This document shows, piece after piece, positions 1 through 64,000 of a DNA stretch of 64,000 bases. Source of the stretch: Acidobacteriota bacterium. GTDB taxonomy: Bacteria > Acidobacteriota > Terriglobia > Terriglobales > SCQP01. The number at the start of each line of letters is the position of its first letter. The first letter of the stretch is position 1. The stretch spans positions 1-64,000 of the forward strand of contig JAKASR010000003.1 in the NCBI GenBank assembly GCA_021818955.1, read 5' to 3'. The position numbers were made by a program, and so were the translations under genes. The notes beneath the pieces are model-generated. The model was given only the letters and a program-made list of their open reading frames with translations, did not search any database and was not told the origin of the DNA.

Positions 1-322
1 ACCAGCGCAGCGGCCGGATATCGTCCCAGAGTCCTACCAGGAAAACCAGCAGCGCCGGCAATACAATCAGCCGCAATTGCGCCTGGTGCAGAAAATTCGG
101 ACGGTCGAAACGCGCTTCCCAGAAACGTAGCAGCGCGATGGCAATCAGGGTGGCGGCCAGCACCGCGACTCCCCCCAGGCGAGGCACGGCGTGAGCATGG
201 ACCTTCTGCGGGGGCGCCGGGCGGTCCAGCCATCCCATGCGGGTGGCCAGCTCGCGAATGCACCAGGTCAGGCCCAGGCAGAGTAGAAAAGCCAGTAGCC
301 CATCCAGATAAAAAGAGCGCAT
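1..322 (-). CDS. WecA/MraY-type undecaprenyl-phosphate sugar-1-phosphate transferase, N-terminal part (cut by window edge)
   Basis: Reading from an ATG at 322, the first ~107 residues are open to the window edge. A membrane helix covers about residues 4-20. The motif KVHAHAVPRLGG follows at about residues 40-52, and GLWDDIRPL at about 98-106. A K-x-H-x(n)-P-R-x-G-G motif and a G-x-x-D-D motif after a second helix are hallmarks of the polyprenyl-phosphate N-acetylhexosamine-1-phosphate transferases (WecA, TagO, MraY family). These integral membrane enzymes start glycan assembly on undecaprenyl phosphate. The MraY/WecA choice cannot be made from the N-terminus, but the PRxGG form fits WecA/TagO better. 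The role in O-antigen or exopolysaccharide initiation is inferred from the family and from the LPS sugar genes further on. Confidence 0.8.
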   Translation of the reverse strand, partial: MRSFYLDGLLAFLLCLGLTWCIRELATRMGWLDRPAPPQKVHAHAVPRLGGVAVLAATLIAIALLRFWEARFDRPNFLHQAQLRLIVLPALLVFLVGLWDDIRPLRW

Positions 323-514
323 GAGTCTTCTTTGGTACTTAGGATAATCTGGGGATTATCGGGAACAGGATCATACCAAAACATTCTTGTCCAAAATAGC
401 TTTTTAAACCCAGCCGATCAAACGAACCTGGCATAAACAAGACGGCGAACCGTCTGCTAAGGTGAAGTGAGTTTTTTCCCGAAAGACCACTTTGTCGAAG
501 GGGGGCGATTCGCC

Positions 515-836
515 ATGAACCGAGTATGCAGCATTTTCAGCCAACTTTTGCAGCTTTTCCCTCGCGACGATTCCGAGAAGACCGTGCGCCGGCTTCAAGC
601 CGAACGCGAAGCCCGGGGCTTTATCTGCCGGGGCCAGTTTGTGGCCACTCTATTGCCAACTAGCGCAGGCGCACAGTCTGCGCGAAATCACGCAAGGCTT
701 GGCAGCCAACGAAGGAAAACTGAAACATCTGGGTTTGAACGGAGCGCCCAAACGCAGTACCTTAGCCTATGCCAATCGGCATCGCCCTTGGGAGCTATAC
801 CAAACGGCGTTTTTGCTTGAATTCACGGTTGACAGA
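515..836 (+). pseudogene. IS4-family transposase N-terminal (DUF4372) remnant
   Basis: Two overlapping frames together resemble the N-terminus of IS4-type transposases. The first frame gives ...ERGARGF-like AEREARGFICRGQFVA. After a frameshift near 645 the second frame gives YCQLAQAHSLREITQGLAA and then LKHLGLNGAPKRSTLAYAN followed by HRPWELYQ. This run is the typical DUF4372 block. The match stops near 836 and no DDE catalytic region follows, so only a frameshifted N-terminal fragment remains. No terminal repeats were recognised. It marks an old insertion in this decayed stretch. Confidence 0.7.
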
Positions 837-929
837 ATGCCAAACGTCCAATAATGAATTGGAATAGGGGTATAGCCTGCAGGCATACCGGCGCGCCTCC
901 TGGACTCTTATCGCGCCAAAGCGGGGTCG

Positions 930-1154
930 AAGTTCCTTGCAGCGCCGAAACAGCCGGAAACTACCCAGACGAGATTCGCAGCAAAGCAGCGCTACCGTAG
1001 TCCTGTCGAGAAGGCAATGCGAAATAATGAGGAGGCTGCGCAGCGCGGCCCGATTACGCTGGTGTACGACGCCCGCGACGAGTAACATAACCAAGCCGTG
1101 GTGTTGCGCGAATACCTTCCCCGGCGATTGACGGCGCGAGGGGGGAGGCAATAA
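930..1154 (+). pseudogene. DUF488-family protein, C-terminal remnant with in-frame stop
   Basis: One frame reads KFLAAPKQPE..., then KQRYRSP, then QRGPITLVYDARDE, a stop at 1083, and HNQAVVLREYLPRR. The DUF488 family ends with a block of the type GPxTLVYxARDExHNxAVVLRExL, so the similarity runs straight across the stop codon. The N-terminal part (the usual LVDRLWPRG region) is not recognisable. This is best read as a decayed copy. It sits between the IS4 remnant and the GH13 gene on the opposite strand. Confidence 0.6.
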
Positions 1155-1159
1155 AGCCG

Positions 1160-3118
1160 TCAGCGGGCAGGCCGTTCAACCCACAGGGCAAAAGTATCGG
1201 CAGGCAACCGCACCCTGCCATGAAAGCCGAGCGGCGGAGCTCCTAACCGCGGCTGCCAGCGTTGGGGATGGCCGAGCTGCAAGCGCAACACCACCTGATG
1301 CGAGGCGGTATTGAAAGCGGCCAGTACCGCATCATTGCCCAAGCGGCGAATATACGCATACTGATGCGGGCGAACCAGTATTTCCCGCAACGAGCCATTT
1401 TGCAATGCAGGATGGCGGCGGCGCAGACGCAAAAGCGCGTGCAAGCGGTTCCATATCGCCTGCTGCGCTGGCGTTCGTCCGGAAGCCCGAAACGCGTCCT
1501 CGCGATCTCCAGGAAAACCACCGGGGAAATCATGGCGGTTGCCGGGATCGCCGCCGCCCGCCATGCCGATTTCATCTCCATAGTAAAGCTGGGGCATGCC
1601 GCGCATGGACAGCAGGAAAGCATCGGCCATTTCCAGCCGGACGCGGGCGAGGGCACAGACGGCAGCGGGGGAAAATGTTTTAACAGCCGGATGCGGGCGG
1701 CAAACCGCTTGCGTGGCGGCGCTGATAAACCGCGGCTGGTCATGATTGCCGAGAAAAATCATCAGACGGTGGGGATGGGAGTAGAGCCGATCCTGGGCTA
1801 GCACCGCGCTGATGCTGTAAAACGAGCCGGTGCCGGCGAATACCTTCCGCAAAGCATAAAACAAGGGATAATCCATCATGCTGACCGGATGTGGTTGCGC
1901 GTGCGCGCCACTTCTCACTCGACGCGGCGCAGGAGCATCGGTGCAGCGGCCATTGAAGTAGGCATTAACGGCCGGATGCGGGTTGGAGTCTTCGCCGACG
2001 ACGCGCACCTGCGGAAACTCGCGCGCCAGCGCCCGGCTCCATTGCCGCCAAAATTTACAGCCGACCATCGGAAAGGTATCTTCCCGAATACCATCCATGC
2101 CGGTCATGCCTAGCCACCACAGGCTGTTCTGAATTTCATACCGCGCCACGTCGGGATTGTTCTGGTTAAGATCGGGCAGGATGCCATCGAACCAGCCGTG
2201 GGTAATACTGTGGCGCAGCGAGACGGCAGCATGGGGATCGATCAACAGGGAGTAATGAAAATTGGCAGGCCGTGGATCGCCATGTCCATGAAACCAATCC
2301 GGCGAGGGCGGGTCCATTACCCAGCGGTCATGCGGGCCAACGTGGTTGGCGATTTGGTCCTGGATCACCTTCAAACCCAGGCGGTGCGCGTCGCGAACCA
2401 ACTGGCGCAACGAGTGCAGCGTGCCAAAGTGCGCCTCAACCTGATATTCGTTTACGGCGCTGTAACCATGATAATCCTGAGCTGAGGCTGGATCGTTCTG
2501 ATAAACCGGCGTCAGCCAAAGTGCCGTAATGCCCAATTTTTTCAGGTAAAGCAAGTGCCGGCGGATGCCATTGAAATTCCCGCCATGATAAGCCCGCGCC
2601 AGCCGGCGATTCACAGTAGAGGCAGGATAATTCCGGCTTTGCATCGGGCCCTCGGCGAAGCGGTCCACCATGATCAGGTAGACGACATCGGCGGGAGAAA
2701 ATCCGGCGGGGTGAGGAGCCGGGCCGGAGCGAAAGCGGAAAAGCAGATTCTGGCTGTACCCGGCGCCGGCAAGCCGCAGCCGGGCCGCATTTGGCGCGGT
2801 TCCCTTCCAGGCCAGTGTCAGGAATAGATAGTGTCCATTCTGGCTGGCGTGAATATCAGACAGATGAAATAGGGAGGGTGCGACACGTATCCGGATATGC
2901 CGCAAGTGATGGCCTGTGAGTAATAGCTCGAGATGATGCAGCCGGGTCGTCTTCCACCAGTCCGGCGGCTGTATACTTCGAACCAAATAATTCTTATGGC
3001 CCGCGCCTGGCGGCATCGCTGCCCGGCTACCGAGTGCAAGCCCCGCAATTACCGCGGCGAATATTGACCCGATAATTAACCAACTCCGCACGATTAGGCG
3101 TTGATTTGACAATGGCAT
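1160..3118 (-). CDS. GH13 alpha-amylase-family glycosidase, membrane-anchored or secreted
   Basis: The product has about 652 residues and should cleave alpha-1,4-glucans or cyclodextrins outside the cytoplasm. A hydrophobic segment at about residues 12-32 is a signal peptide or anchor. Residues ~40-135 resemble the N-terminal domain of cyclomaltodextrinases (ends in a block like QPPDWW). The GH13 barrel follows: region I is DQIANH near 255, region II is GIREDT with the nucleophile Asp near 347, region III is VVGED with the acid Glu near 376, and region IV is FLGNHDQPR with Asp near 460. All three catalytic acids are present. A GTG at 3130 is also possible; I chose the ATG at 3118. The gene lies 175 bp downstream of the split TonB-dependent receptor on the same strand, which suggests a starch-type uptake locus, but this is inference. 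Confidence 0.85.
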   Translation of the reverse strand: MPLSNQRLIVRSWLIIGSIFAAVIAGLALGSRAAMPPGAGHKNYLVRSIQPPDWWKTTRLHHLELLLTGHHLRHIRIRVAPSLFHLSDIHASQNGHYLFLTLAWKGTAPNAARLRLAGAGYSQNLLFRFRSGPAPHPAGFSPADVVYLIMVDRFAEGPMQSRNYPASTVNRRLARAYHGGNFNGIRRHLLYLKKLGITALWLTPVYQNDPASAQDYHGYSAVNEYQVEAHFGTLHSLRQLVRDAHRLGLKVIQDQIANHVGPHDRWVMDPPSPDWFHGHGDPRPANFHYSLLIDPHAAVSLRHSITHGWFDGILPDLNQNNPDVARYEIQNSLWWLGMTGMDGIREDTFPMVGCKFWRQWSRALAREFPQVRVVGEDSNPHPAVNAYFNGRCTDAPAPRRVRSGAHAQPHPVSMMDYPLFYALRKVFAGTGSFYSISAVLAQDRLYSHPHRLMIFLGNHDQPRFISAATQAVCRPHPAVKTFSPAAVCALARVRLEMADAFLLSMRGMPQLYYGDEIGMAGGGDPGNRHDFPGGFPGDREDAFRASGRTPAQQAIWNRLHALLRLRRRHPALQNGSLREILVRPHQYAYIRRLGNDAVLAAFNTASHQVVLRLQLGHPQRWQPRLGAPPLGFHGRVRLPADTFALWVERPAR

Positions 3119-3293
3119 TCCCCGGATCACATCAGCAAATTGGGTTATCCCGCTATCTCTAGTCCGAATCCAGGCGATTTCTTCCGGAGAAAGTCCCAGG
3201 ATAATTCCATGCCGTACAACCGCTTTGCCGTGCGGGCGACCGCATTTTGGCCGGGCACCATCCCGTTAGGCGGAATGGCGCCCTGATCGTAGG

Positions 3294-3912
3294 CTAAAAG
3301 TAAATTTTCAATACCAACTCCAGTTCGCGCTGTGAATACGCGCTTGAGATTTGGCCAAAACCGTTACTTTGATCGGCATTGACGCCGCCGCTCAAGCTCG
3401 GACTGGGCAGGAAGTACTGAGGATGATTGAAGATATTGTAAAAACTGAGTCGAAAATCCGCGCCCATGCCTTCGCGAAACGCGCTGAGCGGGATATTTTT
3501 TATCAACGAGAAGTCCGTATTCCAGCGCCCGGGGCCGACCAGAATGCCGCGGCCTGCGGTTCCGTCCTGGCCTTTGGCAGGTTGGGCGAAGGCGCAAGGA
3601 TTCCAGAAGTACATATTGGGTCCGGTTCCCAGAGTTGTCGGGCAGCCTTTGCCTCCGCCGGGGGCATAGGGATTGCCCACCAGGTTGGGACGCAAACCGC
3701 TGCCGCCGCCGAGAATGGGGGTGGCATGATATCCGCTGCCGAAGTAGGGCATGGCGTCCAATTGCCAGCCGCCAAGGACCTCATTGACCGCACCCGCCCA
3801 ATTACGGCCGAATTGCTGGCCACGCCCGAAGGGCAAGCGCCAATAGAGATCTTCGGTCAATTGCGAGCGAATATCGTTTTCGCAATTGCCGCGCTCCAGA
3901 TACAACTTGTTA
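3294..3912 (-). pseudogene. TonB-dependent receptor, C-terminal part cut off by an IS element
   Basis: This is the last ~205 residues of the outer-membrane barrel whose first part lies at 4807-7624. It contains the LERGNCENDIRSQ stretch and a terminal LELVLKIYF, with an aromatic last residue as is usual for outer-membrane beta-barrels. The frame is open into the IS (to 3971), but no natural start with a signal peptide exists, so it cannot give a working receptor alone. Removing the element and one TA repeat joins ...EDT to NKLYLERGN in frame. Confidence 0.85.
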
Positions 3913-4018
3913 GAACCGGTCTCAAAAATATCAACAGTCATTGCAAATATTTGATTGCCAACAGGATGCAAGCTGAGCAGACTGGAATGTCTCTGGTGCC
4001 GAACCGCTACTCAAACCA

Positions 4019-4797
4019 ATGCCTGGTCGCTGGGAAGTCAGTGATACACAATGGGAACTGTTGGCGCCGATTCTAATCCCCAAGCGGCGCGCGGATGGAC
4101 GAGGCCGTCCCGTCCGCGATACGCGCGAGGTGCTGAATGGCGTGTTATGGATATTAGGCACCGGCGCCCAATGGCGCGAGCTGCCGGCCAAATATCCGCC
4201 CTATCAGACCTGCCATCGCCGTTTTCAGCAATGGGTGAAAAGAGGCGCGCTGCAAAAAGCATTGCGCCGCCTGGCCGGGCATCTCCAGGCCGAAGGGCGT
4301 CTGAACCTGGACGAGGCCTTTATCGACGCGACCTTTGTAGCCGCGAAAAAAGGGGGCGAGGAGTGGGTCCGACAAAACGCGGCAAAGGGACGAAGATCAC
4401 GGCTATCACCGTTCGCCACAGTATTCCTATCGCCCTCAGTATCCAGGCTGCTTCACCCCACGAAAGCCAGCTCGTCGAAGAAGTCCTGGGACACAGCTTT
4501 CTAAATCAATTGCCAGCCCGCTTGATCGGCGACAAAGCCTACGACAGCGATGGGCTGGATCAGCAGCTACAGCAGCAATATGGCATCGAAATGATCGCGC
4601 CGCATCGTTCCCGACGTCATGGCCCAACCCAGGATGGCCGGCCATTACGCCGCTATCAGCGACGCTGGCAGGTCGAACGCTTCTTTGCCTGGTTGCAACA
4701 CTTCCGCCGCTTGGCCAACCGCTGGGAATATCACATCGAAAACTTCTTTGGCATGGCCCGGCTTGGCTGCTTGAAAATCATGCTGCGCTATTTTTGA
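4019..4797 (+). CDS. IS5-family transposase made by -1 frameshift (OrfA/OrfB)
   Basis: The first frame starts at 4019 and reads through a helix-turn-helix-like region (DTQWELLAPIL, GTGAQWRELP) to LDEAFIDATFVAAKKGG. The second frame carries on with TKRGKGTKITAI, GDKAYDSDG and QVERFFAWLQHFRRL up to the stop at 4797. Joined by a -1 shift near 4346-4356 they give about 259 residues, the normal size of an IS427-type DDE transposase. Candidate catalytic residues are the Asp in FIDATFV, the Asp in DKAYDS and the Glu in VERFF. The shift lies in an A6G5 run, the place where relatives carry their programmed frameshift, so I read it as normal expression and not as damage. Confidence 0.85.
4346..4356 (+). 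other. Probable programmed -1 frameshift site in the transposase
   Basis: Six A residues followed by five G residues occur where the orfA-like frame must pass to the orfB-like frame. The codons before the slip read GCG AAA AAA GGG. After a -1 step the reading GAA AAA AGG continues into the conserved second half. A run of A next to G is a common slippery sequence in IS elements. Confidence 0.6.
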
Positions 4798-7624
4798 GAC
4801 CGGTTCTAGTGTCTTCGGGGAAATTACCGCCTCCGAATCCGCCTTCGCCAGAGACCATGCCCTCGCTGTCGGTCAGGCAATGACTCCAGGTATAGGAGTT
4901 CATCCAGAGAAAATCATGGACCAGGCGCTTATCCACCCGGATCTGGAGCGAGTTGTAGCTGGAATTGCCGCGGTTTTCCCAACCCAGGATACTGCCTAGG
5001 CCAGGATCGTTCTTGGCCACCAGCGGATAGACCGGGATGGGCCGTAAAGCATCCAGCTTGTGCCCCTGATTGCCGACGCCAGCTAATCCAAACAACCAGC
5101 TCCCGACTTGCCGCTCGAGACTAAGGTTATAGGACTCGACATAGGAGGTGCGGTTATTCGGATTCTCCCAGATCACGTTACCGGTGGGCTGAGCGGGGTT
5201 GATGGAGGGAGTAAATAACGGCAGTCCGTCGCTGAGGTGAAAATCCAGCCCCCAGCCGTTGGGGTCCGGCGGCGTGAGAGAAGCCGAGGGGATATCAAAA
5301 CCGCTGAAGGGTGGATTAAAGGCCAGATTGGCGGTAGCGCCATTGAAGCCGGGGAGCGAAGGCGCATACATCACGGTGTATCCGCCGCGCAACACCGTAT
5401 TTTTTTCGAATCGATAGGCGAAGCCGATGTGCGGCCCGAAGTTATTGTAATCGGGATGGATTAGCGAGCCGCCGTTGGAAAGCTGCATGGCGCCAGTCGC
5501 CAGGTTGAAATTGGCAAGGTGATTACTCGCCTCGGTGATATTGGTGTAGTCGTCCCAGCGCACTCCGAGGTTGAGCACCAGATTGGGCGTGGCCTGGAAG
5601 TTGTCTTGAACGAACGCTCCCATTTCCCACCAGCGTTCATCCGCGGTGAGTAGCGGACCGCGGCCGAAGCTGCCCCAACTTTGTTCGGGCAGGACATTGA
5701 CGCTGAGCAACATATCGGTCAGCGAGTTGCCGGTTGTGGGACCACCCCACGGCGCCCAAACGTATTCGCCCTTGGCATCGTTGCCCACTTGATCGTTAGC
5801 AATACGGCGGATGACACTCACTCCGTACTTGATATCGTGATTGCCGGCATGAAAATTCATTGCTTCGGAAAAATCATAATTGTCGGAAGGGATTTGGAAC
5901 GTACCTCCGTCGCCAACAAAGCCGCCGTTGGAAAACAAACCGTCGCCGGCGGCAATCAGCGGATACCCGCCGGCGCCGGGGGCGGGATTAGAGTTGGCGA
6001 TGCCCATTTTTTCGCCATAATTCACCGGCAGGCCGCCATCGCCATACACGCCCGGCTCGTTGATGCCCACGCCGGTACGCAAAAAACCGAAATGGAATTC
6101 ATTAATCAGGTTGGCGGTGAAGATATGGGTTTCGCTGACTTCAACGCCCCGGCCATGGCTAAGCTCATCGCCGGTGCCAAAGCCGGCCGGAACCAACGGA
6201 AACAGGCTGGGACTGTTGCGATGCAAATTGTCCCAAGTAAGGCGGCCCATCAATTGATCGTCGGTGCCCAGAGCCTGATCCAGCCGCAAGTCCATATGGA
6301 ACTGGGTCGAGACGGCGGAATGATCGGCAACGTAATTATTCACCGTGCCGGGAAGATTGGGCAGAGGAAAGGCATTGAGCAGTTTGCTCACCGCCAGATC
6401 CTGCCGGTTGGCCGGAATGATATCGCTGGAAAAATGCCCCGGCGTGTTGGGATTGGCCGGATCGCAGCCATTGGGATTGGTGGTGGCGTTATAAGGCGTG
6501 GAGGTGGCCGGGTCGCAGACATCAATCCCGTACTGGCTGAAGTTGCCTTGCCGCGCCAGCGCGGTGGGCACAGTTACTAAACCGGTGGAGTTGGGATAGA
6601 CATTTCGGAAACCGGTGTAGTCAAAGAAGAAAAATGTCTTATTGTGGATGATCGGGCCGCCGAGCGTGCCGCCCCATTGATCACGGCGGTAGGGAAATTT
6701 GGGATTGGGCTTGCCACTGAGAGTGGCAGGATCGAAGACATTGCGGGCATCGAGCGCGTCATTGCGCAGGTAGTCGTAAATTGAGCCGTGGAAGCGGTTG
6801 GTGCCGCTCTTGGTGACCACATCGATTACGCCTCCCGCAGCGTGTCCATATTCCGCTGGCGGGGTAGCTGTAGTGATGCGGAATTCCTGGATTGAATCGG
6901 GCGGGGCGAAGATACCCGCCTGGCTGTAAACCGCTTCGTTGTTATCCACGCCGTCGAGCATGAAGTTGTTTTGATCGGGCCGCAGGCCGGAAATCACCAG
7001 ATCGCTGCCGCCGGAGGTTTGGAAACGGAAGCCCTCCGTGCCCACCTGGGGCGGACCGCCCGAGCCAATCAGGCCGCCGCCGCCAGCCAACGGGCTGCCG
7101 GCTTGGCCGCGCACCACACCGGGAGTCAGCGTAGCCAATTGAGTGAAATTATTGGCGTTGAGCGGCGCATATTTCACCACCGTGGGCGTGATGACCTCCC
7201 CGATTTCGCTGGTGCGAGTCTGCAACTGTATGGGCGCGCCGCTGACGGTGACTGTCTGCGAAATGCTGCCAGGCTTGAGTGTTAGATTCACTTCCGCTAC
7301 CTGGCCAACGGTGGTCACGATGTCTTTTCGGGTCAGCGAAGCGAAGCCTTTGGCCTGGACCGTTAGTGTATAGTTGCCAATCTGCAGGTAAGGCGCTCGA
7401 TAGATGCCCTCGCCATTGGTTACTACACTGCGGCTGAAGCCGGTATTGTCGTTTCGCAGCGTCACCTGGGCGCCGGGAATCGCGGCGCCACTGGTATCGA
7501 TTATCGTGCCGGTGATGGTGGAAGTGCTGCCCTGCCCCCATCCCAAGGATGGGAAGGCTAGCCAAAGCCCGCCGAATAACGCCACGGCCCAAACCCAAGC
7601 CCGCCAAGTCCTCCACGTTTTCAT
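4778..7624 (-). CDS. TonB-dependent receptor (Oar-like), N-terminal 940 residues, interrupted by IS5-family element
   Basis: The native part runs from the ATG at 7624 to 4807; the last nine codons come from the IS before a stop at 4778. A signal peptide covers about residues 1-31. A carboxypeptidase-regulatory-like domain follows at about 32-105 (TITGTIIDTSGAAIPGAQV). Then come a plug domain at about 130-280 (NFMLDGVDNNEAVY) and many barrel strands. These receptors move large substrates, mostly glycans or peptides, across the outer membrane with energy from TonB/ExbBD. With its tail at 3294-3912 the intact protein would have about 1145 residues, normal for the acidobacterial Oar-like family. 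The barrel now lacks its last ~205 residues and its closing strand, so the present product is very likely not functional. The divergent winged-helix/TPR gene at 7804 is a plausible regulator. Confidence 0.9.
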   Translation of the reverse strand: MKTWRTWRAWVWAVALFGGLWLAFPSLGWGQGSTSTITGTIIDTSGAAIPGAQVTLRNDNTGFSRSVVTNGEGIYRAPYLQIGNYTLTVQAKGFASLTRKDIVTTVGQVAEVNLTLKPGSISQTVTVSGAPIQLQTRTSEIGEVITPTVVKYAPLNANNFTQLATLTPGVVRGQAGSPLAGGGGLIGSGGPPQVGTEGFRFQTSGGSDLVISGLRPDQNNFMLDGVDNNEAVYSQAGIFAPPDSIQEFRITTATPPAEYGHAAGGVIDVVTKSGTNRFHGSIYDYLRNDALDARNVFDPATLSGKPNPKFPYRRDQWGGTLGGPIIHNKTFFFFDYTGFRNVYPNSTGLVTVPTALARQGNFSQYGIDVCDPATSTPYNATTNPNGCDPANPNTPGHFSSDIIPANRQDLAVSKLLNAFPLPNLPGTVNNYVADHSAVSTQFHMDLRLDQALGTDDQLMGRLTWDNLHRNSPSLFPLVPAGFGTGDELSHGRGVEVSETHIFTANLINEFHFGFLRTGVGINEPGVYGDGGLPVNYGEKMGIANSNPAPGAGGYPLIAAGDGLFSNGGFVGDGGTFQIPSDNYDFSEAMNFHAGNHDIKYGVSVIRRIANDQVGNDAKGEYVWAPWGGPTTGNSLTDMLLSVNVLPEQSWGSFGRGPLLTADERWWEMGAFVQDNFQATPNLVLNLGVRWDDYTNITEASNHLANFNLATGAMQLSNGGSLIHPDYNNFGPHIGFAYRFEKNTVLRGGYTVMYAPSLPGFNGATANLAFNPPFSGFDIPSASLTPPDPNGWGLDFHLSDGLPLFTPSINPAQPTGNVIWENPNNRTSYVESYNLSLERQVGSWLFGLAGVGNQGHKLDALRPIPVYPLVAKNDPGLGSILGWENRGNSSYNSLQIRVDKRLVHDFLWMNSYTWSHCLTDSEGMVSGEGGFGGGNFPEDTRTGLKNSAA

Positions 7625-7697
7625 AAAGCTTTTCTCCTCAATCAGATCCGACCAGCTTGCAACATTTCCAGCCCCACTCGCCGCCCTCTAGCCCCCC

Positions 7698-7726
7698 TGA
7701 ATCCGATCCGAGCGCGATGCTATAAT
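7698..7726 (+). promoter_or_regulatory. Possible sigma-70-type promoter for the winged-helix/TPR gene
   Basis: A perfect TATAAT lies at 7721-7726. A weak TGAATC lies at 7698-7703, giving a spacer of 17 bases. A start near 7733 would leave a leader of about 70 bases before the ATG at 7804. The site is in the 179-bp gap between the two divergent genes. Confidence 0.4.
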
Positions 7727-7803
7727 GCACGCCCGGAGAGGTGCGACGAGAAGAAATTTAATTTCACAGGTTATGAAAGTCTGCCATTTCCGTTGAAATT
7801 TCT

Positions 7804-10116
7804 ATGAAAGTCGGGTATTCAGCCTTGCCTCCCGGTCCGGAAACGCGAAATTTGTGGTTTCTCGATCTGCGGCTGGATCTCGATCAGCGCCGGCTCTTGC
7901 GCGGCGATCAGGAAATTCATCTTCACCCCCGCGCTTTTGACACACTCGTCTATCTGGCCACTCATCCCGGGAAAGTTTTAAGTAAGGATGAATTGCTTTC
8001 GGCCATTTGGAATGACGTTGTAGTTGGGGAAAACAATCTTGCCCAGAGCATTCGCGAGATCCGGGAAGCGACTGGGGACGAGGCGCAGAACCCGCGATGC
8101 ATTCGGACGGTGCCGCGGCATGGCTACCTATTTCTACCCAGTGTCACCTCGCAGCCACCGGCGGTCAATCCGAAACCGGCAAAAGTCCCGCCGGCCGATG
8201 TTCATCCTGAGATTCCCTGGTTGGGCCGGCGTTTCCATAAACACGCCCTGATCTTCGTGCTGACAGTGCTGGCGCTAGCGGGCGGACTGGCGATGTGGTA
8301 CGGGTGGCGAGCCGCACCACCTTTGAACAGCCTCAACCCGATCGCGGTGATGCCATTTCAAACGGTTGGACAGCCTTATCGTTGGTTACGTCGCGGGTTG
8401 GCCGATATGATTATTAACGATCTGGCCCAGGATTCAAACCTGCACCTGATCAGCTACTCGCGGCTGATAGATGGACTACGGACACAATTGATCCATCCCG
8501 GGGAAGTTCTGCCGACACGGATGATCGCGCAAAAATTAGGCGCCCGCTCGGTGATCACCGGCCGCTTAACACGTTCCGGCGACGGCTATAGGCTGGATAT
8601 CCGCATCATACGGGTAAGCAATGGGGCGGTGCTGGCGCGGGTACACGTCAGCGGCACGCAACCAACAGCCATTTTCGATACTGTGGACCGGCTCTGCCGG
8701 CGCATTCGCAGCACGTTGCGCGAAACCCCGGCGGCGCCGGGAACCAGGATCTTCCCCACCCGCTCACTGGCCGCTTATCAGCATTATCTGGCCGGTCTGG
8801 ATGCGCAGGCCGATGGCAGCCGCCAGCAACTCCTGCGTGCCGGGGAGGAATTTCACAAAGCTTTGGGGCTCGATCCCAATTTCGCGCTGGCCTACCTGCA
8901 TCTCAGCCAGGTGCGGCAACAGGAACGTTTGTGGGATTTCCCTCTCACCACCGCGGCTCCGCCACTGCCTACCGGCATTCCATTATCAGAGCCGGTACGG
9001 CTGCTGATTGATGGCCGGATGAGGCGCGATTGGCCGATCCAGCAGCGGCTGGCCAGCTTGCGTCAACTACAGCGGCAATATCCCGATTTTTCTCTGGCGG
9101 AAGGCGTGCCGATTGATCTGGTACACGCTTATTGGGCTGCAGGGGATGCGCAGCGTGGCATCAAGCTGGGCTTAGGCTATGCCAAAGACACGGAATTCGC
9201 CGCTTTTTACCGCGCCAATCTGGATGATGAGCTGGGACGCTTGTATCAGGGACTGGGGGAATATCATCGCGCCATTGCCCATCTTCGCGCCGCCGAGCAA
9301 TTACGTTCCAGCAAACACGGCGAAGGCTACCTGGAACACCGCTACTGGCTGGGGCGGATGTACGCCGCCATCCGCCGCCGCCGCCGGGCACTGGCCATCT
9401 ATGCCGAAATCAAGCCGCAAGCGCAAGCCTTGAAAAACGGCGTGCTGTTAGCGGAATTGGCCTGGGGCTATTATTTCGCCGGGCAGCGACGCACGGCGGG
9501 AAGGCTGGTTTCCGAGGCGTTGCGCCTGGATCCCGGTTGGTGGAATGCCTGGCATTTGCAAGGCTGGCTGGCACTCACTGCGGGGCAAGAGCGAAGGGCG
9601 GCAAACGATTTCGCCCAGGCCTACCGACTCAGCCCGCATCACGATCTGCCCTCTATGTATTACCAGGGCGTGGCCCTGAAAGAGGCCGGCGAGCGGGCGG
9701 CGGCACGACAGGTTTTTTTGCGGCTGCGGCGGGTGGCCAGCAAGGGAACGTGGGGCACGGCTTCGCTGCCGCAACAGAGCGGCGAGATCAGCCTGCTTTC
9801 GCTGGCGCTGGCCAATATGCAGTTGGGCGATACGGCAGCGGCGCAAAAAGAACTAGCGCAGGCGCTGCCGTCGGCACGACAGAACGGAGAAATGCTTTAT
9901 ACCTGCGCCCTGATTTATGCCGGGTTACACCAGGCGGCGGAGGCGCGGGCCATGGTGATTGCAGCGTTGGCGGCCGGCTACCGCAACTTGCAACACATGC
10001 GTGATAACCCTGGACTGTATGGCGTCTTCACTGCCGCCAGCTGGCAGAAATTAACGAAGTGGAAACCCACCCTTCATTCCAATATGCAGAATCCGCATCC
10101 CGGGGACGAGCTGTAA
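7804..10116 (+). CDS. Membrane-anchored winged-helix (CadC/OmpR-type) regulator with TPR repeats
   Basis: The product has 770 residues. Residues ~15-108 form an OmpR/PhoB-type winged helix (HPRAFDTLVYLATHPGKVLS ... VPRHGYLF). A single membrane helix lies at about 148-168, so the DNA-binding part is in the cytoplasm and the rest outside the membrane. The region 180-300 resembles the FlgO/TolB-like N-terminal fold seen in such proteins (AVMPFQTVG, GARSVITGRL), and the last 450 residues hold TPR-like helical repeats. There is no receiver domain, so signals must come through the extracytoplasmic part, as in CadC. It is divergent from the TonB-dependent receptor gene 179 bp away, which makes control of that receptor a fair guess. 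Confidence 0.85.
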   Translation: MKVGYSALPPGPETRNLWFLDLRLDLDQRRLLRGDQEIHLHPRAFDTLVYLATHPGKVLSKDELLSAIWNDVVVGENNLAQSIREIREATGDEAQNPRCIRTVPRHGYLFLPSVTSQPPAVNPKPAKVPPADVHPEIPWLGRRFHKHALIFVLTVLALAGGLAMWYGWRAAPPLNSLNPIAVMPFQTVGQPYRWLRRGLADMIINDLAQDSNLHLISYSRLIDGLRTQLIHPGEVLPTRMIAQKLGARSVITGRLTRSGDGYRLDIRIIRVSNGAVLARVHVSGTQPTAIFDTVDRLCRRIRSTLRETPAAPGTRIFPTRSLAAYQHYLAGLDAQADGSRQQLLRAGEEFHKALGLDPNFALAYLHLSQVRQQERLWDFPLTTAAPPLPTGIPLSEPVRLLIDGRMRRDWPIQQRLASLRQLQRQYPDFSLAEGVPIDLVHAYWAAGDAQRGIKLGLGYAKDTEFAAFYRANLDDELGRLYQGLGEYHRAIAHLRAAEQLRSSKHGEGYLEHRYWLGRMYAAIRRRRRALAIYAEIKPQAQALKNGVLLAELAWGYYFAGQRRTAGRLVSEALRLDPGWWNAWHLQGWLALTAGQERRAANDFAQAYRLSPHHDLPSMYYQGVALKEAGERAAARQVFLRLRRVASKGTWGTASLPQQSGEISLLSLALANMQLGDTAAAQKELAQALPSARQNGEMLYTCALIYAGLHQAAEARAMVIAALAAGYRNLQHMRDNPGLYGVFTAASWQKLTKWKPTLHSNMQNPHPGDEL

Positions 10117-10221
10117 ACGGATAAGCCTGATGAGCTGCGATAAATAGGGAGCGCGTACCGCAAGGCGAGATGCACGCAAGCGTGGGAGGATATCCGCACA
10201 CCAGGAAACCCGGAAGCGGTT

Positions 10222-11385
10222 TTAATGAATGTAATCCGCCGGGTGAAGCAAGGTGGCTTTGCCGGTGGTCAAGCTGCGCAGCCGGCTGAAACGCGTCAGG
10301 GCAACGGCGGCCTGATGGGAACGGCCCAGACCCTCCAACGCCCGCGACTGCAAATACCAGTAGCTGGCCCGCCGCGGCTGGGCCGTGGTCAGCGGCACGA
10401 TCAGACGTAGTGCACCCTTAAAATCCCGGCGACTGATCAACACTTTCGCCAAATTGAAAGCCGGCTCGCTATCGCCCGGCTGCAGTCGCAGCGCGCGGCG
10501 CAGACTGGTTTCGGCGCGCGCATACTGTCCCAGGCGCAGTTCCAGCCGGCCGAGCTCGCTCCAGGCTAGGGCGTAGCCAGGACGTAATTTCAAAGCGCGA
10601 TGGAAGTCGCGCAGCGCCGCTGCATCCTGGTCGAGGGTAGTTTCCATTTCCGCCTCGCTGACGTATAGATTGGGCGCATTGGGCGCCAGGCGGGTGGCAC
10701 GTTGAAATTCCGCCAACGCCTTGGCATATTTGGCAGACGAGGCATACGTGGTGCCGAGCAAAGTGATCGCGCGCGCATTTTTTGGCTGAATCGCGACTAA
10801 GCGTTCGAGTATCCGCACCGCGCTATTGTAAAAATGCTGTTTCAGTAAAGCTTCGCCCAGTAAAAATAAGGCTTGCTGATTTTGAGGCTGCTCGCCCACC
10901 GACTTATATAGCCAGGGGATGGCGCGCCAGGCGCGATGCTGATTAAGGTAGCCCATTCCTAAGCGCAGATTGGGGTCGAAGGCCTGAGGACGAAGGTCGA
11001 GCGCTTGAAAATAGGCATCATGCGCCTGCCGCCAGCGCTGCAACTGAGAATCGCATAAGCCCAGGTTGTACCAGGCATCGTAGCTAGGACGCAGCCGCAG
11101 AGCTGCCGTGAACTGCCTCGCCGCATCGCGAAAATCCTGTTCGCGCGCCAACAGCAGGCCGAGCGTGAAGCGCAGCCGCTCCTGCCGCGGATGCGTGGCA
11201 ATCAGGGCGGCAATCTGGCTCCGCGCCTGAGGCAATTTTTTTTCTCGCAAGCTCGCCGCGATCTGGCGCAGCGCCGCCATTTCGGACGAAGATGCAGCAG
11301 GGTGGGCTGCCTGGCCGGCGGCCGGTATGAGCAAGACCAGGTATACACCGCTCATCAGCTTCCCGAAGTGCCGCCAGAATCGCAT
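10222..11385 (-). CDS. Secreted tetratricopeptide-repeat protein
   Basis: From the ATG at 11385 the product has 387 residues and starts with a signal peptide (MRFWRHFGKLMSGVYLVLL, then AAGQAAHP). An upstream start at 11481 would bury this signal, so I prefer 11385. The rest is built of about nine TPR-type helix pairs (for example ARQFTAALRLRPSYDAWYNL and FQRATRLAPNAPNLYV). TPR proteins act as protein-binding scaffolds; the partner is not known. It is convergent with the winged-helix/TPR gene and divergent from the similar TPR gene at 11675. The function beyond protein binding is not assigned. Confidence 0.8.
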   Translation of the reverse strand: MRFWRHFGKLMSGVYLVLLIPAAGQAAHPAASSSEMAALRQIAASLREKKLPQARSQIAALIATHPRQERLRFTLGLLLAREQDFRDAARQFTAALRLRPSYDAWYNLGLCDSQLQRWRQAHDAYFQALDLRPQAFDPNLRLGMGYLNQHRAWRAIPWLYKSVGEQPQNQQALFLLGEALLKQHFYNSAVRILERLVAIQPKNARAITLLGTTYASSAKYAKALAEFQRATRLAPNAPNLYVSEAEMETTLDQDAAALRDFHRALKLRPGYALAWSELGRLELRLGQYARAETSLRRALRLQPGDSEPAFNLAKVLISRRDFKGALRLIVPLTTAQPRRASYWYLQSRALEGLGRSHQAAVALTRFSRLRSLTTGKATLLHPADYIH

Positions 11386-11674
11386 ATCTGTTGACGTCGA
11401 TTGATTGTCGCGGTTAAATCGGAAAATGACAAGCGCGCGGTATTTAGAAGCGGCTTGGCCGCTTTTATTTTTATGCGCCAACGCTTTCGCAAGTGTCCGG
11501 CCGAAATCGGGTCCGTTGCGACGGATGAAAACTCATGGCTGCCGATCCCGCTTTGCGGGATTGTCGTTAATAGGCGCTGCCCCTGGCAGGCAGTCCGCTC
11601 TTCGGCCTGCGCACTCGGACACGAACAACTATCCGACTTGGCCGTTAATGCTTTATGCTCAAAGCCTTAAAAAA

Positions 11675-12967
11675 ATGCGCCAAGCAGTGTACGCAATCGG
11701 CATTATGGGGCTCTGGCTGGCTATAGGACAAGCCGGTGCCATAGGACAATCCATATCGCTGCCGCCGGTGAAATCCGCGGCCACGCGTCTGGACCGCACG
11801 CATCGATCGAGCATGCATCTACGTTTGGCCGAACAGGCCTGGCACCGGGCTCAGCAAGAGACCGCGGCGGGCGAGACCGCGCCCGCCATTGCCAGCTTGC
11901 GCCAAGCCGCCGCGATCGAGCCGGATTGGGGTGATCCGCTGCTGCTGCTGGGCCAACTGCAAATGCGCGCCGGCCAGCCGAATGCTGCGCTGCGCAGCTT
12001 TATACGGCTCAGCGAAATCGAGCCGCGCCGCGCTCGCGGACACTTGATGATCGGCATGCTATTCGCCCGGCTGCGGCGCATGCGCCGCGCCGAATTGGAG
12101 TTCCGGCTGGCGGCGTCGGCGAATCCGGAAAATCCGGCGGCGCCCTTCTATTTGGCATTAACCCAAGCGCGGCGAAAAGAATGGACTCGGGCCGCAACCA
12201 CTCTGCAGGCAATGCTTCAACGATGGCCCGCGCACCTCGAAGCCGTGCGACTGCTGGCCAACGTGGAAGCCGAGCAGAAGCATTTGAACCGCGCTCTCGA
12301 CGCTTTTAGCCGAGCCGTGCAGCTCGCCCCCTCCGACCCGCAAAGTTATATAGACCTGGGCAATTTTTATGCGGCAAACTCCTATTACCACCGTGCCCTG
12401 TCGGCTTATAAGCGCGGACTGCGCCGGGCGCGCGAACCCGATGCAATTGCCGCAGTGCGGCTGGCTCAAGCGCAGGCGGAACATTTCCTCGGGCGCAATC
12501 GCGCCGCACTCGCCAGCCTTCAACCGCTTCTGGCGCAGCCGCGCGCGCTGGCGCTGGCCGGACTGTGTCATCAGGCCTTGGGCGAGTCGGCGGCGGCCGT
12601 GGCTGATTATCGCGCCCTGATCCTGCAGGCACCGAAGGACTATCGAGGCTACCAGCTGCTGGCTGCGCAGGAACTGCAGACGGGCGAGACCCAGCGTGCG
12701 GCACGGCGGCTGGAGCAGGCGTTGCGGCTCGCACCTCAGGATGAGCCGGCGCATTTAGAGTTGGCGCAGGCCGACTGGCGGCTGCATCAATCGGCCGGCG
12801 CCGAACACGAAATCCGCGCCGCGCTCGCGCTCGATCCCAATGATGCCGCCGCGCATTACCTGCTCGGACGCTTGCTGGCCGCTGCCGGGCAGATCCCCGC
12901 CGCGCAAGCAGAATTCGCCACGGTAAAGCGGCTGCGTGCCGCACAACGGAATACGAAGATACATTAA
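11675..12967 (+). CDS. Secreted tetratricopeptide-repeat protein
   Basis: The open frame reaches back to 11405, but the ATG at 11675 opens a good signal peptide (MRQAVYAIGIMGLWLAIGQA), so the protein should have 430 residues. It holds TPR-type repeats through most of its length (ALDAFSRAVQLAPSDPQSYI, RRLEQALRLAPQDEPAHLEL). It resembles the divergent gene at 10222-11385 in plan and is probably its paralogue. The 289 bp between the two starts could hold a shared control region. No enzyme motif is visible. Exported TPR proteins of this kind often work in envelope assembly or secretion, but nothing here decides it. Confidence 0.8.
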   Translation: MRQAVYAIGIMGLWLAIGQAGAIGQSISLPPVKSAATRLDRTHRSSMHLRLAEQAWHRAQQETAAGETAPAIASLRQAAAIEPDWGDPLLLLGQLQMRAGQPNAALRSFIRLSEIEPRRARGHLMIGMLFARLRRMRRAELEFRLAASANPENPAAPFYLALTQARRKEWTRAATTLQAMLQRWPAHLEAVRLLANVEAEQKHLNRALDAFSRAVQLAPSDPQSYIDLGNFYAANSYYHRALSAYKRGLRRAREPDAIAAVRLAQAQAEHFLGRNRAALASLQPLLAQPRALALAGLCHQALGESAAAVADYRALILQAPKDYRGYQLLAAQELQTGETQRAARRLEQALRLAPQDEPAHLELAQADWRLHQSAGAEHEIRAALALDPNDAAAHYLLGRLLAAAGQIPAAQAEFATVKRLRAAQRNTKIH

Positions 12968-13353
12968 TCGCTTAGCAGCGCGAGAAGTCGGAAAACGGTA
13001 AACCGTGCAGATGCAATCCGGCTTAGCTATCGCGACAGCGGCATGGGCATGCCGTCGCAGAATCGCGGCCACCTGGCCACTGGTAGGACCATAGTTGTGG
13101 TGTACTGTTCATCGCCGACCATTTAGCCGAGTTTCCTTCACCCCGTAGGGTCCATTGAGATCATCACCTTCGACATATACATTAAAGTTCAATTGCTATA
13201 TCTCAACTGCCAACGATTTTTTCGAATACCTGTTTGCTCTTATAAAAATTCCAGCTTATACACGTCATAAAGAAAGTGCTCTATGCCATACCACTTGCTC
13301 AGCGCCAGCGTGTCATATAAACATGGCACGGCATCAGAGGCTCCGCTCCTGGA
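12968..13353. other. Non-coding or decayed stretch, nothing recognised
   Basis: About 390 bp follow the TPR gene. The last 200 bp are clearly richer in A and T than the flanking genes. I see no gene, hairpin with a T run or known repeat. Confidence 0.5.
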
Positions 13354-13900
13354 AATGAGCAACGATCAATCCGGAGCGCGAGGCCCGCCGCATGCGGCAG
13401 GAACTGGCGATTGCGGCTGATATCCAGCATCAGCGGCTGCTAGTCGATTTGCTAGCGCTGCCGGGAATCGCCCTGCGCGGCAGCAGCCAGCCGTGCCAGC
13501 ATCGGCGGCGATTTTTTCGACGCGCTGGCGGCCGGCGATCAGCTCTATGCGGTGCTGATTGATGTCGCCGGCAAGGGCAATCCCGCCACGATTCTCGCCG
13601 CGCTGCTGCAGTGCATGTCTATGCGCAACTACTCGCCAGCGCTTCCCTGTTCGCGGTGGCCGCCCCCACAAACCATCACTTTTGCCAGCAGTTGAGCAAG
13701 GATAAATACCACCTGCATCCTCGTCCTCCTCGACCCCCAGAGTGCCTGCGACCGGCTGCTGCTTTTCACCGAAGTGGAAGGCGCCCACCAGGATTTTTTC
13801 GGCGAAGAGCGGCTGGAGGCTGCCCTCGTAGCCGGCAACTCGCTGAAAGAACTTCTCGCCGCCTCGATGCCTTCCGTGGCGCCATCGCCATGTGGCCACC
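13354..13900 (+). pseudogene. SpoIIE/PP2C-type serine phosphatase remnant
   Basis: Three frames carry consecutive pieces of a SpoIIE-domain phosphatase. The first is EREARRMRQELAIAADIQ (linker helix before the domain). The second is GGDFFDALAAGDQLYAVLID continuing as VAGKGNPATILAALLQ, where GGDxxD and D-V-x-G-K-G are the metal-binding blocks. The third is LLLFTEVEGAHQDFFGEERL followed by LVAGNSLKELL. Several frameshifts separate the pieces and no single frame links them. In Acidobacteriota such phosphatases usually sit behind a sensor domain, which is missing here. It is a relic. Confidence 0.75.
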
Positions 13901-14786
13901 GCAGCTTTGAAGTACACACCCACACCGCTCGCAGCATTCCGAAACGAAGTCGGAAAGATATCGCGAAAGATAACCGCAAACAGGCTGTAGACACAGGCCA
14001 TACTCACGCAGAAGCCGATCAGCGTGACACATATTGAAGCTGTCAGTGATATCAATATTTACGCGAGAATGTTGCGATTGCCTCAAAAGGATAATCCGTC
14101 TCGCGCCGATTTTGCCCGAAACGATAATCCGAACGACGTCTTCCCGCGCTATAAGCGTTTTTAAACGCGATAAAATCTTTGGCGTTGTTTCAGTAAGGTT
14201 TCATAATCCGGCTCGCGGATGATTTCGCCGGTCGGCGGAAGTAGCGTCCAAGTTTCCAGATTGACCTTTTTCCGCATCCGATCCTCAAACCCAGCAGTGC
14301 CTGACCGTTTTGCGGCACTGCGGAAACGTCGCCCCAATTATCTTTAACGGTTTATGTATCGTGCACACATCATCCCTCCGCCTTCGGAAAAGCGCTCTGA
14401 ACGGAACAATTGTTTCGTCCTGACTCGACCTCTCCGTCACCCACGCTGCATTCGGTTTCGGCTCCGCTTTTGTCAACCCAGCGCTACAAGGTTGGGATAG
14501 AGCAGGCCGGCAAAACTGCCCAACTCGATCAGCTTTTCTCCCCATTCCACCGCGAATATATTCGAGCGCTTCAGCCCAAAAGCGGTCAGGTGAATCGATG
14601 CCTGCATCATCTCGAATTTCCACCGATTAGCCGATACCGCAAAGATTGGCGGCGGCACCCGTAGTTGTGTCTGTACCGGGAAAAATATCAATGACCCTTT
14701 CGCCTACCATACTCAATCTTTGATTTTAAATGGATGCGGCCATTAGTACACATTGAGAGGTCATTATATTGTATGTTAAATGTTTT
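13901..14786. other. Decayed stretch without an intact gene
   Basis: Short open frames on the minus strand look like fragments of lost genes. One near 14160-14290 reads ETWTLLPPTGEIIREPDYET and ends in a stop. Another near 14480-14690 reads FAVEWGEKLIELG and loosely recalls the IEWxERL block of TsaE. Neither is long or clear enough to call. The 100 bp before 14787 are rich in A and T and probably hold the promoter of the next gene. Confidence 0.4.
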
Positions 14787-15530
14787 ATGAATCTTATTGC
14801 CAATATGAGATCAGTTTACCTGATTGCCATAGTCCTTATAGCTCATCTTATCCTATCGGCCCAAGCTGCTGTTTCTCATGGCGGCCGCTTTGTGCATCAA
14901 GCCAGCAAGGCCCAGGCCGCCGTACCTCAACCCGCCTCTTCCTATCGGCCGCTTGCTCAATCGGCCTTCAGCCCTGCCCATGGCGGTGCAAACCAATTTA
15001 GAGGCTGCCAAGAATCCGGATTGCAGCGATTGGCCGATTGGATTGCCCGCTACCAGGGTTTTGCCTGGAACCGCGAAGGAGACTTAATTCGCCCTGACAT
15101 GATCCATTCCCGCTCATCCCGCGACCATAATCCAGGCAATTTACGAGTGCCCGGCTATCGGAAGGATGAACAAGGCTACTCCATTTTTCCTTCCACCGCC
15201 GCAGGTTGGAAAAGGTTCGATGCTTATCTGAAAAATTATATAAAACGCTTTGGCCGGCAATCGCTGCGAAATTTTATCGATGGTGAAGGAAATGTTTGGC
15301 GAGGCTATCGGCGCGCGGATGCTGATGATCCGCAGCATTCCTTCCTCCGTTTTCTTGCCTTGTCCATGAACCTGTCGGAAGATACTCCCATGCTGCAAAT
15401 TGCCCGAGGGGGCACTAAGCGATCGCCTTCGACAAGGATTGCTCATCAGGCCGCGAGGCAGCCAGCCTGTTCCGCCAGCTCCATCCGCCCTTTCACCGGG
15501 CTTGAACGCCATCCGCCACTGCGTCCATGA
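14787..15530 (+). CDS. Secreted protein with an NPGN-type (virion structural/muramidase-like) domain
   Basis: The product has about 247 residues. A signal peptide is clear whichever nearby ATG is used (MRSVYLIAIVLIAHLILSAQ). Residues ~75-190 contain RSSRDHNPGNLRVPGY followed by GYSIFPSTAAGWKRFDAYL. A block with NNPGNIR and then a phrase like GFAIF-x(n)-G-x-RA is known from phage and bacterial proteins annotated as structural or muralytic proteins, so peptidoglycan binding or cleavage is a possibility. The last ~50 residues are low in complexity and may be poorly conserved. The gene ends 39 bp before the TonB-like gene on the same strand and lies in a locally AT-richer patch. Function not proven. 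Confidence 0.6.
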   Translation: MNLIANMRSVYLIAIVLIAHLILSAQAAVSHGGRFVHQASKAQAAVPQPASSYRPLAQSAFSPAHGGANQFRGCQESGLQRLADWIARYQGFAWNREGDLIRPDMIHSRSSRDHNPGNLRVPGYRKDEQGYSIFPSTAAGWKRFDAYLKNYIKRFGRQSLRNFIDGEGNVWRGYRRADADDPQHSFLRFLALSMNLSEDTPMLQIARGGTKRSPSTRIAHQAARQPACSASSIRPFTGLERHPPLRP

Positions 15531-15569
15531 GCTGGAACTTCTCGTACCGTCTAAACCGCGGCCGCACGG

Positions 15570-16634
15570 ATGCTGGTTATGCCATCATTTGCGCCTATTA
15601 AAAACCGGCGGATATCCTGGAATAGTTATGGAATCAGTCTATTCATGCAATTAGGAATAATATTTATTGCCGCATATTTAGGGAAAAATATTTCTTCTAA
15701 CCAGATACTTTATACAAAATACGATAGCTTGCTTTTCATCCCGCCGCCGCCCGCCAAAATAAATATTGAGACGCAACCTTCTATTATTGTCCGCTTGCGG
15801 CCGCACCCGTCCGATTATCGGCCTTCTTTATTTTCTCTAGCGCATCCGCGCCTATCCGCACCGCCGCGCCCGCTGCTGCGGCCACGCCGGTTGGTGATGA
15901 AAGCGCCGGCACCGCTGTTGCCGCATATAGCGCTGCCCCAACCGCAGCCGGCCATCCAGCCGGTGCATTTCGATAACACCATGGCCGCAGCGAGCGCCGT
16001 CCACCAGCCGCGTCTATTACGCACCGGCATGTTTCTGGGCGCACCCACAACCCGGCACACGCTCGATCCGCGCCGGGTGCAGACCGGGGGCTTTGGCAGC
16101 CCCGCGGGCGCGCGCGGGCCAGGCCGTGCGCATGGCCATGTGATGGCGCTAGGCCAATTCAGCCTGCCGGAAGGCGCGGGGCGGGGGAATGGGCAAGGCG
16201 GACGCCGGGGCGCAGCCGGACAGGTGGCGAGCATAGGGTTTGGCAGCGGCATGGGCGCGGCGGGCGGCGGCAGGCCGCGCGGCCAGGTGCAGGGCGCCGG
16301 CTTTGGACAGACGGAAACCGCCGCCGCGCCCCAGCCACGCACCGCCGCCGAGACGCCGCCGCCGACCCGCGCGGTAGTGATTTTATTCAAGCCCCACCCG
16401 GCCTACACCGCCGCCGCGCGCGCACGGCATCTTGAGGGCGATATCTGGCTCTCGGTCATCTTTCTGGCCAGCGGCCGGGTGCGCGTGCTGCGGGTGGTGC
16501 GCGGACTGGGCGCCGGGCTGGATGGCTCCGCCATGGCCGCCGCCCGCAGCATACGCTTTCGTCCCGCCCGCCGCCGCGGGCAGCCGGTGGATTTCGCCGC
16601 GCGCATACGCATTCGTTTTCGCCTGGTCCGTTGA
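15570..16634 (+). CDS. TonB-like energy transducer, copy 1
   Basis: The product has 354 residues. One membrane helix lies near residues 24-40, with only a short cytoplasmic start. A Pro-rich stretch follows at about 48-125, then a Gly/Ala-rich linker at about 150-250, and a TonB C-terminal domain at about 270-354 (YTAAARARHLEGDIWLSVIF, LGAGLDGSAMAAARSIRFRP). This is the usual plan of TonB, which spans the periplasm and touches outer-membrane receptors. No exbB or exbD is next to it. Residues from about 91 on match the second copy at 30132-31244 almost exactly, while the N-terminal part is a diverged homologue written in AT-richer DNA. It is followed after 10 bp by the M48-like gene, so the two are probably one transcript. 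Confidence 0.8.
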   Translation: MLVMPSFAPIKNRRISWNSYGISLFMQLGIIFIAAYLGKNISSNQILYTKYDSLLFIPPPPAKINIETQPSIIVRLRPHPSDYRPSLFSLAHPRLSAPPRPLLRPRRLVMKAPAPLLPHIALPQPQPAIQPVHFDNTMAAASAVHQPRLLRTGMFLGAPTTRHTLDPRRVQTGGFGSPAGARGPGRAHGHVMALGQFSLPEGAGRGNGQGGRRGAAGQVASIGFGSGMGAAGGGRPRGQVQGAGFGQTETAAAPQPRTAAETPPPTRAVVILFKPHPAYTAAARARHLEGDIWLSVIFLASGRVRVLRVVRGLGAGLDGSAMAAARSIRFRPARRRGQPVDFAARIRIRFRLVR

Positions 16635-18320
16635 GAGGTTCATCATGCGTCGAATCCTGTTTCTGCTAGGCGGCTGCCTCGTGGCTCCGTCTTGGGGGCT
16701 GGCGGCGGCGCCTCCCGCCACCTCCTCCTCGTCGCACGCCGTCAGCGCGCAGTCGGTGATCAAGGCAATGGTCGTAGAAGAACGCGGACTGGTGCTGCGC
16801 CTGCGCAAGTACCACCCCATCGTCGAAACCTATATCCAGAATCTGCGCCCCGATCCCAAGCTGGGCAATGTGCCGGTGAAAGACCATTACTATCTCGGCC
16901 AACTGGATTACCGCCAAGCCCTGGAGAAAGACGACTCCTATCTGCAAAAGCCGCCCGCCAACTGGAAAAAGCAGCTCGTTCAGCGGCTGGACCCGCTGAA
17001 CCCGCTGGATACCTATCTGGCCAGCTTTTACAGCATGCATTTTCTCAACGCCGGTTTCGTCTCCATGCTGTTTCCCGATCCCTCGCGTTTCGACCCGGGC
17101 TCGTATCGCTTCCGCTACATCCGGCAGGAATTTCTCGGCAACGTGCGCTGTTACGTTTTCAACGTGCGGCCGCGGCATGGAATCAAAGGCGCGTTTCTCG
17201 GACGCATCTGGGTGGAGGCGCGCCACGATCATCTGGTGCGCTTCAATGGCACTTTCGTGCCGCAAATGACCTTCGGCCGCTACTTCCATTTCGACAGTTG
17301 GCGGGTAAATGTCCGGCCCGGCCTGTGGGTGCCCACCTTCGTCTATAGCGAAGAATCCGACCTGCGCGGCACCAGCCTGTTCGGTTTTGCCGGGCATGCG
17401 CGTTTTGCCGCCGAGACCCATATCTGGGGCTATCAGCTCAATCGCCGCCGCCGCGCATCCACCGCCTCGCAGATGATCGTGGAAGGCGCGGTCAAAGATC
17501 ACGCCAGCTCCAGCGACGGCTATTCCCCGATTGAGGCGGAGCGGCTGTGGCAGCGTGAAGCCGAAAACAACGTGCTGCACAGGCTGCAAAAGGCGGGCAT
17601 GCTGGCGCCTCCCGGCCCGGTCGATAAAATGCTCGAAACCGTGGTCAACAACCTGGAAATCACCAACCATCTCAATATCGAGCCGGCGGTGCGCTGCCGG
17701 GTGCTGCTGGTCACGCCGCTGGTGGCGTTCAGCATCGGCCACACCATCGTGCTTAGCCGCGGCTTAATCGATGTGCTGCCCGACGAGCCTTCGCTGGCGC
17801 TGATGCTGGCGCGCGGCCTGGCCGCGATCGTCAAGGGCGAGCCGATCGACACCAAGTTCGCTTTCTTCGACCGCATGCTGATTCCCAACGATCAGGTCTT
17901 TAAAAAGTTCCAGTTGCGCCTGGGCCGCATGGAGCAATCCAAAATCGACCGTGAAACCGTGGCGCTGATGCAACGCTCGCCTTATAAAAACCAGTTGGGA
18001 CAGGTGGGTTTGTTCCTGGAAGCGATGCGGGCGCGGGCTAAGGCGCTGCCGCACTTGATGGGCAGCGCAATCATCAGCGCACCGCTGGTCAAGCAGCAGC
18101 CGGCCAGCCATTCCGCGGCCTGGCTCCAACCGCTGCTCAAAGCCGCACCGCCGCTGGAATTCGCCTCGGTCAAGCAGATTGAAGCCTTGCCGCTCGGCAG
18201 CCGGCTCCAGCTCAGTCCCTGGAGCGATGGCTTGAGCTTGCTCAAAACCCCGCCGATCAGCCTGATGTCGGCGGCGGAAAAAATGCCTTTCCAGGTGACA
18301 CCGCAACGGCCTTACCTGCA
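15841..18320 (+). repeat. 2,480-bp direct repeat, copy 1 (TonB C-terminal part + M48-like gene)
   Basis: This segment recurs at 30451-32930 in the same direction, with an offset of 14,610 bases. About a dozen base differences are visible in the first ~280 bases; beyond 16115 I see none. Both edges are abrupt and lie inside coding regions, so the flanking codons of the two gene pairs differ. Confidence 0.9.
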
Positions 18321-18408
18321 ATATAAAACCGGACAGCTTAAGCGTCTCAACAGCCTCCAGTCCCGGCTTTCCGCCCGGATTTTGGCTCCGTTCAAGCCGG
18401 CACATTAG
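16645..18408 (+). CDS. Exported M48-like peptidase homologue without the HExxH motif, copy 1
   Basis: The ATG at 16645 opens a signal peptide (MRRILFLLGGCLVAPSWGLA), giving 587 residues. Residues ~25-330 form an uncharacterised periplasmic part. Residues ~330-470 follow the M48 pattern: VVNNLEITNHLNIEP, then FSIGHTIVLSRGLIDVLPDE, then LMLARGLAAIV. In M48 enzymes the last block reads VLAHELAHIV with zinc ligands in HExxH. Here those five positions are Arg390-Gly-Leu-Ala-Ala394, so both His and the catalytic Glu are gone. Zinc proteolysis is therefore unlikely, and a binding or chaperone role is more probable. The gene is 10 bp behind the TonB-like gene. The last 28 residues (after PYL) differ from those of copy 2. 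Confidence 0.75.
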   Translation: MRRILFLLGGCLVAPSWGLAAAPPATSSSSHAVSAQSVIKAMVVEERGLVLRLRKYHPIVETYIQNLRPDPKLGNVPVKDHYYLGQLDYRQALEKDDSYLQKPPANWKKQLVQRLDPLNPLDTYLASFYSMHFLNAGFVSMLFPDPSRFDPGSYRFRYIRQEFLGNVRCYVFNVRPRHGIKGAFLGRIWVEARHDHLVRFNGTFVPQMTFGRYFHFDSWRVNVRPGLWVPTFVYSEESDLRGTSLFGFAGHARFAAETHIWGYQLNRRRRASTASQMIVEGAVKDHASSSDGYSPIEAERLWQREAENNVLHRLQKAGMLAPPGPVDKMLETVVNNLEITNHLNIEPAVRCRVLLVTPLVAFSIGHTIVLSRGLIDVLPDEPSLALMLARGLAAIVKGEPIDTKFAFFDRMLIPNDQVFKKFQLRLGRMEQSKIDRETVALMQRSPYKNQLGQVGLFLEAMRARAKALPHLMGSAIISAPLVKQQPASHSAAWLQPLLKAAPPLEFASVKQIEALPLGSRLQLSPWSDGLSLLKTPPISLMSAAEKMPFQVTPQRPYLQYKTGQLKRLNSLQSRLSARILAPFKPAH

Positions 18409-18474
18409 GTCCATCTCATGGAGCCCCGGTCGCCTGATCCGTGGTTGCGTTTCAACCCGGCGGCGTGCCCGGCT

Positions 18475-19317
18475 TCAGCCTCCCCAATGAAGCGGCGGAT
18501 TTTTTAAAGTTAAGGCTTGAGCTTGCGGGCTGCCGGGGTCGTCACCCTGCGGATGCAGGCTTTTGAGCATGTTCTCCGCAAAATTGTTGGCGAGCGCACT
18601 GCGAAAATTTACCAATTGATCGTTCATGACCTGCTCTTCATTCATGTATTGCCGCTCGATATTGCTTTCTTCCAGCACTATCCAAGGCCTGATTTTATGT
18701 AACGCCCAATCGTGGGGCAACATATGCAATATCGCTGCATGCTGTTGCGCCAAGCAGGTCAGCTGGTAATGGCATTGGCACAGCAGGCGGATCATCGTAT
18801 TCAGTCGACCAGCCTGATTTCCAGCCTGAGATTGCAGGTATTGAATTTCAAATTGCTTAAGAATTTTCGCGGTTTTAAGCGCATAGCCTGAGACGTCAAA
18901 CGAGGCAACGAGAGCCGATGGGCGCAGGCGGGTTTCCGGCGGATGCCGGCGGCTTTCCTGCGCTGGGTTGGTTTTAACCACCTGGGCTATAAAGCTATAG
19001 CCCTGATGCGGTATAGTTTCGATGTATCTTGGGGATAAGCCGGATTCCCCCAAGGTGGCACGCAAGCGGTTCATAATGGAGCTAAGACAGTGTTCAAAAT
19101 TTACATATACCTTTTCGGACCAGAGAAGTTGAATCAGGCTCTGGCGGCATACCAGCCTGCCCGGAGTTTCAAGTAATCGTCTTAAAACAATTCCCAACTG
19201 ATGTTGAATGTGGACGCGATTCTGATTTCGATAAAGATGATTTTGATGGTCCAGATAAAATTGACCAAAACGATAGCCCTCAGCTTCAGCATTTGAACTT
19301 TCAAACCTGAGCCCCAT
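18475..19317 (-). CDS. Winged-helix (OmpR/CadC-type) regulator with unknown C-terminal domain
   Basis: The product has 280 residues. Residues ~13-110 form an OmpR-type winged helix (LVCRQSLIQLLWSEK, NRLRATLGESG, YIETIPHQGYSFIAQV). There is no receiver domain and no membrane helix. The last ~150 residues are mostly helical and Gln-rich and match nothing I know; they could be a sensor or oligomerisation part. It stands 95 bp downstream of the HipA-like kinase gene on the same strand, so the two may share a transcript. It is convergent with the copy 1 M48-like gene. Some of the coding region is AT-richer than the neighbours, which hints at transfer. Confidence 0.7.
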   Translation of the reverse strand: MGLRFESSNAEAEGYRFGQFYLDHQNHLYRNQNRVHIQHQLGIVLRRLLETPGRLVCRQSLIQLLWSEKVYVNFEHCLSSIMNRLRATLGESGLSPRYIETIPHQGYSFIAQVVKTNPAQESRRHPPETRLRPSALVASFDVSGYALKTAKILKQFEIQYLQSQAGNQAGRLNTMIRLLCQCHYQLTCLAQQHAAILHMLPHDWALHKIRPWIVLEESNIERQYMNEEQVMNDQLVNFRSALANNFAENMLKSLHPQGDDPGSPQAQALTLKNPPLHWGG

Positions 19318-19412
19318 GTACCACCCCTTGAACCGATGCTTGAAAGTATGTCAACCATAACCATTATTTCAAAGGGAAGTCAACTAGATTCAACTTGATA
19401 TCCGTCAGCTTT

Positions 19413-20348
19413 TTAAAGTCTGATTCCTGAAAGCGGCCTATGGGTCGGGTCTGGAAAGTTAGCGGGGTACGGTATTGCTGCCGGCATCAGCATTTTATGT
19501 TCACCCGTTGCTTTTCCCTGGGCGGCTCCAGCTATCTGCATGATAAGCCCCAGCTTAGCCATGAGCGCCGAAAGCTGACTGCGTAGCCTTAGCCGCCTAC
19601 GATCAAGTTGAGAGACCAGCAGCGTCAGCTCGGCCGTATTGTGCTCGTACCATTCGGGCGGGATCCGGCTGGCCGCTTCCGACAGCTGATATATGGAAAT
19701 GCCTTCTATGCGTTCCAGCCAGGGCGAGAAAGAACCGATACCGCTCATTCCAGCGTAGACTATAGCTCGGTCATATATTCCCCGCAGCGGACTATCGGGA
19801 AAGTTCCAGTAATTGGCATTAAAGCAAAAACCTTGATCGATCATATAAACTCGCAGCGGCCGACAGGGGTGCTCGCGGCAGAAAATGACCTGCCGCCTAT
19901 CGCAGTTGCAGGTCCATTGATCAAAGGCCAGCATGCCCCAAAAATCCCGCAGGTTGGCGATAAGTTCCAAGCCAGGGTCGGGCAAATAATCATAGATCGG
20001 GCAGCGCGGATCGGTGGTGGGCAGCCGCGAGCCAAAATGCAGGCCTGCGGGACAGGGCTCGGTTGGCTGGCCCCGATACTGGCTCAGACCGGGGGTAGAT
20101 TGAATCAGCTCCGCCGATATATCGAGGATGACCGACTCCGGCACGGGCAAGCCGATGGCGTGCGCCAGCCGGGTGGCGAATAATTCATTAGCGAGAATCC
20201 GGCGGTGTTGGGGATTGTTTTGAAATTTCACCACATAAAAATGGTCATCATCGGCGCGCAGCAGATGCGGCTGCGAACCGCCCCGCAGCGGCCGTATATA
20301 CTCGACCGCGGATAGCGTTCTGATAGTGGAACTAAAACACGTTTCCAT
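19413..20348 (-). CDS. HipA-like kinase-domain protein
   Basis: The product has about 311 residues from the ATG at 20348; a TTG at 20384 in the same frame is also possible. It shows the blocks of stand-alone HipA-like kinases: RPLRGGSQPHLL near residue 22, VVKFQNN with the ATP-binding Lys near 42, a catalytic-loop-like DQWTCNCDRRQVIF near 160, and YMIDQGFCFN near 185 in the place of the metal-binding Asp. HipA proper is a serine kinase that phosphorylates glutamyl-tRNA synthetase and pairs with HipB. No HipB-type gene is seen here. The only neighbour on the strand is the winged-helix regulator downstream. Substrate unknown. Confidence 0.7.
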   Translation of the reverse strand: METCFSSTIRTLSAVEYIRPLRGGSQPHLLRADDDHFYVVKFQNNPQHRRILANELFATRLAHAIGLPVPESVILDISAELIQSTPGLSQYRGQPTEPCPAGLHFGSRLPTTDPRCPIYDYLPDPGLELIANLRDFWGMLAFDQWTCNCDRRQVIFCREHPCRPLRVYMIDQGFCFNANYWNFPDSPLRGIYDRAIVYAGMSGIGSFSPWLERIEGISIYQLSEAASRIPPEWYEHNTAELTLLVSQLDRRRLRLRSQLSALMAKLGLIMQIAGAAQGKATGEHKMLMPAAIPYPANFPDPTHRPLSGIRL

Positions 20349-21376
20349 AGTGGCGCAATAACTTGGAATACTATAGTCATTCAACTGATAGGCTAGTCAA
20401 TTCATTTATTATCATTTGAATTTCATTATGGAATAGTTCGCCGTGAGGGGGAGTCAGTTTGACACCTCCGCCGAGTCTGGGATCATAACCTCAAGGCAGT
20501 AAAGGATTTGTTGTCTTCCAGACGGTTGCCGGCCATTCCGCGTAATCTTATATTCCACTGATCAAATTAACATTCTTGTATCAACTGTCATTCAACCTTA
20601 CTTAATAAGAACGGACGTACCCGAGCTTGACAGTGCGTCTTGGCCGCCGATTCAGTCATTCAATTCAATCATTAAAACTGGCTTGAATCAATAATTCTGC
20701 TTCGGCCTGCCGGTTGATCCGCCATGCGAAGCCTCAGCTTTAAGCCGTCGCAACCAAGCTTGACCGACCCCGCTAGCCTGCCCACAGTCGCCACGCCCCC
20801 TCTCTACGAGGCGGGAGAAAGAGCCTTCAGCCAGCGCACGGAGCGAACTGCTCGATAACGCCGTGCGCCAGCCCGGCTGAATTCACCAAGCCTACCAGCG
20901 CTTTCACGATATTCGATTGGCGCTCGCTGCTTGCCGCCGTGCGCCAGTTTGTCCGCCGCCTTTTTAAAAACTGGATGCAGGAAAACCCGTAAAGCCGCCT
21001 AGGCCGCGGCGGCCGGGCCGCACCATGTCCTTTGGCGTGGTGCTGCTCCGCTTGCGTTCTGCGTATGCCGCCCGCAAAGTTTAAAATTTGAGCTAACCGC
21101 TACATTTTTTCTTCGACGCCGGCCAGAGGGGAAGTCGGGTGATTTCCCGGGGAAAAGCCGGCGCTTACCGGCTGCGCGCATTTTGCGGAAAACTTACCGC
21201 CCTGCGGCATAAAATCACCCTGCGCCGTCCCTGTAAACCCCATAAGCTTTGCGCCGCTTGAGCGGATGAAACTGATTAATTTACCGCGCGCAAACTCCTG
21301 GCCGGCCGGCACGGACGCCCGTGATAACGTAAAGTTTTGCGGTTTTTGCCAGCCTTGCATCCGGAAAGGCTTTTTG
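20349..21376. other. About 1 kb without a recognised gene
   Basis: The first ~300 bp next to the kinase gene are rich in A and T and probably include its promoter. From 20700 to 21000 one plus frame ends with LLAAVRQFVRRLFKNWMQEN before a stop at about 20990, which may be the tail of a lost gene. I could not link it to a family. No repeat or RNA gene was recognised. Confidence 0.45.
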
Positions 21377-22333
21377 ATGCCTGCAATCCTGAATCTGGTG
21401 ACCGGCGGCGCCGGTTTTATCGGCTCTAGCTTATGCCGCGCCCTGCTGGAGCGCGGCGAACGGGTGCGGGTGCTTGATAATTTCTCAACCGGCAAGCGCG
21501 ACAACCTACGCCAGCTTGCGGTCGAGTTAATCGAAGGCGATGCCGCCGATGCCGACACCGCCCGGCGCGCCTGCCAGGGCGCCGATTACGTTTTCCATCA
21601 GGCCGCGCTGCCCTCGGTGCCGCGCTCGCTTCGCCAGCCGCTGGAAAGCCATCGCGCCTGCGCCACGGCCACCCTGGTCATGCTGGAAGCCGCGCGCCAG
21701 GCCGGCGTCCGTCGCTTCCTCTATGCCGCCTCTTCTTCCGCCTACGGCAATGCCCCCGGCGTGCCCAAGACCGAATCGATGCTCCCGAACCCGTGCTCGC
21801 CCTATGCCGCCGCCAAACTCGCCGGCGAATCCTATTGCGCGGTCTATTCCGCCGTTTATGGCCTGGAGACCGTCAGCCTGCGTTATTTCAATGTCTTCGG
21901 GCCGCGCCAGGATCCGGACTCGCCCTACTCCGGCGTGCTTTCTATCTTCATTACCCGCCTGCTGGCGGGCGAGCCCTGCACCATTTTTGGAGATGGCGAA
22001 ACTTCGCGCGATTTTATTTTTATTGATAACGTCGTCAGCGCCAACCTGCTGGCGCGCCACTCGCCCCGCGCCCCCGGCAAGGTCTATAACCTGGGCTGCG
22101 GCCGGCGCGTCACGCTCAACTGGGTGTATGCCTTTCTGGCGCGTGCGCTCGGCGTCGATCGGCCGCCGCTGTATGCTCCCGAGCGCGAAGGCGACGTGCG
22201 CGATTCACTCGCCGATATCGAGGCCGCCCGGCGCGATCTCGGCTATGCACCGCTGGTCGATATCGAAGCCGGCTTGCGCGCAACCATTGACTGGTATCGT
22301 CAATCCATCCCGCCGGCTAAAAGCACCGCCTGA
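21377..22333 (+). CDS. NAD-dependent sugar-nucleotide epimerase/dehydratase (extended SDR)
   Basis: The product has 318 residues. It opens with the dinucleotide-binding motif TGGAGFIGSSL. A catalytic Ser lies in AASSSAYG and the Tyr-Lys pair in YAAAK at about residues 150-154. Conserved blocks RYFNVFGPRQDP and GDGETSRDFIFIDNVV place it among the UDP-hexose/UDP-HexNAc 4-epimerases (GalE/WbpP type). The substrate cannot be fixed from sequence. I chose the ATG at 21377 because the Rossmann fold starts right after it. The gene is convergent with gmhA, in line with a role in envelope polysaccharide. Confidence 0.85.
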   Translation: MPAILNLVTGGAGFIGSSLCRALLERGERVRVLDNFSTGKRDNLRQLAVELIEGDAADADTARRACQGADYVFHQAALPSVPRSLRQPLESHRACATATLVMLEAARQAGVRRFLYAASSSAYGNAPGVPKTESMLPNPCSPYAAAKLAGESYCAVYSAVYGLETVSLRYFNVFGPRQDPDSPYSGVLSIFITRLLAGEPCTIFGDGETSRDFIFIDNVVSANLLARHSPRAPGKVYNLGCGRRVTLNWVYAFLARALGVDRPPLYAPEREGDVRDSLADIEAARRDLGYAPLVDIEAGLRATIDWYRQSIPPAKSTA

Positions 22334-22488
22334 AGTTGAGGCCGCAAGTTAAAACCATAGCGCCGCCATAACTGGCGCGGCGATGGCCGGATGCGGGCGC
22401 GAGTGTTGGCCGCCGATGGCGGGGGTAATTTCTTAAGGACGGCCGGCAAGAAACGTTTGCATCGGTCAAGCTGAGCGGCGCTTTGCCG

Positions 22489-23073
22489 TCAAGATGCTGG
22501 CGAAAACAACGCCCGCTCGACGATTTCGCAGAGCACGTGTCCGATTAAAATATGGCATTCCTGTATCCGGGGCGTATCATCGGAGGGCACCGCCAGCAGA
22601 ATATCGACTTTGGCGGCCATAGCCCCGCCGCCGGCCCCGGTCAGGCCCAGGGTGCTCAGGCGCTGCTGCCGCGCCCAATCGAGTGCAGCCAAAATATTGC
22701 GCGAATTGCCGGACGTGCTGATTGCAACCACCAGGTCGCCCGGCGCCGCCAGGGCCTCTAACGGGCGCAGGAAGCTGGCCTCATAGCCAAAATCGTTGCC
22801 GATTGCCGTCAGCGAGGAAGTGTTGGTGTGCAGCGCCAGCGCCGGCAGCGCCCGCCGGTTCAGGCGATAACGCCCGACAAATTCGGCGGCCAGGTGCTGC
22901 GCGTCGGCCGCGCTGCCGCCATTACCCATGAACAGGGCTTTATTGCCGGCGCGGTAGGTGGCCACCAGCCGCTCGGCGGCGACAACCAGCGGCCGCTGCA
23001 GCTGCTCTAGCGCCGCTTGCTTGACGGCAAGGCTGCTTTTAAAACTGTCGCGAATGATGCTGTCGTAGTTCAT
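22489..23073 (-). CDS. gmhA: Sedoheptulose-7-phosphate isomerase
   Basis: The product has 194 residues from the ATG at 23073, the normal size of GmhA. It converts sedoheptulose 7-phosphate into D-glycero-D-manno-heptose 7-phosphate, the first step to the ADP-heptose of LPS. The SIS fold shows GNGGSAADAQHLAAEFVGR near residue 52, STSGNSRNIL near 115 and PRIQECHILIGHVLCE near 168, with the conserved Glu and His. A longer frame to 23229 has no family similarity. The hldA-type kinase of the same pathway is at 44446. A broken 5' copy of this gene and its upstream region is at 40512-40690. A degenerate form of the TATCCGACTGGCT motif lies about 77 bp upstream of the start. Confidence 0.88.
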   Translation of the reverse strand: MNYDSIIRDSFKSSLAVKQAALEQLQRPLVVAAERLVATYRAGNKALFMGNGGSAADAQHLAAEFVGRYRLNRRALPALALHTNTSSLTAIGNDFGYEASFLRPLEALAAPGDLVVAISTSGNSRNILAALDWARQQRLSTLGLTGAGGGAMAAKVDILLAVPSDDTPRIQECHILIGHVLCEIVERALFSPAS

Positions 23074-23348
23074 CTCTGCCTGAATCCTGTCCGGGAAATT
23101 GACGGCTGATTCGTTTGCGGTTTTTGCGCATTCAGCAAACAAGTTATTGTATCCGACCGGCTGGCCCCCTCCCGGCCCCGCTACATCGGCTCTCGCTTGC
23201 GCGGCGAAATTTTTGCGGCTTTCCTGCAAGAAAGATCCGCTGGATTATGCCGCCCTGTGCATGAGCAAAATTGTACAGCGGTGTATAACGATCCAGCCCA
23301 TATTGAATCAGGCAGTATGAGGTCAAATTTTAACAGGAGAATTCAGCC

Positions 23349-23930
23349 ATGTCAGACAAAAAATCAGCCATTTTAGGCATTTATCCCGATTATTCCAGCG
23401 TGGAGAATGCGGTGGACCTTCTGAAAGAGGCCGGTTTCGGCAATGCGAATATCTCCGTGTTGTTTCCCGAAAAAGCCGGCGGCAAAAAATTCGCTCATGA
23501 CAAAGGCACGCACGCGCCCGAAGGCACGATGACCGGCGCAGGCACCGGCGCGGTCGTGGGCGGAACGCTGGGCTGGCTAGTGGGCATCGGCGCCCTGGCC
23601 ATCCCGGGGCTGGGCGTGTTCATCGCCGCCGGTCCGCTGATGGCGGCGCTGGCCGGGGTGGGCGTGGGCGGCACGGTGGGCGGAATCACGGGCGGGCTGG
23701 TCGGCCTGGGGATCCCCAAACACGACGCCGAGCGGTATGAAGTGCGGGTCAAGGCGGGCGGGATGTTGCTTTCGGTGCATGCCGAAAACATAGAGGGGAC
23801 CCAACGCGCCCGGGAGATTATGACGCGGACGGGGGCCCAGGACATTTCCGCCACTGGGGAAGCGAGCGCCAGTTATGTGCGGAGCGAGCCCGTAGCGGCA
23901 CATGTTCCCGAGCTTAAGCGCGTGGTTTAG
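23349..23930 (+). CDS. General-stress-type protein (YflT-like) with glycine-rich hydrophobic core
   Basis: The product has 193 residues and a good ribosome site (AGGAG 9 bases before the ATG). Residues ~8-35 resemble the start of YflT/17M-type stress proteins (GIYPDYSSVENAVDLLKEAG). A long Gly/Ala-rich hydrophobic segment at about 60-125 looks like a glycine-zipper hairpin that could enter membranes. The last part, VRVKAGGMLLSVHAEN, is the usual closing ferredoxin-like strand pattern. Such proteins are induced by osmotic or heat stress in other bacteria, but their activity is unknown. It opens a run of small stress-type genes. Confidence 0.65.
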   Translation: MSDKKSAILGIYPDYSSVENAVDLLKEAGFGNANISVLFPEKAGGKKFAHDKGTHAPEGTMTGAGTGAVVGGTLGWLVGIGALAIPGLGVFIAAGPLMAALAGVGVGGTVGGITGGLVGLGIPKHDAERYEVRVKAGGMLLSVHAENIEGTQRAREIMTRTGAQDISATGEASASYVRSEPVAAHVPELKRVV

Positions 23931-24012
23931 CCAGGCAGGCCGCAAAAGCGGCAGCGAATCGGTTTCGGCGCCGCGCAGCGCGATTTTCGATGTTCAGGGC
24001 ACGAGGTGAGAT

Positions 24013-24093
24013 ATGGATACTCTTTTAATTGTTCTGTTGGTGGTATTTTTGCTCGGCGGCGGCGGTTGGGGATATTCCCGTTGGCGCCGGTAA
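24013..24093 (+). CDS. DUF3309-like small membrane protein (26 residues)
   Basis: A 26-codon gene encodes one membrane helix followed by a short basic tail (MDTLLIVLLVVFLLGGGGWG, then YSRWRR). A strong ribosome site (GAGGTGAG) lies just before the ATG. Small proteins of this form with a GGGGWGYxR tail are common in proteobacteria and acidobacteria and are often annotated near or within DUF3309. Function unknown. It is in the stress-type cluster. Confidence 0.6.
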   Translation: MDTLLIVLLVVFLLGGGGWGYSRWRR

Positions 24094-24334
24094 TACGCCC
24101 GGGCGACTAACTACTCCGCCCGGCTTAGCACCGATGTCCACAAGGCCGCCGCGGCAGGCAAGACCAAAGTTTCAACTATGGAGAGTGGTGCGGCGGCCTT
24201 GCGGCGGAGCCGCTTTTCCTGCGATCTCGCTTCGCTTGGCGAAACGACCTGGCCGGCACGACGAAAGTCCAAATGAACAAGCATGCAACCACACAATTCA
24301 TGCATCCAACCATTGAAAGAAAGAGAACCTAACC

Positions 24335-24550
24335 ATGGGACACAAACCGCATCAACACAATCATGACGCAACCCACCGCCATGGACCGGCAAACGCCCTG
24401 GCGGCACAGGAACCTGGGCTAGCGGACCGTATCCGGCGGCGGGCCTACGAACTATTTCAAACCCATCCGGACAGTTCTGAGCTACAGAACTGGCTGCGCG
24501 CGGAGCGGGAAATTCTGCAAGCTTCGCCCGTCCTTCCGGCAGTTCATTAG
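24335..24550 (+). CDS. DUF2934 protein
   Basis: The product has 71 residues. The His-rich first 20 residues are followed by the DUF2934 block (DRIRRRAYELFQTHPDSSEL, then QNWLRAEREIL). DUF2934 proteins are short, soluble and helical and have no known activity. They are frequent in soil bacteria next to stress genes, as here. The upstream GAAAGAAAGAGAA stretch can serve as the ribosome site. Confidence 0.75.
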   Translation: MGHKPHQHNHDATHRHGPANALAAQEPGLADRIRRRAYELFQTHPDSSELQNWLRAEREILQASPVLPAVH

Positions 24551-24612
24551 TTGTTTCGTTCGCGCCGGCACGGGACTGTCACTCCGCACCGGCCGGCGCA
24601 AGGCAAGGAGCC

Positions 24613-24760
24613 ATGATCATGCATCTTGAAACTCAGCGAAGGCCAACTGTAATTGCATGGCGCGCACGGGAAAAGCACCATATTGGGTTATTTTCCGAGC
24701 GGCGGGCTGGGCCTGGTGCTGGTGGTGCTGATTATTCTGCTGCTCCTGGGCCGGTTATAG
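24613..24760 (+). pseudogene. DUF3309 protein, frameshifted
   Basis: A good ribosome site (AAGGAG) precedes an ATG at 24613, but the conserved DUF3309 tail lies in another frame: GYFPSGGLGLVLVVLIILLL then LGRL and a stop at 24760. The start and the tail can be joined only by a frameshift near 24640-24680. The 35-codon frame from TTG 24653 might still be made, but it lacks the first membrane helix. Confidence 0.55.
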
Positions 24761-24835
24761 GCCGCGGTGCCAGCGGCGCGACCGTCTACCGCATGCATTA
24801 AATGTCACATTAGATTTACGAAAGGACACATAACT

Positions 24836-25027
24836 ATGCCTCTCATTCATGTCATTTTGGTGTTGATTGTGGTGGGCGTACTGCTCTGGCTCATTAACAC
24901 CTATATCCCCATGGCGGGCCCGATCAAGGCGATTTTAAACGCCGTGGTGGTCATTGTACTGATTTTGTGGCTGCTCAATGCCTTCGGCCTTCTCAGCTCT
25001 ATCCGCAGCATGCACGTGGGGGGGTGA
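24836..25027 (+). CDS. Small membrane protein (63 residues, two helices)
   Basis: The protein reads as two hydrophobic helices (IHVILVLIVVGVLLWLI and ILNAVVVIVLILWLLNAFGL) joined by NTYIPMAGPIKA. Proteins with this INxYIPM-x(3)-IK-x-IL plan are widespread small membrane proteins of unknown role. A GAAAGGA ribosome site precedes the ATG at 24836. It is the last small gene before the glycosyltransferase gene. Confidence 0.7.
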   Translation: MPLIHVILVLIVVGVLLWLINTYIPMAGPIKAILNAVVVIVLILWLLNAFGLLSSIRSMHVGG

Positions 25028-25219
25028 CTCAAGGAATTGCCGTTGCATGCTATGTCGCTCGGAACCCTCCAATACGGCATTCTTTTGCAAAATCTTCGAT
25101 TTTGCCATCCGTGCACTGCGCGGTGTCCTTACTACTTCAGCATGGCTTGGTTCGCTTACTCCAGGGTTCTGATCATAAATTAACCAGCAGAGGGCCGGGG
25201 TGCCGGCGCCAGGGATGGC

Positions 25220-27499
25220 ATAATCATCGAATCTAACATCCATAAAATCGCATTTATCGGAAATTATCTACCGCGCAAATGCGGTATTGCTACTTTCACC
25301 TCGGACCTGCTGACCTCGGTTGCTGCGTATCGTCCCGAAATCCAGTGCCTTGCCGTGGCAGTCAACGACCTGCCCGGCGGATATGCCTATCCGGATGCGG
25401 TGCGCTTCGAAATTGAGGAGCAGGACGTAACTTCGTATCAGCAAGCCGCCGACTTCATCAACCTCAGCAATGTAGACATAGCCTGCATACAACATGAATT
25501 TGGAATTTTCGGCGGGCCGGCCGGAGGCCATGTGCTGGCGCTGGCGCGGGAACTGAACCCACCGCTGGTCACCACCTTCCATACCGTGCTGCGCGAACCC
25601 AGCCCCGATCAGCGGCGCGTGATGCTGGAGCTGATCGCGCGTTCGGCCCGGGTGGTGGTGATGACCCAGCGGGCGCGGCAAATGATGCAGGAAGTTTACC
25701 AGGCGCCCGAGCACAAAATTGATTTTATCCCCCACGGCATTCCCGACATTCCCTTTGTGGACCCGAACTTTTACAAGGACCAGTTTGGCGTGGAGGGCAG
25801 AACCGTGTTGCTGACCTTCGGGCTGTTATCGCCGAACAAAGGCATCGAAAACGTGCTGCAGGCCTTACCTGCCATTCTGGCGGAGTTCGCCGACGTCGTA
25901 TATATTATCCTGGGCGCGACGCATCCGAACGAACTGCGCGAACACGGTGAGGCCTACCGGCTTAGCCTCGAGATTCTCGCTAAAAAAAACAAGATTGAGA
26001 AAAGCGTTATTTTTTATAACCGCTTTGTCGAGCTGGAGGAATTAAAGGAATTCATCGGTGCCGCCGACCTCTACATCACTCCGTATCTCAACGAGGCTCA
26101 AATCACCTCCGGCACACTCGCCTATGCCTTTGGCGCAGGCAAAGCTGTGGTTTCCACACCTTACTGGCACGCGGCCGAGCTTTTGGCCGAGGAGCGCGGC
26201 GTGCTGGTACCGTTTAACGATTCCGCCGCAATTGCCGGCGAAGTGCGGGGATTGCTGCGCGACCCCTCCCGGCGCCATGCCATGCGCAAAAACGCCTATC
26301 TCTTGGGCCGCGAAATGATCTGGGCTCAGGCCGGGCGGTTGTACCTGCGCGCTTTTGAATCGGCCCGACTGCAGGGAGCGGGGGTGTCGCGTAAATCTTT
26401 CGCCACCAAAACACTCGACCGGCAGCCGCCAGATCTGCCCCGGATCAAACTCGATCATTTAATGCGCATGACCGATGGGGCCGGCATTTTACAACATGCA
26501 ATTTTTACCGTGCCCAATTTTTCTGAAGGATATTGCACCGACGACAATGCCCGCGCCTTCATTCTGGCTGTCCTGCTCGACGAACTGGGAGAAGAACCCA
26601 TGCGCTGGCGCGGCCTAGCCACGACCTATGCGGCTTTTTTGCATCATGCCTTCGATGCCCAGGCTAAGCGGTTTCATAATTTTCTCGGCTTCGACCGCCG
26701 CTGGCGGGACGAACATGGATCGGAAGATTGTCATGCCCGAGCGCTCTGGGCCCTGGGAACCGGGGTCGGCAGGTCGACCCATCGCAGTTTTCAGATCATG
26801 TCCGGCCAGTTGTTCGCCCAGGCCCTCCCGGCGGCATTGGAGTTTACTTCGCCGCGGGCCTGGGCATACAGTCTGCTGGGCATCCATGCCTATCTGCGCC
26901 GGCTCAGCGGCGACAGCGCGGTGAATCAAGCCCGGGATAACCTGACCACAAAATTGCTAAAACTTTTCAACCAAGCTGAGCAGCCTGACTGGCCGTGGTG
27001 CGAGGATGGTCTAGCTTATGACAATGCCAAACTGGCCCATGCTTTGATTCTCAGTGGGCAGTCCAGCGGGGATTCCGCGGTGCGGGACCGCGGCTTGCGG
27101 GTTTTGCGCTGGCTGGCCGAGGTGCAAACCTCGGAGAACGGACATCTACGGCCCATCGGCAGCAATGGATTTTACCGGCGCGAGGGGCCACGCGCCAATT
27201 TCGACCAGCAGCCAATCGAAGCCCAGGCTATGGTATCGGCTTGTCTTGACGCGTACCGGGTCACCGCGGACATTTATTGGTACAAATTGGCCCAACTCGC
27301 CTTTGACTGGTTTCTGGGCTGGAATGACCTGGGGCTAGAGTTATATTCGCCCAGCACCGGCGGCTGTCGCGACGCCCTGCACGTGGACCGTGTGAACGGC
27401 AATCAGGGCGCTGAATCCACGCTGGCCTTTCTGCTCTCGCTGGTGGAGATGCGTCTCATGCAAAATACCGTAACGGCCTTCCCCGAGCTCGCCGCTTAG
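25220..27499 (+). CDS. GT4 glycosyltransferase with large C-terminal domain
   Basis: The reading frame is open from 25184. Conserved N-terminal sequence IAFIGNYLPRKCGIATFTSD begins at about 25247, yet no ATG, GTG or TTG precedes it in frame. The first usable start is GTG 25355, which would delete the start of the Rossmann fold. I therefore place the likely start near 25220 (an ATA), or assume a small frameshift from ATG 25215. Residues ~1-390 are a GT-B glycosyltransferase (HEFGIFGG, TFHTVLREP, GLLSPNKGIENVLQALP, and TPYLNEAQITSGTLAYAFGA). Residues ~410-755 are a helical domain with SEGYCTDDNARA and NFDQQPIEAQAM, reminiscent of alpha/alpha-barrel glycosidases. The GH130 gene starts 14 bp after its stop, so the two form an operon. 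Confidence 0.8.
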   Translation: MIIESNIHKIAFIGNYLPRKCGIATFTSDLLTSVAAYRPEIQCLAVAVNDLPGGYAYPDAVRFEIEEQDVTSYQQAADFINLSNVDIACIQHEFGIFGGPAGGHVLALARELNPPLVTTFHTVLREPSPDQRRVMLELIARSARVVVMTQRARQMMQEVYQAPEHKIDFIPHGIPDIPFVDPNFYKDQFGVEGRTVLLTFGLLSPNKGIENVLQALPAILAEFADVVYIILGATHPNELREHGEAYRLSLEILAKKNKIEKSVIFYNRFVELEELKEFIGAADLYITPYLNEAQITSGTLAYAFGAGKAVVSTPYWHAAELLAEERGVLVPFNDSAAIAGEVRGLLRDPSRRHAMRKNAYLLGREMIWAQAGRLYLRAFESARLQGAGVSRKSFATKTLDRQPPDLPRIKLDHLMRMTDGAGILQHAIFTVPNFSEGYCTDDNARAFILAVLLDELGEEPMRWRGLATTYAAFLHHAFDAQAKRFHNFLGFDRRWRDEHGSEDCHARALWALGTGVGRSTHRSFQIMSGQLFAQALPAALEFTSPRAWAYSLLGIHAYLRRLSGDSAVNQARDNLTTKLLKLFNQAEQPDWPWCEDGLAYDNAKLAHALILSGQSSGDSAVRDRGLRVLRWLAEVQTSENGHLRPIGSNGFYRREGPRANFDQQPIEAQAMVSACLDAYRVTADIYWYKLAQLAFDWFLGWNDLGLELYSPSTGGCRDALHVDRVNGNQGAESTLAFLLSLVEMRLMQNTVTAFPELAA

Positions 27500-27513
27500 A
27501 TCCCACCCCCACG

Positions 27514-28968
27514 ATGAAACCCGTTACCCTCGAACGCCTGGACCACACATTGTATCCCGACCGCACCCGGGTGTTGCTGCGACCATTTCATTTCATGAGC
27601 GACCAGCGTGCGCTGACCATTTGCGCCCGCATTATGGAGCTGCCGGAAGAGGAAGTCCATGGTTTGCTGGAGCAGCTGTCGGCTTCCTTCGGGAAACGCC
27701 ACCGAAAGCTGCGCGAGTTTTTTCAAAAACGGTTTGATGAGGTGCAGCCCTATTTGCCCGCCAGCCAACCGCCTTCCTCGGAACGCGCATTATTGCTGGG
27801 CGCCTGCTTCAGCCACGAATATTCACTGGAAGCCGCCGCCTTGTTTAATCCATCCATCGTGCCACACCCCGATTCCACGGGCTTGAAGAACGATACGCTG
27901 CGCTTCGTTCTCAGCCTGCGATCCACCGGCGAAGGGCATATCTCCTCCATCACCTTCCGCACCGGAACCCTCGACGCCAATGCCCACCTGACGTTCGACC
28001 CCGCCGGCCATTACTGCGTGGAACCCGCGCCCGCGCCTCACGCCGGCTTCGAAAAGCCGGTCTTCGAGCGCAAGCTGGAAGAGATGGGCCTGGCCGGCGG
28101 TTTCAGCCAGCAGGTGCTCAAAACCTTAGAGCCAAGCTTCACGCTGTCCGAGCTACGAAACCATATCCGCGTCGCTCTCCTGCAACTGCGTACGCCGAAT
28201 CCGGAAACGGAGGCTCGGGCCAGAAAAATCCTGGTGCTGGCGCAAGCCAACTATGAAGTGCGATTCGAACCGGACTCGCCGATGTCCGAACGCGTATTGT
28301 TTCCTGCAACCCCCGCGCAAAGCAACGGCATCGAAGACGCGCGTTTCGTGCTATTTCAAGACGAGTTCGGCCGGAAAACTTATTACGCGACTTTTACCGC
28401 CTACGACGGCAGGCAGATTCAGCCGCAACTGCTCGAAACGCCGGATTTTCTCGATTTCAAATTTATTACCCTGACCGGCTCGGCCGTGCAGAACAAAGGG
28501 ATGGCGCTATTCCCGCGCAAGATCCAGGGAAAATACGCGATGCTGGGCCGGCAGGACTACGAGAATATCTACATCATGTTCTCCGAACATCTGCATTTCT
28601 GGAACACCGCGCAAGTGCTTTTAAAGCCGGCCTTTCCCTGGGAATTCATCCAGATGGGCAATTGCGGGTCGCCGATCGAAACCGAAGCCGGCTGGCTGGC
28701 ACTCAGCCACGGCGTGGGGCCCATGCGTAAATATTGCATTGGCGCATTTCTGCTGGACCTCAAGGACCCGACGCGTGTGCTGGGCCGGCTCCGCCAGCCG
28801 CTGATCGAGCCGCGCGAAGGCGAACGGGAAGGCTATGTGCCCAATGTGGTCTATACCTGCGGCGCTCTTCGGCACGGCCGGATGTTGCTGATCCCCTATG
28901 CCACGGCCGATTACGCCGTAACCTTTGCGAGCGTTTCGCTCGACGACGTACTGGGCGCCATGGAATAA
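27514..28968 (+). CDS. GH130 glycoside phosphorylase (mannoside-type)
   Basis: The product has 484 residues. The five-bladed propeller of GH130 starts at about residue 110. Seen are SNGIEDARFV with the candidate catalytic Asp, YYATFTAYDG, NKGMALFPRKIQGKY, MGNCGSPIETEAGWL and the late GYVPNVVYTCG and YATADYAV. GH130 enzymes use phosphate to cleave beta-mannosides, or hydrolyse beta-1,2-mannosides. The ~110-residue N-terminal extension fits the subgroup found beside GT4 genes. There is no signal peptide, so it acts in the cytoplasm. The pair may make and recycle a mannose-containing oligosaccharide, perhaps as a compatible solute given the stress-type neighbours; that is inference. Confidence 0.85.
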   Translation: MKPVTLERLDHTLYPDRTRVLLRPFHFMSDQRALTICARIMELPEEEVHGLLEQLSASFGKRHRKLREFFQKRFDEVQPYLPASQPPSSERALLLGACFSHEYSLEAAALFNPSIVPHPDSTGLKNDTLRFVLSLRSTGEGHISSITFRTGTLDANAHLTFDPAGHYCVEPAPAPHAGFEKPVFERKLEEMGLAGGFSQQVLKTLEPSFTLSELRNHIRVALLQLRTPNPETEARARKILVLAQANYEVRFEPDSPMSERVLFPATPAQSNGIEDARFVLFQDEFGRKTYYATFTAYDGRQIQPQLLETPDFLDFKFITLTGSAVQNKGMALFPRKIQGKYAMLGRQDYENIYIMFSEHLHFWNTAQVLLKPAFPWEFIQMGNCGSPIETEAGWLALSHGVGPMRKYCIGAFLLDLKDPTRVLGRLRQPLIEPREGEREGYVPNVVYTCGALRHGRMLLIPYATADYAVTFASVSLDDVLGAME

Positions 28969-29103
28969 GGCGCACCGCGGCGAAGCCTTGGGAATCGGAC
29001 AGCGCTTCTATATCGGAATGCGTGAGCAGAAGTATACAGCCACCTTCCGCGGAAAGGATCATATTGAACTTAAGCAACGATGAACCAAATAAGGAGTTCT
29101 CAA

Positions 29104-29388
29104 ATGTCAAATGAAACCTTGAAAGCCAATACGTCGGAAGTTCATAATTCATCGGGCAACCAGCCCGCCAGCGGCCGACATACGGGCGGCGGACACCAGC
29201 AGGGCGAGCAGCACCAGAAGAGCGGGCAGCAACCGGGCAATCCGCAGCATGCCACGCCACGGCATGAAGACGGTCCGCAAAAGCAGAGCGCGCCGGCTTA
29301 TCCGAAAGATAATTACGGCAAGCCCGGGCAGGACGCCGTGCAGCCGATTCACGAGCCCAAAGGCGGCGCGACACACGAGAAGCGTTAA
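29104..29388 (+). CDS. Small disordered hydrophilic protein
   Basis: The 94-residue product is almost free of hydrophobic residues and rich in Gly, His, Gln, Lys and Pro (GGGHQQGEQHQKSGQQPGN). It has the look of a hydrophilin or stress-protection protein, but no family was recognised. AAGGAG lies 9 bases before the ATG at 29104, which decides the start against an in-frame ATG at 29080. It ends the stress-type cluster and is followed by a strong terminator. Confidence 0.6.
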   Translation: MSNETLKANTSEVHNSSGNQPASGRHTGGGHQQGEQHQKSGQQPGNPQHATPRHEDGPQKQSAPAYPKDNYGKPGQDAVQPIHEPKGGATHEKR

Positions 29389-29441
29389 CCGCCAGCCAGC
29401 AGATTGCGTGACTTCATAAGCATAGAAAGGTCACACGCTAG

Positions 29442-29476
29442 GGAGCGGCGATGCGCCTCGCTGCTCCTTTTATTTT
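29442..29476 (+). terminator. Rho-independent terminator
   Basis: A 10-bp stem (GGAGCGGCGA with TCGCTGCTCC, one G-T pair) encloses a six-base loop TGCGCC and is followed at once by TTTTATTTT. It stands 53 bp after the hydrophilic-protein gene. Confidence 0.85.
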
Positions 29477-29509
29477 GACCATAATTAATTAAAGATAAAA
29501 TCCAACCGG

Positions 29510-30010
29510 CGATTTCATGCCGGCAGCAGTTCAATGGGACGCGTTCGGCGTTGCCAGCGGAAGCACTTGCAGTTGCATTTGCAGATTCTTCCATTCGCTT
29601 TCGCGCCGGGCCAGCGCCGCCAGACGGTGTTGCGCGATGCTGACCAAGTTCGACAGAGGCGCGGCTTCAGCGCTGTCGGCATCTTCATCCAAACGCGCCA
29701 AGGTCATGTTGAGGGGACCAAAGCCAGGCGCCTTGGACGTGCCGTGCAGGACTTTCCCGGCCGGCTCATGTGTTCTGCCGAGTCTCGCATAAGCTCATAG
29801 ATCTCTATTCCAACCGAATGCAGGTTGGCGCAACTCCAGAAGCTTTTTCGTACGGACGACTAGGCATATCGATTCAAGCGACGCAACCTCAGTTTGGAGC
29901 CCGGAAATGTGCTCGCGTATGAAGGCGATTTCATTGGCAGCCGATGCAAAGGCGTTTACTGCGGGCGGAGCGCTGTGGGTTAGCGATATATATCCTTTAA
30001 TAAGGGGTTT
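29510..30010 (-). pseudogene. Decayed coding stretch, possibly the tail of a BNR/VPS10-type repeat protein
   Basis: On the minus strand one frame reads LARLDEDADSAEAAPLSNLV and then RLAALARRESEWKNLQMQLQ before a stop near 29510. The upstream piece reads SAANEIAFIREHISGLQTEV in a frame that is broken by stops. The pattern of a helical tail with an acidic SAEAAP block and regularly spaced Trp/Leu recalls the C-termini of acidobacterial BNR/VPS10-type proteins. The match is weak and the frame is broken, so I list it only as a probable relic. Confidence 0.3.
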
Positions 30011-30131
30011 ACCTGATTGAGCCGCAGCGTGATTGCCGATTCAATAGAACCACGATCTTTAGCCGAAAGTAGTAGCCGCTGCAGTTCCGCCTTGCCGCGC
30101 CGCTTCTCCGGGTTCCAGCAGGTTTTTGTCC

Positions 30132-31244
30132 ATGGCAGAAATTCATTCTTCGGATCCCGGCGCGGAGACCGAAGCCCAGACGGATGTGAGCGTGCCCTCG
30201 TTTGGCACGCTCGAAGCCGGTCGCCTGCCCTGGAAGGGCTATGGCGCCGGGTTCCTGCTGCAGTGCGCCGTGATCGTGATCCTGGGCTGGCTGGGTATCA
30301 GCGTCGGCACGCGCACGATTTTCCGGCCGAAATACGAAACCCTGCTGACGCCAATCGCGCCGTCCAAGCCGGTCAAGCTGCACGCCTTGCCGCGGCCGCG
30401 CGCGCTGCGTCATCTGGCCGAATTTCAGGCGCTGGCGCCGCTAGAGATTCCGCATCCGCGCCTATCCGCGCCGGCGCGCTCGCTGCCGCGGCCACGCCGG
30501 TTGGTGATGAAAGCGCCGGCACCGCTGTTGCCGCATATAGCGCTGCCCCAACCGCAGCCGGCCATCCAGCCGGTGCATTTCGATAACACCATGGCCGCAG
30601 CGAGCGCCGTCCACCAGCCGCGTCTATTGCGCACCGACATGTTTCTGGGCGCGCCCACAACCCGGCACACGCTCGATCCGCGCCGGGTGCAGACCGGGGA
30701 CTTTGGCAGCCCCGCAGGCACGCGCGGGCCAGGCCGTGCGCATGGCCATGTGATGGCGCTAGGCCAATTCAGCCTGCCGGAAGGCGCGGGGCGGGGGAAT
30801 GGGCAAGGCGGACGCCGGGGCGCAGCCGGACAGGTGGCGAGCATAGGGTTTGGCAGCGGCATGGGCGCGGCGGGCGGCGGCAGGCCGCGCGGCCAGGTGC
30901 AGGGCGCCGGCTTTGGACAGACGGAAACCGCCGCCGCGCCCCAGCCACGCACCGCCGCCGAGACGCCGCCGCCGACCCGCGCGGTAGTGATTTTATTCAA
31001 GCCCCACCCGGCCTACACCGCCGCCGCGCGCGCACGGCATCTTGAGGGCGATATCTGGCTCTCGGTCATCTTTCTGGCCAGCGGCCGGGTGCGCGTGCTG
31101 CGGGTGGTGCGCGGACTGGGCGCCGGGCTGGATGGCTCCGCCATGGCCGCCGCCCGCAGCATACGCTTTCGTCCCGCCCGCCGCCGCGGGCAGCCGGTGG
31201 ATTTCGCCGCGCGCATACGCATTCGTTTTCGCCTGGTCCGTTGA
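30132..31244 (+). CDS. TonB-like energy transducer, copy 2
   Basis: The product has 370 residues from the ATG at 30132. A cytoplasmic lead of ~38 residues precedes one membrane helix (GFLLQCAVIVILGWLGI, about 40-57). Then come the Pro-rich stretch, the Gly-rich linker and the TonB C-terminal domain (last ~85 residues). From HPRLSAP on it is nearly identical to copy 1, with five or six residue changes before RGPGRAHGHVM and none visible after. The N-terminal parts of the two copies are related only at distance: copy 2 has VPSFGTLEAG...WKGYG and KYETLLTPI, copy 1 has MPSFAPIKN...WNSYG and KYDSLLFIP. The M48-like copy 2 starts 10 bp after the stop. Confidence 0.8.
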   Translation: MAEIHSSDPGAETEAQTDVSVPSFGTLEAGRLPWKGYGAGFLLQCAVIVILGWLGISVGTRTIFRPKYETLLTPIAPSKPVKLHALPRPRALRHLAEFQALAPLEIPHPRLSAPARSLPRPRRLVMKAPAPLLPHIALPQPQPAIQPVHFDNTMAAASAVHQPRLLRTDMFLGAPTTRHTLDPRRVQTGDFGSPAGTRGPGRAHGHVMALGQFSLPEGAGRGNGQGGRRGAAGQVASIGFGSGMGAAGGGRPRGQVQGAGFGQTETAAAPQPRTAAETPPPTRAVVILFKPHPAYTAAARARHLEGDIWLSVIFLASGRVRVLRVVRGLGAGLDGSAMAAARSIRFRPARRRGQPVDFAARIRIRFRLVR

Positions 31245-32930
31245 GAGGTTCATCATGCGTCGAATCCTGTTTCTGCTAGGCGGCTGCCTCGTGGCTCCGT
31301 CTTGGGGGCTGGCGGCGGCGCCTCCCGCCACCTCCTCCTCGTCGCACGCCGTCAGCGCGCAGTCGGTGATCAAGGCAATGGTCGTAGAAGAACGCGGACT
31401 GGTGCTGCGCCTGCGCAAGTACCACCCCATCGTCGAAACCTATATCCAGAATCTGCGCCCCGATCCCAAGCTGGGCAATGTGCCGGTGAAAGACCATTAC
31501 TATCTCGGCCAACTGGATTACCGCCAAGCCCTGGAGAAAGACGACTCCTATCTGCAAAAGCCGCCCGCCAACTGGAAAAAGCAGCTCGTTCAGCGGCTGG
31601 ACCCGCTGAACCCGCTGGATACCTATCTGGCCAGCTTTTACAGCATGCATTTTCTCAACGCCGGTTTCGTCTCCATGCTGTTTCCCGATCCCTCGCGTTT
31701 CGACCCGGGCTCGTATCGCTTCCGCTACATCCGGCAGGAATTTCTCGGCAACGTGCGCTGTTACGTTTTCAACGTGCGGCCGCGGCATGGAATCAAAGGC
31801 GCGTTTCTCGGACGCATCTGGGTGGAGGCGCGCCACGATCATCTGGTGCGCTTCAATGGCACTTTCGTGCCGCAAATGACCTTCGGCCGCTACTTCCATT
31901 TCGACAGTTGGCGGGTAAATGTCCGGCCCGGCCTGTGGGTGCCCACCTTCGTCTATAGCGAAGAATCCGACCTGCGCGGCACCAGCCTGTTCGGTTTTGC
32001 CGGGCATGCGCGTTTTGCCGCCGAGACCCATATCTGGGGCTATCAGCTCAATCGCCGCCGCCGCGCATCCACCGCCTCGCAGATGATCGTGGAAGGCGCG
32101 GTCAAAGATCACGCCAGCTCCAGCGACGGCTATTCCCCGATTGAGGCGGAGCGGCTGTGGCAGCGTGAAGCCGAAAACAACGTGCTGCACAGGCTGCAAA
32201 AGGCGGGCATGCTGGCGCCTCCCGGCCCGGTCGATAAAATGCTCGAAACCGTGGTCAACAACCTGGAAATCACCAACCATCTCAATATCGAGCCGGCGGT
32301 GCGCTGCCGGGTGCTGCTGGTCACGCCGCTGGTGGCGTTCAGCATCGGCCACACCATCGTGCTTAGCCGCGGCTTAATCGATGTGCTGCCCGACGAGCCT
32401 TCGCTGGCGCTGATGCTGGCGCGCGGCCTGGCCGCGATCGTCAAGGGCGAGCCGATCGACACCAAGTTCGCTTTCTTCGACCGCATGCTGATTCCCAACG
32501 ATCAGGTCTTTAAAAAGTTCCAGTTGCGCCTGGGCCGCATGGAGCAATCCAAAATCGACCGTGAAACCGTGGCGCTGATGCAACGCTCGCCTTATAAAAA
32601 CCAGTTGGGACAGGTGGGTTTGTTCCTGGAAGCGATGCGGGCGCGGGCTAAGGCGCTGCCGCACTTGATGGGCAGCGCAATCATCAGCGCACCGCTGGTC
32701 AAGCAGCAGCCGGCCAGCCATTCCGCGGCCTGGCTCCAACCGCTGCTCAAAGCCGCACCGCCGCTGGAATTCGCCTCGGTCAAGCAGATTGAAGCCTTGC
32801 CGCTCGGCAGCCGGCTCCAGCTCAGTCCCTGGAGCGATGGCTTGAGCTTGCTCAAAACCCCGCCGATCAGCCTGATGTCGGCGGCGGAAAAAATGCCTTT
32901 CCAGGTGACACCGCAACGGCCTTACCTGCA
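30451..32930 (+). repeat. 2,480-bp direct repeat, copy 2
   Basis: Same-direction partner of 15841-18320. The left edge lies inside the TonB-like gene at codons for PHPRLS and the right edge at codons for RPYL of the M48-like gene. No terminal inverted repeats or target duplication are seen at either edge, which speaks against a transposon and for copying by recombination. Confidence 0.9.
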
Positions 32931-32988
32931 CCGTGTGCAGTCGCCCTCCGAAATGGCCGTGGCCGATACCCAGCCGGCGGCAAGATAG
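31255..32988 (+). CDS. Exported M48-like peptidase homologue without the HExxH motif, copy 2
   Basis: The product has 577 residues. It is the same as copy 1 (16645-18408) from the signal peptide to residue ~558 as far as I can see by eye, including RGLAA in place of the HExxH zinc motif at residues 390-394. After PYL it ends with HRVQSPSEMAVADTQPAAR, a tail different from copy 1. Because both copies carry the same loss, the motif was lost before the core was copied. It forms a two-gene unit with the TonB-like copy 2. The product is probably periplasmic, or attached to the outer membrane through a partner; it has no lipobox. Confidence 0.75.
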   Translation: MRRILFLLGGCLVAPSWGLAAAPPATSSSSHAVSAQSVIKAMVVEERGLVLRLRKYHPIVETYIQNLRPDPKLGNVPVKDHYYLGQLDYRQALEKDDSYLQKPPANWKKQLVQRLDPLNPLDTYLASFYSMHFLNAGFVSMLFPDPSRFDPGSYRFRYIRQEFLGNVRCYVFNVRPRHGIKGAFLGRIWVEARHDHLVRFNGTFVPQMTFGRYFHFDSWRVNVRPGLWVPTFVYSEESDLRGTSLFGFAGHARFAAETHIWGYQLNRRRRASTASQMIVEGAVKDHASSSDGYSPIEAERLWQREAENNVLHRLQKAGMLAPPGPVDKMLETVVNNLEITNHLNIEPAVRCRVLLVTPLVAFSIGHTIVLSRGLIDVLPDEPSLALMLARGLAAIVKGEPIDTKFAFFDRMLIPNDQVFKKFQLRLGRMEQSKIDRETVALMQRSPYKNQLGQVGLFLEAMRARAKALPHLMGSAIISAPLVKQQPASHSAAWLQPLLKAAPPLEFASVKQIEALPLGSRLQLSPWSDGLSLLKTPPISLMSAAEKMPFQVTPQRPYLHRVQSPSEMAVADTQPAAR

Positions 32989-33289
32989 CCAGGGAAGGCA
33001 GGGAAGCACAGAGCACATTAACGCTTTTTGAAATGGATTTCAGCCATAATAGCAGTTGCTCGCAGTCCCTTTATCCGGACGGATCGAGTCCGACTCAAAA
33101 ACTAACGGGCGGGGATGCCCCTTTCTATGCGGATACCAGTGCCGATGCTGGGGACGGCACTTCATTTCAATTTAATCCGGTGACGATGATAACGCCGGAT
33201 GGTACCTGCATTACATTTCCGGGGGGACCGGCAGGTGATGGGACGAAGATTTCAGAGCGGGCGTATACTGGCGGCGTTTGGTAAACCAA
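32989..33289. other. Short stretch without a recognised gene
   Basis: A plus-strand frame of 83 codons from 33033 (MDFSHNSSCSQ...) has no family I recognise, and its 3' half runs against the tail of the helicase relic on the other strand. I do not call it a gene. Confidence 0.4.
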
Positions 33290-33850
33290 AATGGGAATTT
33301 CTGTCAATGTCGCCGGCGCCATCGTTGAAATCATCAGCGGGACGGATATCGAGCAGACGCACAGCAAAGGCGCTGATCACCTGAGTGGTGCGATAGTTCA
33401 CGCGAAGTTTCTTTTCACGCCCGCGAATCTCGATACCGCAACGTCCGAGAGAGACGCGATGCGATAAATACTCTGGTGAGCATCGCCGACGATGAAGATG
33501 TCGTCCGCCCCCGGCGGCACGACAGCACGGACCAATCGAAACGCCTCGGCCTCACGTCTTGCGCTTCGTCGAGGATAACGGCACGGTATGGAAGAGGAAT
33601 CTTTTTTTAAGCAGATGGCAGGCAGCGCGGATCAGATCCGCTTATTCTTTCATGCCGGCGCGATTGAGTTCGGCTCGGTAGTTCTGCCCCCAGGTTTTGC
33701 GCTTGGCATCGCGGCTCTCCAACTAGGATTATCTTCGTCATAAACGATTTTCGGTTTGAACCTCTGGTTGACGAGGAATGCCGCGGCCCAACCGTCGAGA
33801 TGTCGTACTTCGATGCGACCCCATGCGCTTTCGGCGCGGCGGAGGTTACC
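33290..33850 (-). pseudogene. UvrD/Rep-type DNA helicase remnant
   Basis: Consecutive helicase blocks appear in different minus-strand frames. In order they are RIEVRHLDGWAAAFLVNQRF and KPKIVYDED (33790-33850), PYRAVILDEAQD (motif II) near 33570-33600, VPPGADDIFIVGDAHQSIY (motif III) near 33470-33520, and VNYRTTQVISAFAVRLLD (motif IV) near 33340-33395. This order and content fit superfamily 1 UvrD-like helicases. The Walker A part and the N-terminus are missing, and several frameshifts separate the blocks. The relic lies directly behind the radical SAM gene on the same strand, so a downstream partner gene may have been lost. Confidence 0.7.
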
Positions 33851-35443
33851 TTATTTTTTTGAATTCATTACGAACGGGCTTAAATCCCTCTGGCTCTCAC
33901 TCCAGCGAGTGAGGCGTCGCGATTCGCCTGCCGCGCCCCACGCCGGAAACTGCAAATCCGGCAATGGCTTCGCCTGAAACAGTTTTCTGCATAGCCTGGC
34001 GGTCCACCGCGCCCATTGTTTTGATTTTTTGCGGCGCGCGCTGTCAGTCGAGATGCCTGTGCCTGCATACATCTGCCGGTACAATTTCGAAAGAAATAAA
34101 AACGCAACTCTGGCCCGAAGCGTGGGCGCGCACGCCGATCTCCGCCAGATCGCGCTCCAGGTATAAAATCGGTCCCATACCCGCTGTGTGCGCTCCCGAA
34201 TCTCATCCGAACTCATCGTCGGGTGCGGTGTAAACATCTTCGGCCGCACTTCCGCCGGAATCAACCAATAGCGGGTGATCGGCACGCCGCTAATCATGGT
34301 GGCGGCCGGAGACTGCTGCTTTTCCCATTTATTGAAATCCACAGTGCCCGGGAATGGAGTCATCATGACGAACTGGGCAAAGGTGATGCCTGCCTTCATC
34401 GCCATCTCCACCGTCGCGTCGAATGTTGCGGGCGTGTCGGTGGGCAACCCGAAGATGAATGAGCCGAGCACATGCACTCCATGCTGCCTGAAGGACTGCA
34501 GCCGGTTCGCCAGAGCAGCGCCGGAGTAGTTCCAATCTTTGAAGATCGCTTTCAGACCCTCCGGCGTTACCGCTTCCACTCCCACCAGCGCACCTTTTAT
34601 ATTCGCTTTTCGCATGGCGTCGAGATAGTCGCCGTCTTCCCCCGCCTCCATCGTGATCTGGGTAAAGAACACCATGTCCTTCGGCAACCGTGCAAGCTCC
34701 GCCATCAGTTGGAAACGCTCCGCGCGGATAGCCGTCAACTCTTCGACTTTGGTCTGATTGTTCTGCTCCCGGGCCAGGCGCAGATCGGTCAGCGTTACCG
34801 GATAAAAATTGTCATCCGCCAGCGCAATGAAGCGAAAGCCGAGTCGCCGCAGGGTTATGATTTCATCAACGACTTTCTGATATTGCCGCTGCCGCGGTTG
34901 TTGACCATCCGTCCGCCACACGCTGCAAAACGAGCAGTGCTTCGGGCATCCTCGAATGGTCTGTACGGATGCCCACATGTACTTGTTCGGCTGAATCAGA
35001 TCCCATCGGGCGGGCAGGAAGTCGGCGCCGGCGATGCGTCCGCCTTGGTAGATCCGGTCCGGCTTCCCGGCGAGGCAATCTATCACCACCGTGCCCCACA
35101 CCACGTCGCCGTCGCCTTGCACCACCGCGTGCGCTGCGCCGCGTTCCAATGCCTCTTCCGGAAACAGCGTGGCGTGAATGCCTCCGTAAACCACCCAGGC
35201 GCCACGCTCGCGCGCCATACGGCCTACCTGGTATCCGCGCAGCGCATTGCCGGTGTGCACGCTGATGCCGACAATATCTCCCGGGCTGATGCTTTCCGGC
35301 TCAATCTTGTCCAGCGACTCATCGACAAGAATGGGATCTCCCGCCGACTCGGGCGTCGCTGCCGCCAGGACGAACAGCCATCGAGGCGTAATAACGGCTG
35401 TACCAAATGAATGGTCGCTGGGATTGACCAGATGAACCCTCAT
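33851..35443 (-). CDS. B12-binding radical SAM protein
   Basis: The product has 530 residues. Residues ~1-150 form a cobalamin-binding-type Rossmann domain (DIVGISVHTGNA, VVYGGIHATLFPEEAL, AHAVVQGDGD). The radical SAM core follows, with the cluster motif RGCPKHCSFC near residue 180, then the strand-rich ALADDNFY, GALVGVEAVTPEGLK and FIFGLPTDTP. The last ~110 residues are basic and not assigned. Related proteins include the hopanoid and Mg-tetrapyrrole modifying enzymes, but the substrate here cannot be read. No biosynthetic neighbour points to it. An ATG at 35443 gives the full N-terminal domain. Confidence 0.85.
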   Translation of the reverse strand: MRVHLVNPSDHSFGTAVITPRWLFVLAAATPESAGDPILVDESLDKIEPESISPGDIVGISVHTGNALRGYQVGRMARERGAWVVYGGIHATLFPEEALERGAAHAVVQGDGDVVWGTVVIDCLAGKPDRIYQGGRIAGADFLPARWDLIQPNKYMWASVQTIRGCPKHCSFCSVWRTDGQQPRQRQYQKVVDEIITLRRLGFRFIALADDNFYPVTLTDLRLAREQNNQTKVEELTAIRAERFQLMAELARLPKDMVFFTQITMEAGEDGDYLDAMRKANIKGALVGVEAVTPEGLKAIFKDWNYSGAALANRLQSFRQHGVHVLGSFIFGLPTDTPATFDATVEMAMKAGITFAQFVMMTPFPGTVDFNKWEKQQSPAATMISGVPITRYWLIPAEVRPKMFTPHPTMSSDEIRERTQRVWDRFYTWSAIWRRSACAPTLRARVAFLFLSKLYRQMYAGTGISTDSARRKKSKQWARWTARLCRKLFQAKPLPDLQFPAWGAAGESRRLTRWSESQRDLSPFVMNSKK

Positions 35444-35911
35444 CGCGTCCTACCTTTTCCCCTCTAATGCCCCGATCTAAACCGTGCCCATCAAAGCTGA
35501 ACTAATCGCGGAGAAAGGGCAGTTGCGGCAACCTTGGGGCTCTTTCCTATCTGCAGACCGGCGGCGAGTTGGACTGGGCCTCATGCCGGGAAACGGAAAT
35601 GAAAGGTCCGGCTGCGCGTTCCTGCGCTTTAACGGACATGTTCTCAGCTTATTATCGGGCGAAATGCTTTCTCGCGATTAAAATCATTGAATAGATTGCA
35701 TCCCGATAACTGTGCAAAATTGCTCACTTCCGTTCCTCTTCATCGGAGCGCGTTTCTTTACACAAGCCACGGCAATTGATTGAAAAAAGACCGGTACAAA
35801 GCGGTCCGAAGCGCAAAATCTTGCGGTTTATCGGTTAAAGCGGCGCAAACGTGCGCAATCAGCTGATCACGGGGACGTTCCGAAACCATTTATCCGAATG
35901 TTTCAGCCCTC
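35444..35911. other. Intergenic stretch of 468 bp
   Basis: This is the divergent gap between the radical SAM gene and the GGDEF-EAL gene. The right half is richer in A and T and should hold the promoter of the latter. I see no gene, hairpin terminator or repeat. Confidence 0.5.
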
Positions 35912-38149
35912 ATGACATCCAAGCTGATCAAAACAGAACAGACTGCAAATCTGTACCAACGATACTTAGAAAAAGGTATGCCTGTCAACCCACCTTCGGG
36001 AACCTCAAATCTACTTGACTGCGCTGATGGGCATGGACAGAAGGCGACGAGCGTGTCGAGCAAGGCGTTCATAAAGACGGTTCTCCTGATCGAGCATGAT
36101 CCCGCACGCTTTCTTAAAATCCAAGAGATGTTCAATCATCCGGCCGCGCACTCCTTCAGTTTTACTGGCGTGCAAGACATGGCAGCCGCCGAAAGGTATC
36201 TTGCCGGACATTCAATCGATGTTGTTCTGCTCGATCTGGAGCAGCCCGACGCACCGGGTCTTGAGGGCGTCCGGAGAATCCATGTTGCGCTGCCCCGCGT
36301 CGCCCTTGTGCTACTGTGCGACCCGGGCAATGAGCCGACAGCCGTTCAGGCGATGCAATCAGGCGCACAGGACTATCTCATCAAAGATGAGGTCGAAGCG
36401 CAGGAGCTGATGCGCGCCATGCGCAATGCCGTGGAACGCAAGATTTTGGAAGAAGCATTGTTCAGGGAAAAAGAGCAGGCTGAAGTTACATTGGAGTCCA
36501 TCGGCGATGCCGTCATCTGCAGTGACCGGCTGGGAAAGATCTCTTTCCTGAATCCCGTTGCGGAAACTATGACCGGCTGGCGGCTGAAGGAGGCGATAGG
36601 GCGGCCCATCAGAGAGGTATTCCGGATCATGGATGCCGCCACCGGCCTAGCCGCTGAGAATCCGATGTCAATTGCCATTGGAGAAAACTTGCGCGCCCTG
36701 CTGCCGGCAAACTGTGCGCTCCAGCGGCGGGATGGTAGCGAGATATTCATCGAAGACTCCGTCGCTCCTATTCATGACCGCGAGGGACTGGTTTGCGGGT
36801 CGGTATTGGTTTTTCGCGATGTGACCGCAGCGCGATCGCTGGCGGCGCAGATTGCCCATTTAGCCGAGCACGATTCTCTAACCGGACTACCAAATCGATT
36901 ACTCCTGAAGGACCGGCTCGGCCAGGCAATTGCCCGGGCACACCGCAACAGGGGCCTGCTCGCGATTTTATTCCTAGACCTGGACGGCTTTAAACACGTT
37001 AACGATTCTCTGGGACATGTGGTTGGCGATCAGCTTCTTCAATCTGTCGCAAAACGGCTGGAATCATGTGTGCGCGCACCGGACACATTAAGCCGGCAGG
37101 GAGGGGATGAATTCGTGGTGCTTCTTCAGGAGGTGCAACATCCCGAAGATGCGGCTAATACGGCCAGCAGGTTGCTGACCGCTGTGGCCAGAACCCATGT
37201 CATTGGTCACCGCGAACTTCACATCACCGCGAGCATTGGTGCGAGCATATACCCTGTTGACGGCCTTAATGCCGAGATACTCATTCAGAATGCAGATACC
37301 GCAATGTACCAGGCGAAGGAAAAGGGGCGCAGAAACTTCAGATTCTTCATGCCGAAGATGAACGTCCGGTCCGTAGAACGCCAGTCCATCGAAGAAGACC
37401 TGCGTCGTGCCCTGGAACGGAACGAATTCACGCTGCTTTACCAGCCAAAGTTCAATATTGAGACTGCAGCGATTACTGGGGCCGAAACTCTACTGCGATG
37501 GATGCACCCGACGCGGGGGCTGGTACTTCCCGCACAATTTATTCCCATTGCCGAAGCTTCCGGCTTAATTCTCGATATCGGCGTCTGGGTGCGGCGCGAA
37601 GCTTGTCGGCAAGCCAGAGTTTGGGCAGATCGGTGCTTATCGCTTCCGACCATGGCCGTCAACGTTTCGGCAATCGAATTCAGGAGCCCGGACTTTCTGA
37701 GCGAACTGCTGTCCACCCTCGACCAGACCGGTTTAGATCCGAAATCTCTTGAACTTGAACTAACGGAAAGCGTTCTTTTGAACCGCCTCGACGCGACAGC
37801 GACGCTTCTCCAAAGCATCAGAGAAAAAGGGATCAAAGTGACAATCGACGACTTCGGCACCGGATATTCCAGCTTGAGCTATCTTCAGAAGCTTCCGCTC
37901 GATGCCCTCAAGATAGGTCATTCGTTTTTTCGACAAATCGCCAATGTCCCTCACGATAATTCCATCCTGGGTGCAATCATCAGCATTGGTCGCAGCCTCA
38001 GGCTGCGCGTTATTATCGAGGGCATTGAAACCGCTGAAGACATCGAATTACTGAAGGCGCATGACTGCGAGGAGGGGCAGGGGTTCTTGCTGAGTCCGCC
38101 GGTTCCTGCAGAGCAATTCGCCAGCTTGCTCGAAGCGCATATTCATTGA
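35912..38149 (+). CDS. Receiver-PAS-GGDEF-EAL cyclic-di-GMP enzyme
   Basis: The product has 745 residues. A receiver-like domain spans about 53-175 (VVLLDLEQPDAPG with the acceptor Asp, YLIKDE with the Lys). A PAS domain follows at about 190-310 (GDAVICSDRLGKISFLNPVA), a GGDEF domain at about 325-485 and an EAL domain at about 500-745. The GGDEF motif is intact, and RAPD five residues before it fits the product-binding I-site (RxxD), so diguanylate cyclase activity with feedback is likely. In the EAL part the signature reads ETLLRW in place of EALLRW. The Glu is kept, as are NVS, ELTES, DDFGTGYSS, the Lys of LKIG, the IEGIE Glu and the QGF Gln, so phosphodiesterase activity remains possible. 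It works in the cytoplasm and has no membrane helix. Confidence 0.9.
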   Translation: MTSKLIKTEQTANLYQRYLEKGMPVNPPSGTSNLLDCADGHGQKATSVSSKAFIKTVLLIEHDPARFLKIQEMFNHPAAHSFSFTGVQDMAAAERYLAGHSIDVVLLDLEQPDAPGLEGVRRIHVALPRVALVLLCDPGNEPTAVQAMQSGAQDYLIKDEVEAQELMRAMRNAVERKILEEALFREKEQAEVTLESIGDAVICSDRLGKISFLNPVAETMTGWRLKEAIGRPIREVFRIMDAATGLAAENPMSIAIGENLRALLPANCALQRRDGSEIFIEDSVAPIHDREGLVCGSVLVFRDVTAARSLAAQIAHLAEHDSLTGLPNRLLLKDRLGQAIARAHRNRGLLAILFLDLDGFKHVNDSLGHVVGDQLLQSVAKRLESCVRAPDTLSRQGGDEFVVLLQEVQHPEDAANTASRLLTAVARTHVIGHRELHITASIGASIYPVDGLNAEILIQNADTAMYQAKEKGRRNFRFFMPKMNVRSVERQSIEEDLRRALERNEFTLLYQPKFNIETAAITGAETLLRWMHPTRGLVLPAQFIPIAEASGLILDIGVWVRREACRQARVWADRCLSLPTMAVNVSAIEFRSPDFLSELLSTLDQTGLDPKSLELELTESVLLNRLDATATLLQSIREKGIKVTIDDFGTGYSSLSYLQKLPLDALKIGHSFFRQIANVPHDNSILGAIISIGRSLRLRVIIEGIETAEDIELLKAHDCEEGQGFLLSPPVPAEQFASLLEAHIH

Positions 38150-38491
38150 TTGTTTTTGTATCAGCCCGGCCGAGCATCGCATTGCCCAAGCCGCCGCCGG
38201 CCAGGGCAAACAAATTGGGCAGCCTAAGGCATCAATGATGACGGCAGTCCGTCTGTGGCGGCCCGGCTGCTTTAACTTTATGGCGCTGACACGTTCACAA
38301 GGGTCCGGCAGAAACCGAACGTATTACGACTTCTCATGGACATCGGCAGGACTGGGCGAAATTACTATGGATTTGCTAATTATTGCCGTTAATGGGGCGC
38401 GGGACATGAAAAGAACGCCGCGCTTTGGCCAGCGATCTCGGACGATAACCACTATCCGGCCCGGTTATTAACGCTTTTGGGTTTTATCAGA
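38150..38491. other. Intergenic stretch of 342 bp
   Basis: A plus frame of 78 codons (38235-38471) has no family I recognise and atypical composition for a gene. The stretch most likely carries the promoter of the AI-2E-type transporter gene. Confidence 0.4.
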
Positions 38492-39553
38492 ATGTGGTAC
38501 CCGGATAAGCGCACTGCTAACATTTTAAACACCATTTTGCTCTACGCGGCAATCGGGGCGTTCCTCTATCTCGCCGCTCGTGTCCTGATTGTTTTCCTGT
38601 TTGCGATATTTTTTGCCTTTTTATTAGAACCGCTGGTTTCGCGCTTGCAGCTTTGGCGCAGGGCATCCTCCGGCTCACGCAATATCGCCATTATTGAAAT
38701 CTACGTACTGATTGGCATCCTTGTTGCTGGAGCGCTATTACTGGTTGGGCCGCACATCGCCAGCGAAGGCCGCAAATTTAGCTCGAATGTTCCTGATCTC
38801 ATCAACAAATTCGCATCGGGCAAGATCGCCTGGCAATTCGGCTCGGAAAGAGGCTGGAGCTACCGCACGCAGTTGTTCATTGAGCAGTTGCTGATTCATC
38901 ATCGCAACGAAATACTTGCCTGGGCGCGTAGTCTGGGCGAGTGGGCAGCCATATTTCTAGCGGATTGGATTTGGCTGGCATTGATCCCAATTCTCGCGTT
39001 TTTCTTTCTCAAGGATGGGAAAAATATGGCAGAGGCGCTAGAAAAGGTGTTTAGGCGCAGCCAACGCCAATTTTTTAAGGAATTGATCGAGGATTTCAAT
39101 CAAATGTTGGCCCACTTTATCCGCGCCCAGTTGATTCTGGCGGGACTGTCCCTGGTAACTTATATCTCCGCACTATTACTACTTAGAGTTCCCTACGCCG
39201 TTATCCTGGGTATGCTTGGCGGCGCAATGGAATTTATACCCATCGTGGGACCCTTTGCCGCGGCAATTGCGATCCTGGGGGTCGGGTTCCTTACCAATTA
39301 TCCCCACCTGGTTGTGCTCATATTGTTTCTCGGCGTGTGGCGCTTGATTCAGGATTATTTCAACTCACCTCGTATCATGGGAGATAAGCTGGAAATGCAC
39401 CCGCTGGCTGCGATCTTTGCGGTCCTGGTAGGCGGTGAAATCGCGGGCGTGATTGGCGTGTACCTCTCCATTCCCGTAATGGCAGCATTGCGGATTTTAT
39501 GGAAGCGATGGAGTACGTACTCCGAAACGCCGGCTCCCCGGGACGCTGTATGA
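38492..39553 (+). CDS. AI-2E family (PerM/YdiK-type) membrane transporter
   Basis: The product has 353 residues with about seven to eight membrane helices. The first two are ILLYAAIGAFLYLAARV and LFAIFFAFLLEPLVSRL. A soluble part lies at about 95-150, and the family block at the end reads GGAMEFIPIVGPFAAAIAI, followed by NSPRIMGDKLEMHPLAAIFA. The family includes the quorum-signal exporter TqsA and Na+/H+ antiporters, so the cargo cannot be told. I chose the ATG at 38492 because the first helix follows soon. The Crp/Fnr gene follows 191 bp later on the same strand. Confidence 0.85.
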   Translation: MWYPDKRTANILNTILLYAAIGAFLYLAARVLIVFLFAIFFAFLLEPLVSRLQLWRRASSGSRNIAIIEIYVLIGILVAGALLLVGPHIASEGRKFSSNVPDLINKFASGKIAWQFGSERGWSYRTQLFIEQLLIHHRNEILAWARSLGEWAAIFLADWIWLALIPILAFFFLKDGKNMAEALEKVFRRSQRQFFKELIEDFNQMLAHFIRAQLILAGLSLVTYISALLLLRVPYAVILGMLGGAMEFIPIVGPFAAAIAILGVGFLTNYPHLVVLILFLGVWRLIQDYFNSPRIMGDKLEMHPLAAIFAVLVGGEIAGVIGVYLSIPVMAALRILWKRWSTYSETPAPRDAV

Positions 39554-39744
39554 TGCTCCACTCTTTAGCTTGTCTGCGGACTTTGCATTGCCTCCGCTGG
39601 CGGCCGGCGCAGAGGGAAATGCGCGTGCGGCAGTTCATGGAGAGGCCGCGATTAAGCTTATAATTATTCGCAAGGCGTGCTCTTCGAGTCACGCCGGAGA
39701 TGCAGCGGATCGCCATTAGCTGCTTTCCGGAACAGGGCGTTTTC

Positions 39745-40464
39745 ATGGTTGAACCGAAGAAGATCGCCTTCGACGCCACCGATTTTCTGGCGAAAGCCGG
39801 TCGAGGACGAAGAATTGTCAAATTGAGCCCCGGCGAGGCCTTTTTCTCCCAGGGCCACCAAGCCGACTCGATTTTTTATCTCCAGAAGGGTCGCGCCAAA
39901 CTCACGGTCGTTTCAAGCACCGGCAAAGAAGCCACTATTTCGCTGCTCTCGGTGGGCGATTTCGTTGGAGAGGAATCGCTCGCCAGCGTGGGCGGCAACC
40001 GCATGGCCACCGCTACGGCCATAACGGCATGCACCGCGTTGAAAATTGAGCGGCAGGAGATGGTCCGCGTGATGCACGAGGAACAGGCATTCTCGGACCT
40101 TTTCCTGAAGTTTCTGCTCGCCCGCAGCATGCGCACGCAGGCCGATCTGATCGATCAGCTCTTCAACTCCAGCGAGAAGCGCCTGGCGAGAATCCTGCTG
40201 CTGATGGCCGAATTCAGCAAACCAGGGCAACCGGAACCGCTAATTCCGAAGATTTCGCAGGAAACGCTGGCCGAGATGGTCGGCACCACCCGCTCCCGCG
40301 TCAGCTTTTTTATGAATCGCTTTCGCAAGCTGGGCTTTATCGATTACAACGACGGCATCCACGTTCACAAGTCGTTGCTGAATGTTATCCTCCACGACAA
40401 ATTGCCTGGGCAGAATGCGGAAAAGCCCATAATCGAAGAACATTCCAGCGGTTCATCCGGGTAG
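39745..40464 (+). CDS. Crp/Fnr-family transcription regulator
   Basis: The product has 239 residues. The cyclic-nucleotide-type beta-barrel spans about 18-125 (LSPGEAFFSQGHQADSIFYL, SVGDFVGEESLA). A long dimer helix follows, and then the winged helix at about 150-225 with SQETLAEMVGTTRSRVSFFM as the recognition part. The four Cys of the Fnr iron-sulfur type are absent, so a ligand or redox signal of another kind is expected. A longer frame from 39700 adds 15 residues without family support. Confidence 0.85.
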   Translation: MVEPKKIAFDATDFLAKAGRGRRIVKLSPGEAFFSQGHQADSIFYLQKGRAKLTVVSSTGKEATISLLSVGDFVGEESLASVGGNRMATATAITACTALKIERQEMVRVMHEEQAFSDLFLKFLLARSMRTQADLIDQLFNSSEKRLARILLLMAEFSKPGQPEPLIPKISQETLAEMVGTTRSRVSFFMNRFRKLGFIDYNDGIHVHKSLLNVILHDKLPGQNAEKPIIEEHSSGSSG

Positions 40465-40511
40465 AAATGGCGAAAACGCGGAAGAGAGATCGGTTCATTT
40501 GGCGCCGGTCA

Positions 40512-40588
40512 GATAACTGCTCCAGCGCCGCTTGCTTTACGGCAAGGCTGCTTTCAAAGCTCTCGCGAATGATGCTGTCGTAGTTCAT
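40512..40588 (-). pseudogene. gmhA 5' fragment (first ~25 codons)
   Basis: The minus strand from an ATG at 40588 reads MNYDSIIRESFESSLAVKQA and ALEQL, the same as the start of gmhA at 23073 but for D-to-E and K-to-E changes. After codon ~25 the similarity ends abruptly and the frame runs into unrelated sequence. The ~95 bp upstream are also related to the gmhA upstream region. It is a partial duplicate lying 246 bp before glmS on the opposite strand. Confidence 0.8.
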
Positions 40589-40665
40589 CTCTGCTTGAGC
40601 CATTTCCAGGATATTGCCTATAGGTAAGTCCCTCGAGCCCTGCGCATTACGCAAATAAGTCATCG

Positions 40666-40685
40666 TATCCGACTGGCTAGGTCAT
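40666..40685. promoter_or_regulatory. Shared 20-bp upstream motif, copy before gmhA fragment and glmS
   Basis: The sequence TATCCGACTGGCTAGGTCAT occurs here and again exactly at 45488-45507. A degenerate form (TATCCGACCGGCTGG) lies at 23150. All three are upstream of minus-strand heptose-pathway starts (gmhA fragment, hldA-type gene, gmhA). It may be a control site or just a trace of duplication. Confidence 0.45.
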
Positions 40686-40833
40686 GCCCGGCATCTCCAG
40701 GCTTGAGCTTCATAATATCCAAGGCAGAGGCGGCAAAAGCGTATTGAGGGCAACCGGATTCTGGCCCGCGCTTCGCTTCTAATTTTTGCCCGGCGGTTGA
40801 CTTCCAGCCCGGCTACGACAAAGATAAAGCTCT

Positions 40834-42708
40834 ATGTGCGGCATTGTCGGCTATGTGGGTCCGCGGGAAGTCGTGCCGGTCATTCTGGACGGCCTGAAAC
40901 GGCTGGAATATCGCGGTTATGATTCGGCCGGCCTGGCTGTGGTCGAATGCCACGGCGATGAGCGGCGCCTGGATGTGCGCCGCGCCGAAGGCAAACTGGC
41001 CAATCTCGAAGCCGCGCTCGCTGCCCATCCCCTGCGCGGCGACTATGGCCTGGGCCACACCCGTTGGGCCACGCACGGTCGTCCGAGCGAAGAAAATGCC
41101 CATCCGCATCGCGACTGCAGCGGTGAAATTGTCGTGGTGCATAACGGCATTATCGAAAACTATCTCGCCCTCAAGCGTGAACTGCTCGCCGCGGGTCACC
41201 GCTTTCGCACCGAAACCGACACGGAAGTTATCGCTCACCTGCTGGAAGCTCAAAATGGACTCCCGCTGGAAGCGGCCGTGCTGGCGGTGCTGCCGCGCTT
41301 GAAAGGCGTTTATGCGCTGGGGCTGATCTCCGCCCGTGATCCCGGAAAAATCGTCGTGGTGCGCAACGGTCCGCCCGTGGTCGTAGGCGCCGGCGACGGC
41401 GAAAGTTTCGTCGCCAGCGATGCGCCGGCTATTTTGCACTATACGCGCGAGTTGCTCTTCATGGACGATGGCGACATGGCGGTGCTCACTACGGCTGGCG
41501 TGCGCCGGTTCGATTTTCAGGGCCGCGAACGCCCGCTGCGCCTCACCCATGTCGGTTGGGACCCGATCGCGGCGGAAAAGGGCGGCTACAAGCATTTCAT
41601 GCTGAAGGAAATTCACGAGCAGCCGCGCGCCGTGCGCGACTCGCTCGTCGGCCGGATTTCCGTCGAGCAGGCGCGTGCCTATCTCGATGATGAGCGCTTG
41701 ACCGGCGAGCGCCTGCGCCAGTTTTCCGCTTTGCGCATCGTCGCTTGCGGCACCTCCTGGCACGCTGCCCTGGCGGGGAAGTTTATGTTCGAGCGCCTGG
41801 CCCGCCTGCCGGTCGAGGTGGATTATGGCAGCGAGTTCCGCTACCGCGATCCCCTGCTCGATAATCGGCATTTGACCCTGCTGATTTCCCAGTCGGGCGA
41901 GACCGCCGACACCCTGGCGGCCTTGCGCGAAGCTCGCGCTAAAGGCTCCGCCACCTTGGCTATCTGCAATGCCATCGGCAGCCTGCTGGCGCGGGAAGCG
42001 GATGCGGCGCTGCTGACCCACGCCGGTCCGGAAATCGGCGTGGCCTCGACCAAGGCTTTCACCGCTCAGTTAACCGTATTGGCCGTGCTGGCGCTGCATC
42101 TCGGACAGCTCCGCGGTAGCTTGCCCGGCCCCGAGGCGGCCCGCTTTATTGCCGCGCTCGAAGCCTTGCCCGGTCAGCTTCAAAGCCTGCTCAGCCGGCT
42201 AGACCGCGATCCGGCCGTGCTCGACGAATTGGTCGTCAGGTTTCATCGCTGCTCCGATTTTCTCTATCTCGGACGCGGCATTCATTACCCCATCGCGCTC
42301 GAAGGAGCGCTCAAGCTGAAGGAAATTTCCTATATCCACGCCGAAGGCTATCCCGCCGGTGAAATGAAACATGGCCCGAACGCCTTGATTGACGAAAATC
42401 TGCCGGTGGTTTTTTTGGCGGCCTACGATCCCGACGACCCGGGCTCGCGCTTGCGCTACGAAAAAACCTTGAGCAACGTGCAGGAAGTGACCGCGCGCGG
42501 GGGCAAGGTGATCGCCATTGTCAACGATGGCGACGAGGAGGCCGCTGCGCTGGCCAGCTATACGCTGTCGGTGCCCCGCGCTCCCGAATTACTCTTGCCG
42601 ATTTTGGAAATTGTGCCGTTGCAATTGCTGGCGTACCTGTTCGCGCTGCGCCGCGGCTGCGACGTGGATCAGCCGCGCAACCTGGCCAAATCCGTCACTG
42701 TCGAATAA
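40834..42708 (+). CDS. glmS: Glutamine--fructose-6-phosphate aminotransferase
   Basis: The product has 624 residues, the normal size. It makes glucosamine 6-phosphate, the first step to UDP-GlcNAc for peptidoglycan and LPS. The glutaminase domain opens with MCGIVGYVG, where Cys2 (after Met removal) is the nucleophile, followed by [19 protein letters not shown] and VHNGIIENY. Two SIS domains follow ([45 protein letters not shown]). The end [18 protein letters not shown] is the family's invariant tail. The region upstream carries a broken gmhA start. Confidence 0.95.
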
Positions 42709-42743
42709 ATGCCGCCGCCCCCCCAGGTGCGCGGCGCTAGGCA

Positions 42744-43628
42744 TCAGCTTCCGCAAGGCGTGCCGGTGCCGCGGTTACGCCTTAAAGCCAGATAATCGCT
42801 CAGGCCCCGGCGCCAATCGGGTATCGGCGTCAACCCTAATCCCAGGTATTTCGTATTGTCCAGCACCGAATATGCGGGCCGGCGCACGGGTGAGCCGTAC
42901 TCGGTTGAGCTCACCGGACGAAGCTGCGGCTCGAGCTTGGCCTGCCGGAAGAGTTCGCGCGCGAATTCAAACCAGCTGCACTCCCCGGCCGCGCTCAGAT
43001 GATAGAGTCCGTATTGGGAGGTAACGATCAGGTCCGCGACCGCCGGCGCCAAATGCGCGGTATACGTAGGCGCCAGGATCTGGTCGTTCACCACCGCGAT
43101 CGGCTCGCCCGACTGTGCCCGGCGAAGCATGGCCTCGACGAAATTCCCCCCTTTGCCGCGGCTTCCCGCCAGGCCATACAAGCCGCTGACTCGTAGAATA
43201 AAATGACGGGGATTTACTGCGGCCATGGCCTCGCCGGCCAGCTTGCTTTTGCCGTATTGATTGAGCGGCTGGGGCGTGTCCGTTTCCCGCCAAGGCTGGC
43301 CGCGCGGGCCGCCAAAAACGTAATCGGTACTGAAATAAACGCACCTCGCGCCGCTAGCCTGCGCCGCGTTGGCCACGTTCGAGGCCCCCACGGCGTTGAC
43401 GGCGTAGGCCCGTTCGGGTTCGGCCTCGCATTGCTCAACCTGGGTGAACGCGGCGGCATTGATGACGCATGCCGGCTGGCAGGCGCTAACCTGCGCTGCC
43501 ACCTCCCGCGCATTGCCAATATCAAGTTCGGCATGCGAGCGAATATGCAGCTCGTGGCCGCGCGCACGCAATTCGGCGGCCAGATCGGTGGCGAGCTGTC
43601 CCTGCCCCCCCAGCAACAGGATTTTCAT
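42744..43628 (-). CDS. rfbD: dTDP-4-dehydrorhamnose reductase
   Basis: The product has 294 residues. It reduces dTDP-4-dehydro-L-rhamnose to dTDP-L-rhamnose with NAD(P)H, the last step of the pathway. The N-terminal motif GGQGQLATDL binds the cofactor. The catalytic Thr/Tyr/Lys appear in YFSTDYVFGG and YGKSKLAGE. The start at 43628 is decided by GGAG in the right place; an upstream ATG at 43640 is within that site. It is divergent from rfbC with about 170 bp between the starts. Confidence 0.92.
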   Translation of the reverse strand: MKILLLGGQGQLATDLAAELRARGHELHIRSHAELDIGNAREVAAQVSACQPACVINAAAFTQVEQCEAEPERAYAVNAVGASNVANAAQASGARCVYFSTDYVFGGPRGQPWRETDTPQPLNQYGKSKLAGEAMAAVNPRHFILRVSGLYGLAGSRGKGGNFVEAMLRRAQSGEPIAVVNDQILAPTYTAHLAPAVADLIVTSQYGLYHLSAAGECSWFEFARELFRQAKLEPQLRPVSSTEYGSPVRRPAYSVLDNTKYLGLGLTPIPDWRRGLSDYLALRRNRGTGTPCGS

Positions 43629-43799
43629 TCCCATCTCCATGTTGATCCCAGTCTGGATTGGATTGATAGGGCTCCGCGGTCAGAGCGGCGCAAAGCCAGC
43701 CGTTCAGTCTGCTTGTGATCCTGCACGCTCACGCAATTCCCAGTATTCTAGTTCCTTCAAGTTTTGGCCATAATAAAGAGGTCACAGCCGGCCCCTCTC

Positions 43800-44393
43800 A
43801 TGCCTTTTACCTTAACGGAACATGCCCTGGATGGAGTCATCGTGCTCCAACCCACGGTGATCGCCGATGAGCGCGGTTTTTTCATGGAGAGCTGGCGTGC
43901 CGATCTGTTCGAGCAGTTAGGCATCACGGCAAATTTTTTGCAGGCGAACCATTCCCGTTCCCGCCGCGGAGTCATTCGCGGCCTTCATTTTCAATGGAAC
44001 GCTCCCATGGCCAAGCTGGTCCGCGTCACCCGCGGCCGCGCCTGGCTGGTGGCCGTGGATATACGCCCTGGTTCGCCCACGCTGGGCCGCTGGCATGCGA
44101 TTGAGGCCACCGAAGACAATCACCTGCAGGTTTTCGCGCCGCCCGGCTTTGCCCGCGGTTTTTGTGCCCTTAGCGCTGAGGTCGAAGTGCAATATTTATG
44201 TTCCGCGGTTTATAACCCCGGGGGAGAATCGGGAATTTTATGGAACGATCCCGATCTCGGCATTCCTTGGCCGGTTGAGCGGAGCCTGTTATCCGGAAAA
44301 GATGCTCATGCTCCCCGCCTCTCCCAATGGCTGGCTCGCCCGGAAGCGGAAACTTTCCGCTGGGTACGGCAGAGCGAGCGCCCATCAGGCTGA
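43800..44393 (+). CDS. rfbC: dTDP-4-dehydrorhamnose 3,5-epimerase
   Basis: The product has 197 residues from the ATG at 43800. RmlC epimerises C3 and C5 of dTDP-4-keto-6-deoxyglucose. The cupin fold shows TVIADERGFFMESWRADLF, GVIRGLHFQ with the catalytic His, FVPPGFARGF-like FAPPGFARGFCALS, and YNPGGESGILWNDPDLGIPW. Its upstream region and first 40 codons have a decayed duplicate at 45505-45701 before rfbA. It is convergent with the hldA-type gene. Confidence 0.92.
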   Translation: MPFTLTEHALDGVIVLQPTVIADERGFFMESWRADLFEQLGITANFLQANHSRSRRGVIRGLHFQWNAPMAKLVRVTRGRAWLVAVDIRPGSPTLGRWHAIEATEDNHLQVFAPPGFARGFCALSAEVEVQYLCSAVYNPGGESGILWNDPDLGIPWPVERSLLSGKDAHAPRLSQWLARPEAETFRWVRQSERPSG

Positions 44394-44445
44394 GCGTTGC
44401 GATATAAATTTGCCACAACTCCGCGGCGCCATGCTTCCCCAGATT

Positions 44446-45471
44446 TTAATGTCCACCGGCCTTACGGCTGGCCGGATTGGATGGGTAGCGCCGCTCTTGC
44501 CGCACGGCGCGATCCAAATCTTCGGCATCGACCGTGGCGGTGCCATGCTTGCCGACCACAATTCCGGCCGCCAGGTTGGCCAGGCGCATGGAAGTAGCTA
44601 AATCCAGCTTGGCGGCGATCCCCAGGCCCAGCACGGAAACCAGCGTATCGCCCGCGCCGGAAACGTCGTAAACTTCGCGCGCTTGGGTGCGCAAGTGCAG
44701 CGATTGCGTCCCGCCGGCGGCTTGGCGCTCGACCAGCGTCACGCCCTTATCTCCGCGCGTGATGATGACCGCCGGCGTATCCGGCAGGTTTTGCAGGATC
44801 ATGTTTCCCGCTCGGTCTGCCGCCGCGTCGTCCACGATCTCGATTCCGGTGCTGATTTCCGCTTCGCCGGCGTTGGGTGTCAACAAGCTGGCGCCGTTAT
44901 AACGGCTGAGGTCTCGCGCCTTGGGATCCACGATCACGGGCAAATGCTTCCGGCGCGCGGCGGTAATTGCGGCCCGCACCAGTGCCGCGCTGAGCAGTCC
45001 TTTGGCGTAATCGGAAAGGATCAGCGCATCGGCGCGCGCTAAGGCGCTCTCCAGCCTCGGCAGCACCGATTCCTGGTGTGTATCGGCCGGGACCTCGGCA
45101 TCCACGCGCAACAGGTGCTGCTGCGCGTAAAACCGGATTTTCTCGATGGTGGCGGTGCCCTCAAGCGCCAGGGTAAGATCCTCGATGCCGGCGCTCATCC
45201 GCAGGCTCTGGCGCAGATCCCGGCCGGCGGCATCGTCGCCGATGACGCCAATCAAGATCGCCGTGCCGCCCAGCGCGGCGATGTTGCGGGCCACGTTGCC
45301 GGCACCGCCCGGCATCGCCAGCTCTTTTTCTTTCAGCAAAACGGGAACCGGAGCTTCCGGCGAAATGCGGCGCACGTGGCCGTAGATGAAGCGGTCGAGC
45401 ATCACGTCGCCCAAAACCACCAGCCGGCGGCCGTGAAAAAGCGAGATCGGGTTGGTTTCGCTGCGGTGCAT
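44446..45471 (-). CDS. hldA: D-glycero-beta-D-manno-heptose-7-phosphate kinase (PfkB family)
   Basis: The product has 341 residues. It phosphorylates heptose 7-phosphate at C1 on the way to ADP-heptose. Blocks seen are GDVMLDRFIYGHVRRISPEA near residue 21, PGGAGNVARN near 54, the VDPKARD strand, LLTPNAGEAE and the PfkB catalytic signature SGAGDTLVSVL near 275. The C-terminal nucleotidyltransferase domain of two-domain HldE is missing, so the second activity must be encoded elsewhere (HldC-type). The 20-bp shared motif lies 17 bases upstream of the start. Confidence 0.88.
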   Translation of the reverse strand: MHRSETNPISLFHGRRLVVLGDVMLDRFIYGHVRRISPEAPVPVLLKEKELAMPGGAGNVARNIAALGGTAILIGVIGDDAAGRDLRQSLRMSAGIEDLTLALEGTATIEKIRFYAQQHLLRVDAEVPADTHQESVLPRLESALARADALILSDYAKGLLSAALVRAAITAARRKHLPVIVDPKARDLSRYNGASLLTPNAGEAEISTGIEIVDDAAADRAGNMILQNLPDTPAVIITRGDKGVTLVERQAAGGTQSLHLRTQAREVYDVSGAGDTLVSVLGLGIAAKLDLATSMRLANLAAGIVVGKHGTATVDAEDLDRAVRQERRYPSNPASRKAGGH

Positions 45472-45487
45472 TTCGCGCTTTTCATTC

Positions 45488-45507
45488 TATCCGACTGGCT
45501 AGGTCAT
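45488..45507. promoter_or_regulatory. Shared 20-bp upstream motif, copy before hldA
   Basis: Exact second copy of the motif at 40666-40685. It is followed by a stretch (45505-45560) that resembles the region in front of rfbC: CATTCCCAGTAT and then GGCCATAATAA are common to both. The latter may carry the -10 region for the plus-strand genes. Confidence 0.45.
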
Positions 45508-45568
45508 TCCCAGTATCCCAATTCCGCGATTTACGGCCATAATAATTAGGCCGAAACCGGCTTCCGCA

Positions 45569-45701
45569 TGTCTTTAACCTGCATGAAACCAGCCGGGGGT
45601 GAAACGATGGCCCACCCATCCACCTGGATCGCCGATGAGCGCCGTTTGCCCTTCGCAAGCTGGCGCTGGCAGCGGCGGGAAGAAGCCCCATATGCCTGAG
45701 C
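45569..45701 (+). pseudogene. rfbC 5' fragment
   Basis: An ATG at 45569 opens 43 codons that match the start of RfbC: STWIADERRLPFASWRWQ against PTVIADERGFFMESWRAD, at the same distance from the start. After SWRW the frame ends in a stop that overlaps the rfbA start. The upstream ~65 bp are also related to the rfbC upstream region. It looks like a truncated duplicate that now serves as the leader of rfbA. Confidence 0.7.
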
Positions 45702-46459
45702 TGCGAGGCGTCATTCTGGCCGGCGGGCTGGGAACCCGGCTTTACCCCCTGACCAAAGTTACCAATAAGCATCTGCTGCCGGTCTATGATCGGCCCATGA
45801 TCTTTTACCCGCTGCGCACGCTGGTGGAGTGCGGCATTCGCGAGATTCTGATCGTCACCGGCGGCGGCAACTCCGGCGATTTTCTGCGCCTGCTGGAAAA
45901 TGGCGAAGAGTTCAATTGCTCGTTGCGGTACGCCTATCAACGCGGCGAAGCGGGCATCGCCGACGCGTTGCGGCTGGCGCGCGAGTTCGCCGGCGATGGC
46001 TCCCTCTGCGTCGCCTTGGGCGACAATCTCGTCGAGCATTCGATCGCTCCCGCCCGCCAGGCCTTTGAATCCCAGGGCGGCGGCGCTCGCCTGCTGCTCA
46101 AGCCGGTGGATGACCCTGAGCGTTTTGGCGTGGCGGAAATCGAAGCCGGGCGCATCGCCCGTATCGTGGAAAAGCCGGCCCGCCCCCGTTCCAATCTGGC
46201 GGTCACGGGCTTTTATTTCTACGACAATACCGTGTTCGACAAAATCGAGCGTTGCCGGCCCTCGGCCCGCAAAGAACTGGAAATCACCGACGTAAATAAC
46301 CTTTACATTGCCGAACACCGGCTCGAATACAGCCTGATCACCGGCTGGTGGACCGATGCCGGCACCTTCCGCTCGTTGTTGCGCGCCCAGCAATTGGCGG
46401 CCGAAACCTGGGGCGGGCGGGATGCCGCGGCCGCGCCCGGCCGCGCGGCCAAGGAGTAA
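45692..46459 (+). CDS. rfbA: Glucose-1-phosphate thymidylyltransferase
   Basis: The product has 255 residues from the ATG at 45692. It makes dTDP-glucose from glucose 1-phosphate and dTTP. It shows the nucleotidyltransferase motif GVILAGGLGTRLYPLTKVTN, then LLPVYDRPMIFYPL and VEKPARPRSNLAVTGFYFYD, and ends with WWTDAGTF. The short length (the common RmlA has ~290 residues) and TKVTNKHLLPV form mark the short RmlA subtype. It leads a pair with rfbB, whose start is 7 bp behind its stop. Confidence 0.9.
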   Translation: MPELRGVILAGGLGTRLYPLTKVTNKHLLPVYDRPMIFYPLRTLVECGIREILIVTGGGNSGDFLRLLENGEEFNCSLRYAYQRGEAGIADALRLAREFAGDGSLCVALGDNLVEHSIAPARQAFESQGGGARLLLKPVDDPERFGVAEIEAGRIARIVEKPARPRSNLAVTGFYFYDNTVFDKIERCRPSARKELEITDVNNLYIAEHRLEYSLITGWWTDAGTFRSLLRAQQLAAETWGGRDAAAAPGRAAKE

Positions 46460-46466
46460 CGGGACA

Positions 46467-47483
46467 ATGGCGCAACGGTGGGTCATTACCGGCGGGGCGG
46501 GCTTTATCGGCTGCAACCTGATCCGCTGGCTGTTGCAGGCCCGGCCGGAGGTGGAAATTTGGAACCTCGATGCCCTCACCTATGCCGGCAATCTGTCGAA
46601 CTGCGCAGATTATGCCCGGCATCCCCGCTACCATTTTGTCGAGGGCAATATCTGCGACCATCGCTTGCTGGAATCCCTGCTGCCGGGTAAAGACGCGGTG
46701 CTGCATCTGGCGGCGGAAACCCATGTGGACCGCAGCATTCTTGACGCCCACGCCTTTATCGCCACCAACCTCGAGGGCACGCAAAGCTTGCTCGATGCGT
46801 CCCGGCTCGCCGGCGTCCGGCGCTTCCTCTACGTTTCGACCGATGAAGTTTATGGTTCGCTCGGTCCTGCCGGACGCTTCACCGAGTCCAGCCCGCTGTT
46901 GCCCAGTTCCCCTTATGCCGCGTCCAAAGCCGGCGGCGAGCATCTCGCCCTGGCCGCCTACCGCACCCACGGCTTGCCCGTGATCGTCACCCGCTGCAGC
47001 AACAATTACGGGCCGTTTCAGCACCCGGAAAAGTTTATTCCGTTAATGATCACCAACGCGCTTGCCCGCCAGCCGATCCCGATCTACGGCGACGGCCGGC
47101 AGGTGCGCAACTGGATCCATGTCGACGACCATGGCCGCGGCCTGCTGGCCGCGCTTGACATGGCGCAGCCGGGCGCAATCTACAATCTTTCCAGCGACGA
47201 TGAATTGGATAATCTAACCCTTGCCCGCCGACTGCTGGAAATGATCGGCGCGCCGGCTTCGTTGATCCAGCACGTGGCCGATCGTCCCGGACACGATTTC
47301 CGCTATGCGCTGGATTCTTCCCGCGCCCGCCGGGAACTGAACTGGCGCCCGGCCATCCCTCTCTTGGACGGCTTGCGCGAAACCGCCGCCTGGTATCGGT
47401 CGCACGGCGATTGGGTGACGGGCGCGCGCGGCCGCAAGTTCAACGAGTGGTATGCGCGGCAATACTCCGCCCGGCTCAGTTGA
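46467..47483 (+). CDS. rfbB: dTDP-glucose 4,6-dehydratase
   Basis: The product has 338 residues from the ATG at 46467. It forms dTDP-4-keto-6-deoxyglucose with bound NAD+. Blocks seen are VITGGAGFIGCNLIRWLL, HLAAETHVDRSI, STDEVYGSL with the catalytic Thr-Asp-Glu, YAASKAGGEHL with Tyr and Lys, RCSNNYGPFQHPEKFIPLMI and RNWIHVDDH. With rfbA, rfbC and rfbD the dTDP-L-rhamnose pathway is complete in this 4.7-kb part of the window. Confidence 0.95.
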   Translation: MAQRWVITGGAGFIGCNLIRWLLQARPEVEIWNLDALTYAGNLSNCADYARHPRYHFVEGNICDHRLLESLLPGKDAVLHLAAETHVDRSILDAHAFIATNLEGTQSLLDASRLAGVRRFLYVSTDEVYGSLGPAGRFTESSPLLPSSPYAASKAGGEHLALAAYRTHGLPVIVTRCSNNYGPFQHPEKFIPLMITNALARQPIPIYGDGRQVRNWIHVDDHGRGLLAALDMAQPGAIYNLSSDDELDNLTLARRLLEMIGAPASLIQHVADRPGHDFRYALDSSRARRELNWRPAIPLLDGLRETAAWYRSHGDWVTGARGRKFNEWYARQYSARLS

Positions 47484-47630
47484 AAAGCGAGGCGATCAGC
47501 GTCGCATAGCTTCGTTCTCGGCTGCGGCCTCGCGCTGCTTGCTTCGCGTCCGCGATGCCCGCATTGCCTACGCCGTGCCCGAAACCAGTGAAATGCCCGG
47601 GCGCCTGGAAGCGGTACCTACAGGTGATGG

Positions 47631-48362
47631 CTAGCTTCTATCGAAAACCGGTAAGGGGAAACGGGCAATCGCCACCCGGCCGTTGAATTTCTTCAGCCGC
47701 GGCTCCAGTTCCGCGGCCAGCCGATCCGCCGAAAATTGCGGCTCCCGCTCATCGCCGATCACGACCGCATAGAGCGGCTCTGACTGCGTAAACCGTTCGC
47801 CAAAACCATATTCACCCAGCGCGATCCCCAGGCAAAGCTCCAGATCGTGCGGATCGAAATAGCGCCGCGAAACGGTAAATCCGGCGGGCAAATCCGGCGC
47901 CGCCGCCGGATTGAATCGCCCGGTGCCGTCGTAATAAACCGCCACCGCATAATGAAATTCATCTTTGCGCAGCATCTCGCCATAGCTCAAGTAGCCGCGA
48001 TAGGCGACGCCGGCGGCCTGGGCCAGCTTGCGCGCCCACTCCTGCGCCACCTTTTCCGCCTCGCCCGCGTCCATTCCGTTTTGTCCGCACCAGGCCAGCG
48101 TGGCGCCGCAGTTTTCATGGCTGGTGATGCCGTCCACGCCGGCGGCGCGCACCCGCCTGACCGCTTCCTCCAGGCCGAAATAAATGCCGGAACCGGCGGA
48201 ATGCAATCCGCCCGATGTGCCTTCATCCACGCAGCGCAGCGTGCGGTCTTTTAAAGCGAATGCCTTTTCCCAGCCAGGCGCCTTGTCGCCTGCCGCCAGC
48301 ATTTGCCGTAAAGCCGCCCGCTGCCGCCGCCATGCCGATAAAAGTGTTTGGGTATCGTGCAT
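47631..48362 (-). CDS. Beta-carbonic-anhydrase-like protein, function uncertain
   Basis: The product has 243 residues. RCVDEGTSG near residue 43 and ITSHENCGATL near residue 82 match the zinc-site plan of beta-carbonic anhydrases, CxDxR and HxxCG, with the same Cys-Asp/His-Cys set. The Arg that pairs with the Asp in true enzymes is Gly here (CVDEG), so carbonic anhydrase activity is doubtful. The rest (YFDPHDLELCLGIALGEYGF, YAVVIGDE) recalls no family known to me. There is no signal peptide. It stands downstream of the export operon on the same strand, with an 88-bp gap. Confidence 0.55.
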   Translation of the reverse strand: MHDTQTLLSAWRRQRAALRQMLAAGDKAPGWEKAFALKDRTLRCVDEGTSGGLHSAGSGIYFGLEEAVRRVRAAGVDGITSHENCGATLAWCGQNGMDAGEAEKVAQEWARKLAQAAGVAYRGYLSYGEMLRKDEFHYAVAVYYDGTGRFNPAAAPDLPAGFTVSRRYFDPHDLELCLGIALGEYGFGERFTQSEPLYAVVIGDEREPQFSADRLAAELEPRLKKFNGRVAIARFPLPVFDRS

Positions 48363-48450
48363 AAATGTCAGTTGTGCTCTCCACGCTAAAAAATGAATTG
48401 CCGCGGAATTTTGCCGCAAATTTAAATTCTAAACACAATCTGTCGGGTTG

Positions 48451-50016
48451 TTATCGCGGCGAATGCGCGGAATATGCAGTCACTCGCGCAGAGCGCAGCG
48501 CCGAAGGCGTAGGCATTTGCGAAACCTTCCAGCCGCCGCCGAGCGCCTTGATAAGCTGCACGCTCGAGACCATCTGCTGCACTCGTAAACTCAGCGCCTG
48601 CTGCCGCGCGTTCAGCAAGGCGGTTTGCGCGGTCAACACGTTTAAATAAGGATCGAGCCCGGAGCGGTATCGGACATAAGCTTCCCGGTAGCCGCGGCTG
48701 GCGGCGGCAACGGCATCATCCTGCTGTCCGGTGCTTTGCGCCAGCAACCGCAGCGCGGCCAGGTTATCTTCCACTTGCTGGAAAGCCGTTAACACTGTCT
48801 GGCGGTAATTGGCCACCGTCTGGCCGTAAATAGCGCGGTATTGCTCCGTGGTCGCGCGGCGCAGGCCCGCGTCGAAAAGAGTTTCGGCCAGCGTGGGGCC
48901 GACCGACCAGAAGCGGCTCGGCCAAGTCAGCCAATCGACGAAAGAGGCGTTGCCGAAGCCGCCGGCGGCGTTGAGCAGCAAATTGGGAAACCAGGCGGAT
49001 TTGGCCACGCCGATCTGCGCATTCGCCATGCCTACCGAGCGTTCCGCGGCGGCTATATCGGGTCGCCGCTCGAGCAATTGCGAAGGAACTCCGGCGGGAA
49101 TCGAGGGCGGAGCGGCGCGCAGCGGGAGCGCGGGCAGCGAGAAAGCAGCCGGGGCAAGGCCCACCAGAACCGCAATCGCATGCTCGTATTGATCGCGCTG
49201 GATGCCCACATTGGTAGCCTGAGCCTCCGTCGTGCGTAACTGCGCCTGCGCCTGCGCCACCGCTTCATCCGAAGCCATGCCGGAATGATAAAGATTTTGC
49301 GTCAGGCGCAGCACTTGGCGGTTTGCGGCCACCGTCAAATCAAGCAGGTCTTGCAACGAATCCTGGCCGCGAAGCTGTAAGTAATCCACCGCCAGTTCCG
49401 CCGCGACGCTGAGGCGCGCCGCCGCCAAGTCGGCGTAGCTGGACTGCGCGTTGTAAGCGTTGGCGCCGGCTTCGTTGCGCACGCGTCCCCACAAATCGGG
49501 CTCCCAGGAAGCGTCGAACGGCAGTGTATAGCTGGTGAAGGAACGCACCGAAAATCCCGAGCCGGTACCGCTTCGTTGCAAGCCAGCAAATTGCGCCGGC
49601 GAGGGCCGGGTATTGACGACCGCCGGAGCCGTCGTCAACGAAGGATAAAATTGCGAGCGCGCCTGTCGGCTCAAGGCGCGCGCGGCGAAAAAATTATTCG
49701 CGGCCGCGGCGATAGTGAGGTTGGCGGCCGCGGCCCTAACCTCTAGCGCATTCAGTTCGGCATCGTGGAATACTCGCCACCAGCCGCCGCGCAGCGGGGC
49801 GGCGCTGGGCCGCGCCGGCTGCCAGACGGAGCCCGCGCCCTGCAATTCCTTATATGCCGGCGGCGTAGGCAGAGCGGGTCGGCTATAGTGCGGCGCGAAA
49901 TTGCAGCCGCCCGCAAAGAGCATACTGGCCACAGCCACGGCGGCCAGCCGCGGCGGCAGCGCTTCCGGCCACAGGCTTTTTTCCGCCGCGGATGAAGGCT
50001 GGGTTTGCGCGCTCAT
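48451..50016 (-). CDS. Outer-membrane efflux lipoprotein (NodT/OprM family)
   Basis: The product has 521 residues. A signal peptide with the lipobox LFAGGC ends near residue 38, so Cys38 should carry the lipid. Two TolC-type repeats follow, with helices such as LSVAAELAVDYLQLRGQDSL, NLYHSGMASDEAVAQAQAQL and YVRYRSGLDPYLNVLTAQTA. The protein forms the outer-membrane channel of a tripartite exporter. Its ATG overlaps the stop of the membrane-fusion gene by 4 bp (ATGA). Confidence 0.92.
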   Translation of the reverse strand: MSAQTQPSSAAEKSLWPEALPPRLAAVAVASMLFAGGCNFAPHYSRPALPTPPAYKELQGAGSVWQPARPSAAPLRGGWWRVFHDAELNALEVRAAAANLTIAAAANNFFAARALSRQARSQFYPSLTTAPAVVNTRPSPAQFAGLQRSGTGSGFSVRSFTSYTLPFDASWEPDLWGRVRNEAGANAYNAQSSYADLAAARLSVAAELAVDYLQLRGQDSLQDLLDLTVAANRQVLRLTQNLYHSGMASDEAVAQAQAQLRTTEAQATNVGIQRDQYEHAIAVLVGLAPAAFSLPALPLRAAPPSIPAGVPSQLLERRPDIAAAERSVGMANAQIGVAKSAWFPNLLLNAAGGFGNASFVDWLTWPSRFWSVGPTLAETLFDAGLRRATTEQYRAIYGQTVANYRQTVLTAFQQVEDNLAALRLLAQSTGQQDDAVAAASRGYREAYVRYRSGLDPYLNVLTAQTALLNARQQALSLRVQQMVSSVQLIKALGGGWKVSQMPTPSALRSARVTAYSAHSPR

Positions 50017-51146
50017 TGGCCCATCCCCTTTTTAGGTTGACGCTTGGGCGCTTTTTGCTTGGCCGCGATAAAGACATCGACCAGTTCGCCGGGATAGAGT
50101 TTGACCTTTTTCGGCGTTTCGAATTTGAATATGACCGGCAGAACGCGCACGTCCACGCGTTCCTGACGCTGGTTGGAAAGCTCGATTTTGGGACTGACGT
50201 AAGGCTGTATGCGGACGAACTGGAGCGGAACATCCACATTTGAGCCCCGCACCGACATCTGCGCCTGCATCTGCGCCGCCGCCGGCAGCCGCGGAATCAG
50301 GATTTCATCCACGTAGCAGCGGACTTCGAGCGCACCCTCCGCGTTGCCTAGCACTAGAGGCGGCGCGTTGCCTTGGGTATAGGCGTCATACACTCCTTGT
50401 GATGAGACGTAGCTGCCGGGCGCGGCATTGATCGCCATTACCACTCCGTCGGCGGGTGCCCGCAGGGTGTAATGGTCCAGCAGGGCGCGGGAAGAGCGGT
50501 AGGCGTGCAGCAGGGCGCGGTACTGGCGTTCCTGGTTGCGGACGTCGTAAACCCAGGCGCCCGCCCGCACCAGCGCCAGTTGCCGGCGCGCGACTTCGAG
50601 ATTGGCCGCGGCGCCGGCGGCGGTATTGAGCGCGGTGTCGAGCGCATCTTTGCTCACCGCTTTCGGGTCCAGGCGGTACGCTTCGCTTTGTTTTTTGAGC
50701 GTATCGCGCGCAGTTTTCAGCGTTGCCTGCGCTGCGGCAACCTGCGCCTCGGAAACGGCCAGGATTTGGCTGCGCGGCTGCGCCTTGAGTTCTTCCAGCA
50801 GGGCGCGCGCGGCCTGCGCCTGCGACCATTGCTGGCGGACAAGGGCTTGTTGTATGGAATCATCCAACTGCATCAGGGGCTCGCCCTTGCGGACTTTCTC
50901 GCCCTCGTTGACGTAAATGCGGGTGACCGCGCCGGAAGCCGCATCCGGGTACACATTGACGTTCTCGCCATTCGCCTGCATGCTTTCGAGTATCCCCTGG
51001 GCGTAAATGCCGCGCGCATAAGGATTGCTGGGCGGGGGAAACAACGGCGGCTGCGGCGCCTGCACGATTGAAAAATAATGCGCCGCCACCAGGCCGGCGG
51101 CAATGCCCAGCAGCGCGAACACAAACAGCAACTTCGAAGACCTCAT
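50013..51146 (-). CDS. Membrane-fusion (HlyD/DevB-type) protein
   Basis: The product has 377 residues. One N-terminal membrane helix (LLFVFALLGIAAGLVAAHYF) anchors it in the inner membrane. A biotinyl-lipoyl half follows near residue 65 (VTRIYVNEGEKVRKGEPLMQ), then an alpha-hairpin at about 90-220, the second lipoyl half (LRAPADGVVMAINAAPGSYV) and a beta-barrel part. It bridges the ABC transporter and the outer-membrane channel. It starts 12 bp after the ATPase gene. Confidence 0.9.
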   Translation of the reverse strand: MRSSKLLFVFALLGIAAGLVAAHYFSIVQAPQPPLFPPPSNPYARGIYAQGILESMQANGENVNVYPDAASGAVTRIYVNEGEKVRKGEPLMQLDDSIQQALVRQQWSQAQAARALLEELKAQPRSQILAVSEAQVAAAQATLKTARDTLKKQSEAYRLDPKAVSKDALDTALNTAAGAAANLEVARRQLALVRAGAWVYDVRNQERQYRALLHAYRSSRALLDHYTLRAPADGVVMAINAAPGSYVSSQGVYDAYTQGNAPPLVLGNAEGALEVRCYVDEILIPRLPAAAQMQAQMSVRGSNVDVPLQFVRIQPYVSPKIELSNQRQERVDVRVLPVIFKFETPKKVKLYPGELVDVFIAAKQKAPKRQPKKGMGQ

Positions 51147-51158
51147 CGAATCACACTT

Positions 51159-51842
51159 TCATTCGCGGCCGTCTAATCGGCCGTCTTCCATTTCCAGGGT
51201 GCGGTCGGCAAATTCGTATATGCGTTCGTCATGGGTGACGATCACCACCGAGCGGTTCTGGTTGAGCAGTTTATGGCGGACAAAGCTGACGATATCGCGT
51301 CCGGTATCACCGTCGAGCGATGCCGTGGGTTCATCCATGATCAAAATGTCCGGCTGGCTGATGATGGCGCGGGCAATGGCGACGCGCTGCTGCTCGCCGC
51401 CGCTCAACTTAACCGGCAGCAGTTCGGCGCGCGCTTTCAAACCGACAATTTCCAGATACTTTTTCGCCTCTTCCAGCGCCGCTTCCCAGGGCACGCGCCG
51501 CAAAATCAGCGGAATTGCCACGTTTTCTGCCGTGGACAACCGCGGAAAGAGGTGGTAATCCTGAAAAACGAAACCGATCTTATTCAGCCGCAGCAGGGCG
51601 AGTTCATCGGAATCCAGCTGCCAGATATCGTTCTTCTCCAGCAGCACGCTGCCGGCATTCGGCCGCAGAATCCCGGAAAGCACGCTGAGCAGCGTGGTTT
51701 TCCCGCTGCCGGAGGGCCCGACGATGTAGAGCATTTCACCCAGGTAAGCTTCCAGGCTGACCTGGTTGAGCGCCAGCGTGCGCGCTTCGCCCTCACCGAA
51801 CCACTTCACTAAACCGCTCGCCTGGATGGCCGCTGTCGGCAT
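51159..51842 (-). CDS. ABC transporter ATP-binding protein (DevA/LolD/MacB type)
   Basis: The product has 227 residues. Walker A is GPSGSGKTTLL near residue 40, the signature is LSGGEQQRVAIARA near 145, Walker B is ILIMDEPTASLDG near 168 and the switch His is in VIVTHDERIYEFA. It powers the permease encoded just upstream, with one base between the stop of that gene and this start. Confidence 0.94.
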   Translation of the reverse strand: MPTAAIQASGLVKWFGEGEARTLALNQVSLEAYLGEMLYIVGPSGSGKTTLLSVLSGILRPNAGSVLLEKNDIWQLDSDELALLRLNKIGFVFQDYHLFPRLSTAENVAIPLILRRVPWEAALEEAKKYLEIVGLKARAELLPVKLSGGEQQRVAIARAIISQPDILIMDEPTASLDGDTGRDIVSFVRHKLLNQNRSVVIVTHDERIYEFADRTLEMEDGRLDGRE

Positions 51843-51843
51843 A

Positions 51844-52980
51844 TCAGCCTCGGAAAATATCGAACGGCTCGATCCGCAACACCGTGCGAATGCCGATATA
51901 GCTGGATGAGGCGGCGATCACTAGCACCAGCAGGAATGCCACCCCGAGATTGGCGTACATCACCATGCCCACGTAGCTGGGCATGCGCAGCTTGGCGATC
52001 GCGATGATGGTGGAGCAGATGCCCACGCCGAGACCGAAGCCCGTGAGCGAGGCGAAGCCGGCCTGAAACAGGATCATGCCGATCAGCTCGCGGCTGGTGA
52101 TGCCGATGGCCTTCAGCGCGCCATAGCGCTCCAGGTTTTCCAGCACGAAGGTGTAAAAGGTCTGGCCGGAAACGACGATGCCGATCAGCACGCTAATCAG
52201 CGTCATCAGCCCGATATTGATGCCCATGCCGGTGCTGAATAGATAAAAGGTTGAAACCTTTCGCTTGAATTGCTGCAGGGTCAGCGCCAGATAGCCGAGC
52301 GCCCGCACTCGACGCTGGATCTGCGCAATATCGCCGGCATGTTTGGGTTCGACCAGCACGTACGATATGGTGTAACGCGGGTTGGGAATGTCGCGTATCG
52401 CGCGCTGATAAGTGGTGTAGAGCGTGGGTATACCGAAGATGCCCGAGAGCGGGGTTTTTCCAATGCCCACGATTTTGACGTGGTTGTCGTTCAACTCGAA
52501 TTCCGAGCCGATTTCGATTCGGCCCAGCTTTGGGATATCGGCGTCCTGGATGGCGATGTAGGCGTCGGTGGCATAGATGTTCTGAATATTTCCGGCCAGC
52601 ATTCCCGGCCGTCCGAACAGGCTGGAATCGTCCACGCCAATGACGGTGGCGGGCTGATAGACGCCGTTGGGCAGCTTCACCAGCCCCACCCCGACGTAGA
52701 GCGGCACCGCGAATTTGACGCCGGGGATGCTGCGCACGGCGTCGAGCACGTAATCGGGCATGCCGAGCGAGGTGGCGACGTTTTGCACCGACGGGTCCAT
52801 TACCCAGACGGGCGCGCCAATGTTGGTCACCATGGAAGAAGAATGATTCAGCACCCCGATCAGCATGGAGGTGACAAACACCATCAGGAAAATGGAAAAA
52901 GCGATGCCGCCGAGCAAGGCGGTGAACTTCGTCTTGTCGCTGACCAGCAGTTTAAAGGCAAGTTTGAGTATCCCCTTCAC
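51844..52980 (-). CDS. ABC transporter permease (FtsX/DevC type)
   Basis: The product has 378 residues, starting with a GTG at 52980 that overlaps the arsR stop (GTGA). One membrane helix lies near 20-45 and three near 265-370, with a large periplasmic domain between them, as in MacB/DevC-type mechanotransmission permeases. The FtsX block GLMTLISVLIGIVVSGQTFY and LERYGALKAIGITSRELI are clear. It should form a dimer with the ATPase and drive substrate from the periplasm outward through the MFP/OMF. Confidence 0.9.
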   Translation of the reverse strand: MKGILKLAFKLLVSDKTKFTALLGGIAFSIFLMVFVTSMLIGVLNHSSSMVTNIGAPVWVMDPSVQNVATSLGMPDYVLDAVRSIPGVKFAVPLYVGVGLVKLPNGVYQPATVIGVDDSSLFGRPGMLAGNIQNIYATDAYIAIQDADIPKLGRIEIGSEFELNDNHVKIVGIGKTPLSGIFGIPTLYTTYQRAIRDIPNPRYTISYVLVEPKHAGDIAQIQRRVRALGYLALTLQQFKRKVSTFYLFSTGMGINIGLMTLISVLIGIVVSGQTFYTFVLENLERYGALKAIGITSRELIGMILFQAGFASLTGFGLGVGICSTIIAIAKLRMPSYVGMVMYANLGVAFLLVLVIAASSSYIGIRTVLRIEPFDIFRG

Positions 52981-53363
52981 CGGTGCACGCTTTTCATTGG
53001 GTTACCGCGCTTGGCGATCGAGAATGCCGGTTTTCCTCCAGCCGGAGCCGGCGCGGCCGCCTGTAGCCGTTGCAGCCGCTCCAGGTCGGAGCTAAAGATC
53101 CTGCGCAGCTCATGGCGCAAATAGGCGTACAGGCTGCGCAGACTGCCGCCTTCCGCCAGCCGGTAATAGACGCGATAGCCCTCGCGCCGGTCCAGCACCA
53201 GTCCGGAACGCCGCAAATAAATCAAATGGCGCGAGGCCGAGGCCTGTGGAATTTCCAGCGCCCGCTGCAAGTCGCAGCCGCAAAGCTCGCTGCGCAAAAG
53301 CAGATTCATAATGCGCAGGCGGGTCGGATCGGAAAGTCCGCGGAAGTAGTCTTCCAGGTTCAC
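52977..53363 (-). CDS. ArsR-family repressor of the export operon
   Basis: The product has 128 residues from a GTG at 53363 (an ATG at 53447 would add 28 residues without family support). The winged helix shows LSDPTRLRIMNLLLRSELCG, then IPQASASRHLIYLRRSGLV and REGYRVYYRL. The ELCGCDL block is like the metal-site motif ELCVCDL of ArsR/SmtB, with both Cys kept, so a soft metal or thiol-reactive signal is possible. The gene leads the operon, and the AT-rich stretch with ATGCAT at 53384-53395 just upstream may include its operator. Its stop overlaps the permease start. Confidence 0.85.
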   Translation of the reverse strand: MNLEDYFRGLSDPTRLRIMNLLLRSELCGCDLQRALEIPQASASRHLIYLRRSGLVLDRREGYRVYYRLAEGGSLRSLYAYLRHELRRIFSSDLERLQRLQAAAPAPAGGKPAFSIAKRGNPMKSVHR

Positions 53364-53565
53364 GCTTGAAGGCCTATATATATCTATGCATCTAAACCTC
53401 TGATCGATTCCGTGCGCGTGGTCATCGCCGGGCGTGACGGGCAGCATAAGACGTTAAGAACTCAGGATTCTCTCTCCTCTTTCTTCTGGCTTCTTCTGAC
53501 TGGTTGTTGTGTTCTCAGTGCCTTTATAGCTAAGGTAGGGAATGTCTTCGGGAGACCCTATAACC

Positions 53566-55149
53566 ATGCCGCCACGCCATTGCCGTTCCCATCGCTTTTC
53601 CCATCCTGCCGCGCTCGCTTTGCGCGCGCTGGTAATCGTCGCGGCTTCGGGTCGGTTGCTCGCCGCCCAATCCGCTCCCCCCTTGGCGGCGATTCGGGTG
53701 AATGCCCGGCGCCTGGGCGCCCGCATCCCAAAAGATTATTTGGGGTTCAGCAATGAAGTTTCCACCGCCGGCATGGGCTTGCCCCAGCCTTCGGCGCAGG
53801 CGTCGGGCAGCGCGCGCCTGCCCGCGGGCGTGCCGCCCGGCGCGCATCTGGTCTATGTCTTGGGCGAGCCCGGCGCGCCCAACTCCGGCTTTTTCCGCTT
53901 TATGCGCGATCTGGGCCCGGGCGTGCTGCGCCTGGGCGGCAATAGCCAGGACAACACCTGCTGGCGCTCCGCGCCTCATCCCGCCTGGTGTCACGGCGCC
54001 ATTACCCCCGGCCTGCTGCGGCTCTATGCCCGCTCCGCGCGCGCTTCCGGCTGGCGTCTGATCGTCGGCCTGAACCTCAAGCAGAACTCGCCGCGCTGGG
54101 CTTTGAGCGAAGCCGAAGCCATCGTCCAAAATATTCCGCGCTCCGAGATCCTCGGCCTGGAACTCGGCAACGAACCCAGCCTGTTTGCGGGCACCCCGGC
54201 GCGGCCGAAAACCTATTCGCCCGCCGATTACGTCCACGAGGCATTGGGCTATATCCGCGCCATCCGCTCGAATCCCTCCACCCGCAGCTTAAGCTTTGTC
54301 GGTCCCGCCGACTGCTGCCAATGGAACAACCCCGCCAGCCTGCGGCAGATTCTCGCCGGCATCGGACGTTATCTGACGCTGGTCTCGGTTCACAACTACC
54401 CCACCACCACCTGCGGGCAGCGCAATGTCAGCGCGCGGCAACTGCTTTCGCCGCGCCGCATGGCGCAGTTCGACCGGCTCTCGCGCCAGTTGGCCCGCGT
54501 CGCCCATAGCTATCATCTGCCCATCGCGCTGGCCGAAACCAATTCCGCTTCTTGCGGCGGCATGGCCGGCGTCAGCAATGCCTGGGCTTCCGCCGCCTGG
54601 GGGCTCGATTACCTTTTCTCGACCGCCCGCGACGGCTATACCCACATCAATTTTCATTTCAGCTATCGCGCCGGCGGCATCGGCAGCGCCTACAACCCCA
54701 TCGTGACCTATGGCTGGTACCGCGGCGGCCGCGAGCATTACCGCAATATTGCGCAGCCGCTCTATTACGCCATGTACATGTTCTCCCGCTACGCCAGCGG
54801 GGAGCGTTTTCTTCCGGCGACGATTTCCACCGCTCGCCGGATCGATGCGTTTGCCACCACCCGCTGCGCCACTTGTCCAGTGCACGTTTTTGTCATCAAC
54901 GCGGCGGCTACCGCCGCCGGCCGCGTCGTCGTGCACGTCACCGGACGCGGCGGCTCGGCTTCGCTGCTGGCCCTGCGCGCCCCGGCGCTCGATTCGCTGG
55001 CCGCGAAAGTGCGCTTGGGCGGGCGCAAGTTCGACTCCGCCGGAAGGATTGCCACTCCGCGGTCTCGCCGCCTTGCCCGCGGCCCGAATGGGGCCTATGC
55101 CTTTTCCCTGCCCCGCGCCACCGCCGTCGTGCTCACGATCCGGCGTTAA
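53566..55149 (+). CDS. Secreted GH79-like glycoside hydrolase
   Basis: The product has 527 residues from the ATG at 53566, which opens a signal peptide ending near AAQSA. The (beta/alpha)8 domain shows LRLGGNSQDNTCW near 130, LGLELGNEPSLF with the acid/base Glu near 205, and IALAETNSASCGG with the nucleophile Glu near 325. A beta-sandwich tail follows from about 430. This plan fits clan GH-A family 79, whose members act on glucuronides (beta-glucuronidase, heparanase). The substrate is not certain. An upstream ATG at 53542 is also possible. It is divergent from the ArsR operon. Confidence 0.75.
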   Translation: MPPRHCRSHRFSHPAALALRALVIVAASGRLLAAQSAPPLAAIRVNARRLGARIPKDYLGFSNEVSTAGMGLPQPSAQASGSARLPAGVPPGAHLVYVLGEPGAPNSGFFRFMRDLGPGVLRLGGNSQDNTCWRSAPHPAWCHGAITPGLLRLYARSARASGWRLIVGLNLKQNSPRWALSEAEAIVQNIPRSEILGLELGNEPSLFAGTPARPKTYSPADYVHEALGYIRAIRSNPSTRSLSFVGPADCCQWNNPASLRQILAGIGRYLTLVSVHNYPTTTCGQRNVSARQLLSPRRMAQFDRLSRQLARVAHSYHLPIALAETNSASCGGMAGVSNAWASAAWGLDYLFSTARDGYTHINFHFSYRAGGIGSAYNPIVTYGWYRGGREHYRNIAQPLYYAMYMFSRYASGERFLPATISTARRIDAFATTRCATCPVHVFVINAAATAAGRVVVHVTGRGGSASLLALRAPALDSLAAKVRLGGRKFDSAGRIATPRSRRLARGPNGAYAFSLPRATAVVLTIRR

Positions 55150-55221
55150 AAGAATAGGGCCGGGCCAATGGTTTTGGCTCGTCTTAGCCCGTTTTAGTTT
55201 GCGCCTGGAAGCTCGCCCACT

Positions 55222-57348
55222 TCAGTGCTGCACTGGCGGCGCCGCGCTCGGCGCGATTTGCAGCATCAGTTGCCGGTTCTCGTCCCGGCGCACCGCATGC
55301 CAGAAATGCCTGAAGGCCGGATATTCCGCCGCTGGCAGCTTGAGCACATTCACCGTCAGGTTCCGTACGAGTTGCAATTCCGGCCCCTGGGCGGTCGTTT
55401 TCCAGCCGATATGACTGCTATAAACCAGCGCCGGAGGCTGTGGCGCGGGACTTCCGGGCAGGCGCAGGCTGAGATGCTGGTCGGGTGGCAGGCTCGTTCC
55501 CGGCGGCAGGCGGAGATTGTCGGCCAGATGGATGTGGTAGTAATCCGAGATGGAGCGTTCGTAGCTTAGCCGGACGGGATACTGGCGCGCGTGATTTTCA
55601 TGCAACCGGGGAGCACTCAGCGGCAATAGCCAGGGCTGCAGCATGGCCGTGTTCCCGCTGATTTGGAGATAGGGAGAAAACTGCAGCGCGTAACTCAACA
55701 CCACCGTTCCCTGCTGGTTTTGCCCCTTCCAACCTTCAACTTGTGCGCCCGGAATCACCCGGTTCAGCCGGTCATTCAACAGGCGCGAACGGCGTTCCGG
55801 CTGCATATGGATCATCTCGATGCCGCGATTGGCGTAGCTGCCATTGCGGATTTCCTCGAAAGTTCCCTGCAGCGAGCCGTCGGCTTGCATCATCAGGTTG
55901 CCGTCGCGCAGATTGCGATTGAGCGTGGCCGGCAGCACCGGCAACGGCACCAGCAGGCTGCCGGCGCGGCGCACCAGCAGCGCCTGGCCGCCTTGTTCGC
56001 TGGTGGGCAGCCATCCCCAGGGCGTGTCGTCGTAGGTGGGATCGAAAAACAGCATCCGGCCGGCACCGGCGGTGTTTTCTACGGCATAAAGCCCGTCCGT
56101 GGGCAGGCTCTGCGGCCAATCGATCGCGACAATGGCGTGATCGAATTGCTGCAGGCTGGCCGGATCGCTGTCCACGTTGCCGCGCGCATGGTTCAGCAGC
56201 ACATAATGCGCCTTGACATGCAATCCGCGCAATAACGACATCAGCAGCGTGGCCTTGTCCTTGCAATCTCCATAGGAATGGGCATAAACCTCGGCCGCCG
56301 GGTGCGGCCGATACCCGCCGATCTTGCCGATATCGATTGAAACATAGCGGATCTGGTGTTGCACGTATTGCGCCAGCGCCTGCACTTTGCCGGGCAGGCT
56401 GGTTTGTCCACGGGTTAGCGTATCGACGGCCGCGCTGATGGCCGGGTCGGGCTGGCGCAGCCCGGTGGTCAATTGTGAATACCATTGGCCCACCGCCGGC
56501 CAGCTTACCGGCGACAGCGCCTGCATCGGATGCGGCGGGATGAAGGTCAGGCTGAGACTGCCCGCGACGGCGGTCGGCGGGGGCATGAGCGGTTCCGAGC
56601 GCACCGCCGGCACCTGCCGCAAGTCCCAGAGCAGGCTGCCATCGGCCTGGCGCTGGGGCGCCTGCGCCGTCCAGTTCCGCCAGCGTGCCTTGTATTCCCA
56701 GCCGGACGGCAGCGTGAGCGCCAGGCGGTCGTCCAGTACCGGCACATCCTGTTGAAAGCTCCAATCATGCTCCAGGATCTCCGGTTGCTGCCGGTCGCGG
56801 ATGTCGTAGGCGATCACCGCTCCGGGCTGCGGATCGGGCAGCTCCTGCACCAACGAGAAGCTGTCCGTATAGCCGGGATCCTCTACGTCGGCATTGACCA
56901 TAACCGCCTGCTTGCGGCGTAATTGCACCGTCTTGCCCTCCGCCGGCACCTCCCAGGCTCGAAAGCGGCGGATATGTTCGGCCGGGGATTCATAGATTAC
57001 ATAGTTGGCCAGGTCTCTCCCTTGCGGACGCATTATCCGGTAAACCAGCCGGTAGCGGCCGCGTATATGGCCGTTGCGGCGCACCCGCAGCCAGGTTTCC
57101 CGCAAGAGCAGCACGCCGCGCGGATGCCGTTTCAGCAAATTCGGTTCCAAGCCCGCTATTTCGAATGCGCTCGCCCCGGCCGGCGTTTTTCTGTCCGCCA
57201 GAACGATAGGCGCTTGCTTCCCTTTCCGCGGCAGGAGATAGGGCTTAAGCCAGTCCGGAGGATGCGGCGCGCCCATGGCGGCGGCTTCCGCCAGCGCCAT
57301 AGCCAGCAATAAATTCCGACCGCGGCGCAACAGCTTTCCCCCGTTCAT
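55222..57348 (-). CDS. DUF3857 protein with intact transglutaminase-like triad
   Basis: The product has 708 residues from the ATG at 57348, which overlaps the stop of the upstream gene (ATGA), so the two are translated together. A signal peptide (LLLAMALAEAAAMGAP) comes first, then a DUF3857 domain at about 75-290 and a transglutaminase-like domain at about 310-450. The triad is complete: Cys in YGDCKDKATLL near 361, His in FDHAIVAI near 404 and Asp in FFDPTYDD near 435. The last 250 residues form a beta-rich C-terminal domain. Activity could be peptide cleavage or cross-linking in the periplasm; known members have no proven substrate. Confidence 0.85.
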   Translation of the reverse strand: MNGGKLLRRGRNLLLAMALAEAAAMGAPHPPDWLKPYLLPRKGKQAPIVLADRKTPAGASAFEIAGLEPNLLKRHPRGVLLLRETWLRVRRNGHIRGRYRLVYRIMRPQGRDLANYVIYESPAEHIRRFRAWEVPAEGKTVQLRRKQAVMVNADVEDPGYTDSFSLVQELPDPQPGAVIAYDIRDRQQPEILEHDWSFQQDVPVLDDRLALTLPSGWEYKARWRNWTAQAPQRQADGSLLWDLRQVPAVRSEPLMPPPTAVAGSLSLTFIPPHPMQALSPVSWPAVGQWYSQLTTGLRQPDPAISAAVDTLTRGQTSLPGKVQALAQYVQHQIRYVSIDIGKIGGYRPHPAAEVYAHSYGDCKDKATLLMSLLRGLHVKAHYVLLNHARGNVDSDPASLQQFDHAIVAIDWPQSLPTDGLYAVENTAGAGRMLFFDPTYDDTPWGWLPTSEQGGQALLVRRAGSLLVPLPVLPATLNRNLRDGNLMMQADGSLQGTFEEIRNGSYANRGIEMIHMQPERRSRLLNDRLNRVIPGAQVEGWKGQNQQGTVVLSYALQFSPYLQISGNTAMLQPWLLPLSAPRLHENHARQYPVRLSYERSISDYYHIHLADNLRLPPGTSLPPDQHLSLRLPGSPAPQPPALVYSSHIGWKTTAQGPELQLVRNLTVNVLKLPAAEYPAFRHFWHAVRRDENRQLMLQIAPSAAPPVQH

Positions 57349-59354
57349 TGGACCTGCAATCTGGCCATCGGCGATTGCATTATGGCGATGCGCTGGCGAT
57401 CGCTCTGCATCGTGGCCGTAAAGAAGTTCTTGACGATGCCATAAAACTTCACCGGCACCGATTCGGCATTCAGCCGCAATCGCCGTTTTATCGTCAGCCA
57501 CTGGCCCTGTGGCGTGGTTTGCACGCTGGCTTGTTCCTGAAAGCCCAGCGCCGCCGATTGCTGCCCCGGCGGGGGAATCAGCAGCGGGGCTGGCAGGCTG
57601 CCCACCTTGGCGCCGGGCGGCAACTGCATCCGGATCGTATCCTGGTGAATGTAGGGGTAATGGAAATAGATCGGCTGGATGCGGCGGTTAGCCACCAATG
57701 CGGGCGCGCGGCCGGCGTTCATGATGTCTTGCGGCCACAGGATCGAAGACGAGTTCATCGGCAGTTTGACCTTCCAGCTCACGGCCAGCCGCGGCGCGCC
57801 CACCTCCCAGCCCCGGCTGGTGCCGGCCTGAATCCGGGCATTATCCGGCAGCCAACTGCGCGCCAGCCGGTCCATTTCTTTTTGCCGTCCGGCGGCGTCC
57901 CGATGCCGCAGCCGGTCGCGCCAGTTCAGGGCCAACAGGCCGTAATAGCTGACGCTCAGAGTTCCCTGCCAACCGCCGCCGGCGCCGGTTTTCGCGGCTT
58001 GCCAATTCAGCACCAGGCGCCGCTGCCGCATTGCGTCGTGCGGCGGTTGAAACGGAATGGCGACAAACTGCCCGCCCTTGCGCTTGGCGGCCAGCCCGAT
58101 CACGTTGTCCTCGTACCAGAGCAGGATTCCGTATGGGCATCCCGCCGCCGGATCGAGATAGATTGTTTTATTGCCGGCCTGCGCCATGACCAGATCGTTT
58201 TCGAGTTGATACGACTCGGGCCAGGATTGGATAAAACCTAACTGGTCGCGCCGGCCGCTGCGCACCCACCAAGCCGGAATGCCGGCGGCGCGCAGTAGCC
58301 CCACCAGCGTCAAGTTCAAATCCGTCCCATAGCCGTAGCCGCGCTTGAGCACGTCTTGGGCCGATTTGTTTTCCTTCGGCGAAGCCACGTCGTTTTCCAA
58401 ATATAAGTTTTTGATCCGCAGCACCCGGGCATAAATGGCTTGTAATTTCTCATCCGGCGTGCCGCTCAGGTTCACGCCCGCCAGCCAGCGCCGCAGTTTC
58501 TTGGGATTGCCGATAAAATGATGAGCATAATTGCCGTATTGCTTCGACAGTTGCTTCCAGTAGGTTTTTGCGTTCCGTAAGCCAAACGGCCGGGTGGAAT
58601 AGATAAATTCCACGCTCTTGCGGGTCAGCACCTTGGGCGGCGCAAACGGCTCGTCCGGCAGCGGCGGAACGTTTTTCAGCTCGAGCGTGTACTCGTAACC
58701 TTTCTTCACCGGGTGCTCGTCTTTTCGGAGTCCCAGCATCAGCATGCGGAAGTTGTAGTTGTGATTGGGAATCAGCGTGTAATCCTCGCGCCGGATGTAC
58801 AGGCGGCCTTGCAGATGCCAGGTGGTATCCGGCAGCAGCGTATAGGTCTCGATGAACCCGGCATCGTCCTGGATTCCGCCCCCATTCAAGCCAATCGTGT
58901 AGCGGTAGTCGAGAATGCTGCCCACACGCGCTTGCGGTAAATCGAATTCCAGCGTCTTCACCTGCAGGTTCCCGGCCTTGACCATCACCGATTTCCGCAC
59001 TTTTCCCGTAAACGGCACGATCGTGCCATCCGGCTCGATGGTCCGCCCCTCGATGTCGGAAACGGTCATGCTGTTGTGCCGGTACGGCACCTGCACCGTG
59101 GCCTCGGAAAGACCCGCGGATCGTAGAATCTTGATGCGGAAGAAATACCGGGTCCGATTGCTGGAGTTATTACAATAAACTTGTTTTTCGAGTATGACCG
59201 CGGCCGCTCCCGGCGCCTCCGGCGGGGCCGTGAATTGCCGCTCCGCCGCGCTGATTGCCGGCCAGCCCGCCCATGCCGGCAAGCTCATAAGCAATTCGGC
59301 CAAGACCGGCAAGACCAGATAATGGAGTTTCCGGAGTGTATCCCTATATTTCAA
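57345..59354 (-). CDS. DUF3857 protein with degenerate transglutaminase-like domain
   Basis: The product has 669 residues and starts with TTG at 59354, supported by GGGAGGGGA six bases upstream. A signal peptide ends near LPAWAG. The DUF3857 domain spans about 70-270 (VPYRHNSMTVSDIEGRTIEP). The transglutaminase-like part reads RGYGYGTDLNLTLVGLLRAA, where the usual GDCKD Cys is Thr near residue 340. The His position reads NDLVMAQ in place of NHxxV, while the Asp stays in YLDPA. Two of three catalytic residues are therefore gone, and a binding role is likely. It leads a two-gene operon with the intact paralogue at 55222-57348. Confidence 0.85.
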   Translation of the reverse strand: MKYRDTLRKLHYLVLPVLAELLMSLPAWAGWPAISAAERQFTAPPEAPGAAAVILEKQVYCNNSSNRTRYFFRIKILRSAGLSEATVQVPYRHNSMTVSDIEGRTIEPDGTIVPFTGKVRKSVMVKAGNLQVKTLEFDLPQARVGSILDYRYTIGLNGGGIQDDAGFIETYTLLPDTTWHLQGRLYIRREDYTLIPNHNYNFRMLMLGLRKDEHPVKKGYEYTLELKNVPPLPDEPFAPPKVLTRKSVEFIYSTRPFGLRNAKTYWKQLSKQYGNYAHHFIGNPKKLRRWLAGVNLSGTPDEKLQAIYARVLRIKNLYLENDVASPKENKSAQDVLKRGYGYGTDLNLTLVGLLRAAGIPAWWVRSGRRDQLGFIQSWPESYQLENDLVMAQAGNKTIYLDPAAGCPYGILLWYEDNVIGLAAKRKGGQFVAIPFQPPHDAMRQRRLVLNWQAAKTGAGGGWQGTLSVSYYGLLALNWRDRLRHRDAAGRQKEMDRLARSWLPDNARIQAGTSRGWEVGAPRLAVSWKVKLPMNSSSILWPQDIMNAGRAPALVANRRIQPIYFHYPYIHQDTIRMQLPPGAKVGSLPAPLLIPPPGQQSAALGFQEQASVQTTPQGQWLTIKRRLRLNAESVPVKFYGIVKNFFTATMQSDRQRIAIMQSPMARLQVQ

Positions 59355-59590
59355 AGTCCCCTCCCACAGTGACCCTAAGCGCCGCCATTATACACCGTAC
59401 GTAAAAATACACCATTATTTATTTTTCATCTTTCGCCTTTACCTTGTTTAAATTTAATACTTTTATTGTCAAGGCTATAGCTTATAGTCCCTAATATCGT
59501 ACTTTAGATCCTAGCGGCCACCTTTTTGGGTTAACTTTACGCTTGCAGTAATTACTGTGTCTTCCGCCCCCTGGTTTCTGTCTCGTGGTT

Positions 59591-61555
59591 TTAGCTTTCT
59601 TTCAGCCGCAGCACCGTGATGGAATCGGCCGGCAAGGTGTAGTTGAAAACCGGCTTGATGCCGCCAAACGTCCGGCGTTTGGGAACGACGTTGCGGCGAT
59701 GGGAAATGGAGTTGGTGGCGTCCGGCGGGGCAGCCAGCGTGATTGCGAGGCCCGTCGCCTTCAAGCGGCGCGTTCCGGTAATTCGGATGCGCAGCGGCTG
59801 CGCCGCCGCATGCGGGTTCACCAACTTCACAAATATCGTTTTCGTCCGGCTGTCTTTCGTCACCGATCCATACAGGTTGGGATCGGGCAGGTCGGCCTGC
59901 AAAATCTGGTCGCCGAAATTGCGGCTGAACATGCGGATGGCGTAATAGCTGGGCGATCCGAACACGTGCAGCGCGTCGTAGCCGATCAGGTTCGGGCGCC
60001 ATTGCCGCATCCCCGGGCTTACATTGACCAGCATCGGCGCGTACGCGTTCATCTTGACGATATCGGAATTGCGCTCCATGCCGGTCATCCAGGCCGCGTC
60101 GGCCAGCGCGCTTTTCATGCTGGGCGTAGGCGGCTGGGTGCGCGAACGCCGGTCCCAGGGCGGATACGAGGTATCGTACGAAGCCCATTCGCCCACGAAT
60201 ATCTGCGGGCCTTTGCGCAGGTAATAGTCAAAATGCGCGGCATCGGTGAGAAAGGCGCGCGCGGATGCGTAATAATGCTCGTCCACCATCGCGGGACGAT
60301 CCTTGCGAATCGCCGCCCATTGGCCGGCTTCCGTGCCCAGGGTCGAAATGCAGACCAGGTTCGGATACCGGGCTTGGATCGCCTGGCGGAATTGGGCAAA
60401 CCGCGCCGCATAGCTGTGCGAGCGGTCGAAGAAATCCTCATTGCCAATCTCGACGTAATGCAGGGGAAACGGCCGCGGATGCCCATCGCGCGCGCGCATG
60501 GCGCCCCACTGGCTCGCCACCGGGCCCATGACATACTCGATTTCGTCCAGCGCATCCCGCACATAGGGCTCAAGCTTCGGCCCCGGCGGAATATGCTGTT
60601 GTTGGAGCGAATAGCCAGCGTACACCGCCAGCACCGGCTGGGCGTGCAGGTCTTCCGCCCAGCGCAGAAATTCCAATAACCCCATTCCATCGGTCGAATA
60701 GTAACCCCATGGGCTCCAATGCCCGGGGCGGTCGCGCAGCGGGCCGATGGTCTGTTTCCACTTGAAACGCTGGGCGATCGTGTTGCCTTCCAAGTAATTG
60801 CCTCCCGGGAAGCGCAAAAATTTGGGATGCATCGCCACCAGCATGCGCATCAGGTCGGGGCGAAAGCCGTTCGGCTGGTTATGCCAGGTGGGCGGGAAAA
60901 GCGACACCAGGCTGAGCCAGACGGTCGCGGGCTGATGCAAGGCGAGCACAAAGCGCGCCTGCGCCGTCTCCGGCACATTGCCCGTGGTCAGTTCGGTGCG
61001 GTATTTCCGCCACTCCGGCGTCAGCCCGCTCACTCGATTGCGCGCATATACCGTGCGCCCGTCAGCGCTTTGGATCGAAACTTCGACCGGCCCATGAAAG
61101 CCCGCCGCCGCTTTGGCGTAAAACGAAACCCGGTAGCGCGTATGCGGCTTGACCGGAATGCCGCCATAGCCATCATTGGCGATGCCGGCCGGGTGCACCC
61201 CGCTGGCGTGCGTAACTTGCAGCCGCAGGCTGGTGGGAATGGCGCGGTCGAGCGGCTGGCCGGGATCGAGCTCGATCCGCGCCGCGGCGCCGCCGCCAAC
61301 GACCGCCGTCCAATCCGCCGGCTTTTTTTTATCGTTGAGAAAGGCCCGGTTTTGAATCAACTCGGCATATAAGCCGCCGTCGTAGCTGTGGTTGATTTCC
61401 TCCGTCATCAGCCCATAAAAAATCGGGCTGGCGGGGGCAACGGCCTGGCCGGCATGAATCGTGAGCGTGGGGATCTGCGCGCTCGCGGAAAACATGAACC
61501 CCCAGCCCGCGGTTAACGTGACCGCGGATAAAGCGCATCGCCATAAGTTACGCAT
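59591..61555 (-). CDS. Secreted GH51 alpha-L-arabinofuranosidase
   Basis: The product has 654 residues with a signal peptide ending near FSASAQ. Residues ~30-180 include the family start (IFYGLMTEEINHSYDGGLYA) and a jelly-roll insert of CBM4/9 type. The catalytic barrel shows LRFPGGNYLEGN near 248, HYVEIGNEDFFDRSHSY with the acid/base Glu near 370 and QIFVGEWASYDT with the nucleophile Glu near 455. The C-terminal beta domain follows. The enzyme removes arabinofuranose from plant polysaccharides such as arabinan or arabinoxylan. It is divergent from the Gfo/Idh/MocA gene. Confidence 0.9.
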   Translation of the reverse strand: MRNLWRCALSAVTLTAGWGFMFSASAQIPTLTIHAGQAVAPASPIFYGLMTEEINHSYDGGLYAELIQNRAFLNDKKKPADWTAVVGGGAAARIELDPGQPLDRAIPTSLRLQVTHASGVHPAGIANDGYGGIPVKPHTRYRVSFYAKAAAGFHGPVEVSIQSADGRTVYARNRVSGLTPEWRKYRTELTTGNVPETAQARFVLALHQPATVWLSLVSLFPPTWHNQPNGFRPDLMRMLVAMHPKFLRFPGGNYLEGNTIAQRFKWKQTIGPLRDRPGHWSPWGYYSTDGMGLLEFLRWAEDLHAQPVLAVYAGYSLQQQHIPPGPKLEPYVRDALDEIEYVMGPVASQWGAMRARDGHPRPFPLHYVEIGNEDFFDRSHSYAARFAQFRQAIQARYPNLVCISTLGTEAGQWAAIRKDRPAMVDEHYYASARAFLTDAAHFDYYLRKGPQIFVGEWASYDTSYPPWDRRSRTQPPTPSMKSALADAAWMTGMERNSDIVKMNAYAPMLVNVSPGMRQWRPNLIGYDALHVFGSPSYYAIRMFSRNFGDQILQADLPDPNLYGSVTKDSRTKTIFVKLVNPHAAAQPLRIRITGTRRLKATGLAITLAAPPDATNSISHRRNVVPKRRTFGGIKPVFNYTLPADSITVLRLKES

Positions 61556-61699
61556 TCAAGCCTCCGTTCAGCGATTATAGCCAGACTTAACATCCGCATG
61601 CCGCATTTAAGCTTTCGGCTCCTTCATTCTTCATTTCCCGCAGGCGACGGGGGAGCGGCAGTTGGAAGCTAAGGCTTGATCGCTGGTAGCATCAATGCC

Positions 61700-62809
61700 A
61701 TGCATCCTCTTTCCCGGCGCGACTTTCTGGCCGGCTCGGTGGCGGCGCTCGCCGCCGCCCGCATCCAGCCGGCAACGGCTTCCTCCAAAACCATCGGCTA
61801 TTGCATTGTCGGCCTGGGCCGGGTCTCGATCGGATACTTTCTGCCCGGCCTGAAATACGCGCCCAGCGCCCGCCCGGTCGCCATCGTCAGCCGCGACCCG
61901 CGCATCGCCGCCATCATTGCCCGCCGCTACGGCATCGCGCCGCGCCACATTTACGGCTATGCCGATTTCGACCGCATCGCCGATAACCGCGAGATCGACG
62001 CCGTCTATATCGCCCTGCCCAACGCCTTGCATGCCGAGTACACCATCCGCGCGGCGCGCGCCGGCAAGCATGTGCTGTGTGAAAAACCGATGTCCGCCCA
62101 GGTGGAACAGGCCGAGCGGATGGTTGCCGCCTGCCGTTCCGCCGGCCGCAAACTGATGATCGCCTATCGCTGCCAATATGAGCCGGCGACGTTGCGCGCC
62201 CGCCAACTGGTGCGCGCCGGCCGCCTCGGCCGCCCGCTGGTCATCACCGCCCGTTTTGGCTTCGATATCTCGCCCAGCTTCCGCCTGATGGGCGAAACCC
62301 GGCCCGAATGGCGGCTGCAACGCGCCCTGGCCGGCGGCGGCCCGCTCATGGATGTCGGCATCTATTGCCTCAACGCCAGCCGCTTTATCACCGGCCAGGA
62401 GCCGGCGGGGATACAGGCGGAAAGCTCAAGCCAGCCCGGCGACCCCCGCTTTCGCCAGGTCGAAGAGAACCTGGCCTGGAGCATGCGCTTCCCTTCCGGC
62501 CTGGCCGCCGCCTGCGCCACCAGTTATGGCGTTTCCCTGGGCGAGAGTTTTGAGCTGTCCGGCTCCCGCAATGCCAGCTTGCGCATGGACCCGGCATACG
62601 GATATGCCAGCCACCGCCTGCAAGTTACCGGCGGCGGGGCGCCGCTCGACTTCCAGCCCGATTTTTCCGGACACCGCCAGTTCGGCGCCGAAGCCGAGCA
62701 TTTCGCCCGCTGCATCCTCGAAAATCGCACGCCCCGCTCGCCCGGCGAAGAAGGGCTGCGCGATATGCGCCTGATCGCCCGCATCTATGCCGCCGCCCGG
62801 CGCACTTAA
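61700..62809 (+). CDS. Tat-exported Gfo/Idh/MocA-family oxidoreductase
   Basis: The product has 369 residues from the ATG at 61700. It opens with a twin-arginine signal (LSRRDFLAGSVAALAAA), so the folded protein with bound cofactor should go to the periplasm. The NAD(P) fold shows YCIVGLGRVSIGYFLPGL. The family block is VYIALPNALHAEYTIRAA then HVLCEKPMSA with the catalytic Lys, and GGGPLMDVGIYCLNASRF has the Asp and the Tyr in place of the more usual His. This plan is that of glucose-fructose oxidoreductase, which is also Tat-exported. The substrate here is open. Confidence 0.88.
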   Translation: MHPLSRRDFLAGSVAALAAARIQPATASSKTIGYCIVGLGRVSIGYFLPGLKYAPSARPVAIVSRDPRIAAIIARRYGIAPRHIYGYADFDRIADNREIDAVYIALPNALHAEYTIRAARAGKHVLCEKPMSAQVEQAERMVAACRSAGRKLMIAYRCQYEPATLRARQLVRAGRLGRPLVITARFGFDISPSFRLMGETRPEWRLQRALAGGGPLMDVGIYCLNASRFITGQEPAGIQAESSSQPGDPRFRQVEENLAWSMRFPSGLAAACATSYGVSLGESFELSGSRNASLRMDPAYGYASHRLQVTGGGAPLDFQPDFSGHRQFGAEAEHFARCILENRTPRSPGEEGLRDMRLIARIYAAARRT

Positions 62810-62825
62810 GCCTGGCGTTCAACTA

Positions 62826-64000
62826 TTAGCCATTCCCCAGCTCCAGCCCCACCGCCCGCATCAACTGCAAGGCGTTGCTCGAGCGCACGACTCCCGGCTT
62901 CAGCCGGTAATCGAAGCTCAAGCGTCCCGCGACGATTTGATCTTCAAAATGCCCGTTGCGCGCCTCCGGCATTTCCAGCGGGAGCCGGGTCAAGGCCAGA
63001 TCGTGGGTGGTAATCAGGCCCACTGCGCCGCGGCCGAGCAGCGCGCGGGCGATGAAGCGCGTGCCTTCATAGCGGTCGTGCGAGTTGGTGCCGGAAAGCA
63101 ATTCATCCAGCAGGAACAAGAGCGGCAGGGGGCCGGCCGCCAGGTCGGCCAGCAGTTTCAGCCGCTGGATTTCGGCATAGAAGCGCGAAATTCCGCCCTG
63201 CAAGGAGTCGAGCACGCAAATAGAGGCGCCCACGGCCAGAGGCGATAGCCGCAGGCGGCGGGCGCGCACCGGCGCGCCGCATTGCGCCAGCACCACATTG
63301 AGCCCGATGCCGCGCAAAAACGTGCTCTTGCCCGCCATGTTAGGGCCGCTGACGATCAATAGCCGGTGTTCGGCGTCGAGCCGGAGATCGTTGCCGACGG
63401 CTTTTCCGGCGGGCAGCAGCGGATGCGCCAGCTCTTCCGCTTCCAGCAGCGGGCGGGCGGCGCAGAATTCCGGCTGGGCATGGCCGGGATGCTCCCAAGC
63501 ATAGCCGCCAATCGCGGCCAGCGCTTCCATCTCGCCTACCGCCGCCAGCCAGCCGCGCAGCGCGCGGCCGTGCGCCTGCCGCCAGCGTTCCACCGCCAAG
63601 GTCCATTGCGCGGCATAAAAAATAAAAGGCGAAAACGGCTGGACGAACAGGTTGCGCCGCGCTTCCAGGCTCTCGGCGCGGCGGCGCAGGCGGCGCAACG
63701 CCACGGAGGCCGGAGACGAGCCCTCCAACAGCGCGGTTTGCAGAGCGCGCAAACGCGGCGCGCTAAACTCTTCCCGCTCCATCCGGGCCAGCACTTGTTC
63801 CAGGGGCTTGAACTCCGGCGCCAGGGATTCCACCGCGGCGGCGGCCGCATGCACGCGCCGATTCAGCCAGCGGCTGAGGCCCAGATTGAGGATGGAGATG
63901 AGCAGTAAGGGCAGCCAGTGATGCCGCGCCAGCCCCAGCGCCACGGCGGCCAGCCAGGCCAGCATCAACAGCGCCAATGCCAGCGCCCAGGCGCGCGCCG
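62826..64000 (-). CDS. Membrane-anchored MutS-like ATPase (N-terminus beyond the window)
   Basis: The frame is open to the window edge; the visible part has about 391 residues. Two hydrophobic segments come first (LALALLMLAWLAAVALGL and HWLPLLLISILNLGL). A helical part follows, and then the MutS domain V: LIVSGPNMAGKSTFLRGIGL (Walker A) near residue 225, FLLDELLSGTNSHDRYEGTR (Walker B and D-loop) near 305 and LITTHDLALT near 335. The clamp and mismatch-binding domains of MutS are absent. Proteins of this plan are known as MutS-related membrane proteins; their role is not settled and mismatch repair is unlikely. Confidence 0.85.
   Translation of the reverse strand, partial: ARAWALALALLMLAWLAAVALGLARHHWLPLLLISILNLGLSRWLNRRVHAAAAAVESLAPEFKPLEQVLARMEREEFSAPRLRALQTALLEGSSPASVALRRLRRRAESLEARRNLFVQPFSPFIFYAAQWTLAVERWRQAHGRALRGWLAAVGEMEALAAIGGYAWEHPGHAQPEFCAARPLLEAEELAHPLLPAGKAVGNDLRLDAEHRLLIVSGPNMAGKSTFLRGIGLNVVLAQCGAPVRARRLRLSPLAVGASICVLDSLQGGISRFYAEIQRLKLLADLAAGPLPLLFLLDELLSGTNSHDRYEGTRFIARALLGRGAVGLITTHDLALTRLPLEMPEARNGHFEDQIVAGRLSFDYRLKPGVVRSSNALQLMRAVGLELGNG

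Follow-up and report, generated by a model that had tools for sequence, protein, structure and literature searches.

A gene for a TonB-like transducer is found directly upstream of a gene for an exported protein with a LolA/RseB-like and an M48-like domain, in most of the loci that we sampled from the Acidobacteriota and in more than one class of that phylum. We computed this pairing, both folds, the zinc-site changes that recur under selection and the short motifs of the transducer linker. They would fit an envelope module of the Acidobacteriota, in which the TonB-type transducer recruits the LolA–M48 protein as a client handler and exerts force on, or holds, an outer-membrane partner, a reading that we favour tentatively and rate at a little short of even. 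The docking between the two proteins, the force, the client and the quality-control role are what we infer. The component families are known; a description of the TonB and LolA–M48 pair in combination was not found in the open-licence papers searched.

The window, that is, the whole stretch of 64,000 nucleotides analysed here (G000:C29:1-64000; 60% GC), belongs to a 3.8-Mb genome in 47 contigs and carries the pair twice:

15570..16634, + strand: copy 1, TonB-like transducer of 354 aa, with a transmembrane (TM) helix, a Pro-rich stretch, a GF-motif linker and TonB_C (ORF; TonB_C E 6e-13; structure model)
16645..18408, + strand: copy 1, exported LolA-like plus M48-like protein of 587 aa (ORF; family of at least 177; AlphaFold model)
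30126..31244, + strand: copy 2, TonB-like transducer, start at TTG 30126 or ATG 30132 (ORF; TonB_C E 6.5e-13)
31255..32988, + strand: copy 2, LolA-like plus M48-like protein of 577 aa, with the same degenerate zinc site (ORF; alignment)
15841..18320, + strand: homogenised tract, copy 1 side (99.6% identity to 30451-32930)
30451..32930, + strand: homogenised tract, copy 2 side (99.6% identity to 15841-18320)

The initial annotation described a gene for a TonB_C protein and, 10 bp downstream, one for an exported M48-like protein, with the pair recurring, and the ORFs and Pfam TonB_C matches bear this out; the 10-bp spacing is found at both sites in the ORF listing. Its point that the pair is present twice stands in that two copies exist, but they make weak evidence, since they are 99.6% identical over a tract of 2,480 bp. 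All 10 mismatches in this tract fall within its first 270 bp, at 15860-16110, a placement with a probability of about 2e-10 if random. The N-termini of the two TonB proteins, which lie outside the tract, are homologous (protein score 108 vs at most 41 in shuffles) yet diverged, and the N-terminal part of the copy 1 TonB gene (15570-15840) has a GC content of 41%, vs 65% in copy 2 and the shared tract. These features are most simply explained by recent gene conversion acting on the copies of an older duplication. Because the paralogues look homogenised in this way, the two copies are not independent observations, and the second was rejected as independent evidence. It could conceivably be an assembly error, although the copy ends beyond the tract differ from each other. 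The near-identical duplication and the LolA-like N-terminal domain were both overlooked in the initial annotation. Genome-wide, there are five M48-like copies, with a TonB gene upstream of four and one paralogue lacking it. Elsewhere in the window, a 161-bp repeat at 23002-23162 and 40517-40678 (79% identity), the sole two copies in the genome, matched nothing in Rfam and had an unremarkable predicted RNA fold; one of the two extends over the start of a sugar-phosphate isomerase-like gene. The window as a whole gave no Rfam matches.

The M48-like homologue tree comprised 177 members, with enough upstream sequence at 171 loci. In 149 of these 171 testable loci, which were sampled by similarity ranking and are relatives rather than independent cases, the next gene upstream is a TonB_C gene in the same orientation. 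The 149 include every testable locus from the phylum's other classes (8 of 8), and thus the adjacency noted in the window is no local accident. The TonB gene is absent upstream in the other 22, the own-genome paralogue among them. In the reverse direction, the top 30 TonB relatives all have an M48-like sequence downstream, 26 of these matches being clear and adjacent and the other 4 incomplete, farther away or located where a contig ends; TonB_C matches across the whole genome number only 10. At a loose cut-off, 227 of the 250 genomes from the class contain an M48-like match, although the weak matches may cover a single domain; 80 named loci also match the M48-like protein. Judged by gene order, the linkage of the two genes across classes is not due to chance.

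Such linkage does not by itself imply a common job, given that co-transcription alone can hold genes adjacent. The two genes may then have been co-transcribed by ancient chance without any shared function, the window duplicate being a local accident. The second copy in the window is indeed a recently homogenised duplicate, and the TonB neighbour is missing beside some homologues. We nevertheless consider this highly improbable: the two genes stay linked in different classes although every other neighbour changes, and neither of the two linker motifs of the transducer, V..GF and VxLG, occurs in two further TonBs that this genome encodes. No third conserved operon gene was seen, the commonest other neighbour family being present in 32 of 166 loci, and a search for TonB–M48 fusion proteins found none. 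Several loci have features of their own. One (L183, G075:C83) has tandem M48-like genes with the TonB gene in between, and another (L072), in a record titled Betaproteobacteria, has the acidobacterial pair and is probably mis-binned. At 29 loci, the M48-like gene is followed on its own strand by an outer-membrane beta-barrel gene, sometimes in tandem. This arrangement is frequent in one clade, and the one such gene tested (L185:5531-6361) matched PF13505.

The second protein of the pair is resolved into two domains, the latter with an altered zinc motif:

16741..17457, + strand: copy 1, residues 33-271, LolA/RseB-like domain at the N-terminus (VIA-align, Z 8.3 with 4z48, 3bk5 and 3buu)
17536..18258, + strand: copy 1, residues 298-538, M48-like domain at the C-terminus (Z 15.2 to BepA 6ait, Z 14.7 to 3c37)
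17812..17826, + strand: copy 1, degenerate zinc motif RGLAA replacing HExxH (alignments)

On their own, the window M48-like proteins match no Pfam family, PF01435 included, and no NCBIfam family. The family is tied to M48 because a same-genome paralogue on contig C32, with 44% identity to the window protein and HELAH retained, matches Pfam Peptidase_M48 above cut-off. PF01435 is matched by 40 of 43 aligned relatives. This paralogue match, together with the fit of the AlphaFold model (mean pLDDT 74) to BepA, supports the earlier assignment as an M48 homologue. BepA (YfgC), the E. coli M48 protease/chaperone for outer-membrane protein assembly, has the M48 fold in common with the present protein, and most active members also have its four zinc-ligand positions, the His-switch position included (PMC7950410). 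The two differ in the LolA-like N-domain, the TonB gene partner and the loss of the zinc site in many members of the present family. Moreover, BepA aligns over the M48 part only, its TPR part being unmatched in a protein that ends at residue 587, and a fold search with the remaining parts of the model found no TPR and no other domain. LoiP and HtpX, which are also M48 proteins, match the active members weakly in NCBIfam around HExxH, LoiP best, far under the curated cut-offs; their domain architecture and gene context are unlike those of the present protein. The M48-like domain also bears a weak structural resemblance to the M56 proteins BlaR1/MecR1 (BlaR1, Z 6.7 at 10 Å rmsd), but BlaR1 is a multi-pass membrane protein, whereas the M48-like protein looks soluble and exported. 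A crude lipobox pattern is present in 6 of 167 M48-like proteins, and a lipoprotein signal reading was rejected.

The N-terminal domain resembles LolA, LolB and RseB/MucB and is here fused to an M48 domain. The resemblance is at the fold level only: residues 33-271 are modelled as a LolA-type half-barrel, and the Z of 8.3 is at the edge of what a mere common arrangement would give. Relatives of this domain are short stand-alone exported proteins across the phylum with PF17131 matches below cut-off; L239-L243 are LolA-like proteins of this kind, widespread in the phylum. The presence of RseB and MucB among the fold matches brings to mind an envelope-stress sensor. In such a system, the LolA/RseB-like domain would sense mislocalised lipid or lipoprotein, the M48 domain would cut or expose a signalling protein, TonB would be the transmembrane messenger and the dead forms would be decoys. 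Response-regulator and histidine-kinase genes do occur near the pair in about 30 loci, but most of them are encoded on the other strand, and they are confined to subsets of the loci. In addition, the cytoplasmic N-terminal part of TonB is short and poorly conserved, and no conserved anti-sigma factor was seen beside the pair. A sensor is therefore unlikely.

The window copies were initially annotated as protease-dead, and the alignments agree: the HELAH of the paralogue aligns with RGLAA, the third zinc ligand has changed from E to Q, and the plug histidine, at the BepA His-switch position, is also lost. The description of the fold as non-catalytic, on the other hand, cannot be extended to the family, where HExxH is retained in 109 of 177 relatives and the dead state looks derived several times. 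Members were defined as active by HExxH; the third ligand and plug His, the equivalents by sequence position of BepA E201 and H246 (its third zinc ligand and His-switch positions; PMC7950410), played no part in this definition. The third ligand is E in 106 of the 109 active members, and the plug His is kept in 102; among the 68 dead members, these positions are preserved in 17 and 7, respectively. A tree-corrected test for joint loss of the zinc ligands gave no significance, with 9 independent pairs being too few. The best tree, a quick one with a root for drawing only, has 11 changes of catalytic state, 9 of them forced by well-supported branches. Loss is favoured over gain because the members from other classes are intact and the fold is that of M48; catalysis looks ancestral and repeatedly lost. 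The dead M48-like genes are under purifying selection, with a median dN/dS of 0.091 vs 0.074 in active ones, by simple NG86 counts in which some pairs are near silent-site saturation. A pseudogene reading of the M48-like genes was rejected, given the open ORFs and the dN/dS of about 0.09 in dead relatives. Within the class, the TonB gene accompanies dead and active forms equally often (58 of 67 and 83 of 96, respectively).

The transducer has the following parts:

15618..15695, + strand: copy 1, TM segment, with Q27 where E. coli TonB has His20 (hydrophobicity; alignment with the E. coli TonB TM)
16077..16307, + strand: copy 1, conserved linker with V..GF repeats (VQTGGFGSP ... VASIGFG ... VQGAGFG) (invariant columns, 42 relatives; motif excess over shuffles)
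16392..16625, + strand: copy 1, TonB_C domain (profile match)

PF03544 (TonB_C) is matched over cut-off in both copies, with E about 6e-13, and TonB_C is present in 42 of 42 relatives. The copy 1 model has a helix at 17-50 and a folded C-domain at about 266-350. The protein is like the TonB of TonB-ExbB-ExbD (and TolA of TolA-TolQR) in its single TM helix, Pro-rich stretch and TonB_C, but it has no adjoining ExbBD, a residue other than His at the His20 position, a conserved GF-motif linker and an M48-like partner gene. TonB_C normally engages outer-membrane receptors, and the domain is intact here. The pair could then be an uptake helper, with the LolA–M48 protein as a periplasmic binding or processing protein for the substrate of a receptor served by this TonB. 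We find this quite unlikely, given that no receptor or transporter gene is prominent among the conserved neighbours and that the N-domain relatives are LolA-like rather than solute-binding proteins. TonB_C also ends two exported BNR/YCF48-like repeat proteins with no obvious TM anchor (L010, L013; G000:C5:5859-6089, C29:89607-89825).

The linker is conserved nearly as well as TonB_C (0.70 vs 0.73), in contrast to the Pro-rich part (0.36). Although the motif patterns were picked after sequence inspection, V..GF occurs about 3 times per protein (2.7-3.9) outside the VxLG clade, vs 0.2-0.3 in shuffles. In one large, best-sampled dead clade, VxLG repeats replace it (3.4 vs 0.2 in shuffles). From these patterns, the short linker motifs are probably docking motifs. 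Their shortness, repetition and high conservation would also suit a TonB partner that is itself a substrate or regulator of the protease, the V..GF repeats adding to the M48 edge strand to be cut in active lineages and only bound in dead ones. The exchange for VxLG in that dead clade looks as if the partners had co-changed. V..GF is, however, kept by other dead clades, and the motif change is a single event; we regard a substrate role as decidedly doubtful.

How the recruiting transducer of our preferred module would be energised is less certain. E. coli TonB His20 contacts ExbB (PMC12215075), and the energisation of the window TonB is uncertain because Gln occupies this site; the Ser16/His20 (SHLS) TM motif is missing there. 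Among relatives, the position is mostly Q, and N in one large clade; His is found in 8 of 135 in the class vs 7 of 8 in other classes. It is true, as first annotated, that no ExbBD is near. This is a weak argument, as the only ExbB/ExbD genes of the genome, in a TonB-ExbB-ExbD-ExbD locus on contig C41, could serve the window TonB in trans.

In the module that we propose, the product of the first gene would be an inner-membrane-anchored TonB-type transducer with periplasmic linker motifs ahead of TonB_C, probably energised by ExbBD in trans, and these motifs would recruit the LolA–M48 protein. The LolA/RseB-like domain would bind a lipid, lipoprotein or unfolded outer-membrane client, which the BepA-like M48 domain could cut. 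The transducer would pass force to, or hold, an outer-membrane partner in assembly or quality control; the suggestion of the initial annotation that the system pulls on or holds such a partner is a reasonable one. In several lineages, that of the window included, the M48 domain without its zinc site would be a non-cutting binding domain. The LolA–M48 protein may, by analogy with BepA, act on outer-membrane clients. In E. coli, BepA plays two distinct parts towards LptD at BAM, one chaperone-like and the other proteolytic, and a weakened chaperone-like activity remains in the protease-dead E137Q mutant (PMC8423444). A bolder version, which we think unlikely, would be a PMF-coupled proteostasis machine, whose TonB-type arm carries the LolA–M48 protein across the periplasm via the docking motifs and puts force on stuck outer-membrane proteins or lipoproteins, the protease arm being optional and repeatedly switched off.

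Because the protein has lost catalysis repeatedly while remaining under selection and paired with TonB, it offers natural mutants with which the holding and cutting roles of M48 proteins could be told apart. The conserved combination of TonB with a BepA-like, LolA-fused protein would make the Acidobacteriota, a large and little-studied phylum, a place to look for outer-membrane quality control that is coupled to energy, with this pair as the candidate.
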